This document shows positions 1 to 64,000 of a stretch of 64,000 nt of DNA, piece after piece (the stretch's first letter is position 1; each line of letters opens with the position of its first letter). Source of the stretch: Fibrobacter sp. (GTDB lineage: Bacteria; Fibrobacterota; Fibrobacteria; Fibrobacterales; Fibrobacteraceae). The DNA lies in assembly GCA_024398875.1 (NCBI GenBank), contig JAKSIJ010000005.1:1-64000 (forward strand), given 5' to 3'. Position numbers and translations under genes: made by a program. The notes beneath the pieces are model-generated. The model made no database searches. It had not been told where the DNA came from and saw nothing but the letters and a program-made list of their open reading frames with translations.

Positions 1-882
1 ATGTCCATCATTTCCATGACAGGGTTCGGCAAGAGCGAATCCAACTTTCAAGGAACCAGTTGCGTCATCGAAGTCCGCAGCGTAAACAGCCGCTTTCTGG
101 AAATCTCCAGCCGGATTCCCAAGAACTTCGCCTATCTGGAAAATGATTTCAAGAACCTCATCAAGGAAAAGCTCTCCCGCGGTTCCGTGAACTTCTCCAT
201 CACGCTTGGGGCGGGTTCCATCGGGAACATTCCCGTTTGCTACAACGAGGAAGCCATCGGAAAGTTCGTGGACATCACAAAAGCCATGCAGACAAAGTTC
301 GGCATCGCGGGCGAAATCAAGCTGGAGCACGTGCTCTCCATTCCGGAAGTGCTGCAGTTCACCGATGCGGGCGCCGACAACGAGGCCTGGGAAAAGCACC
401 TCACCGCAGAACTTTCCAAAGCCCTCGATGGCGTGAACGCCATGCGCGAGAAAGAGGGCGCCAATCTGGCTCTGGACTTGGAACGCCGCGTCAAGCACCT
501 GAACGAAGTCCTCGACAAGGTGGAGGTTCTGGACCCGAAGCGCATCGATGTGTGGAAGGAAAAATTCCGGGAGCGCATCAACGGCCTCATGAAGGATACC
601 GAGATTGACGAGGTACGCCTGCTGCAGGAAGCCTGCATCATGGCGGACAAGCTGGACATCCATGAGGAAATCACCCGCTTCCGCAGTCACAACAAGCTAT
701 TTCTGGATGCTCTCGCCAAAGGCGGCGCACAGGGCAAGAACCTGGGATTCATTCTGCAGGAGATGGGCCGCGAAGCAAACACCCTCGGCACAAAATGTCA
801 AAGTGCGGACATCGCCGCACTTGCCATTGAACTCAAGAATGAAATTGAGTGCATCCGCGAACAATCTTTAAACATCGCGTAG
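1..882 (+). CDS. yicC: YicC/YloC family endoribonuclease
   Basis: Cytoplasmic RNA-acting protein of the YicC/YloC family; in E. coli YicC affects small-RNA turnover. Seen here: the N-terminal hallmark SMTGFG (residues 5-10), EVRSVNSRFLE (from 24), and the C-terminal DUF1732 part with RFRSHNKLF (~226) and GKNLGFILQEMGRE (~244). The 293-aa length is full for the family. The ATG is the first base of the window, so its RBS and upstream operon partners (often gmk and rpoZ elsewhere) are not visible. It meets a convergent gene 22 bp downstream; a weak AACCC/GGGTT hairpin (889-906) lies between them. Confidence 0.93.
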   Translation: MSIISMTGFGKSESNFQGTSCVIEVRSVNSRFLEISSRIPKNFAYLENDFKNLIKEKLSRGSVNFSITLGAGSIGNIPVCYNEEAIGKFVDITKAMQTKFGIAGEIKLEHVLSIPEVLQFTDAGADNEAWEKHLTAELSKALDGVNAMREKEGANLALDLERRVKHLNEVLDKVEVLDPKRIDVWKEKFRERINGLMKDTEIDEVRLLQEACIMADKLDIHEEITRFRSHNKLFLDALAKGGAQGKNLGFILQEMGREANTLGTKCQSADIAALAIELKNEIECIREQSLNIA

Positions 883-904
883 TTCACCAACCCGTTAAAA
901 GGGT

Positions 905-1330
905 TTACATTCCCCGCTTACACTTGAAACCGATCGTTTTGATGAGCCGTTCCTGATTCTCTTCGTGCTTGTCGTAGTTGAACTCTTCGACATACACGGC
1001 CTTGCAATCGAAAAAGCGTTCCTCGTAAACGGGCTTCATGTCGGAGGAATAGTGAATCACCGTCATCTTGAAATTCTTCAGGTATTCGCGGCGAATGCAC
1101 GTGGTTATCAAGTAATCTTCAAACTCATCGAAGGAAATTTCCACAACCGTATAAACGTCACTGGTCTGCTCCTTCAAAAAGCGCATCTTTCGGCAACGGA
1201 TGGAAAGGTCCTTCGCCAGGTTATCAAAAAATTCTTCCTTGCCTTGAGGTACATTTTCGAAATCGATTTTGATGTTAAACAGGTATGATTTAGCCAATTC
1301 CGGCAAATCTGAACGATGCTTAAATTCCAT
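905..1330 (-). CDS. conserved hypothetical protein, possible tail-tube-like beta fold
   Basis: 142 aa, no signal peptide or membrane segment, so presumably cytoplasmic. The ATG at 1330 is preferred because GAGGT lies six bases upstream; the frame stays open to 1516 but that part reads through a hairpin leader and looks non-coding. The second half alternates hydrophobic beta-type segments (FKMTVIHYSSD, VYEERFFDCKAVYVEEF, RLIKTIGFKCKR). This order loosely recalls phage tail-tube/Hcp-type proteins, but that is only a visual impression. No catalytic motif is recognised. It is convergent with yicC and divergent from proA. Confidence 0.7.
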   Translation of the reverse strand: MEFKHRSDLPELAKSYLFNIKIDFENVPQGKEEFFDNLAKDLSIRCRKMRFLKEQTSDVYTVVEISFDEFEDYLITTCIRREYLKNFKMTVIHYSSDMKPVYEERFFDCKAVYVEEFNYDKHEENQERLIKTIGFKCKRGM

Positions 1331-1361
1331 TTTTACCTCAACAAGTACACCCAAACGCTTC

Positions 1362-1440
1362 AAAAAAGGAACCTGACGCCATCCCAGCATCAGGTCCTTA
1401 CACCCAAGTCCGATACTTGCGACTACAAGTTGGTGTCGCA
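1362..1440 (-). promoter_or_regulatory. leader with terminator-like attenuator before the 905-1330 gene
   Basis: Read on the minus strand: first a hairpin TGCGAC/GTCGCA (1440-1418), then GGACCTGA pairing with TCAGGTTCC (1397-1368), followed at once by six T residues (1367-1362). That is the layout of an intrinsic terminator, about 30 bases before the start codon. The first hairpin's loop (ACCAACTT) could pair with ACTTGGGT between the two stems, giving an alternative fold. This suggests a transcription attenuator or ligand/protein-responsive leader; no known riboswitch class is recognised. Confidence 0.45.
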
Positions 1441-1521
1441 GGTAAGAACAAACCTGTACCTTCACAAAATAAACATTATTCCCCGAAAAATCAACCAAAC
1501 TGCCTTTTTTTCGCAATTTTA

Positions 1522-1540
1522 TTATTCCAAGTTGGAATAA
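1522..1540. promoter_or_regulatory. 19-bp perfect inverted repeat, candidate operator
   Basis: TTATTCCAA, one spacer base, then TTGGAATAA: a perfect 9-bp inverted repeat in the 325-bp gap between the divergent 905-1330 gene and proA, about 115 bp before the proA ATG. This size and symmetry fit a dimeric repressor site. No cognate regulator gene is visible in the window. Confidence 0.4.
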
Positions 1541-1655
1541 AATGTGGCGATTTCAGTCAAAATAAGCGAAAAGTAAGGAATCAGGACGTTTTTACAACCG
1601 GCAACCAGGTGGTCAAAATTTTTTACCATACATCAAAATATCTATCTTGAATATT

Positions 1656-2924
1656 ATGGAAAACATTTGCAATCTCGATGAATACGCCGAAAATCTGGCA
1701 AAGAACGCCAAGCAGGCAACCCGCGGGCTCCGCACCCTCAGTGCAGAATGCCGCAATGCAGCGCTGAACCTGGTCGCCCAAAAGCTTCGCGAGCAGAAAA
1801 GCGCAATCCTCGCCGCCAACAAGCAGGATTTGGATGCCAGTGCCGGGAAAATCAGCGACGCCATGATGGATCGCCTCACCTTGAACGACGCCCGCATTGA
1901 GGCCATGGCCAAGGGTGCCGAAGAGATTGCCGCATTCACCGACCCTCTGGGCCGCATTCTGGAAGCCCGTGAATTGAAGAACGGCATTAAAATCAGCCGC
2001 GTGGCAGTTCCCCTGGGAGCCATCTTCTTCATCTACGAAAGCCGCCCCAACGTCACAATCGATGGCGCTTGCCTCTGCTTCAAATCCGGGAACGCCGTGG
2101 TGCTCCGCGGTGGCAAGGAATCCCTTAATTCCTCCAAACTTTTAGCAAACATTTTCCGCAGCGCCCTTGCCGAAAGCGGCATCAACGAAAACGCGGTGCA
2201 GCTGGTGGAAAATCCGGATCACGCCCTAGTGACAAAGCTTCTGCAGATGAACAACTATCTGGATTTGGTCATCCCCCGCGGTGGCGAGCGCCTCATCCGT
2301 GCTGTTGTGGACCAGAGCAAGATTCCCGTCATCAAGCATTTCAACGGCATCTGCCATGTGTATGTGGACAAGAGCGCCGACATCGAAAAAGCCCGCAACA
2401 TCCTCATCAACGCAAAGACCCAGCGCACTGGAGTCTGCAACGCCATGGAATGCGTGCTGTTTGACCGCCATCTGGAAAAATCCGTGATTGCAGACCTGGT
2501 GAAAACCCTGCAAGACAAGGGTGTGGAATTCTTCGGCAATGCAGAATGCATAAGCACTCTCCCAAGCATCACAGACATCGGCGACGAAAGTAACTACCAT
2601 CACGAATATCTGGCCCTGAAAGCTAGCGTGAAGTTTGTGGACGGCGTGGAAGAAGCCTGCGAACACATCGAGAAAAACAGCAGCGGACACACGGAAGCAA
2701 TCGTGGCCGAAGATGCTACAGCACTCGACTACTTTGCCGCCAACGTAGATAGCAGTAGCGTGATGCTGAACGCCAGCACACGTTTTGCCGACGGTGGTGA
2801 ATACGGTCTTGGCGCCGAAGTGGGCATCAGCACCGACAAGATTCACGCCCGTGGCCCCATGGGAGTAGAGAGTCTCTGCACCTACAAGTGGATTTTGCGC
2901 GGAAACGGACAAGTGAGAGGGTGA
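1656..2924 (+). CDS. proA: glutamate-5-semialdehyde dehydrogenase (gamma-glutamyl phosphate reductase)
   Basis: Second step of proline synthesis: NADPH reduction of gamma-glutamyl phosphate to the semialdehyde, in the cytoplasm. Seen: aldehyde-dehydrogenase fold with FIYESRPNVTIDGA (~125), GGKESLNSS, VIPRGGERLIR (~207), the catalytic-Cys motif TGVCNAMECVLFD (Cys ~261) and the C-terminal HARGPMGVESL. 422 aa from the ATG; a TTG three codons earlier is possible but no SD supports either. proB is not in the window. The stop codon is followed immediately by a mosaic repeat. Confidence 0.97.
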   Translation: MENICNLDEYAENLAKNAKQATRGLRTLSAECRNAALNLVAQKLREQKSAILAANKQDLDASAGKISDAMMDRLTLNDARIEAMAKGAEEIAAFTDPLGRILEARELKNGIKISRVAVPLGAIFFIYESRPNVTIDGACLCFKSGNAVVLRGGKESLNSSKLLANIFRSALAESGINENAVQLVENPDHALVTKLLQMNNYLDLVIPRGGERLIRAVVDQSKIPVIKHFNGICHVYVDKSADIEKARNILINAKTQRTGVCNAMECVLFDRHLEKSVIADLVKTLQDKGVEFFGNAECISTLPSITDIGDESNYHHEYLALKASVKFVDGVEEACEHIEKNSSGHTEAIVAEDATALDYFAANVDSSSVMLNASTRFADGGEYGLGAEVGISTDKIHARGPMGVESLCTYKWILRGNGQVRG

Positions 2925-2927
2925 AGA

Positions 2928-3112
2928 ATGTGGAATGCTGAATGCAGAATGCGGAATGATGAATGCTGAATTTTGTCAAGGCGAGGGCAACGGGACTGCT
3001 TGCAGGCTCACTGCCGAGCCGAAGTCAAAATGAGTGCGAAGCACTAATGCGGAATGATGAATTATGAAGTATGAATTATGAGATATGAATTTTGTCGAGG
3101 CGAGACAAATTA
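2928..3112 (+). repeat. mosaic repeat, copy A
   Basis: Begins just after the proA stop. Order: reiterated GAATGCTGAATGCAGAAT words, TTTTGTCAAGGCGAG, a hairpin CTG-CTTG-CAG (2996-3005), GCCGAGCCGAAGTCAAAATG, a hairpin AGTGC-GAA-GCACT (3033-3045), more GAATGATGAATTATGAA words, then TTTTGTCGAGGCGAG. The same order is found at 39697 and, reversed, inside priA at 53470. No open frame or transposase. Confidence 0.85.
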
Positions 3113-3137
3113 TAAATTGGTTCGGGAATAAGGTCTT

Positions 3138-3488
3138 ATGAAATTCGAAGATATTATAAAAGATGTGAAGTTTGAAGTGGAATTCGGTGGCAAGATGCTG
3201 GCCCCCGCCATCGTTCAGGATGCAGACAAAGGCGATGTGCTGATGATGGCCTGGATGGACGAGGAAGCCCTCCGCCGTACCAACGAATGCGGCGAGATGG
3301 TGTTCTGGAGCCGGAGCCGCAAGGAATACTGGCACAAAGGCGACACCAGCGGCAACGTGATGACGGTGGTGGAATGGGCTGCCGACTGCGACAGTGATGC
3401 CCTCCTCTTCAAGGTGCGCATGCAGGGGCCGCAAGTGGCGTGCCATACCGGCGCAAGAAGCTGTTTTTTCAAGATATGCGAGAAATAG
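3138..3488 (+). CDS. hisI: phosphoribosyl-AMP cyclohydrolase
   Basis: Third step of histidine synthesis: opens the adenine ring of phosphoribosyl-AMP. 116 aa, a stand-alone HisI with no HisE pyrophosphohydrolase domain fused. Seen: [15 protein letters not shown] (~34), the substrate loop [16 protein letters not shown] (~57), the metal motif DCDSDALL (~82) and [10 protein letters not shown] (~101), whose cysteines with the earlier Cys bind zinc in the family. No other his genes are near. A mosaic repeat lies directly upstream, so the promoter must lie in or downstream of it. Confidence 0.96.
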
Positions 3489-3553
3489 AATTCACCCCAT
3501 AGGCGAAGTTTTAAAACGTCGGGGTGAAAACTCCGGCGTTATTTTTTGAGAGA

Positions 3554-4888
3554 ATGGAACAGAAGCTACTAGACGATATTCGAGGAATGGTTCGCAGCCA
3601 CAAATGGAAGCGGCTGTTGCTTGCCGTTTCAGGCGGTTTGGATTCCATTTGTCTCGCCCATTACTTTATTCAAAATAGAGAGGCCCTGGGGATTGAAGGG
3701 CTTGGCATTGCCCATGTGCATCATGGGCTCCGGGAAGGAACCGCCGATGCGGATGCGGAATTCGTGCAAAAATTTGCCGAGGCAAAAGGCGTTCCGTTTT
3801 TCCTGCGAAAGTTAGATGGCGCAGTCCTCAAGGCAGGCGGTTCCGTGGAGGAGAACGCCCGAGATGCCAGGTATGAAGCGCTGGCAGAAATTGCCTGCGA
3901 GAGCTGCGCGGAGGCCATCGTCACGGCGCATCATGCCGGAGACCAGGCGGAAACGCTATACCTGCGGCTGCGCCGTGGTGTGACGCTTGCAGGGCTTTCG
4001 GGAATGGCCTCCGCGCGGGCTTTAAGCGTCCGAGGAAAACAATCCGCAGAATCGTCTGAGGTAACCGCCGCGGAAATAAAGCTCTATCGCCCGCTGCTAA
4101 ACGTCACTCGCGAGAGGCTGAAGGAATATGCCCGCGAAAACAGTCTCTGCTGGCGGGAAGACGAAAGCAATGCAGATATAAAGTTCGCCCGAAATCTGGT
4201 GCGCCACAAACTCCTCCCGAACCTAGAGCAGTTTTCTCCCGGCGCTACGGCGCAACTTTGTCGCATTGCAGGCCTCGCCCGCACCGCCTACAAAAATGTA
4301 TTGACAGCTGTAAATACACTTTGTAATACAGCCATTATTCCCGAGGCGGAATGGCCTTTCGAGGCAAGTGTTGCCCCTTACCAGAAAGTTCTTGCGCTTT
4401 CCTGGGACCGCGTTGCCTCTCTTCTCGCCAACCCATTAAAAAAAGAAGAACCTGCCGAAAATTCTTCCGTTGAAAAGGGGCGTTTGGAGCTTTTCCGCTT
4501 GTGGCTGGATTCTCGGGGATTCCGGTTTCCCGTGGAGGCGCTCGCAATGACGCAGGCTCCGCGCCCGCTTATGCGCTTTCACACGCGAGCTTTGGAGAAA
4601 TGCCGCCATATCCTTTGGATTTACGATGTTGCTCTCCCGAAGGCCTCGACAAATTTGTATTTTGAGGGCGATAAGTCTAGGTTTTCGCAAGTGGAAGGCT
4701 GCTGGCGTCACCCTGAGGAAGGGGATGTTTTGTGGCCTCTAGATGAGAAAATCAAGCAGAGGCCTTTGAAGCAATGGCTGCAGGAGAAGGGAATTCCCCA
4801 TTGGGTGCGCCCCTCTCTGGATGTTTTTGCGCAAGGCCATCGCGTTGTTTTTGTTTCTGGCGTTCGCGCAGGTAAGGTAACCGTTTGA
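3554..4888 (+). CDS. tilS: tRNA(Ile)-lysidine synthase
   Basis: Ligates lysine to C34 of tRNA-Ile(CAU), changing it to read AUA. Seen: the N-type PP-loop SGGLDS (residues ~25-30), HVHHGLREG (~55), [20 protein letters not shown] (~126), and at the C-end a TilS_C domain ([18 protein letters not shown]). ATG 3554 has GAGAG very close in front; an upstream GTG at 3524 in the same frame is the alternative. GTG 3524 sits in an inverted repeat (TTCACCCC 3491-3498 / GGGGTGAA 3521-3528). First gene of the tilS-ftsH-folP-cdaA operon; its end overlaps ftsH by 4 bp. Confidence 0.95.
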
Positions 4889-7080
4889 AAAAAGAGAATT
4901 CTAATCAGAGTCCTAAGGGCAAATCTCCCTTCAAGAATCGTAATTTCATCATTGTTCTCGTGATGCTTCTGATGCTGTTCGTCATGTTCCCGCTCACCGG
5001 GAAGGACAACAGTCAAGACATGACTCGCACGGAGTTTCTCGCCATGATGGGCGACTCCAGCGCCGTCATTACGGAACTTTCGCTGCAGAAGACTCCCGAT
5101 GGTATCATCATCGAAGGCGCCCGCGCCATGACGGATGAAGAAATCGCCGAGGCGAAGAAGAATCAGAACGTCATCGCACGCTTTACGCGGAATGCAAGTG
5201 AGGGCAAGACCCGCAAGTTCACGAGCCACATGCTGGAAATCTCCAACGAGCAGATTACCGCCTGGGAGATGTTCAAGAATGTGAAGGTGAAGGTCATTCA
5301 CGAATCCACCACCTGGTTCGATGCCATCATCTCCTTCCTCCCCGTCATCCTCCTCATCGCCTTCTTCTGGATTATGACCAGCCGTCAGATGGGCGGCGGC
5401 GGAAAGAATCCCTTCAGTTTCGGAAAGAGCCAAGCCAAGGTTCTCACGGCTAGCGGCAAAAAGAAGACCACCTTCAATGACGTGGCCGGCTGCGACGAAG
5501 CCAAGCAGGATTTGCAGGAACTTGTGGAATTTTTGAAGGACCCGAAAAAGTTTGACATGCTGGGTGGCCGCATTCCCAAGGGCGCTTTGCTGGTTGGGCC
5601 TCCGGGTACGGGTAAGACGCTTCTCGCCCGCGCTGTGGCTGGTGAGGCGGGCGTTCCCTTCTTCAGCATGAGCGGTTCCGACTTTGTGGAAATGTTTGTG
5701 GGCGTTGGTGCAAGCCGTGTCCGTGATTTGTTTGAAACCGGAAAGAAGAACGCACCCTGCATTTTGTTCATCGATGAAATTGACGCGGTGGGTCGGCAGC
5801 GCGGTGCTGGTCTCGGCGGTGGACACGACGAACGCGAGCAGACGTTGAACCAGTTGCTCGTTGAGATGGACGGTTTTGCCGCAAACGAGGGCGTGATTTT
5901 GATTGCCGCCACCAACAGGCCGGATGTTCTGGATAAGGCACTCCTCCGCCCGGGACGTTTTGACCGCCAGATTGTGGTGGGACTGCCCGACCTGAAGGGC
6001 CGCGAAGAAATACTTCGTGTTCATTTGAGGAAGCGCAAGGTGCCTCTGGCAAAGGATGTGGATGTTTCCGCCATCGCCAAGGGAACTCCGGGCCTTGCTG
6101 GCGCTGACCTTGAGAACCTTGTGAACGAAGCCGCCCTCCTGGCCGCTCGCTTCAACAACAAGAAAGTGACGATGCTTGACTTTGAAGAAGCTCGCGATAA
6201 ACTCAGCATGGGTGCCGAGCGCCGCACGCTTCTCATGACGGAAGAAGAAAGACGCCACACCGCCTACCACGAAGCGGGCCATGCCCTCATGACGCTTCTC
6301 TGCAAGCACAGCGATCCACTGCACAAGATTACCATCATTCCTCGCGGCCGCGCTCTCGGCATCACCATGAGCCTGCCGGAACGGGATCAGGTAAGCTACA
6401 GCCGCGAGTATGCGGAAGAACGCATCATGATTATGATGTCTGGCCGCCTTGCTGAAATGGTGTTCTTCAATCACCAGAGCACAGGAGCCTCGAACGACAT
6501 CCAGCGGGCCACTGAACTTGCACGCAAGATGGTGACGGAATGGGGCTTCGACGACGAAATCGGCCCGGTCTGCTACAGCCGCGCCGATGGCGAAGTGTTC
6601 CTGGGTCGCGAGATTTCAAAGCCTAAGGAAATGTCCGAGATGATGGCGGAAAAGATTGACAACGCCGTCAACAACCTCATCAAGCGCTTGGACGCCGCCG
6701 CACGGAAACTCTTGGAAGAGAACAAGGATAAACTTGTGGACCTGGCGGAAGCCCTCTTTGAATTTGAGGTTCTGGACCGGGAAGAAATCGACAAGGTCAT
6801 GGCCGGAGAAAAACTGGAAGGCACCAAGAAGAGCCGCCAGTACAAGGCTCTGGAAGAAATGGCCGCGAAAAAGAAGAAGGCAGAGGAACCGCCTCCTGAC
6901 CCCGGAAAGCAGCCGCCTACTGCACCCGCGGCAGATGGTGCTGCGGAAACTGCGCCTGAGGCTACCGTCGCCGAGGTGAAGCCGCAACCTGCTAATGGAG
7001 GCGAAACCGCGACAAACTCGCCGGCAGTAGACGCTCCCGACCACTCTGAAGAAGTTCCTCCCGAAGATCCGAAGGCATAG
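4885..7080 (+). CDS. ftsH: ATP-dependent zinc metalloprotease FtsH
   Basis: Membrane-bound AAA+ protease for membrane and short-lived cytoplasmic proteins. Two membrane segments (~18-36 and ~148-166) flank a short periplasmic part; then Walker A GPPGTGKT (238-245), Walker B ILFIDEID (~291), the second region of homology [20 protein letters not shown] (~340), and zinc site HEAGH (462-466). TTG start, overlapping the tilS stop. At 731 aa it is longer than usual (~640): about 70 C-terminal residues form a Pro/Ala/Glu-rich low-complexity tail. Confidence 0.98.
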
Positions 7081-7091
7081 CACAAGAATTG

Positions 7092-7988
7092 ATGCTGGAC
7101 GCCTCTTCCGAAAGAATCTCAACTGTCTGGAAAATCGGGAACGAATCCGTTTCCGCCTACCCCATGCCGCTTGTCATGGGCATCGTGAATGTAACGCCGG
7201 ATAGTTTCTTCGATGGCGGAAGCCACAACTCCCCCGCAGACGCATTCGAGTTCGCCATCTCCCTTCTGGAGCAAGGCGCCAGCATTCTGGACATCGGCGG
7301 CGAAAGCAGCCGGCCCGGCAGCACTCCCGTAAGCCTTCAAGAAGAATTGGACCGGGTCTGCCCCGTAGTGGAAAGCCTTGCGGAATTCGCCCGCATCGCA
7401 GAAATTTCCGGCAACAATCCGCGGAAGTTCTACATCTCCGTCGATACCACCAAGGCGAAGGTGGCGGAAGAATGCATGAAGCTTGGAGCCCACATCGTGA
7501 ACGACATCAGCGCCTGCACGCTGGATAAAGAAATGCCCGCGGTTATCGCCCGCACAGAAGCCTCCGTGGTCCTCAACCACATGCGGGGCAGCTTCGGCAC
7601 CATGCAGCAAGACTTCGAGCCCTACCAGAATGTGGTGGAAGAAGTCCGCGCAGAACTTCTCGCCCAAGCAAAAGTCCTCACCGACGCAGGCGTAGAACCT
7701 GCCCGCATCTGCCTCGACCCGGGCATCGGCTTCGGAAAAACAGTCCAGAACAACCTGGACCTCATCAAATCGGTGGATATTTTGGCCAAAGAGGGCTACC
7801 CCGTTCTCATCGGCACCTCCAGAAAATCTTATTTTGGTAAACTGGAAGGCTTGGAAAACAGCGACCGTCTCGTTCCCAGTCTCACCGCAGGCATCGTCTC
7901 CGCTTTAGGTGGCGCAAGCGTCCTCCGGGTTCACGACGTTCGCGAAACAGTGGAAGCCCTCCGCGTTTTGAAGGCATTGAGGTCTTGA
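7092..7988 (+). CDS. folP: dihydropteroate synthase
   Basis: Joins p-aminobenzoate to hydroxymethyl-dihydropterin diphosphate in folate synthesis; the target of sulfonamides. Seen: VMGIVNVTPDSFFDGG (~28), ILDIGGESSRPGS (~62), SVDTTKAKV (~117), IVNDISA (~135), LDPGIGFGKT (~206) and GTSRKS (~243), the full TIM-barrel set of pterin-binding motifs. 298 aa. ATG 7092 follows a TTG at 7089. The stop overlaps the cdaA start (TGATG), pointing to translational coupling. The ftsH-folP-cdaA order is common in bacteria. Confidence 0.97.
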   Translation: MLDASSERISTVWKIGNESVSAYPMPLVMGIVNVTPDSFFDGGSHNSPADAFEFAISLLEQGASILDIGGESSRPGSTPVSLQEELDRVCPVVESLAEFARIAEISGNNPRKFYISVDTTKAKVAEECMKLGAHIVNDISACTLDKEMPAVIARTEASVVLNHMRGSFGTMQQDFEPYQNVVEEVRAELLAQAKVLTDAGVEPARICLDPGIGFGKTVQNNLDLIKSVDILAKEGYPVLIGTSRKSYFGKLEGLENSDRLVPSLTAGIVSALGGASVLRVHDVRETVEALRVLKALRS

Positions 7989-8806
7989 TGGTTCTTTTTA
8001 AGCTGTTCGACATTATCGATGTGCGCATGGCTGATGTGCTGGACATTCTGTTGATGTCCATCATTCTCTATTATGTTTTCCTTTTGTTCCGTGGCACCCG
8101 CGCCGTCCAGATGATCATTGGCGGCCTGTTCCTGGTGGTGGCCTGGCTCCTTGCCCAATGGTGGGAACTCCATACCCTTCTGTGGCTCCTGAGTAACGTC
8201 GCCACTCTCGGTATTATCGCCCTCGTGATTTTGTTCCAGCCCGAAATTCGTAGCGCACTAACCCGTATCGGTCAAGCCGTAAGCCGCGCCAACTGGCAAA
8301 GCATCTTCTTCCATGCCAGTGGACTAGACGAAGTGACAAAATCCATCACCGCAGCCGTGCAGGACCTAGCCAAAAACCGCTTTGGCGCGTTAATTGTTTT
8401 GGAAAAACGGGTTGGCTTGAGGAACTATGAAGAAACGGGCGAAATACTGGATGCGCGCATCAGTTCAAGACTGCTCCGTTCCCTCTTCTTCCCCAATTCC
8501 GCACTTCACGATGGTGCAGTTCTACTCAACAGCAAGTGCATTGTTTCTGCAGGCTGTATTCTTCCCATGCCCACGGGCAATGCCGAGGGCGATGCCGGCT
8601 ACGGCATGCGTCACCGCGCCGCAAAGGCTCTGGCCTCCGAATGCGACGCCCTTGTCATCGTCGTTTCCGAAGAAACCGGCTACATCTCCATCGCCTACCG
8701 CAACACCCTCCGCCGCAACTTGAGCCTCAAGGAAGTGGAGCTGGAAATCAAGCGCCACTGGGCAGAACTGTTTAAAGACGCTACCGTAGAAAAGAATTCG
8801 GATTAA
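7988..8806 (+). CDS. cdaA: diadenylate cyclase, CdaA type
   Basis: Makes cyclic di-AMP from two ATP at the inner membrane; c-di-AMP typically controls potassium/osmolyte balance and wall homeostasis. Three N-terminal membrane helices (~15-85), then the DAC domain with LHDGAVLLN (~174; DGA motif) and GMRHRAAK (~204; RHR motif), both intact. 272 aa, normal for CdaA. ATG overlaps the folP stop; GAGGT lies just upstream. No CdaR or GlmM follows, unlike in Firmicutes. Confidence 0.95.
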   Translation: MVLFKLFDIIDVRMADVLDILLMSIILYYVFLLFRGTRAVQMIIGGLFLVVAWLLAQWWELHTLLWLLSNVATLGIIALVILFQPEIRSALTRIGQAVSRANWQSIFFHASGLDEVTKSITAAVQDLAKNRFGALIVLEKRVGLRNYEETGEILDARISSRLLRSLFFPNSALHDGAVLLNSKCIVSAGCILPMPTGNAEGDAGYGMRHRAAKALASECDALVIVVSEETGYISIAYRNTLRRNLSLKEVELEIKRHWAELFKDATVEKNSD

Positions 8807-8811
8807 CCGCC

Positions 8812-10128
8812 ATGGCAGAAAATCAGAATCAAGAGAATGCGCAGGAAGCGCAGAAGAACAAGCGTAAAAAAAAGAACGTCATCATTCTCGTATTGATGTT
8901 CCTGCTCCTCATCTGCCTCTTCATTGTGCAGTGCGAGCTGGACAGCATGAAGCAGGCCGCACTTCAAAAAGAGCAGGAAACGGAACTGGAGGCAAGGCAG
9001 CAGCATATCCTGGATAGCCTCCGCCAACTGGAGCAGCAGCGTCTCGATAGCCTCAAGCGCATTGCCGACAGTCTCGCCCAAGACAGCCTCGCCGCGCTGG
9101 AAGCCGCCCGCGTGGCAGACAGCATCCGCACCGCCGATAGCCTTCGGGCTTTGGATTCCCTCAACGCCCTCAAGAATGTGAATCAGGACAGCCTCCGCCT
9201 TGCGCGCGACAGTATCAAGCATGTCAAGGATTCTCTCGCGGCTCTGGACAAGGTCCGCGCCGACAGTCTCAAGCACGTCAATGACAGCCTCGCGGCAGTA
9301 GAAAAAGCCCGCGCCGATAGCCTCGCTGCGGTAGAAAAAGCCCGCCAGGATTCCATCGCCAAGCAGCGGGCCCTGGACAGCATCCGCGCCGCAGACCAAA
9401 TTCCGCCCAACGCAGAAATCACACCTCCGGCGGGTCGCTATTACGAGCCCGTAAAAATGAAGGTGAAGTGCGACGAAATCAAGTGCAAGACATTCGTCTC
9501 CATCGGCGACACCCTGAATCCGCAGGACGCCAGCAAGGCAATTGAATACAACAAGACAGGTTCCGTATTCTTCTACGCCGAAGATTCCGTAGGGAACAAA
9601 TCCCCCTGGGAAGAGGCCAAGTACGACATGGCCAGCGACAACAAATGCGGAAAGAACGCCTACCCCGTTCCTGTGGGCGGCAAGGAAGTCTGCGTCGACG
9701 CTTACGAATATCCCAACGTGGCTGACGAAAATCCGCGGGACATGGTCTCCCACGAACAAGCGGTGAGTCTCTGCGAGCAAGAAGGCAAGCACCTCTGCAC
9801 GCTGGCTGAATGGCAGGCCGCCTGCCGCGGAAAAGACAACACCAAGTATTCCTACGGTGACGCTTACAAACAAAATAAGTGCAACACCAACACCAAGGCA
9901 ATGAAGCGCAGTGGCCGCAAGGAACAATGCCGCAGCTGGTATGGCATGTACGACATGAACGGCAACCTCTGGGAATGGACATCTACCGCAAGCCCCGATC
10001 ACCCCAACATGTTCCTCGTTGCTGGCGGTGCCTGGAACACCAATAACGGTAGCCGCTGCACCGAGAACAAATTCAGCTTCTATCCCCAGAACCAATACCC
10101 CAGCGTGGGCTTCCGCTGCTGCAAGTAA
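8812..10128 (+). CDS. membrane-anchored coiled-coil protein with FN3-associated and SUMF1-fold domains
   Basis: 438 aa. Lys-rich start, one membrane segment (~24-42), then a long periplasmic helix (~47-195) built on ADSL/DSLAA spacing. A short chitobiase-C/FN3-associated-like domain follows (TPPAGRYYEPVKMKVKC, ~203), then a formylglycine-generating-enzyme/PvdO fold (~275-438) with LCTLAEWQAACRGK, YDMNGNLWEWTS and GFRCC. The two active-site cysteines of true FGE, expected just after the GGAW strand, are not seen at their usual spacing, so catalysis is doubtful. Starts 5 bp after cdaA and probably shares its transcript. Role unknown; perhaps an envelope-wall linker. Confidence 0.85.
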   Translation: MAENQNQENAQEAQKNKRKKKNVIILVLMFLLLICLFIVQCELDSMKQAALQKEQETELEARQQHILDSLRQLEQQRLDSLKRIADSLAQDSLAALEAARVADSIRTADSLRALDSLNALKNVNQDSLRLARDSIKHVKDSLAALDKVRADSLKHVNDSLAAVEKARADSLAAVEKARQDSIAKQRALDSIRAADQIPPNAEITPPAGRYYEPVKMKVKCDEIKCKTFVSIGDTLNPQDASKAIEYNKTGSVFFYAEDSVGNKSPWEEAKYDMASDNKCGKNAYPVPVGGKEVCVDAYEYPNVADENPRDMVSHEQAVSLCEQEGKHLCTLAEWQAACRGKDNTKYSYGDAYKQNKCNTNTKAMKRSGRKEQCRSWYGMYDMNGNLWEWTSTASPDHPNMFLVAGGAWNTNNGSRCTENKFSFYPQNQYPSVGFRCCK

Positions 10129-10133
10129 GCAGT

Positions 10134-10473
10134 TTAAAATTTAAAATTAGTGCTTCGCACTCATTGTGACTTTGGCTCGACAATGTGACTGCAAGCAGTC
10201 CCACTGCACTCGCCTTGTCACAATTCAAAATTTAAAATTCACAATTAGCGTTTCGCACTCATTATGAATTATTAATTGATAACTAAGTCGAGCGTCGCAA
10301 AAATAAACTTGTTTATTTTTATGACCGAGACGCATTATCAAGAATAACGAAGTTATTAATTGATAACTAAGGCGAGTGAAGCGACCATGCTTGCATGGGC
10401 ATTTCCGAGCCGATTATCAACAATAACGAAGTTATTAATTGTGCATTGTGAATTGTGAATTATTAATTCAACA
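10134..10473. repeat. mosaic repeat, copy B (several modules)
   Basis: Fills the 334-bp gap. Three modules follow each other, each with a CTTG/CAAG-loop hairpin. The stems are GACTG/CAGTC (10187-10200), AAAAATAAA/TTTATTTTT (10299-10320) and CCATG/CATGG (10385-10398). GAA-loop hairpins AATAAC/GTTATT occur at 10343-10357 and 10422-10436, and TTC-loop versions near 10150 and 10247. Flanking words differ from copies A, C and D (ATTATTAATTGATAAC, AATTCAAAATTTAAAATTC). The right end runs into the stop codon of the minus-strand gene at 10463. Confidence 0.85.
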
Positions 10474-10996
10474 ACTCAACGTGAAGGTGTTCCGCCTCAC
10501 CCTTTTCCCAAAGCACGCGGCAACGCCCCCGAAGTTTGTCCTCAACACCAATGAATATCATCCGGCGTTTTTCCACAGGAATGTACTTTATTCGAAAATC
10601 CAGGGCCTTGTTCTGGTAATGCTTGGAATTGCGGGCATGATAGGGCCAATCGTTTCCGCTGGTAATCACAGGAATGTAATCATCCCCCATCACGTTGTGG
10701 AATACGTTCACCACCGTAAGTCCCGCCGTATCCAGCGCCGGGTCCAGGCTTTCCAGGTAAACGCCCTGCTTCTGCTTGGTCCGCTTAATCAATAGGCGAT
10801 GGACTTCCCGCCCCGTGAAAGGTTTCGCCTTCACATGGCTGTAGTAATCCTCTCCGCTCCACAACGGCTCATCCGCCTCATTCTCCGGCTCGTAACGGGG
10901 AATGTCCCTTTTGTTGGTCTGAATCAACACAAAAACGGCCACCAGGAATGAAATGGCGAAAATTGGAGCTAATAGGTATAAATGTCGTGTTGGCAT
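10463..10996 (-). CDS. M15-like zinc peptidase, membrane-anchored
   Basis: 177 aa with one N-terminal membrane segment (~6-25), so the catalytic part faces the periplasm. The C-terminal half carries the VanY/peptidase M15-type zinc pattern: SKHYQNKALDF (His and Asp ligands, ~122-131) and HLHVE (~170). A murein-related DD-/LD-carboxypeptidase role is likely by family but the substrate is unknown. The last codons and the TAA stop run into mosaic repeat B. Its 5' end overlaps the upstream region of the divergent lipoprotein gene, starting 34 bp away. Confidence 0.8.
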   Translation of the reverse strand: MPTRHLYLLAPIFAISFLVAVFVLIQTNKRDIPRYEPENEADEPLWSGEDYYSHVKAKPFTGREVHRLLIKRTKQKQGVYLESLDPALDTAGLTVVNVFHNVMGDDYIPVITSGNDWPYHARNSKHYQNKALDFRIKYIPVEKRRMIFIGVEDKLRGRCRVLWEKGEAEHLHVELLN

Positions 10997-11030
10997 TGTT
11001 TTTCCATTTCAAAAATACTATTTTAGAATC

Positions 11031-11390
11031 ATGATGAAAAAGATTCTTACCCTCGCTCTCCTTCTTTTGTCCCTCGTCCTCTTCGGCTGCGGCCAAGACA
11101 GCGCCAACTACGTCGGCTACTGGCAGGGCGAAACCAACATGATTTTCGAAGTTCTGACCGAGAACGGCAGCGACTACATCATCCGCAACATGAACGGCGA
11201 CTTGAAGGCTACCATTTCCGATGGCGCCCTCCGCGGCAAGAACTCTTTGGACATGGAATACGTGATGCGAGTGAAGAAGGATTCCGCCTACTATGAATTC
11301 GGCGGCATCACCACCGGTTACAAGCGCATTTCTGAAGAAGAATACAAGAAGATTATGGCCACCATGCAAAAAGCCGCCATTTCTCAGTAA
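11031..11390 (+). CDS. small lipoprotein of unknown function
   Basis: 119 aa. Signal peptide MMKKILTLALLLLSLVLFGC with lipobox LFGC, so lipidated at the envelope. The mature part has a repetitive beta-like pattern (YVGYWQGE, MIFEVL, DYIIRN, DLKATISDG, YYEFGG), resembling a small lipocalin/META-like sandwich, but no family is recognised. The start may be 11031 or the adjacent ATG at 11034. Followed by a probable terminator at 11421-11452. Confidence 0.8.
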   Translation: MMKKILTLALLLLSLVLFGCGQDSANYVGYWQGETNMIFEVLTENGSDYIIRNMNGDLKATISDGALRGKNSLDMEYVMRVKKDSAYYEFGGITTGYKRISEEEYKKIMATMQKAAISQ

Positions 11391-11420
11391 GCAACGCGCC
11401 AATTAAAATTCAAAATTTTT

Positions 11421-11452
11421 GCCGACGTTAACAGCGCCGGCTTATTTTTTAT
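11421..11452 (+). terminator. intrinsic terminator after the 11031 lipoprotein
   Basis: GCCG...CGGC-based stem (11421-11441) with a TTAACAG loop region, then TTATTTTTTATT. Convergent with the PDZ-thioredoxin gene ending at 11449. Confidence 0.55.
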
Positions 11453-12222
11453 TGCAACAGTTCCAGCACCCGCTTTTCTAACGCAGCCTGATTGGGAACG
11501 CCACTCCACACGCCCTTGATGTAACCTTCCCCATCCAACAGCATGAGGGTCGGAACCGCGTTGATGCCGTAACGGCGCCACAGGCCCTGGTCTGCATCGC
11601 GGTAGAGCGGATAGGGCGAACGATGCTGCTTTTCATAAAAAGCGTTCAGTACATCCGTTCCCTCATTGGAAATGCCGATAATTTCCAACCCCTTATCTCC
11701 ATACTTTCCGTAAACACTTTCTAGAATCGGGAGCGTCTTCCGGCAAGGCCCGCACCAGGTGGCCCAAAAATCAAGCAATGTGGCCTTGGGCTTTTCCTTG
11801 CGCTTCTCGGCATTTTTGTAGAAGTTCTTCTTGAACTCCGCCATTTTGCTCCCCACGGCAGAACCTGTGAGGCTGCTGATATCATCCGGGCGGTCCGTCA
11901 ATTTCACCTTCAGCGGAATCTTCTTCCCGTCGCGCAAGACTTCCACCTGCACCATCTGGCCCACCTTCCCCTTAGAAATCACCGCGGTAATCTGGGACAT
12001 GTCCGTCAGCTGCTTCCCGCCAAAGCCGATGAGCTTATCGCCCGCCACAATGCCTGCGGTAAAGCAGCCGGAATTGGGATGCACACCCATGACATTCAGC
12101 GCCAGGTGATTTTCATGAGTTGACTTCTTGAAAGTGAGACCCAGCCAAGGTGCCGCAAGCGCAGGCATAAACGCCAAAAAGAGAATGGCAGGCACCATTC
12201 CAAACTTCAGTTGCAACTTCAT
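11449..12222 (-). CDS. secreted PDZ-thioredoxin fusion (TlpA-like)
   Basis: 257 aa from ATG 12222. Signal peptide (~1-23, ending PALAAPW), a PDZ domain (~24-115; GCFTAGIVAGDKLIGFGGKQL), then a TlpA/AhpC-type thioredoxin domain (~140-257) with WCGPC (~155-159), NEGTDV and the cis-Pro loop INAVPTLML. Periplasmic thiol-disulfide exchange is the expected role; the PDZ may bind a partner's C-terminus. One base separates its start from the pyrD stop, so it follows pyrD in one transcript, an unusual pairing. Confidence 0.9.
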   Translation of the reverse strand: MKLQLKFGMVPAILFLAFMPALAAPWLGLTFKKSTHENHLALNVMGVHPNSGCFTAGIVAGDKLIGFGGKQLTDMSQITAVISKGKVGQMVQVEVLRDGKKIPLKVKLTDRPDDISSLTGSAVGSKMAEFKKNFYKNAEKRKEKPKATLLDFWATWCGPCRKTLPILESVYGKYGDKGLEIIGISNEGTDVLNAFYEKQHRSPYPLYRDADQGLWRRYGINAVPTLMLLDGEGYIKGVWSGVPNQAALEKRVLELLQ

Positions 12223-12223
12223 A

Positions 12224-13399
12224 CTACTTCTTCGGATTGCGATCGTCGAATTCGCCGAGTGACTTGTAGCCGTCATTCAGCAAGGCATCGTAAAGTTCAT
12301 TCCGCATGGCGTGTGCCGCCATCCAGCGGAAAGCCACCACAGAATAGCACTGCACGGCATCTACACCCATCTTGAGCAAGTCATAAATCTTATAGCCGTG
12401 ATCGATACCGCCACAGGCAATGACGCTCATCTTGGGGTAATGTTCCCGAATGTACTTCACATTCCAGACCATGTTCTCGTAGAGGGGCCGGCCAGACATT
12501 CCACCGCAGTCGCCATCAGCACGAAGGGGCGTCAGCTGCTCGTACTTGGTCTCTACCGGGAGTTCGCTGATTTTTGCCGTGGGGTACGTATTCCCCACCA
12601 CCACGCCATTCACGCCAGTGCGCACCAGCATATCCATAATGCTAATCAAATGCCGCTCTGACAAATCCGGGCTCAGTTTTGCATACACCGCTTTTCGAAT
12701 TCCAAGAGTGTTGCGGAACTTCATGATTTCCGTAAAAATCCGCTCCGAAAAACGCATGTCCAAATCCAGGCGTGATTCACCGGTGTTAGGGCAGCTCACG
12801 TTGATTTCAATATAATCGCCAGCCTTGTAGGCAATGGAAAAACTTTCGATAATGTCCTTCAGTTTTTCTTCTTCGTCGGTAAGGCCCGGGGTTTCCGCCA
12901 CGGAGATTCCCACACAGAGGCCAGCCTTGTGGGCCTTCACCAGTTGTGAATCCACGCGCTTGGCAATGGCATCCACCCCATCGTTGTTGAGGCCCATGCT
13001 GTTGTGGATGGCACGATCATTTTCCAGGAACCCCACGCGAGGATTGTGAGTGTTCCCGGCCCGCTTGTGGCGCGTAGCCGTGCCCACCGTAATGCCACCA
13101 AAGCCCACATTGGCGTAATCCTTGATGCGAAGGGCAGTTTTATTTGCCCCCGCCGCGAGGATGATAGGGCAACCAAAATAAAGGGAATTGCTGTGGTCCG
13201 AGAATGTAACCACACGCTTCAAAGGCTTGCTTAAATCCGGACGACCGCCCATGAATGGAATGAAGGGAGCGAAACGAGCCACATGCTTGAAGGAATCGTG
13301 ACGGAATTCTGGAGAATTGCGAAACACCCTGCGAATCATGGCGAGAACTTTATCGCTAAAACGCAGGTAATATTCGTGATTAATGCATTCAAAACTCAT
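12224..13399 (-). CDS. pyrD: dihydroorotate dehydrogenase, class 2-like
   Basis: Oxidises dihydroorotate to orotate in pyrimidine synthesis. 391 aa with the N-terminal extension typical of quinone-linked class 2 enzymes; FMN/barrel motifs LAAGANKTA (~82), VGFGGITVGTATRHKRAGN (~98), NSMGLNN (~133), KLSPDLSE, VVGNT, GGMSGRPL and IACGGI are visible. Odd: the catalytic-base loop reads NVSCPNTG with Cys203, the class 1 residue; class 2 enzymes normally carry Ser. The start at 13399 is the first ATG of the conserved reading. First gene of a two-gene operon with the PDZ-thioredoxin. Confidence 0.93.
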   Translation of the reverse strand: MSFECINHEYYLRFSDKVLAMIRRVFRNSPEFRHDSFKHVARFAPFIPFMGGRPDLSKPLKRVVTFSDHSNSLYFGCPIILAAGANKTALRIKDYANVGFGGITVGTATRHKRAGNTHNPRVGFLENDRAIHNSMGLNNDGVDAIAKRVDSQLVKAHKAGLCVGISVAETPGLTDEEEKLKDIIESFSIAYKAGDYIEINVSCPNTGESRLDLDMRFSERIFTEIMKFRNTLGIRKAVYAKLSPDLSERHLISIMDMLVRTGVNGVVVGNTYPTAKISELPVETKYEQLTPLRADGDCGGMSGRPLYENMVWNVKYIREHYPKMSVIACGGIDHGYKIYDLLKMGVDAVQCYSVVAFRWMAAHAMRNELYDALLNDGYKSLGEFDDRNPKK

Positions 13400-13471
13400 A
13401 GGATATGACTAAATTAACAAAAAGAGCGGTGGGAAAGCCACCAGCATGCCATTTTCATCGAGGATTTAGCT

Positions 13472-14836
13472 GTGAAGAATAAAATTCACGAAAAAATGCC
13501 AGAATATCTGGAAATTTTGAAGTCGTTGGTTCGCATTCCCTCCATCAGTTTTGACAATTTCGACCAAAAGCACGTGCTGGAATCGGCTGACGCGGTGAAG
13601 GCTCTGTTTGAAAAGGCCGGATTCACGGGCATCCAGTTCCTCGTGCCCCCCAGCGGAAGGCCCACCGTTTACGCCGAGAGCCTCACCTCGCCGGACAAGC
13701 CCACGGTACTGCTCTACGCCCATCACGATGTGCAGCCCCCCATGCGGGAGGCCCTTTGGGATACGCCTCCCTTTGACGCCATCCAGAAAGGAGAGCGGCT
13801 CTACGGGCGCGGCACCTGCGATGACAAGGCAGGCATCGTCACCCATCTGGCTGCTGCATTGCAAGTCCGGGAATGGAAAGGGAAAGAAGGCCCCAACCTG
13901 AAGTTCATCATTGAAGGCGAAGAGGAATCGGGCAGTGCCGGTTTCGCAAAAATCCTGAAGGAAAACGCTAGCCTCCTGAAGTGCGACGCCGTCATTGTGG
14001 CAGACCTGGGGAACTTTGCCAAGGGAACGCCCTCCATCACGACAACGCTCCGCGGCATGAGCGCCGTGGCCGTCACACTGAAAGCTGCCAAGGCGCCCCT
14101 CCATTCCGGAAGCTGGTCCGGCCCCATTCCCGACCCGGCACAAGCCCTCTGCCGCATGATTGCAAGCCTTACCGATGCCAAGGGGAACATCAACATCCCG
14201 CATTTTGAAGATGGACTGGTTCCGCCGACCGCAGAGGAACTCGCCTCCTACGCAAGTCTCGGCTACAGCGAAAAGACCTTCCGCAAAGAGGGCGGCGTTC
14301 TGGATTCAGTACAACTTAACGTTCCTGAAAACGAGATTCTCCCCTCCCTCTGGCGCCGCCCCAGCATTACGGTGACCGCCATCGAATCGGGCTCCAGACT
14401 CAACGCAGGCAATGTGCTTCAGGATAGCGCCTACGCCCGCATTGGAATCCGCCTCGCCCCCGGCATGGATGCAGACAAATGCACGCAACTGCTGGTGGAC
14501 TTTTTGAAGGCCCAGGTGCCCGCGGGCATGGAAAGCGAATTTTTGGTGGAAGACGGAGCCAACCCATTTACAACAAACGTAAGCCATCCCTATTTTAAAC
14601 TCATGAGCGAAGCCATGAGCGAGGCCTACGAATCGCCCACCAAATTCATCGGCTGCGGAGCAAGCATTCCTGGCGCAGAATATTTCCGCAATACCTTTGG
14701 CGACATTCCCATCCTCCTCACAGGAATCGAAGATCCGGAATGTGCAGCCCATGGTGAAAACGAAAGCCTCTACATCCCCGACTTCGAGCACGGCATTCTC
14801 TCGGAAACGTTATTCTTCGGAGGGCTCTCCAAATGA
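13472..14836 (+). CDS. M20 family metallopeptidase (dipeptidase-like)
   Basis: 454 aa cytoplasmic di-zinc peptidase of the M20 dipeptidase/CNDP-like group. Seen: VLLYAHHDVQPP (~77; first zinc His and catalytic Asp), GRGTCDDKAG (~113; bridging Asp), IEGEEESGS (~146; general base and ligand Glu), and AHGENE near the end (~429; last His). GTG start chosen because GAGGA lies about 8 bases upstream. Its last 4 bp overlap the sirtuin gene, suggesting co-translation. Confidence 0.92.
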   Translation: MKNKIHEKMPEYLEILKSLVRIPSISFDNFDQKHVLESADAVKALFEKAGFTGIQFLVPPSGRPTVYAESLTSPDKPTVLLYAHHDVQPPMREALWDTPPFDAIQKGERLYGRGTCDDKAGIVTHLAAALQVREWKGKEGPNLKFIIEGEEESGSAGFAKILKENASLLKCDAVIVADLGNFAKGTPSITTTLRGMSAVAVTLKAAKAPLHSGSWSGPIPDPAQALCRMIASLTDAKGNINIPHFEDGLVPPTAEELASYASLGYSEKTFRKEGGVLDSVQLNVPENEILPSLWRRPSITVTAIESGSRLNAGNVLQDSAYARIGIRLAPGMDADKCTQLLVDFLKAQVPAGMESEFLVEDGANPFTTNVSHPYFKLMSEAMSEAYESPTKFIGCGASIPGAEYFRNTFGDIPILLTGIEDPECAAHGENESLYIPDFEHGILSETLFFGGLSK

Positions 14837-15522
14837 AAAAGCGTGTGGTCATTTTAACAGGCGCTGGCATCAGTGCCGAATCCGGACTCCGCACCTTCCG
14901 CGGAAACGACGGCATGTGGGAGCACGAGAACATCGAGGACGTCTGCACTCCAGGCGCGCTCCGTCGGGACCCCAAGCGGGTCAAGGACTTCTACAACTTC
15001 CTCCGGAAGGGGCTTCCCGCGCACAAGCCCAATGCCGCACACCTCGCACTAGTGGAGTTGGAAAATCGCCTGGGCGATGAATTCCTGCTGGTAACTCAGA
15101 ATGTGGATGATCTTCACGAGCGGGCGGGCAGCAAGCGGGTGCTTCACATGCATGGGGACCTGATGAAACTTCGCTGCATGAGTGACGCCTCACACGAATT
15201 CTCCTTCACTGGCGAAGAAACGCTGGAAACCAAGTGCCCCTTCTGCGGCGGGAAAACTCGGCCCGACATCGTCTTCTTCGAAGAAGTGCCGCTCTACATG
15301 GAAGAAATCCAGGATGCTCTTCGGGAATGCGAGGAGTTCGTCTACATCGGCACCAGCAGCGTGGTGTACCCCGCCGCCGGCTTCAAGAGTTTCGCCAAAC
15401 GCTTCGGCGCCAAGGTCACCTGCCTCAACTTGGAGATTCCAAGCTACGACCCCGATACAGACGTGTTCATCCAGGGGAAGGCCACGGAAGTGGTTCCGGA
15501 ATGGGTGAAGAATTTTAAGTAG
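14833..15522 (+). CDS. cobB: NAD-dependent protein deacylase (sirtuin, CobB-like)
   Basis: Removes acyl groups from lysines using NAD. Seen: GAGISAESGLRTFRG (~11-25), TQNVDDLHERAG (~92-103), catalytic LHMHGDL (~108), CPFCGGKTRPDIVFFEE (~135) and GTSSVVYPAA (~172). Only one Cys of the first zinc pair is present, as in E. coli CobB. The class III desuccinylase YxxR motif is shifted (FYNFLRK), so acyl preference cannot be assumed. 229 aa. ATG overlaps the M20 gene by 4 bp. A strong bidirectional terminator follows. Confidence 0.93.
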   Translation: MKKRVVILTGAGISAESGLRTFRGNDGMWEHENIEDVCTPGALRRDPKRVKDFYNFLRKGLPAHKPNAAHLALVELENRLGDEFLLVTQNVDDLHERAGSKRVLHMHGDLMKLRCMSDASHEFSFTGEETLETKCPFCGGKTRPDIVFFEEVPLYMEEIQDALRECEEFVYIGTSSVVYPAAGFKSFAKRFGAKVTCLNLEIPSYDPDTDVFIQGKATEVVPEWVKNFK

Positions 15523-15562
15523 ATGTGGCCCGCGGAAAATTGCCCGCGAAAAATGCAAATAC

Positions 15563-15593
15563 AAAAAGACCAACCCGAAGGTTGGTCTTTTTT
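15563..15593. terminator. bidirectional intrinsic terminator between cobB and rplI
   Basis: AAAAAGACCAACC, loop CGAA, GGTTGGTCTTTTT: a 13-bp perfect stem with T-runs on both strands, placed between convergent cobB and the rpsF-rpsR-rplI operon. Confidence 0.92.
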
Positions 15594-15626
15594 GAAACTT
15601 GAGTTTCAGTGGAATAGAAAAAGCAA

Positions 15627-16076
15627 TTAAGCCTTCTCAGCAACCACCCAAACCTTGACCTGAGCTTCAACGTCGCTGAACACCTTGATGGTGACAGTGT
15701 ACACACCAAGCTGCTTGATGGGTTCATCAAGAGCAACCTGAGCGCGAGAAACCTTGACGCCAGCCTTGGTGATAGCTTCAGCGATATCGCTAGCGGTCAC
15801 AGAACCGTACAAGCGTTCGCCTTCCACCACGCGGCGTTCCAGGTTCACAGAAACCTGAGCGAGTTTGGCAGCCACGTCGCCAGCGGCAGCAAGTTCCTTC
15901 TGGAACTGAGCTTCGAGAGCAGCGCGGTTGGTTTCAATCTGAAGTTTTGCTTCCTTCGTAGCACGAACAGCGAGCTTGCGGGGGAAGAGGAAGTTACGAG
16001 CGTAACCGTCCTTAACCTTCACGACGTCAAGCATCTTGCCGAGGTGAGGAACATTAGCCTTAAGAATAATTTCCAT
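15627..16076 (-). CDS. rplI: 50S ribosomal protein L9
   Basis: 149 aa. Starts MEIILKANVPHLGKMLDVVKVKDGYARNFL, the L9 N-domain signature with GYARNFLFPRKLA (~26), a long connecting helix (~45-78) and the C-domain with RLYGSVT (~90). Binds domain V of 23S rRNA and limits slippage in translation. Third gene of rpsF-rpsR-rplI; GGAGG-like bases (AGGAGGAA) lie just before the start. Confidence 0.98.
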   Translation of the reverse strand: MEIILKANVPHLGKMLDVVKVKDGYARNFLFPRKLAVRATKEAKLQIETNRAALEAQFQKELAAAGDVAAKLAQVSVNLERRVVEGERLYGSVTASDIAEAITKAGVKVSRAQVALDEPIKQLGVYTVTIKVFSDVEAQVKVWVVAEKA

Positions 16077-16092
16077 AGTCTAGTTCCTCCTA

Positions 16093-16347
16093 TTAGCGAA
16101 TGCTGTCCGAAACGAACGGGAGAATGGCCATCTGACGAGCGCGCTTGATAGCTTCGTTCAGCATACGCTGATACTTTGCGCTTGTGCCAGAGATGCGGCG
16201 AGGAATGATCTTGCCACGTTCAGAGATGAAGCGACGGAGAGTCTTTTCATCCTTGTAGTCAATGAACTTGACGTTGTTTTCCGTGAACCAGCAAGTCTTC
16301 TTGCGACGGATGCGGGTTGCAGCCTGCTTCTTATCTTCAAAAGCCAT
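16093..16347 (-). CDS. rpsR: 30S ribosomal protein S18
   Basis: 84 aa. Basic N-end, then [35 protein letters not shown], the S18 core (~21-55), and [14 protein letters not shown] near the C-end. Binds the 30S platform together with S6. Its ATG overlaps the rpsF stop by one base (TAATG). No ssb gene lies between rpsF and rpsR. Confidence 0.98.
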
Positions 16348-16715
16348 TATTCAGCCTCCCCTTCTTCAGCGTCCACAGGAATGATTTCTTCCGTAGACTG
16401 AGCCATATCCTGGTTGTAAACGATTTCGCTCATCGGATAATCAGCGAGGGTCATCCAGCGAAGAACGTTTTCATTGAGCTTGAGAGCAGCTTCCATGGCA
16501 GCCACTACAGCGGCTTCAGCCTTGTAGTAGAAAATCACATAAAAGCCGTGCTGACGCTTCTTGATGGAATAAGCGAGCTTGCGCTTGCCCCAGTCATCAC
16601 GACGGAGAATTTCACCGCCGTTCGTAATCATGGCAGCGATGTTCTCGATTTCGGCATTGATAGCGTCATCGGAGATCATAGCGTCGATGATTACCATCGT
16701 TTCGTATTGTCTCAT
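16347..16715 (-). CDS. rpsF: 30S ribosomal protein S6
   Basis: 122 aa. [12 protein letters not shown] start, [34 protein letters not shown] (~52-85) and a Glu-rich C-terminal tail are typical S6. AAAGGGA precedes the start. First gene of the rpsF-rpsR-rplI operon; its 5' leader has two hairpins (16738-16782) that may form the S6:S18 autoregulatory element. Confidence 0.98.
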
Positions 16716-16737
16716 AATGAGTCCCTTTGGTCTATCG

Positions 16738-16782
16738 CCCGGCTACCGACATTGGCTCCGGGAGGGTTCCGATAAAAATCGG
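16738..16782 (-). promoter_or_regulatory. candidate S6:S18-binding leader of rpsF
   Basis: On the minus strand, CCGAT-TTTT-ATCGG (16782-16769) is followed by CCCGG ... CCGGG (16762-16738), whose 15-base loop contains GTCGG and GTAG. rpsF leaders in many phyla carry such a hairpin, bound by the S6:S18 dimer for feedback control. The match to that motif is by layout only. Confidence 0.45.
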
Positions 16783-16820
16783 TGGGTCAAATATAGGAAA
16801 AATATGGGTTGGAATGGGAA

Positions 16821-17603
16821 TTATATGCCCAACTGGACCCCAAGGATCCAGGAAGACGCCCAGGAAGACACCCCGCGGTCGAAAAACCGCTGGAATCCGC
16901 CTTCGAAGGAGAGATACAGGGATTTTGAGGAATTTTTCGTAAAATCCCAAATTTCGCGCAAATCCAAGGCCAAGCCATGAGAGGTACTCAGCATCTGGGC
17001 CCGGGAGAAGTTGTACTCGTACATGACGCTGCTGGTGACGCCCACAAAGCGGGAGAACTTCCAGCCAAAGCCCCCTTCGAGGCCCATGGAAAATCCATCC
17101 AAACTGAACAACTTCTCGCAAACAGTCTCCTCGTCCAGAGTGTCCGGTTCAACCTCTTCCCCCCAATCCCTGCGGTTGTCCCACTCATCGCGGATTTCGG
17201 ACAAGTCCGTCGTCTCTAGCCCATAAACCGGCGCGATGTAAAAGTCAAAAGTGGATACAGACAAATGAAACTTTCCATTCACGCGGTAGCGCTGGTTCAA
17301 GACCATCACGTCGGAATCCAAATCGCCACCGAAAAAGCGAACATCTACGCCGGCACTAAACCAGCTGGCATAAAAGAACTCACCCTGCCCCTGCCACACA
17401 AAAAGGCAATCGCACTCCTCCGTCGGGTCGAAAAGGCCGATGCCAAGCCCAACAGAGAGGCCTTCTCCGATATAGGCGGACTGCCGCGGCAGCGGAATGC
17501 TTTTTCTCTCGGAGTTTTTAAACTGAACAGAATCTCCGGACACGGCTTCCGCAGCAAACAGCGGAAGACAGAGCATCAGGAGAATGAGAAGTAATTTCTG
17601 CAC
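16821..17603 (-). CDS. outer-membrane beta-barrel protein, unknown function
   Basis: 260 aa. Cleavable signal peptide (MQKLLLILLMLCLPLFAAEA). The mature part shows alternating short amphipathic strands (GEGLSVGLGIGLF, FFYASWFSAGVDVRFFGG, FHLSVSTFDFYIAPVYG, FSMGLEGGFGWKFSRFVGV) and ends SWILGVQLGI, a barrel-type C-end. Two closely spaced Cys (CDC, ~64) are of unknown use. Monocistronic, divergent from the asparaginase gene. No known family. Confidence 0.82.
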   Translation of the reverse strand: MQKLLLILLMLCLPLFAAEAVSGDSVQFKNSERKSIPLPRQSAYIGEGLSVGLGIGLFDPTEECDCLFVWQGQGEFFYASWFSAGVDVRFFGGDLDSDVMVLNQRYRVNGKFHLSVSTFDFYIAPVYGLETTDLSEIRDEWDNRRDWGEEVEPDTLDEETVCEKLFSLDGFSMGLEGGFGWKFSRFVGVTSSVMYEYNFSRAQMLSTSHGLALDLREIWDFTKNSSKSLYLSFEGGFQRFFDRGVSSWASSWILGVQLGI

Positions 17604-17670
17604 ATTCCAAATCTACAAATAATTCATTTCGCCATTCTGCAAGGCAATTCATTCATCTATATTTGTCTCT

Positions 17671-18666
17671 ATGAAGAATGTGGTGATTTTGGCAACAGGC
17701 GGCACCATCGCTGGTGTAGGCGAACCTGGCAAGGATACGGGCTACAAATCCGGCTCCCTTACGGCAAAGGAACTTGTGGACGCCATTCCTGAACTAAGTT
17801 CCATCGCCAACATCCAGGTGAAGCAAGTCTGCAACATCAATTCCGACGACATCACCTCTGCCCTCTGGATTAAACTCGCAAAGCGGATAGCGGAACTGCA
17901 AAATAACCCGCAGGTGGATGGCATTGTCATCACCCACGGCACGGACACGCTGGAAGAAACCGCATTCTTTCTCGCCCTCACCACGGCGGGAACAAAGCCC
18001 GTCATTCTCACGGGAGCCATGCGGCCTGCAACTGCCGCCGCACCAGACGGGCCCGCAAATCTTATTTTCGCAGTAAAGTCGGCAGTGAGAGCCGCGACGG
18101 ATTTAGCGAGCAAAAAACAATCCGAGGGCAACGACGTACAACATCATGAAAATGACTGCGCACCCATTTTGGTCGCTTTTGCAGACAAACTAATTTCTGC
18201 GGAAAGTGTGCAGAAAATTCACCCGAATCGGTTGGACGCCTTCGCCGCGATGGACGCAGAAACTGCCCGCGGAAACGAGACTGCCCGCGGTCTTCACTTT
18301 GAGATTGACGGCGAGGAAACCCTCCCGAAAGGAACTCTCCCGAAGGTGACGGTCCTCTACTTCAACGCCGAGGCAGATGCCGCACAGATTGAGTTTGCGG
18401 CAAAAACTGCCCAAGGTCTCGTGATTGCAGGAGCTGGCGCCGGAGAGTTCAGCCAGAGCTGGATGGAGGCCCTGGCCCGCATTCAAATTCCCGTAGTCAT
18501 CACCTCCCGAATCAACGCCGGACGTATTCTGCCGGAGCAACTGCTAGTCCCGGGCACCATCGCTGGATATAGCCTCCCGGCCCCAAAAGCTGCGGTTTTA
18601 CTCCGCCTAGCCCTGACGAAAACCGACAATCCAGCCAAAATTCAAGAATTTTTCGCAAAATTCTAA
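17671..18666 (+). CDS. ansA: L-asparaginase (type II-like sequence, no signal peptide)
   Basis: Hydrolyses asparagine to aspartate and ammonia. Seen: ATGGTIAGVG (~8; first catalytic Thr), NINSDDIT (~55), ITHGTDTLEETAFFL (~89; second Thr-Asp pair) and VILTGAMRPA (~111) with the downstream Lys region. 331 aa. The motifs resemble the periplasmic type II group, but there is no signal peptide, so a cytoplasmic place is inferred. Some glutaminase side activity is common in the family. Confidence 0.93.
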   Translation: MKNVVILATGGTIAGVGEPGKDTGYKSGSLTAKELVDAIPELSSIANIQVKQVCNINSDDITSALWIKLAKRIAELQNNPQVDGIVITHGTDTLEETAFFLALTTAGTKPVILTGAMRPATAAAPDGPANLIFAVKSAVRAATDLASKKQSEGNDVQHHENDCAPILVAFADKLISAESVQKIHPNRLDAFAAMDAETARGNETARGLHFEIDGEETLPKGTLPKVTVLYFNAEADAAQIEFAAKTAQGLVIAGAGAGEFSQSWMEALARIQIPVVITSRINAGRILPEQLLVPGTIAGYSLPAPKAAVLLRLALTKTDNPAKIQEFFAKF

Positions 18667-18714
18667 TTCCCAGAGCCGTATTTTCGTATTTTAAACCCGT
18701 TCATAGGAGTTTTT

Positions 18715-19263
18715 ATGCGTTTTTTGCCTTCTGTTCTTTGCATGGTTGCCTTACTCGCTAGCGTATCCTTTGCCCAAATGGAGCCCGCCCCCAAAGTTGC
18801 CGACGTGCAACTGATGAAGGATTCCTCCACCAAGGAACTGGTCAAGATGGACTTCTCCCTGCCTCTGACTGGCGTCAGCGACCCGGGAATTCTCTTTAGC
18901 CATTTTGCCAAACGCCCCCTGATGATTTACTACTTCAGCCCCAAGTGCCCTCATTGCCAAAAGCACATCACCGAAGTGCAAGACATAATGAAGGAATTTG
19001 AACCCAAGGGGTTGGCAGGTATCGCCATTGGCCTCGGAAATTTCATCAAGAAGAACGACATCCGCATGTTCATCGACCAGTTCCATGTGATTGTCCCCGT
19101 ATTCCAGGACGCCAACATGAAATTCGGCCCCCTCTACGGCACTGGCTACATTCCCGTTTTGTACCTGGTTCTGCCCGACGGCACGTTCTACCGCTACGAG
19201 ACCTTGGATGAAGCCAACATGAACCATCTCCGTGCAACGCTGAACACCATGTTCACCAAGTAA
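18715..19263 (+). CDS. secreted TlpA-like thioredoxin-fold protein
   Basis: 182 aa. Signal peptide (~1-20, ending VSFA), then a thioredoxin/peroxiredoxin-like fold with YYFSPKCPHCQKH (CPHC, Cys78 and Cys81) and a cis-Pro loop GYIPVLYLVLPDG. GGAG lies upstream of the ATG. First of three close genes with a small membrane protein and a MauE/DoxX-type protein, suggesting a dedicated periplasmic thiol pathway. Confidence 0.88.
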   Translation: MRFLPSVLCMVALLASVSFAQMEPAPKVADVQLMKDSSTKELVKMDFSLPLTGVSDPGILFSHFAKRPLMIYYFSPKCPHCQKHITEVQDIMKEFEPKGLAGIAIGLGNFIKKNDIRMFIDQFHVIVPVFQDANMKFGPLYGTGYIPVLYLVLPDGTFYRYETLDEANMNHLRATLNTMFTK

Positions 19264-19275
19264 AGGGATTTCGTT

Positions 19276-19467
19276 TTGAAAAAAATCAAACCCATTCTAA
19301 ACAAATTGTTGGAATATGTGAAGAGCCTGAAATGGTCGGTGCTGATTGGCCTCGCTGTGCTTTGCTTCATTCTCGCCATCGTGAACAACATCCGCGTGGA
19401 TGAAACCAAGAGCGTTGAATGGATTGGTTCCCAGGAAGTCATGCCCAAACCGGACGAGGTGCTCTAA
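19276..19467 (+). CDS. small single-pass membrane protein
   Basis: 63 aa, TTG start with AAAGGGA seven bases upstream. Basic N-end, one membrane helix (~21-39, SVLIGLAVLCFILAIVNNI), then a short polar tail ending KPDEVL. Its stop shares a base with the ATG of the MauE-like gene, and it begins 12 bp after the TlpA-like gene; that position implies a part in the same redox module. No family is recognised. Confidence 0.75.
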   Translation: MKKIKPILNKLLEYVKSLKWSVLIGLAVLCFILAIVNNIRVDETKSVEWIGSQEVMPKPDEVL

Positions 19468-20147
19468 TGAAAAAGAACATCATTTCGGGAATTCTTCTTG
19501 GCATTGCCGCATTCTTCGTTACCTTTGGCGTCGCTGAAATCAGTTTCCCCGAATCCTTCCTCACCTTTACCGACCAAGATTGGCTTATCGACATTTGGCC
19601 TAAAGCCTACCGCTATAACATTCACGTAGGAGTTGGAGCGGTCATTGTCGCCTGTGGTTTCATCATCCCCGCCTATTTTATCGCAAAGGATTTTGCCACA
19701 AAAGCGCTTGAAATGCTTTGCCGTTTTGGCATTGGCGGCATGTTCATTTTCGCCAGTATTTTCAAAATCCAGGATCCGCACCAATTCGCCACCTTGGTTG
19801 CCCAATATCAATTTTTCTCGGCCTTGCACCTGGATTTTCTAAATAACTTCTTTGCGCTAATCTACCCCCAGTTTGAGTTTTGGTTTGGCCTAGCTATGAT
19901 ATTTACGCCTTTTGTTCGGGAATCCGCATTCGCCATCTTCTGGATGTTCATCAGTTTCATCATTGCCCTCGCCTGGGCGCTGGCCAACGACTTGGGCATC
20001 ACCTGTGGCTGTTTTGAATTGGAAGGAGCGCAAGACAAGGCCGAAGCCTGGACAAGCCTCATCCGCGATTTGATTCTCATCTGGCCAACCCTCTGGCTCG
20101 CCTTCCGCAAGGACCGCAGCATCATTGGCATCTGGAAAAAGAAGTAA
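19467..20147 (+). CDS. MauE/DoxX-type redox-associated membrane protein
   Basis: 226 aa with about five membrane helices. FGIGGMFIFASIFKIQDP (~91) is the DoxX/MauE first-domain signature, and TCGCFELEG (~178) is the CGCF-type cysteine pair seen in MauE proteins that work with thioredoxin-like partners. The ATG overlaps the previous stop. Expected role: pass reducing or oxidising equivalents across the inner membrane to the TlpA-like protein encoded two genes upstream. The final acceptor is unknown. Confidence 0.85.
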   Translation: MKKNIISGILLGIAAFFVTFGVAEISFPESFLTFTDQDWLIDIWPKAYRYNIHVGVGAVIVACGFIIPAYFIAKDFATKALEMLCRFGIGGMFIFASIFKIQDPHQFATLVAQYQFFSALHLDFLNNFFALIYPQFEFWFGLAMIFTPFVRESAFAIFWMFISFIIALAWALANDLGITCGCFELEGAQDKAEAWTSLIRDLILIWPTLWLAFRKDRSIIGIWKKK

Positions 20148-20153
20148 GCCTTC

Positions 20154-20663
20154 ATGATTAACACCACGCTTTGTTATATCGAGCAGGAGGGCAGATACCT
20201 CCTTCTGCATCGCATAAAAAAACAGAACGACATCAACAAGGATAAGTGGATTGGCATTGGCGGCAAGTTTGAGGAGAACGAATCGCCGGAGGATTGCATC
20301 AAGCGGGAAGCCCTAGAAGAAACAGGCCTTTCCATCAATCCCATCTACCGCGGCATCGTCACCTTCATTTCGGACGGTATGAATGAGACAGAATTCATGC
20401 ATCTCTTTACCGCAACAGAATTCTCGGGAAAACTGAAAGACTGCGATGAGGGTGTGCTGGAATGGATCCCGAAGAAAAAACTGCTGGAACTCCCCCATTG
20501 GGACGGCGACATCATCTTCCTTGCCCTGCTGGAAAGTGATGTTCCCTTCTTCTCACTAAAGCTGACATATAAAGGCAGCACGCTGACAGAAGCCATCCTC
20601 AATGGCAAAGCTGTCAACTACCAAGATTTTCAGCAGGAATTTACTGGAATTCCGGAGCGATAG
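20154..20663 (+). CDS. Nudix hydrolase (MutT/8-oxo-dGTPase-like)
   Basis: 169 aa with an intact Nudix box, GKFEENESPEDCIKREALEE ending TGL (~42-64). Family members hydrolyse nucleoside diphosphates linked to X; the N-terminal CYIEQEGRYLLLHRIKKQND and the size resemble the 8-oxo-dGTP/2-OH-dATP group, but substrate is inferred. The C-terminal 23 bp overlap the convergent barrel gene on the other strand. Confidence 0.9.
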   Translation: MINTTLCYIEQEGRYLLLHRIKKQNDINKDKWIGIGGKFEENESPEDCIKREALEETGLSINPIYRGIVTFISDGMNETEFMHLFTATEFSGKLKDCDEGVLEWIPKKKLLELPHWDGDIIFLALLESDVPFFSLKLTYKGSTLTEAILNGKAVNYQDFQQEFTGIPER

Positions 20664-22200
20664 TCAGGACCAGATTCACGCCCTGGAGGCCATGGAAGCC
20701 CACCTGGAAGCGGAAGAGGTACATGTCCGGCATGCGAACGCGAACGCCAATACCCCAGGAGTTGTAGAAACGATCCAAGGACCAATCCTGAACGTCTTCC
20801 GTGTGAAGCGCATATTCATCAAAAATCACACCATCGATGAACCTGTCCACAGGCCAGCGGTATTCCGCACTAAAACTCATAATGTGGGAAGCCGCCCATG
20901 TATCCGCGAACCCACGCAACGGAAGCCGCGCATTCATGGTGTAGAAGGCATTGTGCGGAGCACCACCCTTCTCCATTTCCCACATATTCAAGAACCTGTA
21001 TTGGAAAGCAAGAACGCGCCGTTCTAACAAAGTCTCTCGCAAATGACTGGGGTGCCATACTCGAAGAGCCTCATCCCAAGAAAAATCGGTATAGAACCGA
21101 CGAGCCTTACGCGCTTCCGTTGCAGACAAAATAAAATTCTCCGCCTTACCCAAGTAGAAATAGTGCTGGAACATGAGTTCACTGCGGATATAGTCATGCT
21201 CCTTCCCACCATCTTCAATGGATCCGTGTTTATGATAGCGATCGTCCTTCAATTCAGAAAAATCAATTCCACCGTAATCCCCTACAAAAACGTATTGACC
21301 CGACATGGATATTCTACTACCTCTCGAGGGTGCAAAGGAGTGGTCCAAATCATCATATACAATGGACAATGTCAATGGCACCTGAAACACATCTTGATAC
21401 AAACCACGATCTGCAATGGGATAGATGTCATTCACGAGAAGGCTGTCATCCTCAATTTCGGGAGGGCTGGACTTAATCCAGCGAACCGTCGTCTGGAATT
21501 CAGCATTGATTTTACGAGAGGGCGTTACCGGAGCACCTAGGCGAAAATCCAGATGGATGGAGGAATCCGGCTGAACGAACTCCTCTTTAGTCCCAGGGAG
21601 GATGAACACATCGTCACGATTCCAATACTGCTTGTAACGGAAAGCGCCAAACATGGGGAGTCCAAACAATTGCTGCTTGGAATAGCGCCAGGACACATAC
21701 CAATCCCCATTCGCGTAATGTTCACCCTGCAAAACGCTGTAGTCCTTGGAGAAAACCAGACTGCGATGGCGATAAGTAAGTCCAAGCAATGTGCGACTTC
21801 CCGGTTTCAAATTCATCGTCGGGTATATCATCACATTCTTCCGCTCACCAAACGTAATCATGTTCACCGATTTCTCTACAATGCCGTTATCAAAGGCATA
21901 ATGGAGAGGTGCCGACACCGGGAAAATGACCCCATTCAATATAGGTTGAATAATATGGTTGAAAGGCCATCCAATGTAGTAGAGTGCACCACGTCCTTCA
22001 GAACTTTCAACCACATTCTCAGATGCTTGTGAGGAGTCCGCTGAAACCTCGGCAGAAGCTTCAGATGGTGCCGCTTCCCCACCTTCAGCACGAGCACTAG
22101 GAAGTGCAAAAATGAAGAACACAACAAGTACTACAAAGAACCTTGCAATACCTCTCCTATCGCTCTGGATAACCGATTCTGTATGCGACGCTATCTCCAT
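20641..22200 (-). CDS. Omp85/BamA-like outer-membrane barrel without POTRA domains
   Basis: 519 aa. Signal peptide (~17-39, ending SARA), then an Ala/Ser/Glu-rich spacer (~40-70) and a long barrel. YDDLDHSFAPSRGSRISMSGQYVF (bacterial surface antigen motif; here split at ~282-305) and barrel strands to the C-terminal LTIAPEFQ support the Omp85 family. No POTRA repeats fit in the N-terminal part. Divergent from the RND exporter gene with only 30 bp between starts, so the two promoters must overlap; a shared export role is possible. Confidence 0.85.
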   Translation of the reverse strand: MEIASHTESVIQSDRRGIARFFVVLVVFFIFALPSARAEGGEAAPSEASAEVSADSSQASENVVESSEGRGALYYIGWPFNHIIQPILNGVIFPVSAPLHYAFDNGIVEKSVNMITFGERKNVMIYPTMNLKPGSRTLLGLTYRHRSLVFSKDYSVLQGEHYANGDWYVSWRYSKQQLFGLPMFGAFRYKQYWNRDDVFILPGTKEEFVQPDSSIHLDFRLGAPVTPSRKINAEFQTTVRWIKSSPPEIEDDSLLVNDIYPIADRGLYQDVFQVPLTLSIVYDDLDHSFAPSRGSRISMSGQYVFVGDYGGIDFSELKDDRYHKHGSIEDGGKEHDYIRSELMFQHYFYLGKAENFILSATEARKARRFYTDFSWDEALRVWHPSHLRETLLERRVLAFQYRFLNMWEMEKGGAPHNAFYTMNARLPLRGFADTWAASHIMSFSAEYRWPVDRFIDGVIFDEYALHTEDVQDWSLDRFYNSWGIGVRVRMPDMYLFRFQVGFHGLQGVNLVLTIAPEFQ

Positions 22201-22230
22201 TAACCCAAATTTATATTTATATTAGAATTG

Positions 22231-24651
22231 ATGTTTTCTATCGCCGCCAAAATACTAAAAAGAGCAACACGACATCCAGTTTTGATTCTGGTTGTGAGCC
22301 TCGTTTTGGCGGCGTTATCCATCATTCCCGTCAGCAATCTGCGTTGGGAACTCCAGCTGCAAGACGCTATATCCCCGACCGACTCAAAACTGCTCAACTT
22401 TCAGGATATCGAGAAGGAGTTCGGCGGGCTGGGCAGTCTGACCGTGGTGCTCCAATCTCCCGACAGCAGTGCCAATTATAACACCGCCAAAAAACTGGCA
22501 GCGGAACTTCAAGGCGATTCCCTCATCCACTTTCTGGAATTTGAGACAGACATCGAATTCTACCAGAAGCACAATCTGCTCTATATTGAAGAAGCGGATT
22601 TGGATACCATCGCTAGGCGCATTGATGCCCTCAAGGAAAAGGTCATTCTCAAAAACAACCCTCTTTATGTGAGCTTGGAGGATTCCTCTAAGAATTCGTC
22701 GATAGACTCCACTAGTGCAAAGACTTCTGAACTTTTCGACTTGAATGATTTGGAAAAGAAATACTACAGCATTCTTTCCCAAAGCCATGCCAATGCTAGT
22801 GGCACCATCCGCGTCATTGATATCTATCCCAGAAAACCTCTAACGGATTTACAAGCCAGCCGCGATCTTCTCTCCAAAGTAAAGAATTTCTTTGAGGCCA
22901 ACAAATCCGACATCCAAGTGTACTACACCGGAAAGGTGTACGACATCGTCCAGACTGGTCGTACACTTTTACCCGAAGCAAAACTGGCAGGTAAAATCAC
23001 TGCCCTATTCATTCTCCTTCTCTTCGTCATCCACTTCTACCGCCAACCTGGGCTCATCGTCATTTCCGCCATTCCTGCGGGCCTACCCATCCTCTATACC
23101 TTGGCTTTAGCAGGAATCTTCTACGGACGCATCAACATTTTCACTTTGCTTCTGGCGTTACTTCTGCCTGGTGGCGCATGCCAAGCCATCATCCACTTCT
23201 TGAACCGCTACTTCATCGAGCGCTCTCAAAAACTAGGCCCGCAGTTGAGCATCGAAAGCGCCGTTCTTGGCATCGGGCCCTCTACGGCAGCATCTACGGG
23301 AATCATGGCTGCCCTCTTCGCCTGCCTCATTTTCGTCCCCATGCAAGGGATTCACGAACTGGGAGTTCTCGGATTCTTCGGTTCCATTCTGAATTGGATT
23401 GTTTCCATTCTTGCCACCACATCGCTCCTGAGTTTGTTCCAGAGGAAAAAAGCCTTCCCCGTTGGCAACATCCAGCTCAACAAGGAATACAAATTCACCC
23501 TCATTTCCTATCGCGCCAACGGAATCCTCATTGCCATCATTTCCGTCATCAGTTTCGTCTTCATCGTCTATGGCAGTTTGAACCTGAAATTCTTCTACGA
23601 CTTCAGCAGCACGGAACTCCAGCGGGAAAATTCTACGGCAGATTCCCTCATCCTGCAAACAGGTTTCCCGAACTACGACCCCATCATCGTGAAACTTCCT
23701 TCCGAAGAAGCGGGAGAAGAGCTCTACCAGAACTTTAGGCGATTAAAAGCCAAGGGTGCATTGCCCAACATTGACCGCATCTACACGCTGGCACAGTTCT
23801 CACCCAAAAATCAGACATCCAAACAGGAAAAGTTGAACGCTATTCAAGAAAGCCTCTCGCCAGAAATTCTCCAGAGACTTGATTCCATGGAACTTCTCAA
23901 CGCCCAGAAGATTTCACAAATTCTCTACCGACACAACTTTGACGAAGACGAACAGCCCGAAAACATCCGGAACAAGTTCAGCAACATCCATGGTGAAGCA
24001 GGAAAATTCGCCTTCATTTTCTCTAGCATTGACCCAGATGATGGGCTTGAATGTAGACACCTAACCAAAGACCTCAAGAAAATTGACGGCTTTGAAAACG
24101 GAGAGTACTCCGTGGCGGGAACTTCCGTATTGCGGGCCCAGTTCCTAGACCTGGTCCTCGCCAATCTGGACAAAACCATTTTCGTCGGCTCCGTTTTGGT
24201 GTGGTTGCTGCTGCTTTTGTTCTACAACAGGCTCAGTCGCGCCATCTTCACCGCACTTCCCTCCCTCTTTGCCATGAGTTGGCTTCTCATTCTCATTCGC
24301 ATTTTCGGAATAGAGCTCTCCGTATATAGTTCACTTGCCTTCCCCATCCTCATTGGCGCTAGCGTAGACGGTTCACTGCAATTGTGGAATGCTTTCTATG
24401 AAAAGGAATCGGGAACGGCCCTCACAGTTCTGCAACGAAAATTCTCTTCCATCGGAATAAGCCAGATGGCCTCCCTCATCGGTTCTTACGGTCTGCTGAT
24501 TTCTTCTCACCCGGGGCTCCGAAGCATTGGTCAGATTTCTCTTATTGGACTGTTGTGCATTTTTGTAGCCCAGTTTACCATTTTCCCTCTGATTGCCGGC
24601 TCCCTCGATAACTATCGCTTGCGGAAAAAGGCGAAGAAATTGAAAACATGA
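22231..24651 (+). CDS. RND/MMPL-family exporter
   Basis: 807 aa with two homologous halves, each one helix, a periplasmic loop and five further helices (helix ~14-34 and cluster ~253-395; helix ~432-455 and cluster ~650-795). LRWELQLQDAISP after helix 1 and GASVDGSLQLWNAF in the second cluster are like the MMPL/HpnN group that moves lipids or other hydrophobic compounds. ATG 22231 follows a TTG. No membrane-fusion protein is adjacent. It overlaps the aminotransferase by 4 bp. Confidence 0.88.
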   Translation: MFSIAAKILKRATRHPVLILVVSLVLAALSIIPVSNLRWELQLQDAISPTDSKLLNFQDIEKEFGGLGSLTVVLQSPDSSANYNTAKKLAAELQGDSLIHFLEFETDIEFYQKHNLLYIEEADLDTIARRIDALKEKVILKNNPLYVSLEDSSKNSSIDSTSAKTSELFDLNDLEKKYYSILSQSHANASGTIRVIDIYPRKPLTDLQASRDLLSKVKNFFEANKSDIQVYYTGKVYDIVQTGRTLLPEAKLAGKITALFILLLFVIHFYRQPGLIVISAIPAGLPILYTLALAGIFYGRINIFTLLLALLLPGGACQAIIHFLNRYFIERSQKLGPQLSIESAVLGIGPSTAASTGIMAALFACLIFVPMQGIHELGVLGFFGSILNWIVSILATTSLLSLFQRKKAFPVGNIQLNKEYKFTLISYRANGILIAIISVISFVFIVYGSLNLKFFYDFSSTELQRENSTADSLILQTGFPNYDPIIVKLPSEEAGEELYQNFRRLKAKGALPNIDRIYTLAQFSPKNQTSKQEKLNAIQESLSPEILQRLDSMELLNAQKISQILYRHNFDEDEQPENIRNKFSNIHGEAGKFAFIFSSIDPDDGLECRHLTKDLKKIDGFENGEYSVAGTSVLRAQFLDLVLANLDKTIFVGSVLVWLLLLLFYNRLSRAIFTALPSLFAMSWLLILIRIFGIELSVYSSLAFPILIGASVDGSLQLWNAFYEKESGTALTVLQRKFSSIGISQMASLIGSYGLLISSHPGLRSIGQISLIGLLCIFVAQFTIFPLIAGSLDNYRLRKKAKKLKT

Positions 24652-25844
24652 AAGCGCTTTCCCAAAGAACTCTGAATATTGCTGCATCCTTGACGGTAGC
24701 CATTGATTCCCTTGCAAAACAAATGATTGCCGAGGGGAAAGATGTGGTGAGCCTCGGTGCCGGCGAACCAGATTTCCCGACACCATCTGCTGTTTGCGAA
24801 GCCGCTTGTGAAGCGATTCATAACGGGAAAACGCGCTATACCGCTCCCGTGGGGATTATGGATGTGCGGAAAGCCGTCTGCGAAAAGTTGAAAAATGACA
24901 ACGGATTGAACTTTACACCCGAACAGATTGTAATGACCAGCGGCGCAAAGCACGCCGTTTTCAATGCCCTAGCAGCACTTATCAATCCCGGCGATGAAGT
25001 AATCATTCCCGCCCCCTACTGGGTCACCTATCCAGAACTGGTGAAGTGGTTGGGAGGTGTTCCTGTTTTTGTTTATGCAGGTGCAGAAACCAATTTCAAA
25101 ATTACAGCAGAGCAATTGGCAAGCGCTTGCACAGAAAAGACAAAAGTCGTTCTCATCAATAATCCCTGCAACCCCACAGGCGCAGTTTACAGCAAAGCCG
25201 AATTGGAAGCGCTCGCCAAAGTCATCGTTGAAAAAGACATCTACTGCATTTCCGACGAGGTCTACGAATACTTTGTCTATGAGGCAGAATTTGTATCCAT
25301 GGCAATTTTCAAGGGCATGGAAGAGCGAACCATCGTTGTGAACGGATTTTCCAAATCCCACTGCATGACGGGCTGGCGCATCGGTTATGACGCCGCACCG
25401 CTCCCTATTGCAAAAATCATCGGGAAAGTGCAAAGTCAGGCCACACATCACCCCAGCAATATCGCCCAATATGCAGCTCTTGGCGCCCTCAAAATGGGGA
25501 AGCAGGAAATTCAGAATATGAAGGCCGAATTCCTGAAGCGTCGCAATTTCATGGTGGAAAATATTTCTGCAATCCTCGGCGAAAAAGTTACTGCACCAGA
25601 AGGAGCCTTCTATCTGTTCGCTCCCGTTTCCAAATATTTTGGCATGAAAACAGCTGCAGGAAAAGAAATTGCAAACTCCATTGAATTCTGCCAGCACTTG
25701 CTTGAAACACAAATGCTCGCCATTGTGCCCGGCGCCGCCTTCGGCAATGATGAATTTGTACGGTTCTCATACGCCGCAAGCGATGAAGCTCTTGCTAAAG
25801 CCTGCGAAAGATTCAAGAAAGGAATAGATTCCCTAAAGGCGTAG
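24648..25844 (+). CDS. aspB: aspartate/aromatic-type aminotransferase (class I, PLP)
   Basis: 398 aa. SLGAGEPDFPTP (~35), YTAPVGIMDVRKA (~64), MTSGAKHAVFNAL (~96), NNPCNPTGAVYS (~171), ISDEVYEYF (~201), PLP lysine NGFSKSHCMTGWRIGY (Lys236) and the C-terminal Arg (VRFSYAAS) all fit the bacterial aspB-type aspartate aminotransferase. Exact amino-donor preference cannot be read from sequence. It overlaps the RND gene by 4 bp and precedes the FHA-ABC gene by 4 bp, so it is embedded in an envelope operon. Confidence 0.92.
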   Translation: MKALSQRTLNIAASLTVAIDSLAKQMIAEGKDVVSLGAGEPDFPTPSAVCEAACEAIHNGKTRYTAPVGIMDVRKAVCEKLKNDNGLNFTPEQIVMTSGAKHAVFNALAALINPGDEVIIPAPYWVTYPELVKWLGGVPVFVYAGAETNFKITAEQLASACTEKTKVVLINNPCNPTGAVYSKAELEALAKVIVEKDIYCISDEVYEYFVYEAEFVSMAIFKGMEERTIVVNGFSKSHCMTGWRIGYDAAPLPIAKIIGKVQSQATHHPSNIAQYAALGALKMGKQEIQNMKAEFLKRRNFMVENISAILGEKVTAPEGAFYLFAPVSKYFGMKTAAGKEIANSIEFCQHLLETQMLAIVPGAAFGNDEFVRFSYAASDEALAKACERFKKGIDSLKA

Positions 25845-25848
25845 AAAC

Positions 25849-27975
25849 ATGTTCCGCATCATCACACCAAACCCGCAAAAGCCTTTTACCATAGGCCGCA
25901 AAGAAGGGAACAACCTTCGGTTTGGTGACGTATTCGTCTCTCGCGAGCATGCCGTTCTGGAATACGCTTCGGCCTGGATTTTGAGGAACCTCTCCACCAA
26001 TAGCGTTACCCTTCTGAACCAGCAGAAAGTGGAAAACACTGCAGAACTCCGCGACGGAGACATCATTGTCATCGGGGTCCATCAAATTCGCGTGAACTTG
26101 AATGGCACAGAGCTTTCCCTACTGCTGCAAGATGTGGAGGAAGATTCTCGGACCGTCAATATCCAGGGCGCACCAACGGAGATTCTCCTGGATGAAGAAA
26201 GCCCGAGGAACGGAAAATTTACTGCACGGACGAATGAAAATGGCTTGGCAGAAATAACCTTCCCTCATAAGGTCATTGATGAAGCGGGAAAGTCGCAAAA
26301 AACGGTATTGATTGAAAACGGAAGCAGTTTCAAAATCGGGCAGAATGAAGTTTCTTTCCAAGAGGGGAACTTAATACTGAAAAAGACTGTTCCCGGTTTC
26401 CCGCTGCACGTGCAGAATTTGGACGTTTTTGCCGGGAAGAAGAAGCTACTTTCCAACATCAACTTTGATTTGCCTGCCGGCGAAATTCTTGCCATCATTG
26501 GGCGCTCCGGACAAGGCAAATCGACGCTGCTCCGCTTGCTGGAAGGCGTTTATGCCAAAGGGAAAGAAAGCGATGTCCGGATTGGCGATGTGGATTACCG
26601 CCAAAAGGAAATTCGCGAACGGATTGCATTCCTTGCACAAGAGCCTGCCCTACGTAAGGACCTGACAGTAGAGGAAACCATCCTGAATGGTGGCAGAACT
26701 TCTATGGAGAAAGCGGACTTCAAAGCCTCTGCGAGAGAGCGACTGGAAAAGTTCTGCGAACTTTTCGGACTGAGCGACCGCCGAGACCACTTTGTGAGTA
26801 CGCTCAGTGGCGGCGAAATGCGCCGCGTCGCTCTCGCCCAAGAGCTCATGAATTCTCCGGGTTTGATTGTTCTGGACGAACCGCTCTCTGGCCTCGACCC
26901 CTACAACTCCCAAATCCTCTGCAATCATCTGAAGCAGCTTTCCTTCTTGGGCTATACAGTCGTTCTCACGACCCACAGCTACGAAGCCCTTCGCATCGCG
27001 CACAAGGTTCTCGTGCTGCATCAGGGACGCGAAGCCTTCTACGGCTCTCCCGATGACGCCTACCGCTATTTCGAGACAAAAGATCCGGAGGCCATTCTCT
27101 CCAGCTTGAACGAGGAAGTCACAGACCGCTGGGAAGCCGCCCACAGCGCTAACGTGCCCGATGCCGCAGTTTCTGCACTCAATAACAGCGCAGCCACCGC
27201 CGGAATCATCGCAGAAAATTCCAGAGGAAAATCCTGCCGTGTTCTGTTCGCGACACAGAGACGTCCTGGGTCCTTTTTCTATCGCCTTTGCATCATTCTC
27301 AAGCAGTGGCTTCGGGACAAAGGAAAACTCTCTGCGCTCATTCTCCAGCCCCTCATCATCGGGTTTCTCTTCTCCCAAATCTTCTCCAAAAATTCCTCCC
27401 TCTGGACAGTGGCTTTCGCCATTATCCTCTGCGCAAACTGGTTCTCGCTTTCCCTCTCCATTCGGGAATTCGTCAGCGAAAAAGATATTCTCCCTGGGGA
27501 ATTCCGAAAGGGTCTCAGCATTTTCAAAACTTTTGCAGCCAAGCTTTTCCTCACTTCCATCACCGCCTACGTACAAACGTTAATCGTCTACGCATTTGTC
27601 TCCTTCCGCCTGCTCATTCATCCTTCGCTTCCGCTACTCGCACTAATTCTTCTCTGCAGCGTCCTTCCCGCCATTGGCATTGGACTTCTCGTCAGTTCCA
27701 TCGCCAAGAATCCGGGGCAGGCAAACGCATTCCTTCCCCTTCTCATCATTCCCCAGGTGGCCCTGGCGGGCGCCCTCGTTCCCCTGGACCAAATGCAGCA
27801 AGTCGGCAAAATCCTTTCATACGTGGTTTGGTCCCGCTACAACCAGAGTTCACTCCTGAATCTGTTCCTGGAAAGGGGCGACGCCCTGTTCAACTATGTG
27901 GGTTCCTTGAGCCTTTCTTTTATATTTTATATTGTGACTATCATTATCCTTTATAGGTCGAAAAAAGCAAAATGA
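25849..27975 (+). CDS. FHA-domain ABC exporter (ABCG-like half transporter)
   Basis: 708 aa. FHA domain (~13-83: GRKEGNN, SREHAVLEY, NLSTNSVTLLN, DGDIIVIG), a second weaker FHA-like stretch (~145-180), then an ABC ATPase with Walker A GRSGQGKST (218-226), signature LSGGEMRR (~319) and Walker B GLIVLDEP (~338), then six membrane helices (~490-705). This order matches mycobacterial Rv1747. FHA binds phosphothreonine, and the next gene, overlapping by 4 bp, is a Thr kinase, so phospho-control of transport is the obvious reading. Substrate unknown. Confidence 0.9.
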   Translation: MFRIITPNPQKPFTIGRKEGNNLRFGDVFVSREHAVLEYASAWILRNLSTNSVTLLNQQKVENTAELRDGDIIVIGVHQIRVNLNGTELSLLLQDVEEDSRTVNIQGAPTEILLDEESPRNGKFTARTNENGLAEITFPHKVIDEAGKSQKTVLIENGSSFKIGQNEVSFQEGNLILKKTVPGFPLHVQNLDVFAGKKKLLSNINFDLPAGEILAIIGRSGQGKSTLLRLLEGVYAKGKESDVRIGDVDYRQKEIRERIAFLAQEPALRKDLTVEETILNGGRTSMEKADFKASARERLEKFCELFGLSDRRDHFVSTLSGGEMRRVALAQELMNSPGLIVLDEPLSGLDPYNSQILCNHLKQLSFLGYTVVLTTHSYEALRIAHKVLVLHQGREAFYGSPDDAYRYFETKDPEAILSSLNEEVTDRWEAAHSANVPDAAVSALNNSAATAGIIAENSRGKSCRVLFATQRRPGSFFYRLCIILKQWLRDKGKLSALILQPLIIGFLFSQIFSKNSSLWTVAFAIILCANWFSLSLSIREFVSEKDILPGEFRKGLSIFKTFAAKLFLTSITAYVQTLIVYAFVSFRLLIHPSLPLLALILLCSVLPAIGIGLLVSSIAKNPGQANAFLPLLIIPQVALAGALVPLDQMQQVGKILSYVVWSRYNQSSLLNLFLERGDALFNYVGSLSLSFIFYIVTIIILYRSKKAK

Positions 27976-29474
27976 CACTCCAGAACGCAAACGAGACTTT
28001 TCCTTGTCCATTTAATGAAAACTATGATTTGATTGACACCCTGGGCAAAGGCGGAATGGGCTATGTCTACAAGGCTCTGGATAAAAAGCTGAAACGCGAA
28101 GTCGCTTTTAAGATTCTGGATTCCTCCTCCGATGAAGAAGCCATTCAGCGCTTCTATCTGGAAGCCCAGGCCATGAAAGAACTGGACCACCAGAACATTG
28201 TCCATGTTTTCGATTTCGGAAAGCAGAATAATCAACTTTTCATTGCAATGACCTACGTGAAGGGAATCGCACTTTCGGATATTCTCCAGAAGCAAAGTCA
28301 GTTGCCCTTCGAGTCCATCGATGTCATTATCCGGCAAATCGCCCGCGGGCTTCTCTACGCCCACTCCAAAGGCATTGTCCATCGTGACGTGAAACCCTCC
28401 AACATCATGGTGACCCACGACAACCGAGTGTACCTCATGGACTTTGGCATCTCCTACATTCAAGAGATGGAGAAGGCCCGCCTCACCAAAACGGGCATGA
28501 CCATGGGCACGCCGGAATACATGTCTCCGGAGCAGTGCCACGGCGATGAAGTCACACTGCAATCCGACATTTACAGCCTGGGTGTTATTTTATTTGAAAT
28601 GACCTGCGGACGTCTCCCCTTCGAAGGAAGCCGCCCGGTAGAAATTGCGCTGAAACATGTGCAGGAACCCCCTCCAGACCCACACCAGTTCCGCAAGGAT
28701 ATGCCGGAAGGCCTTGCAGAACTGATTTTCAAATGCATGAAGAAGAAGTTGAACGAGCGCTTCCACAGCATGCAGGAATTCTTGGATGCCTGCGATCAGG
28801 TGTTCCCGCAAAAGGAAACCCACGGTGGCCCAAAACTCACCAAAGGGCATTCCCTCCTGAAGCACGGAACCGCATCCATTACGGCCGCCGCCAGCAAGAT
28901 TTCTCCGAAAATCATCCGGAAGAAATTAACGGCCCTCGCCATCTCCCTCTTCCCCCTCATCATCATCCTTCTGGTGCTGTTGATGCTCACCCACAAGCCG
29001 GAAAGTACCCTCCGTTCCATCGAATGGAGCGAAGCCCTCGGCAACTGCGAAACAGCGGAGCTGGAATCCGGATACACCGGTGGATACTGCCTCGACAACC
29101 TGAACGATGGCGATTTGAAGACCGCATGGCTCTACACGCCGCCACAGAAGCCCCAGAATCCCGTTCTTACCCTCTATTTTGACGGCAACACCCTCATCAC
29201 TCATTTCGGCATTGCCGTCGGCTACCAGAAATCCGTAGACGACCTGTTCGGAGACCGCTTCCGCATTTTCAAGAAGCCCAAGACGCTGACTCTCGAAACA
29301 AAAGAAGGTTTCAAGCAGAAAGTGGTTTTGCAGAACATCAAGGGAATGCAATATCCAAGCATCCAGGCCATTGAAACCAGCGAGCTGAAAATCTACCTGG
29401 AAGACATCTACGAAGGCGACAACAAGAATTTCGCCGTGTCTGAAATCCGCCTCTTAGGCATGGAACTGAAATGA
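27972..29474 (+). CDS. receptor-type Ser/Thr protein kinase with extracytoplasmic discoidin-like domain
   Basis: 500 aa. Kinase domain (~18-275): LGKGGMGYVY, VAFKIL (Lys), HRDVKPSNIM, DFGISY and GTPEYMSPEQ are all intact. A Lys-rich linker, a membrane helix (~320-338) and a periplasmic domain (~345-500) with GYTGGYCLDNLNDGDLKTAW and FGIAVGYQKS follow, like the NADase-type glycan-binding/discoidin fold. It probably senses an envelope ligand and phosphorylates partners such as the FHA-ABC protein encoded just upstream. Overlaps yraN by 4 bp. Confidence 0.92.
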   Translation: MTLQNANETFPCPFNENYDLIDTLGKGGMGYVYKALDKKLKREVAFKILDSSSDEEAIQRFYLEAQAMKELDHQNIVHVFDFGKQNNQLFIAMTYVKGIALSDILQKQSQLPFESIDVIIRQIARGLLYAHSKGIVHRDVKPSNIMVTHDNRVYLMDFGISYIQEMEKARLTKTGMTMGTPEYMSPEQCHGDEVTLQSDIYSLGVILFEMTCGRLPFEGSRPVEIALKHVQEPPPDPHQFRKDMPEGLAELIFKCMKKKLNERFHSMQEFLDACDQVFPQKETHGGPKLTKGHSLLKHGTASITAAASKISPKIIRKKLTALAISLFPLIIILLVLLMLTHKPESTLRSIEWSEALGNCETAELESGYTGGYCLDNLNDGDLKTAWLYTPPQKPQNPVLTLYFDGNTLITHFGIAVGYQKSVDDLFGDRFRIFKKPKTLTLETKEGFKQKVVLQNIKGMQYPSIQAIETSELKIYLEDIYEGDNKNFAVSEIRLLGMELK

Positions 29475-29854
29475 CCTCCACCCGCACCAAAGGGAACTTT
29501 ATCGAGACCCATGCGGCCGCATACCTGATGCGAAAAGGCTATCAGGTGTTGGACCGGAACTACGCCTATCGCGGTGGCGAGTTGGATATCGTGGCCATGG
29601 ACAAGGACACCATGGTCTTTGTGGAGGTAAAATCTGTTTGGAAGAACGGAACCGGAAACCCAGCAGCCCGCGTCAACGCTTCAAAGCAGAAAAAGGTTTG
29701 GAAAACCGCCTACCACTACCTCTATAACAAAGTGCACAACCTAGACCAGAAAAGCCGTTTTGACGTGCTTGCAATTAGAGCGAACGAAAAGCCCCTGCAG
29801 TTCGTGCACTACCAGAATGCTTTCGAAGGTACCGGGGCATTGCCGGAGTGCTAA
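29471..29854 (+). CDS. yraN: YraN/UPF0102 family endonuclease-like protein
   Basis: 127 aa. GNFIETHAAAYLMRKGYQVLDRNYA (positions ~8-32 in two parts), GGELDIVAMD (~36) and VFVEVKSV (~51) give the PD-(D/E)XK-type core E-D-EVK of this family, related to Holliday-junction resolvases. Function is poorly defined. The C-terminal VRF-like strand FDVLAIRANEKP is present. Start overlaps the kinase stop; 3 bp precede the YciO-like gene. Confidence 0.9.
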   Translation: MTSTRTKGNFIETHAAAYLMRKGYQVLDRNYAYRGGELDIVAMDKDTMVFVEVKSVWKNGTGNPAARVNASKQKKVWKTAYHYLYNKVHNLDQKSRFDVLAIRANEKPLQFVHYQNAFEGTGALPEC

Positions 29855-29857
29855 TGT

Positions 29858-30451
29858 ATGCGTTTTGAAGTCCATCCTGAAAATCCGCAGCCACGCATCG
29901 TAAAGCTTGCTGCCGCCGCCCTGGAAGACGACGCTCTCGTCCTCTACCCTACGGAATCCGGTTACGCCATCGGATGCAATGCGGAATCACCCAAGGCAAT
30001 CCATAAGTTGTATGCACTCAAGAAGCCCATGAAGAAGTTTTTCATGGCGCTGATTGTGCCGGATATTCGGAAGGCAACGGACTACGCCCGCATCGACAAT
30101 TTTGCGTTTGGCGTGATGAAACCCCGAGTGCCCGGGCCCTATACTTTTATTTTGCCGGCGGACCCTCACATTGCAAGGAAGCTGGATGTAAAGCGGCCCG
30201 AAATTGGCATCCGCATGCCAACCCATCCCTTTTTCAAGGAACTGTTCCAGCATTTCGACAAGCCAATTTTGAGCACCGCAGCAAAACTTACCGACGAAGA
30301 TATTTTCGACACGGATGAACTGTGGGACACCTTCCAACACTCCGTAGACATGATGGTGGATTGCGGCCCTATCGAGATTGCGCCTACAAACATCGTGAGC
30401 CTCGTAGATGACACCGTGGAAGTGCTTCGCGGTGAACTTTTGGACCCTTAA
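29858..30451 (+). CDS. YciO/YrdC-fold protein (TsaC-like, no Sua5 extension)
   Basis: 197 aa. The fold core is clear: LYPTESGYAIGC (~29), KKPMKKFFMALI (~55), PGPYTFILPA (~91), GIRMPTHP (~112) and ILSTAAKLTDE (~131). In true TsaC/Sua5 the loop is KxR and SAN; here KK and STA are seen, as in the YciO branch, whose role in threonylcarbamoyl-adenylate synthesis is doubtful. A full-length Sua5 at 57188 probably does the t6A work. The annotated ATG is the only reasonable start. Confidence 0.88.
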   Translation: MRFEVHPENPQPRIVKLAAAALEDDALVLYPTESGYAIGCNAESPKAIHKLYALKKPMKKFFMALIVPDIRKATDYARIDNFAFGVMKPRVPGPYTFILPADPHIARKLDVKRPEIGIRMPTHPFFKELFQHFDKPILSTAAKLTDEDIFDTDELWDTFQHSVDMMVDCGPIEIAPTNIVSLVDDTVEVLRGELLDP

Positions 30452-30477
30452 TTTATCTACATTAGTTTGTCTGTAAT

Positions 30478-33000
30478 ATGATTCTCCTTGTGGCAGAAAA
30501 ACCTTCCGTCGCCAATCAGCACTACAAGCCCATGCTGGAGCGCTGCGAGGGAGAACATTTTACCCAGGGCGACGGCTGCCTCATCGGGAAGAATCACTGC
30601 ATCACCTGGTGTGTGGGCCACCTCATTACCCTCGCCCCGCTGGATGCCTACCCCGGAATGGAAGGCACTTGGAAACTGGGGAACCTGCCGCTATTGCCGG
30701 AAAAATTCCGCCTTATGGAAATCGAGAGCACCAAGAAGCAACTGGCTGTGGTGCGTTCCATGATGGAAAAGGCGGACACCCTCGTGAATGGCGCGGATGC
30801 TGGTCGTGAAGGAAATCTGATTTTTGATTTGATATTGGATTTTACACCAGACTTCCGTAAAAAATCCGTCAAGCGTTTGTGGGTCAACAGCTATGTGGCC
30901 AAGGATCTGGACAAGGCCTGGAAAAATCTGGAGGATTCCACCAAGCGATTGAATCTGAGTTACGCCGCACGACTCCGACAACGGGCCGATTGGATGGTGG
31001 GACTCAACACCACCCGCGCATACACGCTTACGGCAGGCCGCGGAAAACTCATCTCCGTAGGCCGCGTGCAAACGCCCACATTGAACTTGGTGGTGGAAAG
31101 AGACACCTTGGTGGAGCAATTCAAGGAACTCTACTACTACAGCGTCGTGGGTACGTGGCAAGGGTTCCAGGCGCAGTTATTGCGACCCGAAAAAAACAGA
31201 GAGAACGATTCCGCACGCGGTAACTCTGCGGGCACCATGAAGGTCGCTGTTTTTGAAAAAGAAGCGGAACCAAACGCCATCATCGAAAAATGCAAGGCGC
31301 CTGCAGAAGCCCGCATCTCAAAAATTGAAACCGCCACAAAAAAGCAATTCCCTTCCAAGCCCTTCGACTTGACGGAACTGCAAAAAGAGGGAAATAAGCG
31401 GTTCAAGATGAGCGCCCAGCAAGTGTTGGATTGCGCACAGAATTTGTACGAAAAGAAGCTCCTCACCTACCCTCGTACCGACTCCCAATATCTGCCCGAT
31501 TCCATGCAGCACGAGGCTTACCAGCTGGCGAGCCGCCTGGCGAACCCGGCGCAGAAGGCTCTGTTCCGACCTGAGAACGATTCCTTTGTATTCATCAATT
31601 CGAGCAAGGTGACGGACCACTACGCCATTATCCCTACCGGCGAAGCGGGCGATTTGAGCAAACTCCCTGAAATGGAGCAGAAGATTTATGAACTGGCCAA
31701 GGAGCGATTCATCAACGCATGGCTCAAGCCCTACGTATGGAACGAGATGGAAGTGACTTTGAAAAGTCCTGCGGACTTTTCAATTATGAATTACGAATTA
31801 CAAAGTACCAGTGAAGCGAAGGATCTAGAAACCTTCCGCCTGAAACTGAAACAGAACGAAGACCTGGGCTTCCGCGCCATCGTCAAAGAAGAAAAGAAAA
31901 AGAAACCCAAAAAAGATAATGGGTCGGCAGGTAACGGAGACGCAGGAAATGATTCTGCGGACAAGTCTGATGGCGACGACATCACCAACATGGTGGAAGC
32001 CTTCCCCGATTGGAAAACAGGTGATACAGCACCTTTTGAAACGCTAGAATTGCAGAAAAAAAAGAAGAGCAAGCCCAAATATTACACGGAAGCGACTCTT
32101 CTTGCAGCCATGAAAACCGCAGGCAAGCAAATCGAGAACGAGGAGCTGGCGGAAGCTATGAAGGATAGAGGCCTCGGGACCCCGGCCACGCAGGCGGGCA
32201 TCATCGAGACCCTCAAAAAACGCGGCTTCATCGAGGCGCAGAAAAACAATCTGGTCAGCACGCCTCGTGGCCGGGAAGTCATCGCCCTCATGGACGAGAA
32301 AGTCAAATCTCCGGAAATGACCGGCGAGTGGGAATTCAAACTCTCCCAGGTGGAAAAAGGAACGCTATCTCCCGTAGAATTCCGCGACGGCATCGTGAAC
32401 TACGTGAAGGAATTGTTCGCCACACTCAAAGAAAAATACGGCACCCAATTTGAGCGTGAAACCGCCACCGAGGCAATCAATTGCCCCAAATGCGGGAACC
32501 CGCTAGAAATGGCGCCCTGGGGCTATGTCTGCAAAGCCGAAAACTGTGGCTTCAAAATCGGGCACACCATCGCGGGCCGCGCCCTCAGCCACAGCGAGAT
32601 GAAGCAGCTCCTCACCGAAAAACATACGGACGTCCTCTCCGGCTTTATCAGCAAGAAGGGCACTACCTTCCGGGCGAAACTCGCCTTCGACGAAGCCTCG
32701 GGCCGTGCTGTTTTCGACTTCCCGCCCAAAGGCATCCCCTGCCCCATGTGCAGCGGAAATCTTCACAAGGTTGATGTGGACGGAAACGCACTCTATGGTT
32801 GTGACCGCTGCCGCTACGCCATTCCTGCGGTATATTACCAGCGGCCCTTCTCTGAAGAAGAACTGCTCGCCCTCGTGAAAGACAAACAATCTCCCGTTCT
32901 GGAAGGTTTCAAAAAGAACGACACCACATTCCGAGCAGCCCTCACCTTAAAAGAAAACGGCCAGATTGCCTTCAACAAACTGACCGTAGAAAAAATGTAA
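30478..33000 (+). CDS. topB: DNA topoisomerase III (type IA)
   Basis: 840 aa. Toprim motifs AEKPSVA (~6) and NGADAGREGNLIFD (~103), QRADWMVGLNTTRAYT (~165), GRVQTPTL (~193), and the active-site TYPRTDS with Tyr331. The C-terminal third has two zinc ribbons (CPKC...CKAENC ~668; CPMC...CDRC ~757), each followed by a topoisomerase C-terminal repeat. A Lys/Asp/Gly-rich linker (~470-520) interrupts the core. The codons for SIMNYELQ (31780-31803) look like a fragment of the mosaic repeat. Confidence 0.95.
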   Translation: MILLVAEKPSVANQHYKPMLERCEGEHFTQGDGCLIGKNHCITWCVGHLITLAPLDAYPGMEGTWKLGNLPLLPEKFRLMEIESTKKQLAVVRSMMEKADTLVNGADAGREGNLIFDLILDFTPDFRKKSVKRLWVNSYVAKDLDKAWKNLEDSTKRLNLSYAARLRQRADWMVGLNTTRAYTLTAGRGKLISVGRVQTPTLNLVVERDTLVEQFKELYYYSVVGTWQGFQAQLLRPEKNRENDSARGNSAGTMKVAVFEKEAEPNAIIEKCKAPAEARISKIETATKKQFPSKPFDLTELQKEGNKRFKMSAQQVLDCAQNLYEKKLLTYPRTDSQYLPDSMQHEAYQLASRLANPAQKALFRPENDSFVFINSSKVTDHYAIIPTGEAGDLSKLPEMEQKIYELAKERFINAWLKPYVWNEMEVTLKSPADFSIMNYELQSTSEAKDLETFRLKLKQNEDLGFRAIVKEEKKKKPKKDNGSAGNGDAGNDSADKSDGDDITNMVEAFPDWKTGDTAPFETLELQKKKKSKPKYYTEATLLAAMKTAGKQIENEELAEAMKDRGLGTPATQAGIIETLKKRGFIEAQKNNLVSTPRGREVIALMDEKVKSPEMTGEWEFKLSQVEKGTLSPVEFRDGIVNYVKELFATLKEKYGTQFERETATEAINCPKCGNPLEMAPWGYVCKAENCGFKIGHTIAGRALSHSEMKQLLTEKHTDVLSGFISKKGTTFRAKLAFDEASGRAVFDFPPKGIPCPMCSGNLHKVDVDGNALYGCDRCRYAIPAVYYQRPFSEEELLALVKDKQSPVLEGFKKNDTTFRAALTLKENGQIAFNKLTVEKM
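31779..31806. repeat. mosaic-repeat fragment inside topB
   Basis: TCAATTATGAATTACGAATT and the next bases match the AATTATGAAGTATGAATT words of copies A and C. In frame, encoding SIMNYELQ in a variable linker. Short, so a chance match cannot be excluded. Confidence 0.45.
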
Positions 33001-33003
33001 GCA

Positions 33004-33060
33004 TCGCGATGAAATTTTCGCGACGCATTTTGCGGCGTCATTTCCGCGACGTTTTTGCGG
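33004..33060. other. hairpin-rich gap between convergent topB and rfbD
   Basis: TCGCGA/TCGCGA (33004-33023) and TTCCGC/GCGGAA (about 33040-33062) inverted repeats fill the gap. No T-run follows either stem, so Rho-independent termination is uncertain. Confidence 0.35.
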
Positions 33061-33063
33061 AAA

Positions 33064-33981
33064 CTAGACTTCTCCGATTTCCTTCAGATAACGGCTCAAA
33101 GCATCTTGCCATGTTGGCAGCGGATTGAATCCAGCCTCCACAAGCTTACTCTTGTCCAAACGGCTATTGAAGGGGCGTGCCGCCTTGCTCAAGCCATATT
33201 CCGCCGTCGTCACGGGAAGTACATTAGTTTTTAATCCCGCTTGGCGATAGATTTCCTTGGTAAAATCAAACCAACTGATGAATCCACCTTCATTGGTAGC
33301 ATGATAATAGCCGTACTTTTCCGTTTCAATCATATCCACCAGCAAGCGAGACAAATCCAGCGTATAGGTTGGCGTTCCAATCTGGTCATTCACCACACGA
33401 ACAGTATCGTGAGTTTTACCCACATTCAGCATGGTCTTGATGAAATTCTTCCCGTTGAGTCCAAAAACCCAGGCAATGCGAACAATGAAATACTTTTCTA
33501 GAATTGACGAAACCGCCAACTCCCCTTCCAATTTAGTTTGTCCATAAACGTTCAGTGGTTTGTAATCCTTGCAGTCCGGTTTCCAAGGTTCAGTTCCCTG
33601 GCCATCAAATACATAATCCGTACTGATGTAAACCATTTTGGCGCCAATAGTTTTGCAGACCTTCGCAATGTTTTCCGTTCCCCTGGCATTGATGGCACGG
33701 ACTTTTTCCTGTTTATCCTCATCTTCCGCTAAGTCTACAGCAGTCCAGGCTGCACAATGCACCACCACATCCGGGGCTATTTTTTTGATGGTTTCCGCAA
33801 CCATGGATTCATTGGTAATATCCATAGGCACATAAGGAGCCTGCGTCACGGCACTTCCGTCAGCAATGCCTGCGTAAGCGGAAGCAATGTCGCTACCCAC
33901 TCCGGCATAGCCACGTTTTGATAGTTCATTCATCACATCATGGCCAAGTTGGCCAGCAACACCCGTAACAAAAACCTTCAT
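33064..33981 (-). CDS. rfbD: dTDP-4-dehydrorhamnose reductase
   Basis: 305 aa short-chain dehydrogenase fold; last step of dTDP-L-rhamnose synthesis for surface glycans. Seen: VTGVAGQLGHDV (~5), VVHCAAWTAVDLAEDE (~72), YISTDYVFDG (~117) and the catalytic YGQTKLEGE (~144), then IVRIAWVFG and IGTPTYT. The insert around 36-48 is somewhat long. Monocistronic; rfbA, B and C are not in the window. AGGAACCT precedes the start. Confidence 0.94.
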   Translation of the reverse strand: MKVFVTGVAGQLGHDVMNELSKRGYAGVGSDIASAYAGIADGSAVTQAPYVPMDITNESMVAETIKKIAPDVVVHCAAWTAVDLAEDEDKQEKVRAINARGTENIAKVCKTIGAKMVYISTDYVFDGQGTEPWKPDCKDYKPLNVYGQTKLEGELAVSSILEKYFIVRIAWVFGLNGKNFIKTMLNVGKTHDTVRVVNDQIGTPTYTLDLSRLLVDMIETEKYGYYHATNEGGFISWFDFTKEIYRQAGLKTNVLPVTTAEYGLSKAARPFNSRLDKSKLVEAGFNPLPTWQDALSRYLKEIGEV

Positions 33982-34055
33982 AGGAACCTCTACCTACAAT
34001 CTAGCAACATTTTTGAGCTTCTCAACTTAATTATCAAAAAGCTATATTAGAAAAT

Positions 34056-34547
34056 ATGAAAAAGAAATTTGTGAAAGATTCCTACGTAGAAACAACCGAT
34101 GTCGTTCAGCCCTCCAACGTCAACGCCTATTATCTGGTTTTTGGCGGGCACATGATTTCCCTTTTGGACAAGGCGGCCTGCATTTCCGCAATAAGGCATT
34201 GCGAAAGTAAGGTCACTACCGTTTCCATGAACAGTATCCAATTCTACAACCCCGCCGTTGTAGGGACAATTCTCGACATCAAGGCGTCTGTGAACAGGGC
34301 TTTCAATACTTCTATGGAAATCGGGCTCAAAGTAACGGGAACCTTCCCCAACGAGAATATGGCAGTGAAAGATATATGCCGTGCCTACATGACATTTGTG
34401 GCCATTGATGATAACGGAAAACCTATTCCCGTTCCCGCCATCGTTCCTCAAACAGCCGCAGAAAAGCGCCGCTACAAAGAAGCGGGAATCCGCCGCGAAG
34501 CACAGAAAGAACTTACAAACAAATTAAAGAAACGGATTGTACGCTAG
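34056..34547 (+). CDS. acyl-CoA thioesterase, hotdog fold
   Basis: 163 aa YciA/BFIT-type acyl-CoA hydrolase. VQPSNVNAYYLVFGGHMISLLDKAA (~17-41, in parts) holds the helix with the usual catalytic Asp, and MNSIQFYNPAVVGTILDIKASVNR (~58-81) the following strands. A basic helical tail (~133-163) extends the usual domain. Substrate chain length is not readable. Convergent with rluD. Confidence 0.87.
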   Translation: MKKKFVKDSYVETTDVVQPSNVNAYYLVFGGHMISLLDKAACISAIRHCESKVTTVSMNSIQFYNPAVVGTILDIKASVNRAFNTSMEIGLKVTGTFPNENMAVKDICRAYMTFVAIDDNGKPIPVPAIVPQTAAEKRRYKEAGIRREAQKELTNKLKKRIVR

Positions 34548-34584
34548 ATTGAAATTTGCTCCAAATCAGAGCTTGCGCTAGATT

Positions 34585-35862
34585 TTAGAGTAAATCCGGA
34601 TCAATGGTGGGCTCGTAACCGGGCTGCACAAAATCTTCTGGAGGAATTCCTTTACGGCGTGCAGCCTTTTCCTGCTTGATGCGCTTGCGCTCCGCAGCAA
34701 CAGCCTTGCGGCGTGCGGCATTAGCAGCCTTCTCCGCCATCCGCTCCCGACGAGTCTTGCGTTCTTTGATGGGAGGCGCCACATCTTCTATCGGCATTTC
34801 CAGAGGTTCTGCAAATTCATCAAAATCCGATTCATCCTCAAAACGAATGTCTGCATCAAAATCTCTGAAACCCGTATCCTCATCGTATGAGGGCGCCTCT
34901 GCGGGGCACTCCTTCTTCAAGAGTTTTAGAGCCTGAGCAAAGGGCTTTTCCAGCGGAACTTTGAACTTCAACTTCTTACCCGTTGTAGGGTGAATGAGTT
35001 CGATTTTCACCGCCTGCAAAAGTTGCGCAGGAGCAATCTCCAAAACCTTTTCTGCAATATCTCGCATCAGCGGAGGAACGCGGTTCAGGCTTTCCTCACG
35101 ACCATCATACAGCGGGTCACCAACGACAGGGTGCCCGGTATAGCGGCTATGGACGCGAATCTGGTGCGTACGTCCCGATTCCAACTGCAATTCCAGCAAA
35201 GTGGCAAAGGCAAAGAATTCTTTGGCCACAAAATGGGTGCGGCTTTCCTTGCCGCCCTTCACCACCGCCATCTTCAAGCGGTTTTTAGGGTTACGTCCAA
35301 TGGGGGCGTCAATGCAGCCTTCCAAATCGCGGGGGCAACCCCAAACCAAGGCGTTGTATGTGCGGTGAAGAGTTCGCGTTTCCAGCTGGTGAGCCAAATG
35401 CCTGTGGGCAGCATCATTTTTTGCCACCACCATAAGCCCCGGCGTATCCTTATCCAAGCGATGAACGATTCCCGGGCGGAGAGGCCCGTTCACTGCCGAA
35501 AGATTTTCCTTGAAATGATAGAGAAGGCCAGCCGCAAGCGTGCCGTTCTGCACGCCATTTCCCGGATGCACCACCAGATTGCGGGGTTTGTTCAAAACCA
35601 CGATATCATCATCTTCGTAGACTATATCTAGCGGGATATTTTCTGGTGTGAGGGTGGAAGCCTCTTTCTCTGGAACCTTATCCACCACCACAACCATTCC
35701 GGTTTCCACCTTCAAATTCTTTGCGGCAATACTACCACCGACTTTTACTTCGCCAGCGGCAATCAACTTCTGCACATCGGTACGGGAAACATTGTCCATT
35801 ACCGCAGTAAGGAACTTATCAATGCGTTCGCCAGTCTTAGAATCGTCTACAATGAAATTCAT
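34585..35862 (-). CDS. rluD: 23S rRNA pseudouridine synthase, RluD-type, with charged C-terminal extension
   Basis: 425 aa from ATG 35862, which overlaps the lspA stop by 4 bp; an open frame continues upstream but lies within lspA. S4 domain (~10-60), NKPRNLVVHPGNG (~91) and catalytic HRLDKDTPGLMVVAKND (Asp137), GRTHQIRVH and GDPLY all match RluD. After ~310 comes a 115-residue tail, first acidic (FRDFDADIRFEDESDFDEF), then a very basic helix (RKTRRERMAEKAANAARRK), ending YEPTIDPDLL. The tail is unusual and may bind RNA or ribosomes. Confidence 0.95.
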   Translation of the reverse strand: MNFIVDDSKTGERIDKFLTAVMDNVSRTDVQKLIAAGEVKVGGSIAAKNLKVETGMVVVVDKVPEKEASTLTPENIPLDIVYEDDDIVVLNKPRNLVVHPGNGVQNGTLAAGLLYHFKENLSAVNGPLRPGIVHRLDKDTPGLMVVAKNDAAHRHLAHQLETRTLHRTYNALVWGCPRDLEGCIDAPIGRNPKNRLKMAVVKGGKESRTHFVAKEFFAFATLLELQLESGRTHQIRVHSRYTGHPVVGDPLYDGREESLNRVPPLMRDIAEKVLEIAPAQLLQAVKIELIHPTTGKKLKFKVPLEKPFAQALKLLKKECPAEAPSYDEDTGFRDFDADIRFEDESDFDEFAEPLEMPIEDVAPPIKERKTRRERMAEKAANAARRKAVAAERKRIKQEKAARRKGIPPEDFVQPGYEPTIDPDLL

Positions 35863-36473
35863 TTTTCGGCGATCTCCGATTTTTCTACAACATCTGTTTT
35901 CGCGGACTTGGCTTCCTTTTCTTCCTTGATTTGCTTGTGAAGTTTTTTCAAGAGGAGCGGAGAAAGGACTACGAAGGCAACGCCAACCGTCACGAAGGAA
36001 TCCGCCACATTGAAAGTGGGGAACCGCGTCATGATGAAGTCCGGCAAATCGCAATCGATAAAATCAACCACCATCTGCAGCCGCATGCGGTCAATGAAAT
36101 TGCCCACCGCGCCACCGAGAATCATCACCACGCCAATGCGGGAGAGATAATCACGCTTGTCGATGCTCCGGTAGAAAATGAAAAGCACTACTGCCGCCAC
36201 CACAGAAATGAGAATGAAGAAAACAACTGGCGGTAGGAACGGCAACAAATCCTGAGGGCGACTGCTAAAGGCAGCACCCTTATTAAACACGAGGCCAAAG
36301 CGAACAAACTCCCCCACCACATTGATGTATTCGTGGTTGGGAGCACCCGTCTCGTTAGTAAAACGCGCCAAAGCCCAGAGTTTGGTCAACTGGTCCGCCA
36401 CAATACTAAAGACGATAATTCCGATATGGAACCAGAAATTGTTATACCACTTTGTCTTCACTGCATCACACAT
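35859..36473 (-). CDS. lspA: prolipoprotein signal peptidase (signal peptidase II)
   Basis: 204 aa, four membrane helices. Seen: VADQLTKLWAL (~26), FNKGAAFS (~63), GGAVGNFIDRMR (~119) and VVDFID...FPTFNVADSFVTVG (~134-163); the two catalytic Asp residues are in GNFIDR and FNVADS. A basic/acidic tail of ~25 residues (KQIKEEKEAKSAKTDVVEKS) is added. Four bases separate it from the upstream synthase gene. Processes the several lipoproteins predicted here. Confidence 0.95.
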   Translation of the reverse strand: MCDAVKTKWYNNFWFHIGIIVFSIVADQLTKLWALARFTNETGAPNHEYINVVGEFVRFGLVFNKGAAFSSRPQDLLPFLPPVVFFILISVVAAVVLFIFYRSIDKRDYLSRIGVVMILGGAVGNFIDRMRLQMVVDFIDCDLPDFIMTRFPTFNVADSFVTVGVAFVVLSPLLLKKLHKQIKEEKEAKSAKTDVVEKSEIAEK

Positions 36474-36477
36474 AAAT

Positions 36478-37596
36478 TCAGGGTCTCAACACGCTATAGG
36501 ATTTGTCAATCCAGGAATCGGAATAAAAGTGGAGCATGGTCTGGGTGATAATCCGCTTCACCGTATCACGCGTAATCTTCACTTTCTTTTCAGAGGCAAA
36601 AATGGAGGAGCCATTCCCGATAATCTTCATGTTCTCTGCCGCCATAAAAAGCGGCCACAGGCAGAACAATCGAGTCCGGCGCTTCACTGCCGGGATGAGT
36701 TTGGTGTAGGCAATAGCGTCATCCAGATGTTTCCAGGTCTTCATCACCAGTTCTTCCATCACTGCGGCACGGCGCTTGTCATAATCAGAGCGTTCTTCAG
36801 CCGACATTGCAGCCAAAACATCCGCAGCCTTGAACATGTCGTAGGAATGTTCGAACCCATGCCGGCGGCAAATTTCTTCTGGAATGAAACAGACTCGGCG
36901 GGTGGAATCCTCCACGCAGTCCTTCACGATGTTTGCCACCTGAAGGGCAAGCCCGAAGCTCACATCCAGTTTTTGCATCTCCGCCTTCAGTTTACCGCCA
37001 ATGAGGCAAGTGTCTGCAGCAAAGAGGTGCGTGAGGAGCTTCCCGACGATACCCGCCACATAATAGCAGTATTCGTCCAAATCGCTGACGCTTTCCAGCG
37101 TGAACCAGCCGGAGCTAAGAGCGGCCTCTTGCCGCAGCGCAAACTTCGCCATGCCACCGCACATTTCCACCGTCACATCACGAACCGGAGCCGCATAGAT
37201 TTCCGGCAGTTCCTTCAACAGCGGCACAACCACGTGAGTGTGGAGGCAAAGATTCATGTAGGGGTGTTCCGACTTGCGCCAAGATTCCGGCAGAGACTTT
37301 TCAAAAGCCTCGATATCATCTTCCCGCAATTCGGGCGAATTAAAAATCTTCGCAAAGAGACCCAGAATCACTTCCTTCTCGGAAGCCTTCATATCAGGGT
37401 CGTCTTCCACCGTATCTGCAATGCGGAGGTACAGGTAAGCCAAAAGAATGCTCTTGTGGAGCTTACCCTTAAGCACATTGATATTCAGCGCAAAGGTGCG
37501 AGAAACCTGCAGAAGAATCTCTTCCGCATAAGTCCAGGCCTTCTTCCCCGTAAGGACGGCATCGCCCATGCCAATTTGATCTAGAAGATTAGCCAT
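36478..37596 (-). CDS. squalene/phytoene synthase family protein
   Basis: 373 aa trans-prenyl head-to-head condensing enzyme. Both metal motifs are present: YLYLRIADTVEDD (~60) and QVANIVKDCVEDSTRRVCFIPEE (~222, two parts). QVSRTFALNI (~31) is also typical. ATG 37596 is preferred (GGAGA seven bases upstream); it overlaps the preceding gene by 8 bp. One C-terminal hydrophobic stretch only, unlike eukaryotic squalene synthase. Product (squalene, hydroxysqualene or a carotenoid precursor) cannot be decided; no cyclase gene is near. Confidence 0.85.
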   Translation of the reverse strand: MANLLDQIGMGDAVLTGKKAWTYAEEILLQVSRTFALNINVLKGKLHKSILLAYLYLRIADTVEDDPDMKASEKEVILGLFAKIFNSPELREDDIEAFEKSLPESWRKSEHPYMNLCLHTHVVVPLLKELPEIYAAPVRDVTVEMCGGMAKFALRQEAALSSGWFTLESVSDLDEYCYYVAGIVGKLLTHLFAADTCLIGGKLKAEMQKLDVSFGLALQVANIVKDCVEDSTRRVCFIPEEICRRHGFEHSYDMFKAADVLAAMSAEERSDYDKRRAAVMEELVMKTWKHLDDAIAYTKLIPAVKRRTRLFCLWPLFMAAENMKIIGNGSSIFASEKKVKITRDTVKRIITQTMLHFYSDSWIDKSYSVLRP

Positions 37597-38170
37597 ACAA
37601 GGTCTCCGCATAAACGTCGGGAGGAATCTTCTTCGTCTTGGCCATGGCGTTCACATACTTCCACAGCCGGTGGTGTTCCTCGGCATTTCTCAAGCGCTTC
37701 GTAAAGCTCCAAACCGTCTTGTAATGAATGTCTGCCTCGTTCTGGAAATTGCCCTTCACATCGCTTGCATAATGCACGCGGCGGTATTCCAAAAAATAAG
37801 CGGACTGGAAAATCGCGGCTACCTTGCCCATGGCTTGATGGTAAAGCACTGCTGCCAAAATCATGAAGAGAACCATGGCCGCAAAACCAAACTGCGCGAA
37901 GTCCGGCAAAACTTTACCCAGGCCCCACACCACAGAAAAGGAACTCGCAGCAGACACCAGCAGACTAAGCAAAAAGCAGAAAAACTTCAGTTGCCCCACC
38001 CGGCCAGGATTCTTGGAAATGAATTCCGGCACGTAAGCCCATTTCTTCCCTTTTTTCACCATTTTCTTCAAAAAAACGGGATAGGCGCGGCGGTAGAACC
38101 AGAAAAACAGCCCTACCCACAACAACAGGGGGAGCCAGAACACGTAGTCGTACCAGCCAAAGCTTTCCAT
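37589..38170 (-). CDS. conserved membrane protein of unknown function
   Basis: 193 aa from ATG 38170, preceded by AGGGGGT. About three membrane helices (~7-27, ~62-83, ~95-118) with basic loops (KKMVKKGKKW). The C-terminal 70 residues are soluble and rich in His/Arg/Tyr (YRRVHYASD, RNAEEHHRLW). First gene of the operon leading to the prenyl synthase, lspA and rluD. No family recognised. Confidence 0.75.
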   Translation of the reverse strand: MESFGWYDYVFWLPLLLWVGLFFWFYRRAYPVFLKKMVKKGKKWAYVPEFISKNPGRVGQLKFFCFLLSLLVSAASSFSVVWGLGKVLPDFAQFGFAAMVLFMILAAVLYHQAMGKVAAIFQSAYFLEYRRVHYASDVKGNFQNEADIHYKTVWSFTKRLRNAEEHHRLWKYVNAMAKTKKIPPDVYAETLYG

Positions 38171-38187
38171 ACCCCCTAAATTTAGTT

Positions 38188-38355
38188 TTTTCCACAAATT
38201 TGCCCTGTTAAAAGGCCTTTTTGGGGGTTCCTCGGGGGCAGGTCGGGTTTATTCACAAAAAAAATTTTGCATTTAACGTATTGTTTATCAACGAGTTAGC
38301 AACAATTTTATTAGATTTGGTTAAAGAGTGTTGATAGATTGGTTGATAAATTTTG
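38188..38355. promoter_or_regulatory. candidate DnaA-box cluster upstream of dnaA (possible oriC or autoregulatory region)
   Basis: In the 198-bp gap before dnaA: TTTTCCACA (38188-38196), TTATTCACA (38249-38257), and three TATCAAC-type 9-mers (38285 on plus; near 38329-38338 and 38341-38349 on minus). An A/T-rich stretch (about 38255-38325) lies among them. The first two match common DnaA-box variants; the others are looser. Confidence 0.5.
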
Positions 38356-38368
38356 AGGTTTAAGTCGT

Positions 38369-39694
38369 ATGCAGATTGAATGGGAAAGATGCTTGAACTA
38401 CTTACGCGGAATGCTTTCTGATTCCGTGTTCAAAACTTATTTTGCGCAAACCAAGATGGTGAGTCTCACTGCAGGTCACGCCGTGATTACCGTTCCCTCC
38501 GGATTGGACGTGTCTGTCTATTCCGCCTACAAGGAACTCATCAAGCTGGGTTGGAAAGAGGGCAGTCACAGTGACGCTCCCGTAGAATTTGAATTCCAGT
38601 CCCAGGAGATTGCACCGCAAGCTGTGAAGCCCAGAGACAATGGTTTCCAGGATTTCATCAAGCCGAGCGTTCCCCTCTCCAACAGCTACCGTTTTGAAAA
38701 TTTTGTTCCCGGCGATAAAGCACAGCTTGCTTTCAACGCCGCATTGGCTGTGGCCCGCAATCCCGATGGCACACAGTACAACCCGCTATTCATCTATGGT
38801 TCCAGCGGTCTTGGCAAAACCCATTTGCTGCAAGCCATTGGCAACTACATTCTGGAAGAAGACCCGGCAAAGCGCGTCTGCTACCTCACCAGTGAAGACT
38901 TCTCCCAGCAGTATCTGAAGTGCATGCGCGAAGGTCGCATGACGGAACTCTCCGATTTCTATCGCGACGAAGTGGACATTCTCCTCATCGACGACATTCA
39001 GAACTGGGCCGGAAAGCCGGAAACCCAGAACGAATTCTTCCTGATTTTCAACGCCCTCCATCAAGCAGGCAAGCAGATTGTGCTTACTTCTGATGCTCCT
39101 GCCGGCGAAGTGAAGAACCTCTCCGACCGCTTGGTGAGCCGCTTCTCCTGGGGCTTGACCGTTGATATTCAGCCACCCGACGTAGAAACCCGCGAGGCGA
39201 TTCTCCACAAGAAGGCGGAAGAACGCCACTTGGAAATTAGCGATGAAGTGCTCCGCTTCTTGGCGGAACGCATTGCAAGCAATGTCCGCTGCTTGGAAAG
39301 CGCCATCATCAAACTCACACTGCAATCCAGTTTGATGAATCATGATATTGACATGACCATCGCGCAGAAAGTAGCTGCGGAAATCGCTCCCACGCTCCGC
39401 CGTCGCGTCAGCTTGGACGCTGTGCTACATGCTGTTTCTGCCCACTACGAAGTGCCCGAAGCAAAGCTTACGGAACCGGGCCGCGGCACCAAAGAAATTT
39501 CCAAGGCTCGCCAAGTGGCCATGTACTTGATGCGTGAATGCTCTTCCATCAGTTTGCAGAGCATCGGTTCCCGGTTTGGCGGCAAGGACCACTCCACGGT
39601 GGTGCACGCCATCAAGCTAGTGAAGGCTGAAATGGAGACGGACGCCTCCTTCGCAAGACTTATCGAAAGCCTGAAGAACGCTATACACGATTAA
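38369..39694 (+). CDS. dnaA: chromosomal replication initiator protein DnaA
   Basis: 441 aa. Short domain I (~1-75), little domain II (~76-105), AAA+ domain III with Walker A GSSGLGKTH (~144), Walker B ILLIDDIQ (~205) and sensor motifs, and domain IV (~345-441) with ISKARQVAMYLMRE and the DNA-binding signature GGKDHSTVVHA (~411; Lys replaces the common Arg). Binds DnaA boxes and opens oriC. dnaN, recF and gyrB are not adjacent. Stop is directly followed by mosaic repeat C. Confidence 0.95.
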   Translation: MQIEWERCLNYLRGMLSDSVFKTYFAQTKMVSLTAGHAVITVPSGLDVSVYSAYKELIKLGWKEGSHSDAPVEFEFQSQEIAPQAVKPRDNGFQDFIKPSVPLSNSYRFENFVPGDKAQLAFNAALAVARNPDGTQYNPLFIYGSSGLGKTHLLQAIGNYILEEDPAKRVCYLTSEDFSQQYLKCMREGRMTELSDFYRDEVDILLIDDIQNWAGKPETQNEFFLIFNALHQAGKQIVLTSDAPAGEVKNLSDRLVSRFSWGLTVDIQPPDVETREAILHKKAEERHLEISDEVLRFLAERIASNVRCLESAIIKLTLQSSLMNHDIDMTIAQKVAAEIAPTLRRRVSLDAVLHAVSAHYEVPEAKLTEPGRGTKEISKARQVAMYLMRECSSISLQSIGSRFGGKDHSTVVHAIKLVKAEMETDASFARLIESLKNAIHD

Positions 39695-39696
39695 TT

Positions 39697-39835
39697 AATG
39701 CAGAATGCTGAATGCAGAATGATGAATTTTGTCGAGGCGAGTGCAGCGGGACTGCTTGCAGGCACAATGCCGAGCCGAAGTCAAAATGAGTGCGAAGCAC
39801 TAATGCTGAATGCAGAATGATGAATTGATATCTAA
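39697..39835 (+). repeat. mosaic repeat, copy C
   Basis: Begins right after the dnaA stop. Same order as copy A: GAATGCTGAATGCAGAATG words, TTTTGTCGAGGCGAG, hairpin CTG-CTTG-CAG (39751-39760), GCCGAGCCGAAGTCAAAATG, hairpin AGTGC-GAA-GCACT (39789-39801), more GAATG words. Confidence 0.85.
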
Positions 39836-39856
39836 CAGGAAATGCGTTCGATTCAC

Positions 39857-39976
39857 AATTCACAATGCAAAATTAAGTGCCTGGAGAGGGCATCTTTTTT
39901 GCAATTCAAAATTTAAAATTCACAATGCAAAATTAAGTGTCTGGAGAGGGCATCTTTTTGCAATTCAAAATTTTGG
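39857..39976 (+). repeat. two 60-bp tandem units
   Basis: CACAATGCAAAATTAAGTG, then CTGGAGAGGGCATCTTTTT and CAATTCAAAATTT, occurs twice with a 60-bp period (units from 39861 and 39921). They differ by one C/T change and one T in the T-run. Flanked by ATTCACAATT words of the mosaic family. The duplication looks recent. Confidence 0.85.
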
Positions 39977-40047
39977 ATTGTCGCGCTACGCTTGCAATGA
40001 CGCTTCCGAAACATCTCGTAATTCATACTTCATACTTCATAATTGCA
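39977..40047. repeat. A/T-rich repeat words running into the thiD 3' end
   Basis: After a short GC-richer stretch (GTCGCGCTACGCTTGCAATG, 39983-40002), TAATTCATACTTCATACTTC words follow and continue through the thiD stop (40023) to about 40045. Confidence 0.65.
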
Positions 40048-40817
40048 AAAGCGTGATTCATTGGGCCTTTGCCTTTGCCTAAATCCAGCATAGCCGCCAG
40101 CGCCTTCGAAATGAATTCCTTGGAAAGTCGCACAGACGTTTTCAAATCGTGACCTAGCGCCAAATTACTGGCAATTGCACTACTTAAAGTGCAGCCTGTA
40201 CCGTGGGTGTTTGGATTGTCAATCTTTTTCCCGTAAAACCACTGCATGCCCGCAGCATCGCATAGCAAATCATTGGCGTCATTCAGTTCGTGTCCGCCCT
40301 TCATCAAAACGGCACAGCCAAATTCTTCGAAGATCCGCTTGGCAGCAACTTCCATATCTTCGGGAGTTTCAATCTTCATCCCCGTCAGGACTTCTGCCTC
40401 GGGCCGGTTGGGCGTAATCACCATGGCCATGGGCAAAAGGCGCTTTTTAAGCGTATCGATGGCTTCATCCGAAATGAGTTTTGCGCCATTGGTAGCGACC
40501 ATTACTGGGTCCACCACCAGGTTCTTTGCCTCATACTCTTTTAATTTGTCTGCAATTGTGTTGATGAGGGCACTGCTGGCCACCATTCCCGTCTTCACTG
40601 CATCGGGAAAGATGTCCGTGAATACAGCATCCAATTGGTGCGCTAAGAATTCTGGAGTCGCTTCCATGATGTCGGTAACGCCCAAGGTATTCTGGGCCGT
40701 CAATGCGGTAACTGCACTCATGGCAAAGACGCCATGAACCGTCATGGTTTTGATGTCGGCCTGAATTCCAGCACCGCCGCTAGAATCTGAACCTGCGATA
40801 GTGAGTGCGGTACGCAT
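40023..40817 (-). CDS. thiD: hydroxymethylpyrimidine/phosphomethylpyrimidine kinase
   Basis: 264 aa ribokinase-fold enzyme phosphorylating HMP and HMP-P for thiamine synthesis. Seen: IAGSDSSGGAGIQADIKT (~7), TALTAQNTLGV (~37), DPVMVATNGAKL (~103), ITPNRPEAEVLTG (~134) and NTHGTGCTLSSAIASNLA (~203). The last seven codons (AIMKYEV) and the stop lie in mosaic-repeat words, and the bases just before the ATG are also repeat words with no clear SD. thiE and other thi genes are absent nearby. Confidence 0.95.
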   Translation of the reverse strand: MRTALTIAGSDSSGGAGIQADIKTMTVHGVFAMSAVTALTAQNTLGVTDIMEATPEFLAHQLDAVFTDIFPDAVKTGMVASSALINTIADKLKEYEAKNLVVDPVMVATNGAKLISDEAIDTLKKRLLPMAMVITPNRPEAEVLTGMKIETPEDMEVAAKRIFEEFGCAVLMKGGHELNDANDLLCDAAGMQWFYGKKIDNPNTHGTGCTLSSAIASNLALGHDLKTSVRLSKEFISKALAAMLDLGKGKGPMNHAFAIMKYEV

Positions 40818-40846
40818 GAATTATTAATTATGAATTATGAGGTATG
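40818..40846. repeat. repeat words abutting the thiD start codon
   Basis: AATTATTAATTATGAATTAT and GAGGTATGAG follow the thiD start codon outward, the same words as in copies A and C. They occupy the place where the thiD ribosome-binding site would be. Confidence 0.6.
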
Positions 40847-40902
40847 AGAAAAGAGGGTGCCCTAATCAGGAAATTTCGAGATAAAGCGTCCACAACCTCT
40901 TA

Positions 40903-41886
40903 TTACAAGCAGTGGGCCCGGAGTTCCTCGTCGCTCAAAGTACTGAGGTAAGCAGGAGGCACATCCAACACCGTCTTGCAACCCGTCACGCCTTCAGCCT
41001 TCATGCGGAGAGCGGCACGAGCGTAAGCCACCAGAACACTGGTCGTGAATTCCGGATTGGAATCCAGTTTCAGGCTGTATTCAATAATGTGGCTGTGTTC
41101 GTTGTTCCAGCCCGTTTTTCCACTGCGAATGACGAAGCCGCCATGAGCGAGACCGCTGTGGTTTGCCTTGAATTCCTCTTCGCTGATGAAGTTCACCGTA
41201 GTGTCATAGTCGGAGAAGTAGTTGGGCATGGTCTTAATTTCATTCTCAATGCGAGCGAGATCTGCACCCTCTTCCGCCACCACGAAAACTTCACGCGTGT
41301 GCTTCTGGCGCGTAGTCAAATCCGGATTCTTGCCGCTGCGAACGGCCTCCAAGGCTTCCGGAACCGGGCAAGTGTACTGCTTTGCGTTCTTCACGCCTGC
41401 AATTCGGCGGACAGCATCGCTGTGCCCCTGGGAAACACCCTTTCCCCAGAATGTGTAGTCCTTGCCGTTGGCGAGGATAGAAGCCGCATACACGCGGTTG
41501 AGGCTGAAGAGACCCGGGTCCCAGCCCACAGAAATCATGGCGATGTGGCTGTTTGCCTTGGCGGCAGCATCCACATTGGCAAAATGTTCCGGAATGCGGG
41601 CATGTGTGTCAAAACTATCGATGACATTGAAGAGCTTTGCATATTCGGGCGTAAGTACCGGCAAATCCGTAGCGCTGCCGCCGCAAATAATGAGGAGATC
41701 AATCTTGTCCTTCCAATTGGGGGCTTCCGCAACGTTCAAAACGGGAACGCCAGCCGTCTGGATTTTCACGCTGGAGGGGTCACGACGGGTGAACACCGCC
41801 ACCAGTTCCATATCCGGAGAATTCTTGACGGCGCATTCCACGCCACGACCTAAGTTTCCATAACCGAGAATAGCAATCTTTGCCAT
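40903..41886 (-). CDS. ddh: meso-diaminopimelate D-dehydrogenase
   Basis: 327 aa. One-step reductive amination of tetrahydrodipicolinate to meso-DAP with NADPH and ammonia, for lysine and peptidoglycan. Seen: AILGYGNLGRGVECAV (~4), VFTRRDP (~31), FNVIDSFDTHARIPEH (~86), GWDPGLFSLNR (~121), GKGVSQGHSDAVRRIAGV (~148) and the C-terminal VLDVPPAYLS. Direct ammonia use suits an ammonia-rich habitat. 38 bp follow dut, so they may be co-transcribed. Confidence 0.95.
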   Translation of the reverse strand: MAKIAILGYGNLGRGVECAVKNSPDMELVAVFTRRDPSSVKIQTAGVPVLNVAEAPNWKDKIDLLIICGGSATDLPVLTPEYAKLFNVIDSFDTHARIPEHFANVDAAAKANSHIAMISVGWDPGLFSLNRVYAASILANGKDYTFWGKGVSQGHSDAVRRIAGVKNAKQYTCPVPEALEAVRSGKNPDLTTRQKHTREVFVVAEEGADLARIENEIKTMPNYFSDYDTTVNFISEEEFKANHSGLAHGGFVIRSGKTGWNNEHSHIIEYSLKLDSNPEFTTSVLVAYARAALRMKAEGVTGCKTVLDVPPAYLSTLSDEELRAHCL

Positions 41887-41924
41887 ATAAGCTCCTAAAT
41901 TTTGCAGAAAATATATAAAACTGA

Positions 41925-42359
41925 TTAAATGCCGGTGCTGCCAAAACCGCCGCGGTCGGCGCCGTCAAGCTCACCTTCCTCAAAGGAAAGGACAGGCTGC
42001 TTTTTGAGAATGCGGAACTGGGCAATGCGACTCCCCTTCTTGAGGGTCACGTCTTCGGTAGCGTAGACGGGCATCTTCCACCAGTCCCCCTTGCCGCAGT
42101 AGCTGGAATCCACCACGCCCACGGAATTGGTCTGGAGAATCTTGAAGTTCTTGAAAGTGGAACTGCGTGGAGCCAAATGAGCCTCGTAGCCCTCAGGGAG
42201 TTTCATCGCCACTCCCAAATGAATCAAGCGGAAATCACCCTTCTTGAGCACCACCGTTTCTGCTGCACTCAAATCAATCCAATCCGACTTGTTGTCGATG
42301 TACGTAAGGCGAGGGATGGTATCGTCCAGATATTGAATTTTGATGGTTTCCTTTTCCAT
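41925..42359 (-). CDS. dut: dUTP diphosphatase
   Basis: 144 aa trimeric dUTPase. The five motifs are visible: DLSAAE (~29), APRSST (~62), GVVDSSYCGKGDWW (~80), GSRIAQFRI (~109) and the C-terminal RGGFGSTG (~135). Hydrolyses dUTP to dUMP, keeping uracil out of DNA. It is divergent from pepA with 82 bp between starts. Confidence 0.95.
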   Translation of the reverse strand: MEKETIKIQYLDDTIPRLTYIDNKSDWIDLSAAETVVLKKGDFRLIHLGVAMKLPEGYEAHLAPRSSTFKNFKILQTNSVGVVDSSYCGKGDWWKMPVYATEDVTLKKGSRIAQFRILKKQPVLSFEEGELDGADRGGFGSTGI

Positions 42360-42441
42360 AGTCCACTCTTCTTCTCAAAACATGACAAATATAAAAAATA
42401 CGCTATACCACTCACAACCCAATTTTATAACTTTTGGTATT

Positions 42442-43986
42442 ATGAAATTAAGCATTATTCCTAAGGAATCGGGCAGGGCCAAAGCCAGCGCCCTCTTTTT
42501 CGTTAAGCAATCCATTCAGTTTTCCGATGTTCTCTCCGAAGCCGGCGAAAAGCAGGTGGAATCCGCCCTCAAAAGCATGAAGGACGGCATTTTTTCCGAT
42601 CTGGAATTCCTGGAAATCGATGGCAAGGCCACCTTTTTCGTAGATGCCGCCAAGGAGCGGGGTCTTTCCGGTCTGGATCACCTGCGGATGGCAGGATACC
42701 GCCTGGCAAAAGTGGCCGCCCAGAAGCAGATTCCCGTAGTGAGTTTAATGCTGGCGGATGCCGCGACCGAGCAGTTCAAGGCTATCGCCCACGGCCTCGC
42801 CTACGCCGACTACAAATTCGACGCCTACAAGAGCAAGAAGAAGGAATCTTTCCAAGTCACTTTTGAGATTGTGGCAGGAACACAGGTTGCCGCATTCAAG
42901 AAGATAGCGGCGGACGTCGCTGTTGAGCAGAAAGCTGTCACCTTGGCGAAGAACCTGGTGAACACGCCTGCCGCAGACATGACTCCCGCTGATTTTGTAG
43001 ACCGGGCAAAAACTATCGCAAAATTTACGCAGGGCCTTTCCATCAAAGTCCGCGACATGAAGCAACTGCAAAAGGAAGGCTTCATGGGCCACGTCACCGT
43101 GGGGAAAGGCAGTTCTCGCCCACCTTTCATGGTGACAATCAGCTATGACGGTACAAAATTTGCGTCTGCCACTGCCATGAGGTCCGCCGCAGCTGTAAAA
43201 CGCGAGGCACGTACTTCCGCCGACCACTTGGTCATCGTAGGCAAAGGCCTCTGTTTTGATACGGGCGGACTTTGCCTCAAGCCGCCCAAATCCATGCCGG
43301 AAATGATCAGCGACATGACGGGCGCCGCTACCGCCCTCGCTGCCATCCAAGCCATTGCAACTTTGAAACTTCCTCTGAAGGTGAGTGCCGTTCTCTGCCT
43401 TGCAGAAAATGCCATCGGGAACACATCCGTGCTGCCGGGCGACATCTTTACCGCGAAAAACGGCAAGACCGTCATGGTGGACAACACTGATGCAGAAGGA
43501 CGCCTGGTTTTGAGCGACGGTCTTGCGGAAGCTGGTCTGATTGGGGCAACACACATCATCGATATTGCAACCCTAACGGGAGCCATGGTCCGCGCTCTCG
43601 GGTATGCAGTAACGGGATTTTTCGCGAACGACGACGACCTCGCCCTCAATACCATCAATGCAGGCGAAGCCTGCTGCGAGAAGTTCTGGAGCATGCCTCT
43701 GGAAGAAGAATACGCCGACGCCCTCAAAGACAAGTTCGCAGACCTGAAGAACACCGGGAGCGACGCGGGCGCCATCAGTGCAGCACTCTTCTTGCAGGAA
43801 TTCGTGCCCGAAAATACGGCATGGGCCCACTGGGACATCGCTGGCACCGCCTTCGTCACCAAGAAGTGGAAATACACCGAATACGGTGCCACCGGTTTTG
43901 GAGTCCAGACATTGATTGAAATGGCCCGACGCTTGTCCGCTACCGTAGACAAGGACTACGCTGAATCTGAATACAAACAAGTTTAA
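42442..43986 (+). CDS. pepA: leucyl aminopeptidase (M17)
   Basis: 514 aa from ATG 42442; the frame is open further upstream but that part overlaps the dut promoter region and is not family-like. C-terminal catalytic domain: GKGLCFDTGGLCLKPPKSM (~268; metal Lys/Asp), SDMTGAATAL, the M17 signature NTDAEGRLVL (~348) and IDIATLTGAMVRALG (~374). Di-zinc aminopeptidase, usually a hexamer; some members also bind DNA. 17 bp precede the symporter gene. Confidence 0.94.
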   Translation: MKLSIIPKESGRAKASALFFVKQSIQFSDVLSEAGEKQVESALKSMKDGIFSDLEFLEIDGKATFFVDAAKERGLSGLDHLRMAGYRLAKVAAQKQIPVVSLMLADAATEQFKAIAHGLAYADYKFDAYKSKKKESFQVTFEIVAGTQVAAFKKIAADVAVEQKAVTLAKNLVNTPAADMTPADFVDRAKTIAKFTQGLSIKVRDMKQLQKEGFMGHVTVGKGSSRPPFMVTISYDGTKFASATAMRSAAAVKREARTSADHLVIVGKGLCFDTGGLCLKPPKSMPEMISDMTGAATALAAIQAIATLKLPLKVSAVLCLAENAIGNTSVLPGDIFTAKNGKTVMVDNTDAEGRLVLSDGLAEAGLIGATHIIDIATLTGAMVRALGYAVTGFFANDDDLALNTINAGEACCEKFWSMPLEEEYADALKDKFADLKNTGSDAGAISAALFLQEFVPENTAWAHWDIAGTAFVTKKWKYTEYGATGFGVQTLIEMARRLSATVDKDYAESEYKQV

Positions 43987-44003
43987 AAATTGGAAGGCAA
44001 AAC

Positions 44004-45218
44004 ATGAAAAAACAAAATCTGCAAATGATTCTCTGGATTGCCGCCCTTATCGTAGGCGGAATTCTCGGTGTTCTCGGCTTTGAAAAACTGAATGAATTGT
44101 TCAACTTCATCGCTACGGCATTCACGCGACTGTTCCAGTTCCTGGCAGTGCCCACCATCGCGCTCGCAGTGATTACCACCTTCGCTTCCTTCGGGAAGAA
44201 GAAAAATACAGGCCGGATTTTCCGTCATGCCGTTTCTTACACGCTGCTCACCACATTTGCTGCGGCCATCGTGGCGGTGCTGCTCTATTTCGCCATCGCC
44301 CCTGAGAATTTGCCTGCGGAAGCCGCTGCCATCGGCAGTTCCGACATTCCCCAGAACCTCACAGGCCTCTCCTACTATGAACATTTCCTCTCGGTGATTC
44401 CCAACAACATGCTGCAGCCGTTCCTGGTGGGGAATGTACTCTCCGTGCTGTTCATCGCCTTCGCCATCGGCGTTGCCCTTTCCCGCATGCCGGATTCCGA
44501 TACCAAAGAGACCGTGGTCCGTTTCTTTACTGGTTTCCAGGAACTGCTCTTCATGCTGATTCGCGGTCTCATCAAGATTTTGCCCATCGGCATCGTGGCC
44601 TTCGCCGCCCAACTCACCGCCCAGATTAGCGCCGGCGTGATTATCGGCTCCATCGGAAAGTATGTTCTCGTGGTGATGTGCGGAAACCTGCTGCAATTCT
44701 TCATCATTCTCCCGCTGTTCCTCATCGCCCGCGGACTCAACCCGCTGAAGGTTTTGAAGCAGATGATGCCCGCCGTTCTCACCGCCCTCTTTACCAAGAG
44801 CAGTGCGGCTACCCTCCCTGTGACCATGCGGAGCGCCGAAGAACGGATGAACGCGAACCCCGAAGTGGCCCGTTTTGTGCTCCCCATCTGCACTACCATC
44901 AACATGAATGGTTGCGCAGCCTTCATTCTCGTGACTTCTTTATTCGTGATGCAGAATGGCGGTGTGGCTCTGACCCTCCCCACAGTTCTCTTGTGGATTC
45001 TCATTGCCGTCATGAGCGCCATCGGAAACGCTGGTGTCCCCATGGGCTGCTACTTCCTCACCCTCTCCCTCATGGCTGGCACCGGAATGCCTGTGGGCAT
45101 CATGGGCATCATCCTCCCCATCTATGCCATCATCGACATGGTGGAAACTGCAGAAAACGTCTGGAGCGATTCCTGCGTTTGCGCCATGACCAACAAAGAT
45201 ATTTACGGGAAGAAATAA
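44004..45218 (+). CDS. dicarboxylate/amino acid:cation symporter (DAACS)
   Basis: 404 aa, about eight membrane helices and two re-entrant loops. KSSAATLPVTMRSAEE (~266, serine-rich HP1-type loop), ICTTINMNGCAAFI (~296, the NMDGT-like helix-7 motif, here NMNGC) and IGNAGVPMGCYF (~340, HP2) place it in the glutamate/dicarboxylate family. Sodium- or proton-driven uptake of acidic or neutral amino acids or C4-acids. The change of NMDGT to NMNGC may alter ion or substrate choice. Just downstream of pepA. Confidence 0.9.
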   Translation: MKKQNLQMILWIAALIVGGILGVLGFEKLNELFNFIATAFTRLFQFLAVPTIALAVITTFASFGKKKNTGRIFRHAVSYTLLTTFAAAIVAVLLYFAIAPENLPAEAAAIGSSDIPQNLTGLSYYEHFLSVIPNNMLQPFLVGNVLSVLFIAFAIGVALSRMPDSDTKETVVRFFTGFQELLFMLIRGLIKILPIGIVAFAAQLTAQISAGVIIGSIGKYVLVVMCGNLLQFFIILPLFLIARGLNPLKVLKQMMPAVLTALFTKSSAATLPVTMRSAEERMNANPEVARFVLPICTTINMNGCAAFILVTSLFVMQNGGVALTLPTVLLWILIAVMSAIGNAGVPMGCYFLTLSLMAGTGMPVGIMGIILPIYAIIDMVETAENVWSDSCVCAMTNKDIYGKK

Positions 45219-45299
45219 AGATTAAGCCCACAGCGCGGAACATTTATCAAATTCTTTTTTAAATTTTCCGCGACATTAAGAAAACATAAAGGAATCCTC

Positions 45300-45905
45300 A
45301 TGAAAATCGCCGATAAGACCGTTGTCCAGATGCACTACACCCTGACCTCCGACGAGGGAAAGGTCATTGACTCCTCCGCAGGCCGCGAGCCTCTGCAGTA
45401 CATCCAGGGAGCCCACATGATTGTGGTAGGGCTTGAAAAGGCAATGGCGGGCCATGACGTTGGCGACAAGTTCGACGTGAAGGTCATCCCTAGCGAAGGC
45501 TACGGCATTTACGACGAGAAATTGACCCAGGAAGTTCCGCTGAATGTATTCCAAGGTGTTGAGAAGTTGGAAGTTGGCATGCAGTTCTACGCTCAGACTC
45601 CTGCCGGTCCCATGCCCATCCGCATCAAATCCGTTGGCGAAAAGACCGCGGTCATCGATGCCAACCATGAACTGGCCGGCAAGAATCTAAACTTCGCCAT
45701 CGAGGTGGTCAGCGTTCGCGAAGCAACCGAAGACGAAATGAAGCCTTTCGAGCACCACTGCTGCTGTGGCAAAGGCGACGGAGAATGCGGTTGCGGTGGT
45801 CACGGCGATGGCGAGTGCGGCTGTGGCGGCGAAGGCCACAAAGAAAACTGCGATGGAAAGGGCGGCTGCGGTTGCCCCAACCACGACAAACACCATCAGA
45901 ACTAA
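45300..45905 (+). CDS. slyD: FKBP-type peptidyl-prolyl isomerase, SlyD-like
   Basis: 201 aa. FKBP core interrupted by an IF (insert-in-flap) domain: VQMHYTLTSDEGKVIDSS (~9), GAHMIVVGLEKAMAGHDVGDKF (~38), YGIYDEKLTQEVPLNVF (~65), ANHELAGKNLNFAIEVVSV (~121). The tail (~148-201) is very rich in Cys, His and Gly (HHCCCGKGDGECGCGG, then similar repeats), as in SlyD, which passes nickel to hydrogenase/urease factors. Folding helper plus metal store is the expected role. GGAAT precedes the ATG; a terminator follows. Confidence 0.95.
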   Translation: MKIADKTVVQMHYTLTSDEGKVIDSSAGREPLQYIQGAHMIVVGLEKAMAGHDVGDKFDVKVIPSEGYGIYDEKLTQEVPLNVFQGVEKLEVGMQFYAQTPAGPMPIRIKSVGEKTAVIDANHELAGKNLNFAIEVVSVREATEDEMKPFEHHCCCGKGDGECGCGGHGDGECGCGGEGHKENCDGKGGCGCPNHDKHHQN

Positions 45906-45919
45906 TCCAAAAATGAGAA

Positions 45920-45949
45920 AGCCTTGAGAAAAACTCAAGGCTCTTTTTT
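45920..45949 (+). terminator. intrinsic terminator after slyD
   Basis: AGCCTTGAG, loop AAAAA, CTCAAGGCT, then CTTTTTTA. The 9-bp stem is perfect. It sits between convergent slyD and nadE and touches the nadE stop. Confidence 0.9.
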
Positions 45950-47522
45950 AGAGTTGGGCTTCGCCGAGGCCGCGACCAAAGGGATGACCGCTCACCATGA
46001 GGATGGGCGGCATCTGGATGCGCTTGGCAAGGGCAATCCCGCGATAGCGACGATGCCACTGCTTCATGTCTGCGATAGCGACTTCCTCGGTTGCAAATTT
46101 CTGTTTGAAGTAAGCGAAATCAGCTCCCAAAGTTTTGCAGAAGTTTTCTGCGCCGGATTTGAGCAACTGGATGGATTCTTCCAGAGAATGATTTTCTTCA
46201 ATCCAGTAGGCAAACAAGCGGTCATGATAAGGATAGAGAATGGGATCGCCCTTTCCCTCATCCACATTCATGGCCTCGCTGAGTTCTGCACTGGCAGGGA
46301 TATCAATGCTCGCCTGAGGAATTATTTCGCGGTCCTTATTGAAGTCCCGTGCCAAGGCGTAGACCTGGGTCTTCCAGAGGTCGCCTAATGCAGCCATGAT
46401 GCCGCAGGTATCGCCATAGAGCGTGCAGTAGCCTACGATAGCCTCACTCTTGTTGCCATTGCAGGTAATGCCGCCACCCACCACAGAAGCGATGGTCGCG
46501 AGAACAGAGGCAGAGCGGGTACGGGCCTGCAGATTTTCGTAATTGATACCATCCACCTTCATGAGCGTATCATTACGAACAAATTCACATTTTTCCAGAG
46601 AATCGCAAACGGCATTCAGCATTTCAGAAATGGGCGCCACCATGTAAGGCGTTCCCAGATTGTCCGCCAAATCCCGAGCCGCATTCTTCGTGGTATCGGA
46701 ATTGAAACGGGTGGGCATATTGATGAGGAAAACGTTCTCCTTCCCCAAGGCCTCAACATAGAGGGCGGCACTAACGGCACTGTCGATTCCACCGCTCGCA
46801 CCGATGACCACACGCTTGATACCCATGCGTTTGGCGTTTTCCCGAAGCATGAAAACAAGCGCTTTGCGGATTTCAGAAATTTCCGTGTCCGCGGAGGACA
46901 CCGTCGAATCCGTCACAGTTGTCGAAAGCACCTTCCAGCCCTCAGCTGTCAATTCCAGCAGTGCTTCCGCGGCCTCAAACTTTGGCATAGCGAAAATTAC
47001 CGTGCCATCCTTATTGAGAGCGAGGCTACCTCCCTCTATGGCGTAGATGAACTTTCCCGTATTCTGCGTTCCTACCGCATTCACATAGAGAATGGATTTT
47101 TTCTCATTCTCCGCCATGGTCTGCAAATCCGCTTTCAAAAGAGCGGCACGGCCGGAAACAAAAGACAAGGAAGACAAGCGAACAATCAAATTCTCACTGC
47201 GAAAATCCGTAGCCAAGGAGCCATCCTTCGCAAAGAAGGCCTTGTTGACCACGCAACCTGATTCATCCTGAATCACATTGCCAAACAAGATGTCAATGCC
47301 ATCTGCAAGAGCCGCCACCTTTTCGCCAAAGGCGACAGCGGTATCTACAAAACTCTGCTCCGCCCAGAGGTCTCCCACCATGGAGCCCGTCAGCGCAAAT
47401 TCAGGAAACACCACCAACTCGGCGCCCGCCGCTTTTCCGCGTGCAATCGCCGCAGCCATGGTCTCAAAGTTGACATCCGGCTTTCCCGGCTCCACCTTCA
47501 TCTGAACAGCAAAAATCTTCAT
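45948..47522 (-). CDS. nadE: NAD+ synthase with shortened, probably inactive glutaminase domain
   Basis: 524 aa. C-terminal NAD-synthetase domain is intact: GASGGIDSAVSAALYVEALG (~243), NMPTRFNSDTTKNAA, GNKSEAIVGYCTLYGD and GDLWKTQVYALAR. The N-terminal nitrilase-type domain has the Glu (FPEFALTG) and the later YVNAVGTQNTGK/GGSLAL strands, but the middle is ~60 residues short: the usual catalytic-Lys loop (KxxLPNYxxF) and Cys loop (CEDxW) are missing. Only one Cys (Cys ~110, ESGCVVN) is near and it is in the wrong strand. Ammonia-dependent activity is therefore likely. Confidence 0.92.
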   Translation of the reverse strand: MKIFAVQMKVEPGKPDVNFETMAAAIARGKAAGAELVVFPEFALTGSMVGDLWAEQSFVDTAVAFGEKVAALADGIDILFGNVIQDESGCVVNKAFFAKDGSLATDFRSENLIVRLSSLSFVSGRAALLKADLQTMAENEKKSILYVNAVGTQNTGKFIYAIEGGSLALNKDGTVIFAMPKFEAAEALLELTAEGWKVLSTTVTDSTVSSADTEISEIRKALVFMLRENAKRMGIKRVVIGASGGIDSAVSAALYVEALGKENVFLINMPTRFNSDTTKNAARDLADNLGTPYMVAPISEMLNAVCDSLEKCEFVRNDTLMKVDGINYENLQARTRSASVLATIASVVGGGITCNGNKSEAIVGYCTLYGDTCGIMAALGDLWKTQVYALARDFNKDREIIPQASIDIPASAELSEAMNVDEGKGDPILYPYHDRLFAYWIEENHSLEESIQLLKSGAENFCKTLGADFAYFKQKFATEEVAIADMKQWHRRYRGIALAKRIQMPPILMVSGHPFGRGLGEAQL

Positions 47523-47585
47523 ACATGAACCTTCATTTTCGCAAAATATAGAACCAAAAAACAGCCGCGGTTAATTCCGTCAACT

Positions 47586-48485
47586 TCAAGGCGTCAAATA
47601 CCAAGTAGGGCGAAGGCCCAAAGCCTTTTCATCCGCATCCAAATCCGCCGCAGGAACATTCCGGCCCACCACGAGGGCGCTATCGATGCCCGCAAAAGCA
47701 GCCCCCATCACGTCCGTGCCCAAGGTGTCCCCAATCATGAGAATGCGGGAATTAGCAGGAACCGATTCCTTGATGCAGGTGAAAATTTCTGGAAACGGTT
47801 TGCCGAGGTAATAGGTGTCGGGCCCCGCTGCGAGCCTCAGCTGCTCCGACAACGCGCCAGAAACAGGACTTCGGGTTCCATCAATATTGGGGGCCCAGGC
47901 GTCCGAATTCAATACAAAGAGGTTGGCCCCAGGACGTTTTAGAATTTCGAGGGCGTGAGCAAAGGTCTCCTCAGTCGCTACGTTCGAAGATATGGCAACA
48001 ATAGGCTCCCGAGGGTTCTCCACAGCTTCTACGCCGCAAGCGTTAAGCACATTCACGCCCGAGGGACGCCCGAGGTAGTAGGCCTGCGAGAAGGCGTTGG
48101 CCGGAGAATTGCGGCGGAGTTTCTCCAGAAGTTTCTGCAGCAAACTGCCCGAGGAAATCGTCTCTGCGGCAGTGAAGTCGAAGCCCCGTTCTGCGGCATC
48201 TTCCGCTAATGCAGAATCCACGTTTGAGGCTGCATTGGTAATCAGGCGAAGATGCTTCCCCGCCGCCCGCAATTTGCGGTGCCATTCCAACGCCCCTTCA
48301 TAGAGGAAATTTCCCCGATTATAAAGCGTTCCAAAGCCATCGAAACAGAACACGTCATACCAACCCATTATCTCTTCAAGATGGACTTGGCGTGGATTCT
48401 GTTGCGGCAAATCAAGAGGTGCGGCACAAGACTCCGCAATGAGTTTCTTGTACCGCAAATAAATGGATTGTTCCAGCGCATCCAT
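47586..48485 (-). CDS. HAD superfamily class IIA (NagD-like) protein
   Basis: 299 aa. Motif I is CFDGFGTLYN (~47): the nucleophile Asp is present but the second Asp of DxD is Phe, as in the DxWGVL branch of class IIA. Motif II ITNAASN (~82), motif III Lys in YLGKPFPEIF (~223) and motif IV MIGDTLGTDVMGA (~250) are intact. The cap between is of the NagD type. Phosphatase activity may be weak or different. Last gene of a minus-strand operon with 48491, 49153 and 50086. Confidence 0.87.
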   Translation of the reverse strand: MDALEQSIYLRYKKLIAESCAAPLDLPQQNPRQVHLEEIMGWYDVFCFDGFGTLYNRGNFLYEGALEWHRKLRAAGKHLRLITNAASNVDSALAEDAAERGFDFTAAETISSGSLLQKLLEKLRRNSPANAFSQAYYLGRPSGVNVLNACGVEAVENPREPIVAISSNVATEETFAHALEILKRPGANLFVLNSDAWAPNIDGTRSPVSGALSEQLRLAAGPDTYYLGKPFPEIFTCIKESVPANSRILMIGDTLGTDVMGAAFAGIDSALVVGRNVPAADLDADEKALGLRPTWYLTP

Positions 48486-48490
48486 CGGAT

Positions 48491-49153
48491 TTAGGCGTCA
48501 CTCCGCAAAATCCCGTAATCGCGACCTTCCACGGGAATCACCAGCTGGAGTTTGGAGAGGGTGTCCACATGCTTTTCAAAGACGGACTTGAAATCCTCCC
48601 CCAGTTCCTCATCGAAGTCGTCTTCCAGATTGTAGGAGACATAACTTCCGTCGGGGAAAATGGAGATGCAGCAATCCCAAGTGATGTCACCGTCCTGGGG
48701 CTCCTCGTCGTCATCGCGGTCCTTGCTTTCCAGCATCAGCATGGGCTGCGGCGCAGGAATGGCTTCCGCGTGACCGTTCTCGAAAATGAAGTAGTTCCGG
48801 CTAATGAGTTCATGCTCCAGCGCCATGGTGCTGGGGACGCGTTCAAACTCACTGCGGAGCCTGCGGATGTTGCCCAAATCGTCCTCGTACGGGTCCTGAA
48901 AATCCTCCGGAAGCACAATCTGGTAGTAGTCGAACTTCTTTCCGCTTGCCGCAAAATTATCCACCCAGGACTTGGGAGGCTCAGGGCGCACCGTCAAGAA
49001 ATCCTCAAAGGCATCCAGAATGTCGTTCAGGCGGGACTCCCAAGGCGCAGATTTCTGGTTCTTGATGAGTTCCATGAAATTCTTGATGCGTTCCTCGCCG
49101 GGAATGTCGGAAAGGTTTTCGCTTGGCAAATCCTTCGGATCAAATTCGCTCAT
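48491..49153 (-). CDS. conserved hypothetical acidic protein
   Basis: 220 aa, strongly acidic, no signal or membrane segment. ATG 49153 overlaps the aspartoacylase-like stop by one base. N-terminal half helical (EERIKNFMELIKNQKSAPWE); C-terminal part strand-rich (ITWDCCISIFPDGSYVSY) with Asp/Glu runs (KDRDDDEEPQDGD). No recognised domain. Position suggests it works with the flanking enzymes. Confidence 0.75.
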   Translation of the reverse strand: MSEFDPKDLPSENLSDIPGEERIKNFMELIKNQKSAPWESRLNDILDAFEDFLTVRPEPPKSWVDNFAASGKKFDYYQIVLPEDFQDPYEDDLGNIRRLRSEFERVPSTMALEHELISRNYFIFENGHAEAIPAPQPMLMLESKDRDDDEEPQDGDITWDCCISIFPDGSYVSYNLEDDFDEELGEDFKSVFEKHVDTLSKLQLVIPVEGRDYGILRSDA

Positions 49154-50073
49154 TACCACATCTCCTCGGTCTTTACGGTAAGGCTCATGGCAATGTCCTT
49201 CTCGTAATAGGCCGGTTCATTGATAAAAATAGGATAAACCGTATCACGGCCATCGGCTTCGCCCTCGTACAAAATATCTTTGCCGTCGAATGTACGGAAA
49301 ACCTTATCGCCCTTACGGAGTGGTCTATAATCCTTGCCGTTCAAATCGGGATGAATCATGGCCGTTATGGGTCCGCAAGGCCAATCCTTGGGGTACCCCA
49401 AATCCCGGAGTTGGGTGTAGACATCCACCTTGATGGCCGGGCGTTTCTGAAGTTCACCCCGATTCCATTCCTCCGCCAGTTCCAAATAGCGCTTCACCAA
49501 CTTTTCGGAGCGTTCAAAAATGGCGGCATTCAAAGTTCCGTGCTGTTGCGGACCGATTTCGATGCACACATCCGCCTTGGCAACTGTTCCAAAATAGGGG
49601 GATTCGCTCCGTTCTTCGGGCTGGTAGTAAATCCAGGCGTCTTCAAACTCCTGAGTCAGCACCGCAGAAGCCTTCATGGTGAACGGGTCCCGGGTAGAAA
49701 GGATGAGGCAAAGGCCCATGTTGGAGCCCGTGTTGTGAATGTCCAGCAAAAGGTCCGTGCGGGTATTTTCGCCCTTGAGACCATAAATTCTATTCAACTC
49801 ACGAGCGCGATGAAATTCGTACTGCTCCGATTCAGCAGAAACATCCAGACATGTCTGCGAAAAGGCGCGATTCAAATCGTGATCGCGATAACGGCGGTTG
49901 AGGCGAATGGCCTCCGGATTGCTGAGCACAAGCTCCACATTTGCGCTTGGGCAAAGATCTTTATAGCAGTCGGGATTTTCCATCCACTTCTGCACCAGGC
50001 GCACGCCCGTACGCTCGTTCCCGTGCGTACCCCCAGCAACCACAATGTTTTTGATAAAACTCATGAAATGCAT
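49153..50073 (-). CDS. aspartoacylase/succinylglutamate desuccinylase family (M14-like)
   Basis: 306 aa. Zinc-carboxypeptidase-like fold: GGTHGNERTG (~14; zinc His and Glu), NPEAIRLNRRYRDHDLNRAF (~52-71; Arg/Asn and DLNRAF), LLDIHNTGSNMG (~108; second His) and VCIEIGPQQHGT (~168; catalytic Glu). This set is that of AspA (N-acetylaspartate deacylase). ATG 50064 (MSFIKN) is an alternative start. No arginine-succinyl pathway genes are near, so the substrate may be an N-acyl amino acid. Confidence 0.88.
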   Translation of the reverse strand: MHFMSFIKNIVVAGGTHGNERTGVRLVQKWMENPDCYKDLCPSANVELVLSNPEAIRLNRRYRDHDLNRAFSQTCLDVSAESEQYEFHRARELNRIYGLKGENTRTDLLLDIHNTGSNMGLCLILSTRDPFTMKASAVLTQEFEDAWIYYQPEERSESPYFGTVAKADVCIEIGPQQHGTLNAAIFERSEKLVKRYLELAEEWNRGELQKRPAIKVDVYTQLRDLGYPKDWPCGPITAMIHPDLNGKDYRPLRKGDKVFRTFDGKDILYEGEADGRDTVYPIFINEPAYYEKDIAMSLTVKTEEMW

Positions 50074-50085
50074 TATAGCAAAAAT

Positions 50086-50739
50086 CTACCGGAACGGCAC
50101 ACCCTCTGCATGGTACTTGCACTTGTTTCGCTGCAGAAATTTCAGCTCTGCTACGGGCTGGAAATAAGAGGAACATTTTTCTTCGTAAGGGGATTCCACT
50201 TCATTATGGGCTAGCGAAGAAATGCCTCCTACACCAAGCCCAACCACGGCACCAACGCCGGCAAGAGTGCCTTCAATAACGAGAAAATCCTTGACGAACG
50301 TATTGAAGACAAGACTCCAAAAGGCTAATAACGGAAATGCATAGCCAGCGAATGACGCTGCCATTGTGACTGGCCAAAAAATCATGCGGTTTCGGCTAAA
50401 TGTGGAATTGTTCTTAATGCTATTGGATTTGCAGACCAGAATGCTATCCCGGGGAACGGCGAAATACTCCACCGAGTCCTTGAAGTAATAGCCCGGAAAC
50501 CAGACGCTGTTGGCAACGGAATCGTAGCAGAAGGATTCTGAACGGAACAAAATGCTGCCGCCTGCCACATTGCGTTCAAAGACCAACTCATTTTCAGATT
50601 CCATCATGGGCGTGCTTACCGCCGTACGGTAAGTGGAGATGGTAAAATCGTTGGGCTCTTCCTGAAGACTATGAACCACCGTAGGGTTTGTGCAACCTAC
50701 GAATAGAAATAGCAAGATCAAAAGGAAGATGTAGCGCAT
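50086..50739 (-). CDS. lipoprotein of unknown function
   Basis: 217 aa from ATG 50739. Signal peptide with lipobox FVGC (MRYIFLLILLFLFVGC). Mature part has beta-like stretches (FWPVTM) and a Gly/Ala/Val-rich hydrophobic stretch (~128-175: FPLLAFWSLVFN, GVGAVVGLGVGG) that may span or sit in a membrane. Four scattered Cys. First gene of the operon leading to the aspartoacylase, 12 bp before it. No family recognised. Confidence 0.78.
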   Translation of the reverse strand: MRYIFLLILLFLFVGCTNPTVVHSLQEEPNDFTISTYRTAVSTPMMESENELVFERNVAGGSILFRSESFCYDSVANSVWFPGYYFKDSVEYFAVPRDSILVCKSNSIKNNSTFSRNRMIFWPVTMAASFAGYAFPLLAFWSLVFNTFVKDFLVIEGTLAGVGAVVGLGVGGISSLAHNEVESPYEEKCSSYFQPVAELKFLQRNKCKYHAEGVPFR

Positions 50740-50817
50740 GTTGTAAATATAAATTATTCTCAATTCATCTTCCATCCGCGATAACATTCCGTCTAAAAAT
50801 TCTAACTTTATCGCACG

Positions 50818-51828
50818 ATGAGCCTTGATTTCAACAGACGCCTTTCCATCGCACCGATGCTGGACTGCACCGACCGCCACGAGCGGTACTTTTTGCGACT
50901 GTTGTCCAAGCACATTCTGCTCTACAGCGAGATGGTGACCTGCAATGCGCTATTGCACACCAATCCCGAGCAGTTTCTCGGCCATCAGGAATTTGAATAC
51001 CCGGCGGTGCTGCAACTGGGCGGTAGCAATCCCGAGGATTTGGCGAAATGCGCCAAAATGGTGGAAGCCTCCGGCTTTCAGGAAGTGAATCTGAATTGCG
51101 GATGCCCTTCCGACCGCGTGCAGAACGGAAACTTCGGCGCTTGCCTCATGAAGGATAAGCACCTGGTGGCGGACTGCGTGCGGGCCATGATTGAGGCCGT
51201 GAAGATTCCCGTTTCCGTCAAGTGCCGCATTGGCGTCGACGAATTCGACAGCTGGGAATTCTTTGAAGATTTCATACAAACTATCGCCGAGGCTGGCTGC
51301 AAAGTTTTCATCATCCACGCGCGAAAAGCCTGGCTGAAAGGACTCTCGCCCAAGGAAAATCGTGAAGTTCCGCCCCTGCATTACGATTTCGTTCACCGTC
51401 TGAAAAAAGAGATGCCTTCGCTAAACATCAGCATCAACGGCGGCATCAAGAGCTTGGATCAGGTGCTTGGCCACCTGAACGGAGACCCTACTTCCGCAGC
51501 CACGGGCATGGCTCTGGATGGCGTGATGGTGGGCCGCGAAGCCTACGAAAACCCCTGGTTTTTGCATGATGCGGATGCGCGGATTTTTGGTGACACGGAG
51601 CCGCCGCGATTTGCAAGCCGCAAAGCCGTGCTGGAAGCCTACCTCCCCTATGTGGAAATGGAAACCAGCAAAGGTACGCCAGCCACCATTCTCGTTCATC
51701 ATTTGTATGGATTGTTCGCCGGCCTCCCCGGCGCACGCAAGTTCAGGCAGATGCTAAGCGATGGTGCTCCACGTGCAAAAGACGCCGCAGCCTTAATCCG
51801 CGAAGCCATGAACCTGGTGCAGGAATAA
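50818..51828 (+). CDS. dusA: tRNA-dihydrouridine synthase A
   Basis: 336 aa FMN enzyme reducing uridine 20/20a in the tRNA D-loop. Seen: SIAPMLDCTDRHERYFLR (~10), VLQLGGSNPEDLAKCAK (~64), VNLNCGCPSDRV (~90), NGNFGACLM with catalytic Cys109, VSVKCRIGVD (~133), HARKAWLKGLSPKENREVPPL (~168 onward; DusA-specific) and INGGIKSLDQV. All core motifs are intact. A weak CCGAA/TTCGG hairpin follows before convergent priA. Confidence 0.95.
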   Translation: MSLDFNRRLSIAPMLDCTDRHERYFLRLLSKHILLYSEMVTCNALLHTNPEQFLGHQEFEYPAVLQLGGSNPEDLAKCAKMVEASGFQEVNLNCGCPSDRVQNGNFGACLMKDKHLVADCVRAMIEAVKIPVSVKCRIGVDEFDSWEFFEDFIQTIAEAGCKVFIIHARKAWLKGLSPKENREVPPLHYDFVHRLKKEMPSLNISINGGIKSLDQVLGHLNGDPTSAATGMALDGVMVGREAYENPWFLHDADARIFGDTEPPRFASRKAVLEAYLPYVEMETSKGTPATILVHHLYGLFAGLPGARKFRQMLSDGAPRAKDAAALIREAMNLVQE

Positions 51829-51853
51829 GACCGAACAGAATTCGGCTACGATT

Positions 51854-54034
51854 TTATTCAATCTCAATCTTCAAATCCACGCCGGGGAAGCTTCCCTTGG
51901 GATTATTCACCAGCGGGTATAGAAGGCGACGCACAGGATTCAAATCATTTGTCTTCAAATAGAGTTTTGTCCAATGCACATTCTGGACCACGGCAATGAA
52001 GGCGTCAACGGGGCCCAAAACCAGCAGGTTCTTTTCTGAACGACAAATCCGCTCCACTTCCGCCACCGCTTTTTTCAAGAGCGATTCGTCCTTACTCCCC
52101 ATGGAGATGGAAACCAGTTTGCAGAAGGGCGGATAGAAGGCATCCCTGCGCTCATCCATTTCCCGCTCCGCAAAGCCCGCAAAATCATGATGAATGGCAA
52201 ACTGCATTACCGGCTCGTTTGGATTCAGCGTCTGAATCAAGACGTGGCCACCGCCCTCTGCACGGCCCGCGCGTCCCGCGGTCTGGCTCAGGAGTTGAAA
52301 GAGCCGTTCACCGCCGCGAAAATCCGGAATGCCAAGCCCGCTATCTGCACCCACAACGCCAACCAAGTGTACCCCGGGGAAGTCATGTCCCTTGGCTACC
52401 ATTTGCGTCCCGAGCAAAATGTTGTATTCCCGATTGCGGAAGGATTCCAGAATTTTTTCGATGGAGCCCACGTTCTGCGTGGTGTCGCGGTCCATGCGGA
52501 TTACTTTTGCGTTAGGCACCCACTCCTGAATTTCCTCTTCCAGCTTTTCGATGGCACCGCCCACAAACTCGAAGGTTTCGGCCCCGCAACTGAAGCAGGG
52601 CGAATTTACAGGATACAAGAGATTACAGTAATGACAAAGTAACGCCTTGTGCTGTTTATGATAAACTAAGGGGACGTGGCAATGCTTGCAGTAGAGAGTT
52701 TCGCCGCAGGCACTGCAGACGCGAATCTTGGAATAGCCCCGACGATTCATGAGGATGATGGCCTGATGACCGCCCGCGATACACTGCGTGAGGGCATCCC
52801 GAAGGTCGGGAAACATGAGGATTCCCTGCTGCTGACGGACCTTCCCCATATCCACGATGTTCACCTGCGGAAGTTCCACCGCGGTGGCACGCTTTTTCAG
52901 GGTGAGATATTTGAGGTGACCCTCTTTTGCGTTGTGGAAAGTTTCAAGGCAAGGCGTTGCCGACCCGAGAACCACCAGAGCGCCGTACTTGTGAGCCAAG
53001 TGATAAGCCAGTTCCCGCGTATGGTAGCGAGGCGCAGGGTCCTGCTGTTTAAAGGAACTGTCATGCTCTTCATCCAGAATCACAACATCAAAATCAAAAG
53101 GCGCGAGAATGGCACTGCGGGTGCCGAGAACAACCTGAGCCTCGCCAGCCAAAACGGAAACATACGCCGCCCGTTTTTTCGGAGCGGAAAGTGCCGAATG
53201 GAGCACCTGGACGGGAACTTGCAGAAAATCTTCAAAACGTTTCGCGGTCTGGGGCGTGAGGCCAATTTCGGGCACGAGAATCAGCACCTTCTTCCCTTGC
53301 CTCAGGGCGGCGAAAGCAAGTTCCTGATAGACGCGGGTCTTGCCAGAGCCCGTGACACCATGCAAAAGCGCACCTCTGAAACCGGACTTCGGAAGTTCTT
53401 CAACCAAGGCATCCAAAGCAGCCTGCTGCTCATCCGTAAGCGGCGGAACCTCTGGCCGCCCGACCCTCGCCTCGACAAAATTCTGCATTCCGCATTCAGC
53501 ATTCAGCATTAGTGCTTCGCACTCATTTTGACTTCGGCTCGGCAATGCCCGAGCAAGCTCGGTCGCTGCACTCGCCTCGACAAAATTCTGCATTCTTAAT
53601 TCTGCATTCTGCATTCTGCATTCTGCATTAGCCACCGCATCCAAGTACTTCTCAAAATCCGCGGGCCAGAACACATCCAGAGCCTTCATGGGCGTGCTGA
53701 TATAATAGCGGGCCACCCATTCCAGCGCCTCCATGTAGCGCTCAGAAAATGTATAGCCCGACGCATGAGGATAAACGCACCGCACATCAAAAGCGGGCCG
53801 TTCCACCAACTTCGCAACCACTGCCAGCATGGGCTTTTTTCGGGTAGCAAACTGCACCCACACCACGCTCCCGCGACGAACCCTCACATCCCCTGGCAAA
53901 TCCTCGGGGATACCGTAGGTAAACACCGACGGCGCCTGTGGAATGTACACCTCGCAAAACCAGCTAAGACTTTGGGCCTTGCACCTGGTTTTGACGGCTT
54001 CTGGAGCCTCCGTTTTTGGAATTCGCTTCGCCAT
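51854..54034 (-). CDS. priA: primosomal replication-restart helicase PriA with in-frame repeat insertion
   Basis: 726 aa from ATG 54034 (GGGGGT just upstream). N-terminal DNA-binding domain (~20-115), then helicase: Walker A HGVTGSGKT (~223), DEEHD (~318) and SGLGIPDFRGGERLFQLLSQTAGRAGR in two motifs, plus eight zinc cysteines (CSACG, CKHC, CHYC, CFSCG; ~447-495). Residues ~135-189, between the DNA-binding part and the helicase, are the translation of a mosaic repeat (NAECRMQNAELRMQN...). The frame is kept. Elsewhere this linker is short, so the insertion is probably tolerated rather than functional. Confidence 0.95.
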   Translation of the reverse strand: MAKRIPKTEAPEAVKTRCKAQSLSWFCEVYIPQAPSVFTYGIPEDLPGDVRVRRGSVVWVQFATRKKPMLAVVAKLVERPAFDVRCVYPHASGYTFSERYMEALEWVARYYISTPMKALDVFWPADFEKYLDAVANAECRMQNAELRMQNFVEASAATELARALPSRSQNECEALMLNAECGMQNFVEARVGRPEVPPLTDEQQAALDALVEELPKSGFRGALLHGVTGSGKTRVYQELAFAALRQGKKVLILVPEIGLTPQTAKRFEDFLQVPVQVLHSALSAPKKRAAYVSVLAGEAQVVLGTRSAILAPFDFDVVILDEEHDSSFKQQDPAPRYHTRELAYHLAHKYGALVVLGSATPCLETFHNAKEGHLKYLTLKKRATAVELPQVNIVDMGKVRQQQGILMFPDLRDALTQCIAGGHQAIILMNRRGYSKIRVCSACGETLYCKHCHVPLVYHKQHKALLCHYCNLLYPVNSPCFSCGAETFEFVGGAIEKLEEEIQEWVPNAKVIRMDRDTTQNVGSIEKILESFRNREYNILLGTQMVAKGHDFPGVHLVGVVGADSGLGIPDFRGGERLFQLLSQTAGRAGRAEGGGHVLIQTLNPNEPVMQFAIHHDFAGFAEREMDERRDAFYPPFCKLVSISMGSKDESLLKKAVAEVERICRSEKNLLVLGPVDAFIAVVQNVHWTKLYLKTNDLNPVRRLLYPLVNNPKGSFPGVDLKIEIE
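53470..53631 (-). repeat. mosaic repeat, copy D, inside the priA coding region
   Basis: About 162 bp. On the minus strand: GAATGCAGAATGC words, TTTTGTCGAGGCGAG, hairpin CCGAG-CTTG-CTCGG (53562-53549), GCCGAGCCGAAGTCAAAATG, hairpin AGTGC-GAA-GCACT (53523-53511), GCTGAATGCGG words, TTTTGTCGAGGCGAG. The length is a multiple of three and all words avoid stops in the priA frame. Confidence 0.9.
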
Positions 54035-54166
54035 TACCCCCAAAAGATAGGTAATTAGGCCCACAAATAGGCAGAAAAAGCCATTATTTCTGACCTTCTT
54101 TAAAACTTTTTAGTTAGATTATGTTATAACGGGTCTGAAGGGGCTCGTCTACCCTATGGAGTTATT

Positions 54167-57124
54167 ATGAGCTTATTGGATGCATTTAAACCGAAATGGC
54201 AAAATTCCAACCCTGAAAAGCGACTGGAGGCCGTTGAAGAGATGGCCATTCAGGAACAGAGCACCTTGGAACGCATCGCCCTTTCCGATGATGATAGTGG
54301 TGTAAGATCTGCTGCAGTGAAGAAACTTTCCCTGATTGCAAGTCTCGCCCAGATTTCTAAAAACGACAGTGAAGCCAGCGTTCGTCGTTTGGCCGAAACC
54401 CGCTACTTTGAAGAAGTCGCCAAGAAGCTCAAGGAATTTCGTGAAGCCGCCAATCCAGAAGTTCTCGCCTTCGTGAACGAGATGAAGGACACGCGCTATG
54501 CCGAAGATTTGCTGAAGAACATGCCCAATTCCGAACTCCGCATGGAGTTGGTGAAGAAGATTGGCAAGATGAATCTTCTCACTCTCGCCGCAAACAGGGA
54601 CGCTAAGGAAGAGATTGCGAAAATTGCCGTGGAACGCATCGAGTCGGAAAATCTTCTCGCTGACATCGCCAAAAATTCCAAGCACACCTCTGTCCGCAAA
54701 ATCGCCGCTGAAAAAATCCGTGCCCAGAAAGAAGTTGATGACGGAGGAAAGAAAGCAGCCATTCTCCTCATGAGCAAGCGTGAAGCCCTTATTCAGCAAG
54801 CGCACCACCTGGCAGCCCAGAAAGAGCCTCTCAACTTCAAGGATCAGTTTGAGGCCTTGATGAAGGAAGCCTCAGAACTCGGCATGGGTCCTGTGCAAAA
54901 GGAATTGGAAGATATCTACGCCAGTTTTGTGAAGTTCTGCAACGAAGCCGACGCAGCCCGCATTGCCGCCGAGAAGGCCGCTGCCGAAAAGGCCGCCATG
55001 AAGGCTCACATGGTGGAACTCTTAGACGAACTGGAAACAGTGATTAATGAAGGCAAAGTGGATGCCCAGGCAGACCGCGTGAACGCCATTATTGCTGAAT
55101 GGACGGAGAAGAAGCCTCAGATGGACGCTCCCGAAATCAAGCGTTTCAACCAGATGTTCTTCAAGGTCCAGGACATGAAGAAGCCCGAACCGGAAGTGCC
55201 CGCTGAAGCAAGCGCGGAAGCCACCGAAAGCAATGCTTCTCGTGCAGCCCTCTTGGAACGCTTGCAGGCTCTGGCCGACACAGACGCTAACGAAACCACA
55301 GGCAAACATCTCCACTTCATCGTCCGCGACTGGGAAAAACTTCCCCTGCTGGAAGGTGAAGACCCGGAACTTCAGACCTACAACACCCTCCGTAACAAAC
55401 TCGGCGAGAAGATTGCTGAATTCAATGCCAACGCCGACAAGATTTTTGAAGAAAAATCTGAAAAGTTGAAGAAACTCATCGAGAAGGTGAAAGGCTTTGA
55501 CGAGAACGAGGACTTCAAGGAACTGAGTCTCAAGTTGAAGAATATTTTCCAGGAATGGAAGAACATCGTCGGCGAACAGAAATTCAAGTTCCACGATTTG
55601 TGGCTGGAATACAAGGCCGCCACGGAACGCTTCCAGGAAATGCGCCAATGGCAGTCCTGGCACAATGAAAACGACCGCGCCACGCTCTTGGAAGAAATGG
55701 AAGCTTTGTCCAAGGAAACCGGAAGTCAGGAAGTACTTGACAAACTCCGCGAAATTTCCAACAAGTGGAAGAACATCGGCCCCACCTCCCCTGCCAAGTT
55801 CAACGAATTCAAAGAAAAGTTCCAGGCTCTGTTTGAACAAATCAAGCAGAACTGCGCCCCCTTCATTGAAGAACGGGCAGCCGAACGGGTGAAGAACCTG
55901 GCCGACAAGGAAGCGCTCTGCCAGAAGGTGGAAGAATTGGTGGCCAATGCCGAAATCTTCTGGAAGGACAAATACAAAGCCATGCAGGAAATCCAGGAAT
56001 CCTGGAAGAACATCGGCATGGTACCCAAGGAAAATTTGAACGCCCTCATGGACCGCTTCAAGGCTGCAACCAACGCCTTCTATGCCCAGCATAAGGAAAG
56101 CATCAAGCAGGAAGACGAAAACCGCGAAGCCAACTACGAAAAGAAGGTGAAACTTTGCGAAGAGGCTGAGGCATTGAAGGATTCCAGCGACTGGAACGCA
56201 ACCTCCAACAAGTTGAAGCAACTTCAGGATGCCTGGAAGGCTGCAGGTCCCGTTCCTAAGAGCAAGTCCGAAGACATCTGGACACGGTTCCGCACCGCAT
56301 GTGACGCCTTCTTCGAGAAGAAGCGCGCCCACTTTGAGGAATTGGATGCAAGCAAGCAGGAAAATCTCACAAAGAAGACCGCCCTCTGCGAAAAGTTGGA
56401 AGCTCTGGATGCAACTGCAGCCTCTGCTGAACTTGTGGAAGCCGTCAAGAATATCAGTGCGGAATGGAAAGCCGTCGGCATGGTGCCCAAGGAATCCGTC
56501 GAAGCTATCAACGACCGCTTTAACGGAAAAATCAATCAGCTTCTCTCCCGCTGTGCAGAAGTGGATGCAGACCTCCGCGCCAAACTGGAAGAGGTAAAGG
56601 CGAAGAAGGCCGAGATGATTGAGAAGGTGAAGCAATTCGCCGAAAGTGCCGGCAGTAATCAGCTGGCCGATGCCGTTCGCGACCTCCAGAAGGAATGGCG
56701 TGAACTGGGATCTTGCGGCATGGACGAGCAGGAAATCTACAAGAGCTTCCGCGAAGCTTGCGATGACTTCTTTACCCGTCGTCGCGACCAGCTGGACATT
56801 CAGGAACAGGCCCGCCAGAACAACCTGCAAAAGAAGGTTCTCCTCTGCGAACAGGCCGAAGACCTGCTGACGGATTTGAATGAAGCTACGGTTGGTGGCG
56901 CCATGAACAAGGTGAAGCACCTCCGTCGCCTCTGGAAAGAAGTGGGAGCTGTTCCTCGTGAACACTCCGACAAGGTGTGGAAGCGTTTCAATGCAGCCTG
57001 CGATCAGGTATTTGCCTTCGGTCGCAAGGACGAGCCTGCTGAAGCCGCACCTGCTGCAAACGAAGCCGCAGCAAGTGAAGCAACAACAGCAGCAAGCGAG
57101 TCCGCTCCGGAAAATCCAGCATAA
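54167..57124 (+). CDS. large DUF349 repeat protein
   Basis: 985 aa, no signal peptide, almost wholly helical and highly charged. N-terminal ~190 residues look like HEAT-type repeats (SGVRSAAVKKLSLIASL, ASVRRLAETRYFEEV). From ~340 on, repeated units with W-K-x-IG-x-VP and RF-x-A-x-x-xF (for example SWKNIGMVPKENLNALMDRF, AWKAAGPVPKSKSEDIWTRF) are DUF349 modules; about eight can be counted. The C-end is Ala/Glu-rich. Function unknown; GGAGT precedes the ATG. A strong terminator follows. Confidence 0.88.
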   Translation: MSLLDAFKPKWQNSNPEKRLEAVEEMAIQEQSTLERIALSDDDSGVRSAAVKKLSLIASLAQISKNDSEASVRRLAETRYFEEVAKKLKEFREAANPEVLAFVNEMKDTRYAEDLLKNMPNSELRMELVKKIGKMNLLTLAANRDAKEEIAKIAVERIESENLLADIAKNSKHTSVRKIAAEKIRAQKEVDDGGKKAAILLMSKREALIQQAHHLAAQKEPLNFKDQFEALMKEASELGMGPVQKELEDIYASFVKFCNEADAARIAAEKAAAEKAAMKAHMVELLDELETVINEGKVDAQADRVNAIIAEWTEKKPQMDAPEIKRFNQMFFKVQDMKKPEPEVPAEASAEATESNASRAALLERLQALADTDANETTGKHLHFIVRDWEKLPLLEGEDPELQTYNTLRNKLGEKIAEFNANADKIFEEKSEKLKKLIEKVKGFDENEDFKELSLKLKNIFQEWKNIVGEQKFKFHDLWLEYKAATERFQEMRQWQSWHNENDRATLLEEMEALSKETGSQEVLDKLREISNKWKNIGPTSPAKFNEFKEKFQALFEQIKQNCAPFIEERAAERVKNLADKEALCQKVEELVANAEIFWKDKYKAMQEIQESWKNIGMVPKENLNALMDRFKAATNAFYAQHKESIKQEDENREANYEKKVKLCEEAEALKDSSDWNATSNKLKQLQDAWKAAGPVPKSKSEDIWTRFRTACDAFFEKKRAHFEELDASKQENLTKKTALCEKLEALDATAASAELVEAVKNISAEWKAVGMVPKESVEAINDRFNGKINQLLSRCAEVDADLRAKLEEVKAKKAEMIEKVKQFAESAGSNQLADAVRDLQKEWRELGSCGMDEQEIYKSFREACDDFFTRRRDQLDIQEQARQNNLQKKVLLCEQAEDLLTDLNEATVGGAMNKVKHLRRLWKEVGAVPREHSDKVWKRFNAACDQVFAFGRKDEPAEAAPAANEAAASEATTAASESAPENPA

Positions 57125-57142
57125 GCAGAAAACATCATGCTT

Positions 57143-57173
57143 AAAAGGATGGCCGTTCGGTCATCCTTTTTTT
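57143..57173 (+). terminator. intrinsic terminator after the DUF349 gene
   Basis: AAAAGGATGGCC, loop GTTC, GGTCATCCTTTT with one G-T pair, then more T residues, in the gap before sua5. Confidence 0.9.
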
Positions 57174-57187
57174 ATTTTTGCACCATC

Positions 57188-58153
57188 ATGAAATTTCCGC
57201 CATGGACCAGCGTTGAAGAAGCCGCTCGCCTGCTAAAGCAGGGCGAAGTTGTAGCCATTCCCACAGAAACGGTCTATGGACTAGCCGGGAATGCCTTCGA
57301 GTCCAAGGCTCTGGCGAAAATCTTTGCAGCAAAGGAGCGGCCCACCTTCGACCCGCTCATCGTGCACATCTCGGATATTTCCCAGATGGCAGACATCGCC
57401 AAAGATATTCCCGAGGAAGCCTACCAGTTGGCAGAAGCCTTCTGGCCTGGGCCTCTCACCATGATCCTCCCAAAAAAAGATTGCATTCCAGATTTGTGCA
57501 CCAGCGCACTCCCCTCTGTTGCAGTGCGATTCCCGAGCCACCCCGTAGCGCAAGCCATCATCAACGCCTCCGGGCTACCTCTAGCGGCCCCCAGCGCAAA
57601 CCTCTTCAAGCATGTGAGCCCCACCACTGCAGAACATGTGGCGGCACAGCTTAACGACCGCATCGCAGGCATTGTAGACGGCGGCCCTTGCCAGGTTGGC
57701 GTAGAAAGTTCCATCGTCTCTTTAACGGGAAATGTCCCGACGGTACTCCGCCCGGGAGCCATCACGCCCGAAATGGTGAAGAAGGTCTTAGGGCGTGTCG
57801 CCATCAAGGAATCCACCTCCAAGCCTGGAGAAGCTATGCAGGCTCCCGGGCAGTGCGACACCCACTACCGCCCGCAGGTTCCGCTCTACTTCGGCGAAGT
57901 TCCCGCAAACGCAGTACTCCCCAAAAACACGGTGCGTATCGCCTTCGGGAATTATCAGGGAATTATTCCAGCGGCAGTTAATTTATCTGCAACCGGAGAC
58001 ATGACGGAAGCCACCGCCAAATTATACGCCTATATGCACGATTTGGATGACCCGAAATACGATTTGATTTTGGTGGACCCCATTCCCAACCAAGGCATCG
58101 GGATGGCGCTGAACGACCGCCTGAAGCGGGCCTCCATCAAAACGCTACCCTAA
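57188..58153 (+). CDS. sua5: threonylcarbamoyl-AMP synthase, full-length Sua5
   Basis: 321 aa. Makes threonylcarbamoyl-AMP for t6A37 of ANN-reading tRNAs. YrdC/TsaC domain (~1-200): IPTETVYGLAG (~24), KERPTFDPLIVH (~50), WPGPLTMILPK (~88), VAVRFPSH (~114) and LAAPSANLFKHVSPT (~134). Then linker PGQCDTHYRP (~221) and a Rossmann-like Sua5 domain to the end. The ATG at 57188 starts right after the terminator; the frame opens earlier but crosses that terminator. A shorter paralogue lies at 29858. Confidence 0.95.
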   Translation: MKFPPWTSVEEAARLLKQGEVVAIPTETVYGLAGNAFESKALAKIFAAKERPTFDPLIVHISDISQMADIAKDIPEEAYQLAEAFWPGPLTMILPKKDCIPDLCTSALPSVAVRFPSHPVAQAIINASGLPLAAPSANLFKHVSPTTAEHVAAQLNDRIAGIVDGGPCQVGVESSIVSLTGNVPTVLRPGAITPEMVKKVLGRVAIKESTSKPGEAMQAPGQCDTHYRPQVPLYFGEVPANAVLPKNTVRIAFGNYQGIIPAAVNLSATGDMTEATAKLYAYMHDLDDPKYDLILVDPIPNQGIGMALNDRLKRASIKTLP

Positions 58154-58196
58154 ATCCGCAACCCACGGTGAAATCAACTCTTGCGGACAAAAAAAA

Positions 58197-58225
58197 TCCC
58201 CGGTTTTGAAACCGAGGACTTTTTA
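58197..58225. terminator. bidirectional terminator between sua5 and the DUF3332 gene
   Basis: TCCCCGGTTT, TG, AAACCGAGGA with one mismatch, then CTTTTTAAA on plus and a run of eight T on minus. Serves convergent sua5 and the DUF3332 lipoprotein gene. Confidence 0.88.
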
Positions 58226-58262
58226 AACCTTTCAAGATAAGGTGCGCTCGAGGCGCAGCTTA

Positions 58263-58700
58263 TTACTTGTTGAGTTCGTACTGAGCAACGAGGTTGCCCT
58301 GTTCGTCGAGAGCGCGAACAACGTCAGCGTCGCGTTCGAGAGTGAGGTTAGCCTTTTCGCCAGCAGCAGTGGTGAGTTCCACAGACATGGTGCCATCAGC
58401 GTTCTTCACAGCAGCGATGGAGTTGCCCTGAGCGTCCTGTTCGAAGTAGCTGTCGCCACCAGCGAGAGGATTGGAGCCAGTCCAGAATTCAACAGTGTTG
58501 AGAACGAGACCATCGATGAGGCCAAGGCAGATGCCGTAGATACCGAAGATCATCAGGAAGAAGTGAACGATGGAGTTGAGCCACTTGTTACCAAGGGTTC
58601 CGTTCCAGTCGTGGAGCTTGTTGAAGCAAGCGTTGCTGCCATAGCAGCCAGTGAGAGTAATCATGCCAGCGCAAACGAGAGCGGCGATACCTTTTTTCAT
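58263..58700 (-). CDS. DUF3332 lipoprotein
   Basis: 145 aa. Signal peptide with lipobox LTGC (MKKGIAALVCAGMITLTGC), then YGSNACFNKLHDWNGTLGNKW, IVHFFLMIFGIYGICLGLIDGLVLN and TVEFWTGSNPL, the DUF3332 pattern with one hydrophobic hairpin (~44-68). C-terminal 60 residues form a small beta domain. Function unknown in the family. Its 5' region has a GGAG-type RBS (AAGGAGTAT). Confidence 0.88.
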   Translation of the reverse strand: MKKGIAALVCAGMITLTGCYGSNACFNKLHDWNGTLGNKWLNSIVHFFLMIFGIYGICLGLIDGLVLNTVEFWTGSNPLAGGDSYFEQDAQGNSIAAVKNADGTMSVELTTAAGEKANLTLERDADVVRALDEQGNLVAQYELNK

Positions 58701-58810
58701 TTTAATACTCCTTAAGGATTGAGTTGTTTTACAACGTCATAAATATAAATAAAATTACGCTTTTTGGTAAAATCACTCCATAATTATCAGTTACCTATAT
58801 GACATTTATC

Positions 58811-58866
58811 ACAGTCCCCCGAGCCAGGTTCGGGCACCTCTTTTTGACTAAAATTTTGACTAAAAT
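58811..58866 (+). other. hairpin plus tandem 12-13-mers in an unassigned gap
   Basis: CCCGAG/TTCGGG (58818-58834) followed by CACCTCTTTTTGAC resembles a plus-strand terminator with no gene in front. It is followed by two copies of TTTTGACTAAAA (about 58844-58867). The rest of 58701-58877 is A/T-rich and shows no gene; part of it must hold the DUF3332 promoter. Confidence 0.35.
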
Positions 58867-58877
58867 ACACAAACCAT

Positions 58878-58915
58878 AAAAAAAGACCCGCAACGACATA
58901 ATCTGTTATCGTGCG
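58878..58915 (-). terminator. terminator of tRNA-Pro
   Basis: On the minus strand, GGCTCGCACGATAA pairs imperfectly with TTATGTCGTTGCGGGTC and is followed by seven T residues, just past the 3' end of the tRNA. Confidence 0.75.
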
Positions 58916-58922
58916 AGCCTTA

Positions 58923-58996
58923 TCGGGATGACTGAATTCGAATCAGCGACCTCTTGAACCCCATTCAAGCGCTCTACCAGGCTGAGCTACATCCCG
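58923..58996 (-). tRNA. tRNA-Pro (anticodon GGG)
   Basis: Minus-strand cloverleaf: acceptor CGGGATG/CATCCCG, D-stem GCTC/GAGC, anticodon stem CTTGA/TCAAG around loop ATGGGGT (anticodon GGG), T-arm GCTGA-TTCGAAT-TCAGT with one G-T pair, discriminator A. CCA is not encoded. It reads CCC/CCU proline codons. It stands alone, followed by its own terminator. Confidence 0.95.
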
Positions 58997-59065
58997 TTTT
59001 GTGGGGCAAAAGTTAGTTAAATCGGCCTAAAAAATCAAGGGATTTTAGCAAAAAAAGCCAATTTA

Positions 59066-59788
59066 TCACTGCCAGTAGCCAATGACCAGCACCTCCGGAG
59101 TGGCCTTCGGGTGCATCTTACTCTTGAAGCCCACAATTTTCCGGATGCTCTTCTGCTTCAATTCAAAGCCCTCGCGCAGGAGGCCCTTGGTACTGAGGGT
59201 GATTTTCATGCCAGGAACCTTACCGCCTTCCTTAATCTGGTCCAGTTTGTCCACATTCAGCATCACGGGCTTCGCCTTCATGGAGAATTCGCGGGATGCA
59301 AGGGAATCTAAAGCCAAGTCCGGACGTTCACGTTTGTTGGAGCACCACACGTAGAAGGACCACTCCCGCTTTTCGCCCGGTTTGTAAAAGCCTGCGTCGA
59401 ACATCTTTTCGCCAAAGAAGAAGGGAGCATTCACCATTCCCGTAAGTTGTGCGGTATAGGGCGTTCCATCTGTCCCCACCATCACCACCACAGGATTCAC
59501 CTCGCCTTCCATGCCAGAGAAATCCATATCGAATTCGATGGTCACCGCAGCGTTAGGCGCAATCTTCTGTGGAAAATTGAAGTTGCTCATTCCCACGCCC
59601 TGGCCCATGACATTTTCCAAGGCGATTTCCTTGGAGGTCACGTTGGCGCCCTTGATGACCAAATGCTTCACCTCGCCCTGATCCACGGAACCAATGGGAT
59701 AAGGCTCTGGAACAAAACGGATGATATCGTCTGCAAAAAGAGAGGCTACGCCAACAAGGGAAATTCCAACAATTCTAGATAAAGTCAT
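59066..59788 (-). CDS. exported DUF1573-like protein
   Basis: 240 aa. Signal peptide (~1-19, ending SLFA). Residues ~30-120 (QGEVKHLVIKGANVTSKEI, APNAAVTIEFDMDF) resemble the Ig/ASH-like DUF1573 sandwich, often periplasmic. The C-terminal half (~125-240) is another strand-rich domain ending VLVIGYWQ, not recognised. 19 bp downstream of the GH5 stop on the same strand, so probably co-transcribed with it. Confidence 0.75.
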   Translation of the reverse strand: MTLSRIVGISLVGVASLFADDIIRFVPEPYPIGSVDQGEVKHLVIKGANVTSKEIALENVMGQGVGMSNFNFPQKIAPNAAVTIEFDMDFSGMEGEVNPVVVMVGTDGTPYTAQLTGMVNAPFFFGEKMFDAGFYKPGEKREWSFYVWCSNKRERPDLALDSLASREFSMKAKPVMLNVDKLDQIKEGGKVPGMKITLSTKGLLREGFELKQKSIRKIVGFKSKMHPKATPEVLVIGYWQ

Positions 59789-59807
59789 TTAGCTATCCAC
59801 AAAAAAA

Positions 59808-61424
59808 TCAAAGATCCTTCACCACCATGATTCCGCTCTTATCAATCTTCGGATAGGCGCGCATGCCTTCGCCGCCCTTGCCCTGGTCCAGAATCTCTTG
59901 GAGGTCACCGTTCACGGAATAGAGCACTAGTTGCCAAGGTCCATTGGGCGCATTGAAGTAACCAGAGTTCTTCTGCACATTGCGCTGGAAGGTACGATTC
60001 AAGCGATCTGCAATATTGCGAGCCTGCACCAATTGCACATTGGCCAAAGACCAAGAGATGGGTGTGCCTCCCATATCAAAAATCAGTAGCGCATCCATGT
60101 CGGTATCTTCCTTCATGGTGAACTTCCAGCTGAAGTTCTGCCAACTGGTACTCAAGTCCAGAATACGGCCGTTGGCGTATGGCGTATAGACATCCACATC
60201 CTTCTTGATGTTCACGTTCAAGGTGCGCGGCTTTGCGGCCTTGGCCCGCATGCTGAACACGTAGGTCACGCCATTGATGAGAGAAAGATGCTGCTTGAAC
60301 TGAAGGCCCCAAGTTTCGGCACTGGCCTGTTCGATATCAAAGCAGACCTCTCCGTTTTCTACAGAGACTTTAGTCTTTCCGCCCCAGAAGTCCGTGGTCC
60401 AGCCTTCTAGCGGGTTCCCGCCAGAGAAATCGCCGTTCTGAATGAGGTTCGTTCCAGTGCCCTGGGACCCGATATTGAAATTCTTGTTTTGAATAAAGGT
60501 GGGAATGACGCTAGTGTTCTGAATGCCGAGAGGGCTATCCACAGCCACTTCCTTGCCCCAGCCCACCAAGGTGTTGAAGGAGCCATGAACCGTCATGTCC
60601 ATTTCCGGACTGTCGAAGTTACCCGGACCAAAACTCCAGGCCATCCAGCCTATGCCCAGGCGCTCACACTCCGCCATGATGTGCTTGTAGGGAATCTCAC
60701 GGACTCCGCCTACAGCCACAGGAGCAAACTCGCCCACAATGAGCGGCACCTTTTTCTCCACTGCGGTTTCAAGAGTGGCAGTAACGCGTTCCTGAACCGT
60801 AGAAAAACCCGTTGCCACAGCATCGTGCTTTTCGGAGGGCCACCACATGTGGATGGAGAACAGCAGATTGTGCTCCGGGTCTGCCTGCAAAAGCCTTGGA
60901 CCAACATTCAAAAGGTTCTTCTCGTTCTGGCCCCACAAATCCGCATCAATCATGATGGGCACGCGAATTCCAGCCGCACGCATCTTGGTGACAATGAGGT
61001 TGTAGGCCCCAAAGAATTCTTCCGGATCCTGCTCTGTAGCACCAGGTTCGTTTCCCACATTGACAATCAGGTATTCCTGATGGTTGGAAATCAGCAGAAG
61101 AGTCTCTTCGCGAGTCCAGAATTCAAGAGCTTCCGAAAGCCGATCCCAGTTGCCCGTGGTATCGTGGATTTCCGGAATGGGAATCATGCCGTTAGTGATG
61201 CAAAGGGTGATGATGTTATCCAAATCGCTCACGCGGCCACGAGTATTCCACACAATGCGAACGCAGTTGGCGCCCGTCTTTGCAATTTCCGGGATGGTCT
61301 TTCCTTCCCTATCCGTCCAGATGAACATCTTGTTCACGCCGCGAAGGATGACCTTTTCGTTATCCTTACTGTAGAGGGAACCATCTTGGACAAAAAAACC
61401 GGGTTTTACCGACGAGAAATTCAT
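59808..61424 (-). CDS. GH5 glycoside hydrolase (mannanase-like) with CBM and C-terminal domain
   Basis: 538 aa. TIM barrel (~8-290): LRGVNKM (~27), PEIHDTTGNWD (~84, mannanase-type), acid/base VNVGNEPG (Glu126), HMWW (~192) and nucleophile IVGEFAP (Glu232). Residues ~326-465 are a CBM4/9-like sandwich (NLIQNGDFSGGN, YVFSMRAKA). The last ~65 residues (WQLVLYSVNGDLQE, GIMVVKDL) resemble a secretion-sorting C-terminal domain. Yet there is no signal peptide: ATG 61424 has GGAG upstream and an in-frame TGA eight codons before it. A beta-mannanase role is inferred. Confidence 0.88.
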   Translation of the reverse strand: MNFSSVKPGFFVQDGSLYSKDNEKVILRGVNKMFIWTDREGKTIPEIAKTGANCVRIVWNTRGRVSDLDNIITLCITNGMIPIPEIHDTTGNWDRLSEALEFWTREETLLLISNHQEYLIVNVGNEPGATEQDPEEFFGAYNLIVTKMRAAGIRVPIMIDADLWGQNEKNLLNVGPRLLQADPEHNLLFSIHMWWPSEKHDAVATGFSTVQERVTATLETAVEKKVPLIVGEFAPVAVGGVREIPYKHIMAECERLGIGWMAWSFGPGNFDSPEMDMTVHGSFNTLVGWGKEVAVDSPLGIQNTSVIPTFIQNKNFNIGSQGTGTNLIQNGDFSGGNPLEGWTTDFWGGKTKVSVENGEVCFDIEQASAETWGLQFKQHLSLINGVTYVFSMRAKAAKPRTLNVNIKKDVDVYTPYANGRILDLSTSWQNFSWKFTMKEDTDMDALLIFDMGGTPISWSLANVQLVQARNIADRLNRTFQRNVQKNSGYFNAPNGPWQLVLYSVNGDLQEILDQGKGGEGMRAYPKIDKSGIMVVKDL

Positions 61425-61479
61425 AAGAACTCCATTAAACTTTATTCAATAGAAAAATACATTATCACAAGGGAAAAAG

Positions 61480-61557
61480 GTATGTCAATTCACAATTAGT
61501 AATTCAAAATGCAAAATTATATCGCAAGCTGGAAACGCTCACAATTCATAATTATGT
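61480..61557. repeat. short mosaic-repeat words before the GH5 gene and after the DUF2914 gene
   Basis: TCAATTCACAATTAGTAATT, CAAAATGCAAAATTAT, and TCACAATTCATAATTATG, the same words as in copies B and C, between the DUF2914 stop (61558) and the GH5 start. No CTTG or GAA hairpin core is left. Confidence 0.6.
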
Positions 61558-62724
61558 CTACTTCAGCGAATCGCGGACGTACGCCGAGGGAGCTAGAGCC
61601 TCGTTAAAAACCTCGAATGCGATAGCCCCAATAACCGCGCCCCCCTTGTAGGCAGTTTCCACGCGGTACTTGCCGGCAGGGACCTTACTCTTCTTGCTAA
61701 AACTGCGGAATCCATCATCACGGCCACCGCGGATGGTCATGCGGCCAGAAGAAATCTTGTCCGTTAGGCTGTAACTGCCCGTTTCTGGATTCTGATAATA
61801 CCAGCGGTACTCGAGCTCCGCCTTCAGTTCCGCCGGAGCATAGACGGAACTGACCACATAAATCTCATTCCCATCAATTCTATGGACCGAGGGAATTTTC
61901 AGGCCAACCCTTTGTAAAAAACTGGGAGCGTCCACATCGCAGGAATAAGTCGCCTTGTCAAAATTCTGGCAAACCATGCGCTGCTTCAAAACCAGGGGAA
62001 CCGGCGGCACCCAGTTCAAAATGTAGGCTATCACCAAAAGCGTGCTAATCACGCCAGGTGCAATCAGCACCTTCCAACTGCGATGGGAAATCTTCTGAAT
62101 GAGAATGCAGACGCCAAAAGACAAAAGCGTACTGACGAAGAACCAGATAAAGCCAATGCGATGGACCAAGTGAGGAATGGTGAAATTCATGAACATGGTC
62201 CCCAGAAGGCAGAAGAACGCCAAAGTGAAGCCGAAACTTTCATACTTCTTCTGAAGGAATTCATTTCCCACCAAAAGGGAGGCAAGGACCAGCACCAAAA
62301 CGAAGGATGCGAGAGAGCCGCTGCTCTTGAAATAGCACACGACAAGAGCGCTGAACAAGCTACCGAAACAGAACTGTACCACCCAACTGAAGCGGTTCTT
62401 CCAGACTTCGCTCCATTCCCTATCCAGAAAGCGGTGGCGCACTACAATGGCTTGCTTCCCCTTGACCGTCTTCATGTTGTCGGATTCCGCCTGGATGCGT
62501 TCGGGGGTCCAACCTTCAGGATGTTCCAAGCGCGCAGAAAGCAGCACTACAAAAACGAGAGCGCCCAAATAGTAGGCCAAAAGGAACAACAGATCCGTCC
62601 CGTAAACCTTGTGGCCAAGGGTCCAGGAATCCCAGCCAAAGCCCGCCAGGAACGCAATCGCCGGGAAAAACTTTTTCAGTTTCACCACGATGGGAAGTGC
62701 CAGAAGTTTATCCGCAAACTGCAT
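61558..62724 (-). CDS. membrane protein with DUF2914 domain
   Basis: 388 aa from ATG 62724 (a TTG precedes it). N-terminal half has about seven or eight membrane helices (~19-240). The C-terminal ~130 residues are the DUF2914 beta domain, presumably periplasmic: YVVSSVYAPAELKAELEYRWYY (~298), IRGGRDDGFRSFSKKSKVPAGKYRVE (~340) and GAVIGAIAFEVF. Two Cys (CQNF, CDVD) may form a disulfide. Starts 6 bp after nadD, same strand. Function unknown. Confidence 0.85.
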   Translation of the reverse strand: MQFADKLLALPIVVKLKKFFPAIAFLAGFGWDSWTLGHKVYGTDLLFLLAYYLGALVFVVLLSARLEHPEGWTPERIQAESDNMKTVKGKQAIVVRHRFLDREWSEVWKNRFSWVVQFCFGSLFSALVVCYFKSSGSLASFVLVLVLASLLVGNEFLQKKYESFGFTLAFFCLLGTMFMNFTIPHLVHRIGFIWFFVSTLLSFGVCILIQKISHRSWKVLIAPGVISTLLVIAYILNWVPPVPLVLKQRMVCQNFDKATYSCDVDAPSFLQRVGLKIPSVHRIDGNEIYVVSSVYAPAELKAELEYRWYYQNPETGSYSLTDKISSGRMTIRGGRDDGFRSFSKKSKVPAGKYRVETAYKGGAVIGAIAFEVFNEALAPSAYVRDSLK

Positions 62725-62730
62725 CAAGAA

Positions 62731-63366
62731 TCATTCCTTATACAAATCCCGTTCCAGAATGTACTGGTAGATTTCGGGCAATAGTCCCGCGGGACATTCG
62801 CTGCGGTTGCAAAGCAGGCTTTTGCGGATGTTGGTGCTGGAATAGACGCCGTTGAAGCCCTCCTCGGGCCCGAGCCACAGCAGCGGAGCGTAACCGTTTG
62901 CATTGTGGGCTTCCACGTCGGGCTTGGGGTATCCATTGCGGGCAAAGACAATCAGTTCGATATCCCGCAATAGCATCGGGCCGTTGTAGTTCGTGCCGTA
63001 AAAATTCATGGGGTCGCGCCAATGCGGGATGTTGCCGTAACTGTCGGCGCCAACCAGCAAGCGGAAGTTTATGTCCGGAAACTTCTCCTTCACGCCCATC
63101 AAAAAGACGTAGGAACCGCGAAAATCCCCTTGCTGAATCTCCAAGTCTGAAAGCACCAGCCGCTTATCGCCCGAGAAAGCCATTTCCAGCATGGTAAAGC
63201 GGTCTTCCGGGCTTGCGTGGAGAGTCTTGTCCCAGCGATCCGGACTAGGCATGAACCATACTTCATCGCAAAAACCGCGGTCAAGGCAAGTCTTTGCCAC
63301 CGTCACATGATCTTGATGAACGGGGTCGAAAGCTCCCCCGAGAATGGCCACGTTTTTAGTAGACAT
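62731..63366 (-). CDS. nadD: nicotinate-nucleotide adenylyltransferase-like
   Basis: 211 aa. Adds AMP to nicotinate mononucleotide in NAD synthesis. Seen: ILGGAFDPVHQDHV (~7; the HxGH motif reads HQDH), FMPSPDRWDK (~38), LLVGADSYGNIPHW (~104) and VYSSTNIRKSLL (~175, the ISSTxIR motif). The Gly-to-Asp change in HxGH is uncommon. ATG 63366 overlaps the upstream barrel gene by 11 bp. With nadE in this window, two steps of NAD synthesis are covered. Confidence 0.88.
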   Translation of the reverse strand: MSTKNVAILGGAFDPVHQDHVTVAKTCLDRGFCDEVWFMPSPDRWDKTLHASPEDRFTMLEMAFSGDKRLVLSDLEIQQGDFRGSYVFLMGVKEKFPDINFRLLVGADSYGNIPHWRDPMNFYGTNYNGPMLLRDIELIVFARNGYPKPDVEAHNANGYAPLLWLGPEEGFNGVYSSTNIRKSLLCNRSECPAGLLPEIYQYILERDLYKE

Positions 63367-63934
63367 AGGCAGCAAAACCTAAGTTCAACTGCAGGCGGCT
63401 TCCGGAAACGGATTTGCTCTGGAAAGGATCATAATGGTCCAAAACCCAGTGGTAGGTAATATCCGTGAAGAGCATTGTCTTCGCAAAAATGTTAAAGATT
63501 GTGCCAAAACCCGCATACCATTCATTCCAGGCAACGTCTCCCAAATCAGAAAGCTCCTTGACTCTGGAATAACCGCCTTCCAAATAAAGCGTGCCAAATA
63601 CATGAGCCCCCAATTCCACATCGAAATCGGAATGGTCCACTTCTACATCCTTACCGTTATCCGCTTCCTCGGAATAATCAAAGAAGCCATAGCCAATGCG
63701 AAGGAAACCCAGTCCCGGAAGCCACGCGCCAATCATGGGCTCAATCTGACGGAAGCCCAAGCCCTTATCGTTTCCGACTCCCGTACCAGAGCCAAAGCCA
63801 AGGGCCGCCCCTAAAAAAATCGGAGTGGAAATCGCCGTTCCGGCACCACCGCCGGGAACCACTTCCTGCGCGTGACCAAGGCCCGCGAAGAGAAGGCCGA
63901 GGCACATCAAAAAGGCATAAAAACCAGACTTCAT
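63356..63934 (-). CDS. outer-membrane-type protein, unknown function
   Basis: 192 aa from ATG 63934. Signal peptide (ending GLGHA). Gly-rich strand pattern (PIFLGAALGFGSGTGVG, FLRIGYGFFDYS, FDVELGAHVFGTLYLEGGYS) and a final LNLGFAAYVY suggest a small beta-barrel. Its end overlaps nadD. No family recognised. Confidence 0.78.
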   Translation of the reverse strand: MKSGFYAFLMCLGLLFAGLGHAQEVVPGGGAGTAISTPIFLGAALGFGSGTGVGNDKGLGFRQIEPMIGAWLPGLGFLRIGYGFFDYSEEADNGKDVEVDHSDFDVELGAHVFGTLYLEGGYSRVKELSDLGDVAWNEWYAGFGTIFNIFAKTMLFTDITYHWVLDHYDPFQSKSVSGSRLQLNLGFAAYVY

Positions 63935-63943
63935 TGCCAAATC

Positions 63944-64000
63944 CTATAAGACGAGAAGCAGTGCCAACGCTAGGCTCACCAAGCTATTCAGCACGGCATC
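63944..64000 (-). CDS. C-terminal end of a membrane protein (cut by window edge)
   Basis: The last 18 codons before a TAG at 63944, reading NSLVSLALALLLVL at the C-end, are hydrophobic. The gene continues beyond the right edge; identity unknown. It ends 9 bp before the barrel protein's ATG, so they may share a transcript. Confidence 0.5.
   Translation of the reverse strand, partial: DAVLNSLVSLALALLLVL

Follow-up and report, generated by a model that had tools for sequence, protein, structure and literature searches.

The priA gene of a Fibrobacter gut bacterium carries 54 repeat-derived codons that probably stem from a dispersed mosaic element made of heptanucleotides and inserted in frame, which would turn over by slippage and exchange and be tolerated in flexible linkers. 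The gene lies in a 64,000-nt stretch of DNA (hereafter the window) from a genome of 2.78 Mb in 90 contigs (G000). On the minus strand its frame stays open between 54064 and 51854, with a conserved ATG at 54031, and encodes PriA: TIGR00595 and the PriA Pfam domains match, and the best structure matches are solved PriA structures (Table 1).

The repeat-derived segment in PriA

Translation and alignment place the segment at N135–A188, predicted from the DNA as NAECRMQ NAELRMQ NFVEASA ATELARA LPSRSQN ECEALML NAECGMQ NFVEA. The first-pass annotation had reported a repeat copy at 53470–53631 that adds about 54 residues between the DNA-binding part and the helicase. Its length and composition were right, and the codons run here from 53629 to 53468. 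The segment follows the 3'-DNA-binding domain (residues 33–123) and precedes the helicase (from about residue 198). AlphaFold pLDDT is below 50 at residues 142–191, which fits a flexible linker. Outside the insert, the dN/dS of PriA against the sister species is 0.065. The segment is presumably translated, and its effect on PriA would be near-neutral. A search of this genome with a 171-nt priA stretch gave 62 matches at E ≤ 0.001, so the resemblance is not due to chance.

With the repeat discounted, the stretch from the 3'-binding domain to the helicase (window 53627–53690) spans ~34 residues between aligned points, against 111 in Klebsiella PriA. The shorter stretch holds for Fibrobacter PriA generally, and the winged-helix domain may be missing from these proteins.

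Table 1 Features of the priA insert, further copies in the window and other arrays in frame. Plain numbers are window positions; contig positions (C) are in G000.
Feature	Location	Strand	Basis
priA (primosomal protein N', 725 aa from conserved ATG)	51854..54031	−	ORF list, TIGR00595, PriA Pfam domains, PriA structures
Codons of the 54 repeat-derived residues, N135–A188	53468..53629	−	Translation; alignment to the sister and 28 other Fibrobacter PriA
Example peptide NFVEASAATELAR	within PriA residues 135–188		
5' heptamer array TAATGCA(GAATGCA)3GAATTAAGAATGCAGAATT	53584..53630	−	Pattern scan
43-nt hairpin core AGGCGAGTGCAGCGACCGAGCTTGCTCGGGCATTGCCGAGCCG	53535..53577	−	Matches in 53/80 Fibrobacter genomes; compensatory changes
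Small hairpin of the cassette GTGCGAAGCAC	53512..53522	−	Sequence; shared by most copies with a core in this genome
3' heptamer array TAATGCTGAATGCTGAATGCGGAATGCAGAATT	53479..53511	−	Pattern scan
Truncated start of second cassette (GAATTTTGTCGAGGCGAG), right end of insert, also in sister	53466..53483	−	Repeat search, sister alignment
Family member outside priA	2920..3104	+	Repeat searches
Family member outside priA	10139..10253	−	Repeat searches
Family member outside priA (L003), stops in all frames of core strand	39689..39829	+	Repeat searches, stop counts
Metallophosphoesterase, in-frame array	C88:64.6k		
RsmG, in-frame array	C88:92k		
IspE, in-frame array	C12:242.6k		
RlmL-like methylase, in-frame array	C23:193.2k		
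Maf, in-frame array as N-terminal extension	C34:80k		
Uncharacterised secreted-type ORF, in-frame array	C1:246.5k		
Second dispersed repeat	C88:64.6–65.5k (L002); C23:193–194.6k (L151)		

The annotation had proposed aligning PriA from relatives. In this alignment none of 28 other Fibrobacter PriA proteins has the segment, and their linkers are either shorter or of unrelated sequence. Linker length varies across the genus, and unit-step length changes occur at other arrays, as expected if an ordinary tandem repeat with no relation to the other copies had grown by slippage in a linker native to PriA. We consider this origin highly improbable. Both the 43-nt core and the truncated second cassette of the insert recur at many other loci, and none of the 28 relatives has a heptamer seed at the linker site. 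Native slippage is already contradicted by the shared core and could explain only fine variation in unit number.

The sister species (G042) has 95–97% nucleotide identity to this genome. Its priA contains a shorter insert, TAATGC...GAATTTTGTCGAG, without the core: it lacks 84 nt (12 × 7, or 28 codons), the part that holds the palindromic core. Since the array is common to both priA genes, it was already present when the two species diverged. This refines the annotation's view of a recent insertion: the difference between the two is confined to the core-bearing part, which may have been gained here or lost in the sister. The extra 84 nt come from one draft assembly. Assemblers fail at repeats, and a draft in so many contigs could harbour an assembly or binning artefact. 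That explanation has very little probability in our view: the separate assembly G042 has the same priA array including its truncated right end, as well as the IspE, RlmL-like and phosphoesterase inserts, and the frames remain open in genes under purifying selection.

Heptamer arrays and hairpin cores

A census gave the array form AAT-NNN-(GAATNNN)n-GAATT. Across 212 units, NNN was GCA (63), GCT (36), GAT (27), GCG (25), TTT (17), TAT (16) or TGT (12). The commonest size was n = 3, and a T followed the final GAAT in 59 of 63 arrays. In 442 kb chosen regardless of repeats, arrays with n = 1, 2, 3 and 5 numbered 8, 1, 6 and 1, against 0 in the reversed control; over the whole genome, GAATNNNGAATNNNGAATNNNGAAT has 107 matches and its reversed control 0. 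In the pattern scan arrays appear to favour odd unit numbers, in a sample too small to claim this.

The length of the repeat unit is not constant: a variable count of 7-nt units surrounds a hairpin core. Hairpin modules sit between arrays and many arrays adjoin small hairpin cores, while others occur without any core or with many different hairpins. The annotation had described the unit as a multiple of three and stop-free in the priA frame. Both properties belong to this insertion; the multiple of three does not extend to the unit, since array length varies in 7-nt steps. Matches to the 43-nt core span the genus, and all exact matches in named genomes are from Fibrobacter. Among 42 distinct cores, two pairs vary compensatorily (GC/AT/CG and AT/TA/CG). 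At four loci (L015, L020, L070, L072) the core is interrupted by a ~69-nt palindromic segment (CAAACCCATAAGCGAGCAAAG...TTTGGTACTTGTA), so that elements are nested in elements. One copy outside priA in the window adjoins a 60-bp tandem duplication (39851–39970, 85% identical).

Short tandem repeats here are almost exclusively of period 7. We found 16 period-7 tracts in the 442 kb of this genome and 26 in 340 kb of another species (G051), with 10 and 22 tracts, respectively, at period 14, a harmonic of 7. In the same two samples, a few tracts had periods 3, 11, 12 or 15 and none had periods 4–6, 8–10 or 13; Markov controls yielded 0. Loci from other species (362 kb) contained 38 period-7 tracts and no more than 3 at each of the other periods tested. 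The dialect of this genome is GAATGCN; elsewhere it is TAGTGGT, GACGAGA, AACTCAT, ATTGATG or AATTCGG. The GAATNNN form is abundant solely here (107 matches) and in the sister (113), all others having 17 or fewer.

Rfam gave no match at the repeat, its sole match being a tRNA at 58923–58996, and a known structured RNA was rejected as its identity on this ground. Plasmid or phage origin was likewise rejected, there being no match.

The hairpin core with its compensatory changes, the dispersed copies and the constant array ends would also suit a transposase-mobilised miniature element (a MITE, an RPE-like element, or a REP with RAYT) that landed in frame, the heptamers being merely its arms. We regard this as unlikely. 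Y1 transposases (PF01797) occur in 27 of 80 genomes, compared with 53 of 80 for the core; many core-bearing genomes have none, and this genome has one incomplete copy. Because the transposase distribution does not follow the core, REP/RAYT mobilisation was rejected. Arrays also exist without the core and with many different hairpins. Array ends favour AAT...GAATT, and no clean empty site, at which a target duplication would show, was seen.

Arrays in other genes and their turnover

Beside priA, at least five other conserved genes contain in-frame arrays, flanked by sequence that matches protein families, which bears out the annotation's view that the repeat can spread into essential genes. PriA, IspE, RsmG, the RlmL-like protein, the phosphoesterase and Maf are under purifying selection (dN/dS 0.056–0.246 against the sister for these six host genes, the C1:246.5k ORF being left out of the comparison). 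The IspE insert is identical in both sister species and sits in a loop that is variable across the genus. RlmL-like proteins of 13 other Fibrobacter genomes have 16 in-frame arrays, in other dialects and about four loops (for example, LDERRETKDER, SLTTNHQPLTT, HIIHHQSSIINYPLSIT, NSEFGVQNSELR and QSSIINHQSSII); as the loci were chosen for these genes, this count is not a genome-wide rate. In the 340-kb sample of G051, long open flanks were seen at none of the 26 tracts. The gene-versus-array statistics are based on searches and on selected stretches of the genome. The genus seems to keep adding heptamer repeats to its proteins, different ones in similar loops.

Further repeats accompany these arrays. 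The N-terminal extension of Maf (L153:2516–2637, C34, ~80.8k; L183 in the sister) consists of three 48-nt repeats (STLTSPDDNSAFSIHE), each containing heptamers. Both the phosphoesterase and the RlmL-like protein also contain, in frame, a second dispersed repeat with the DNA sequence GTCATTGCGAGCC...GGCAATCC, which reads as HCEPVGRGNPSDS or VIASPSGRGNLLK. In other species the same RlmL loops contain further repeat-like peptides (VTLSETKGPVKS, CHSERSVAKS). An ORF antisense to the array at C11:44.3k (L026) was dropped as a host gene; it has no gene support, and a 14-nt difference in the sister breaks its frame.

Repeats of 7 nt should rank among the worst for genes, because loss of one or two units breaks the frame; yet they are present in PriA, IspE and other core enzymes. 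Three heptamers make 21 nt, or seven codons, so an array yields the same heptapeptide cycle (such as NAECRMQ) in any frame. GCA and GCG units are stop-free in all six frames, and those ending in T permit TGA in one. This gives a simple reason for the tolerance of GCA and GCG arrays whatever the frame. Outside genes, 10 of 11 core-bearing copies are interrupted by stops in all three core-strand frames; those in priA and the phosphoesterase have one stop-free frame, which is the frame the gene uses. Peptides such as NAECRMQ, DERRETKD and LTTNHQPLTT should accordingly be annotated as repeat-derived and not as domains. Among the genic arrays (PriA, IspE, RlmL-like, phosphoesterase, RsmG and Maf), the clear cases share a single phase, T|AAT..., which yields NAEC... 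or NSAF...; a phase reading TAA is excluded, and the third possible one was not seen.

Genic length differences between the sisters are +84, −48 and +48, all multiples of 3. This agreement is weak alone, as only three differences were available (chance 1 in 27). Differences outside genes include four of −14, of which one is at a replaced array, besides −7 and +77. The steps by which core cassettes are present or absent are 84 nt (priA) and 77 nt (11 × 7; L009/L066). Each is a multiple of 7, a pattern that exchange between arrays in 7-nt register would produce. With flanks conserved, the RsmG array differs in dialect between the sisters, and the L014/L068 array in dialect and orientation. Arrays L007, L014b and L127 were excluded from this comparison because their apparent absences were misplaced anchors.

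In a gene, the 7- and 14-nt steps seen outside genes would shift the frame, and unit gain and loss could then toggle host genes as a contingency (phase-variation) device. Such a role is most improbable: the host genes have housekeeping rather than surface functions, the frames of PriA, IspE and the others remain open in either species and their dN/dS is low, and the observed genic differences preserve the frame.

Under the preferred account of a mosaic element in turnover, arrays would change by gain or loss of 7-nt units through slippage, and those sharing the 7-nt register would undergo exchange or deletion between them. Cassettes would thereby come and go in multiples of 7. Within genes, events would survive only if they also preserve the frame, and mostly in flexible loops, in which the added residues would be near-neutral. 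The wholesale replacement of arrays (RsmG, L014/L068) is unlike what simple slippage predicts and is what this model explains least well. Tentatively, an unrecognised Fibrobacter process might instead write DNA in a seven-base register, as lineage dialects, wholesale array replacement and repeated in-frame entry into the same enzyme loops would suggest. If so, this process would generate protein-altering repeats in a way that neither G-quadruplexes nor a transposase accounts for. With its species dialects, two closely related sisters and the recurrently hit RlmL, the genus makes it testable how short repeats come into essential proteins and reshape them.

Comparison with known dispersed repeats

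We found no account of Fibrobacter repeats of this sort in the literature, subscription papers aside. The hairpin cores in mosaics, mostly intergenic, recall the REP/BIME elements with RAYT transposases (PMC3733652, PMC3116915). Unlike these, core-bearing Fibrobacter genomes have no consistent Y1/RAYT-type transposase, and the 7-nt arrays are additional.

Rickettsia palindromic elements are dispersed repeats of ~150 bp that lie in frame in unrelated housekeeping genes and add a peptide (PMC10969869). The annotation's likening of the priA insert to them was apt as an analogy: in-frame insertions occur here in housekeeping genes (priA, ispE and others) and are absent from close homologues. It did not extend to structure, as this is a heptanucleotide array with hairpin modules and not a fixed palindromic element. 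The Fibrobacter element lacks a fixed length or family consensus, is dominated by 7-nt units and is presumably unrelated in sequence; most copies lie outside genes with stops in their flanks, and there is no conserved peptide frame. The Fibrobacter repeats are not members of the Rickettsia family, from which structure and genus-restricted core matches, not sequence alignment, set them apart.

Closest in kind are the dispersed heptamers known from Xanthomonas, Nostoc and Geobacter. PMC2700814 describes four-unit heptanucleotide elements (GGGACCG) at 49 intergenic and intragenic places in Geobacter metallireducens, sometimes more than one per gene, interpreted as regulatory RNA elements; on that description they share the heptanucleotide arrays and differ in sequence. 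Dispersed heptameric repeats are also known in Xanthomonas (GGGNATC) and Nostoc (GGGGAYT), where 7–11% and about a third of arrays, respectively, overlap genes (PMC4692102), so intragenic heptamers as such are already known. What is added here is the in-frame, multi-dialect and recurrent pattern in conserved enzymes, across species.

The Fibrobacter repeat has the defining features of dispersed heptamers, namely degenerate 7-nt tandem units and a period of 7 strongly over-represented against neighbouring periods. As in Xanthomonas and Nostoc, short arrays of a few units occupy many chromosomal places, mostly intergenic with a minority in genes, and have no tie to insertion sequences. By contrast, Fibrobacter arrays flank hairpin cores and have lineage-specific dialects. 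The units GAATGCN and GAATTNT have no G-tract and fall outside the quadruplex subtype of Xanthomonas and Nostoc; as they are not G-rich, quadruplex formation does not explain them. Dispersed few-unit arrays without G-tracts are also relevant to the explanation of heptamer repeats in other organisms by quadruplexes.
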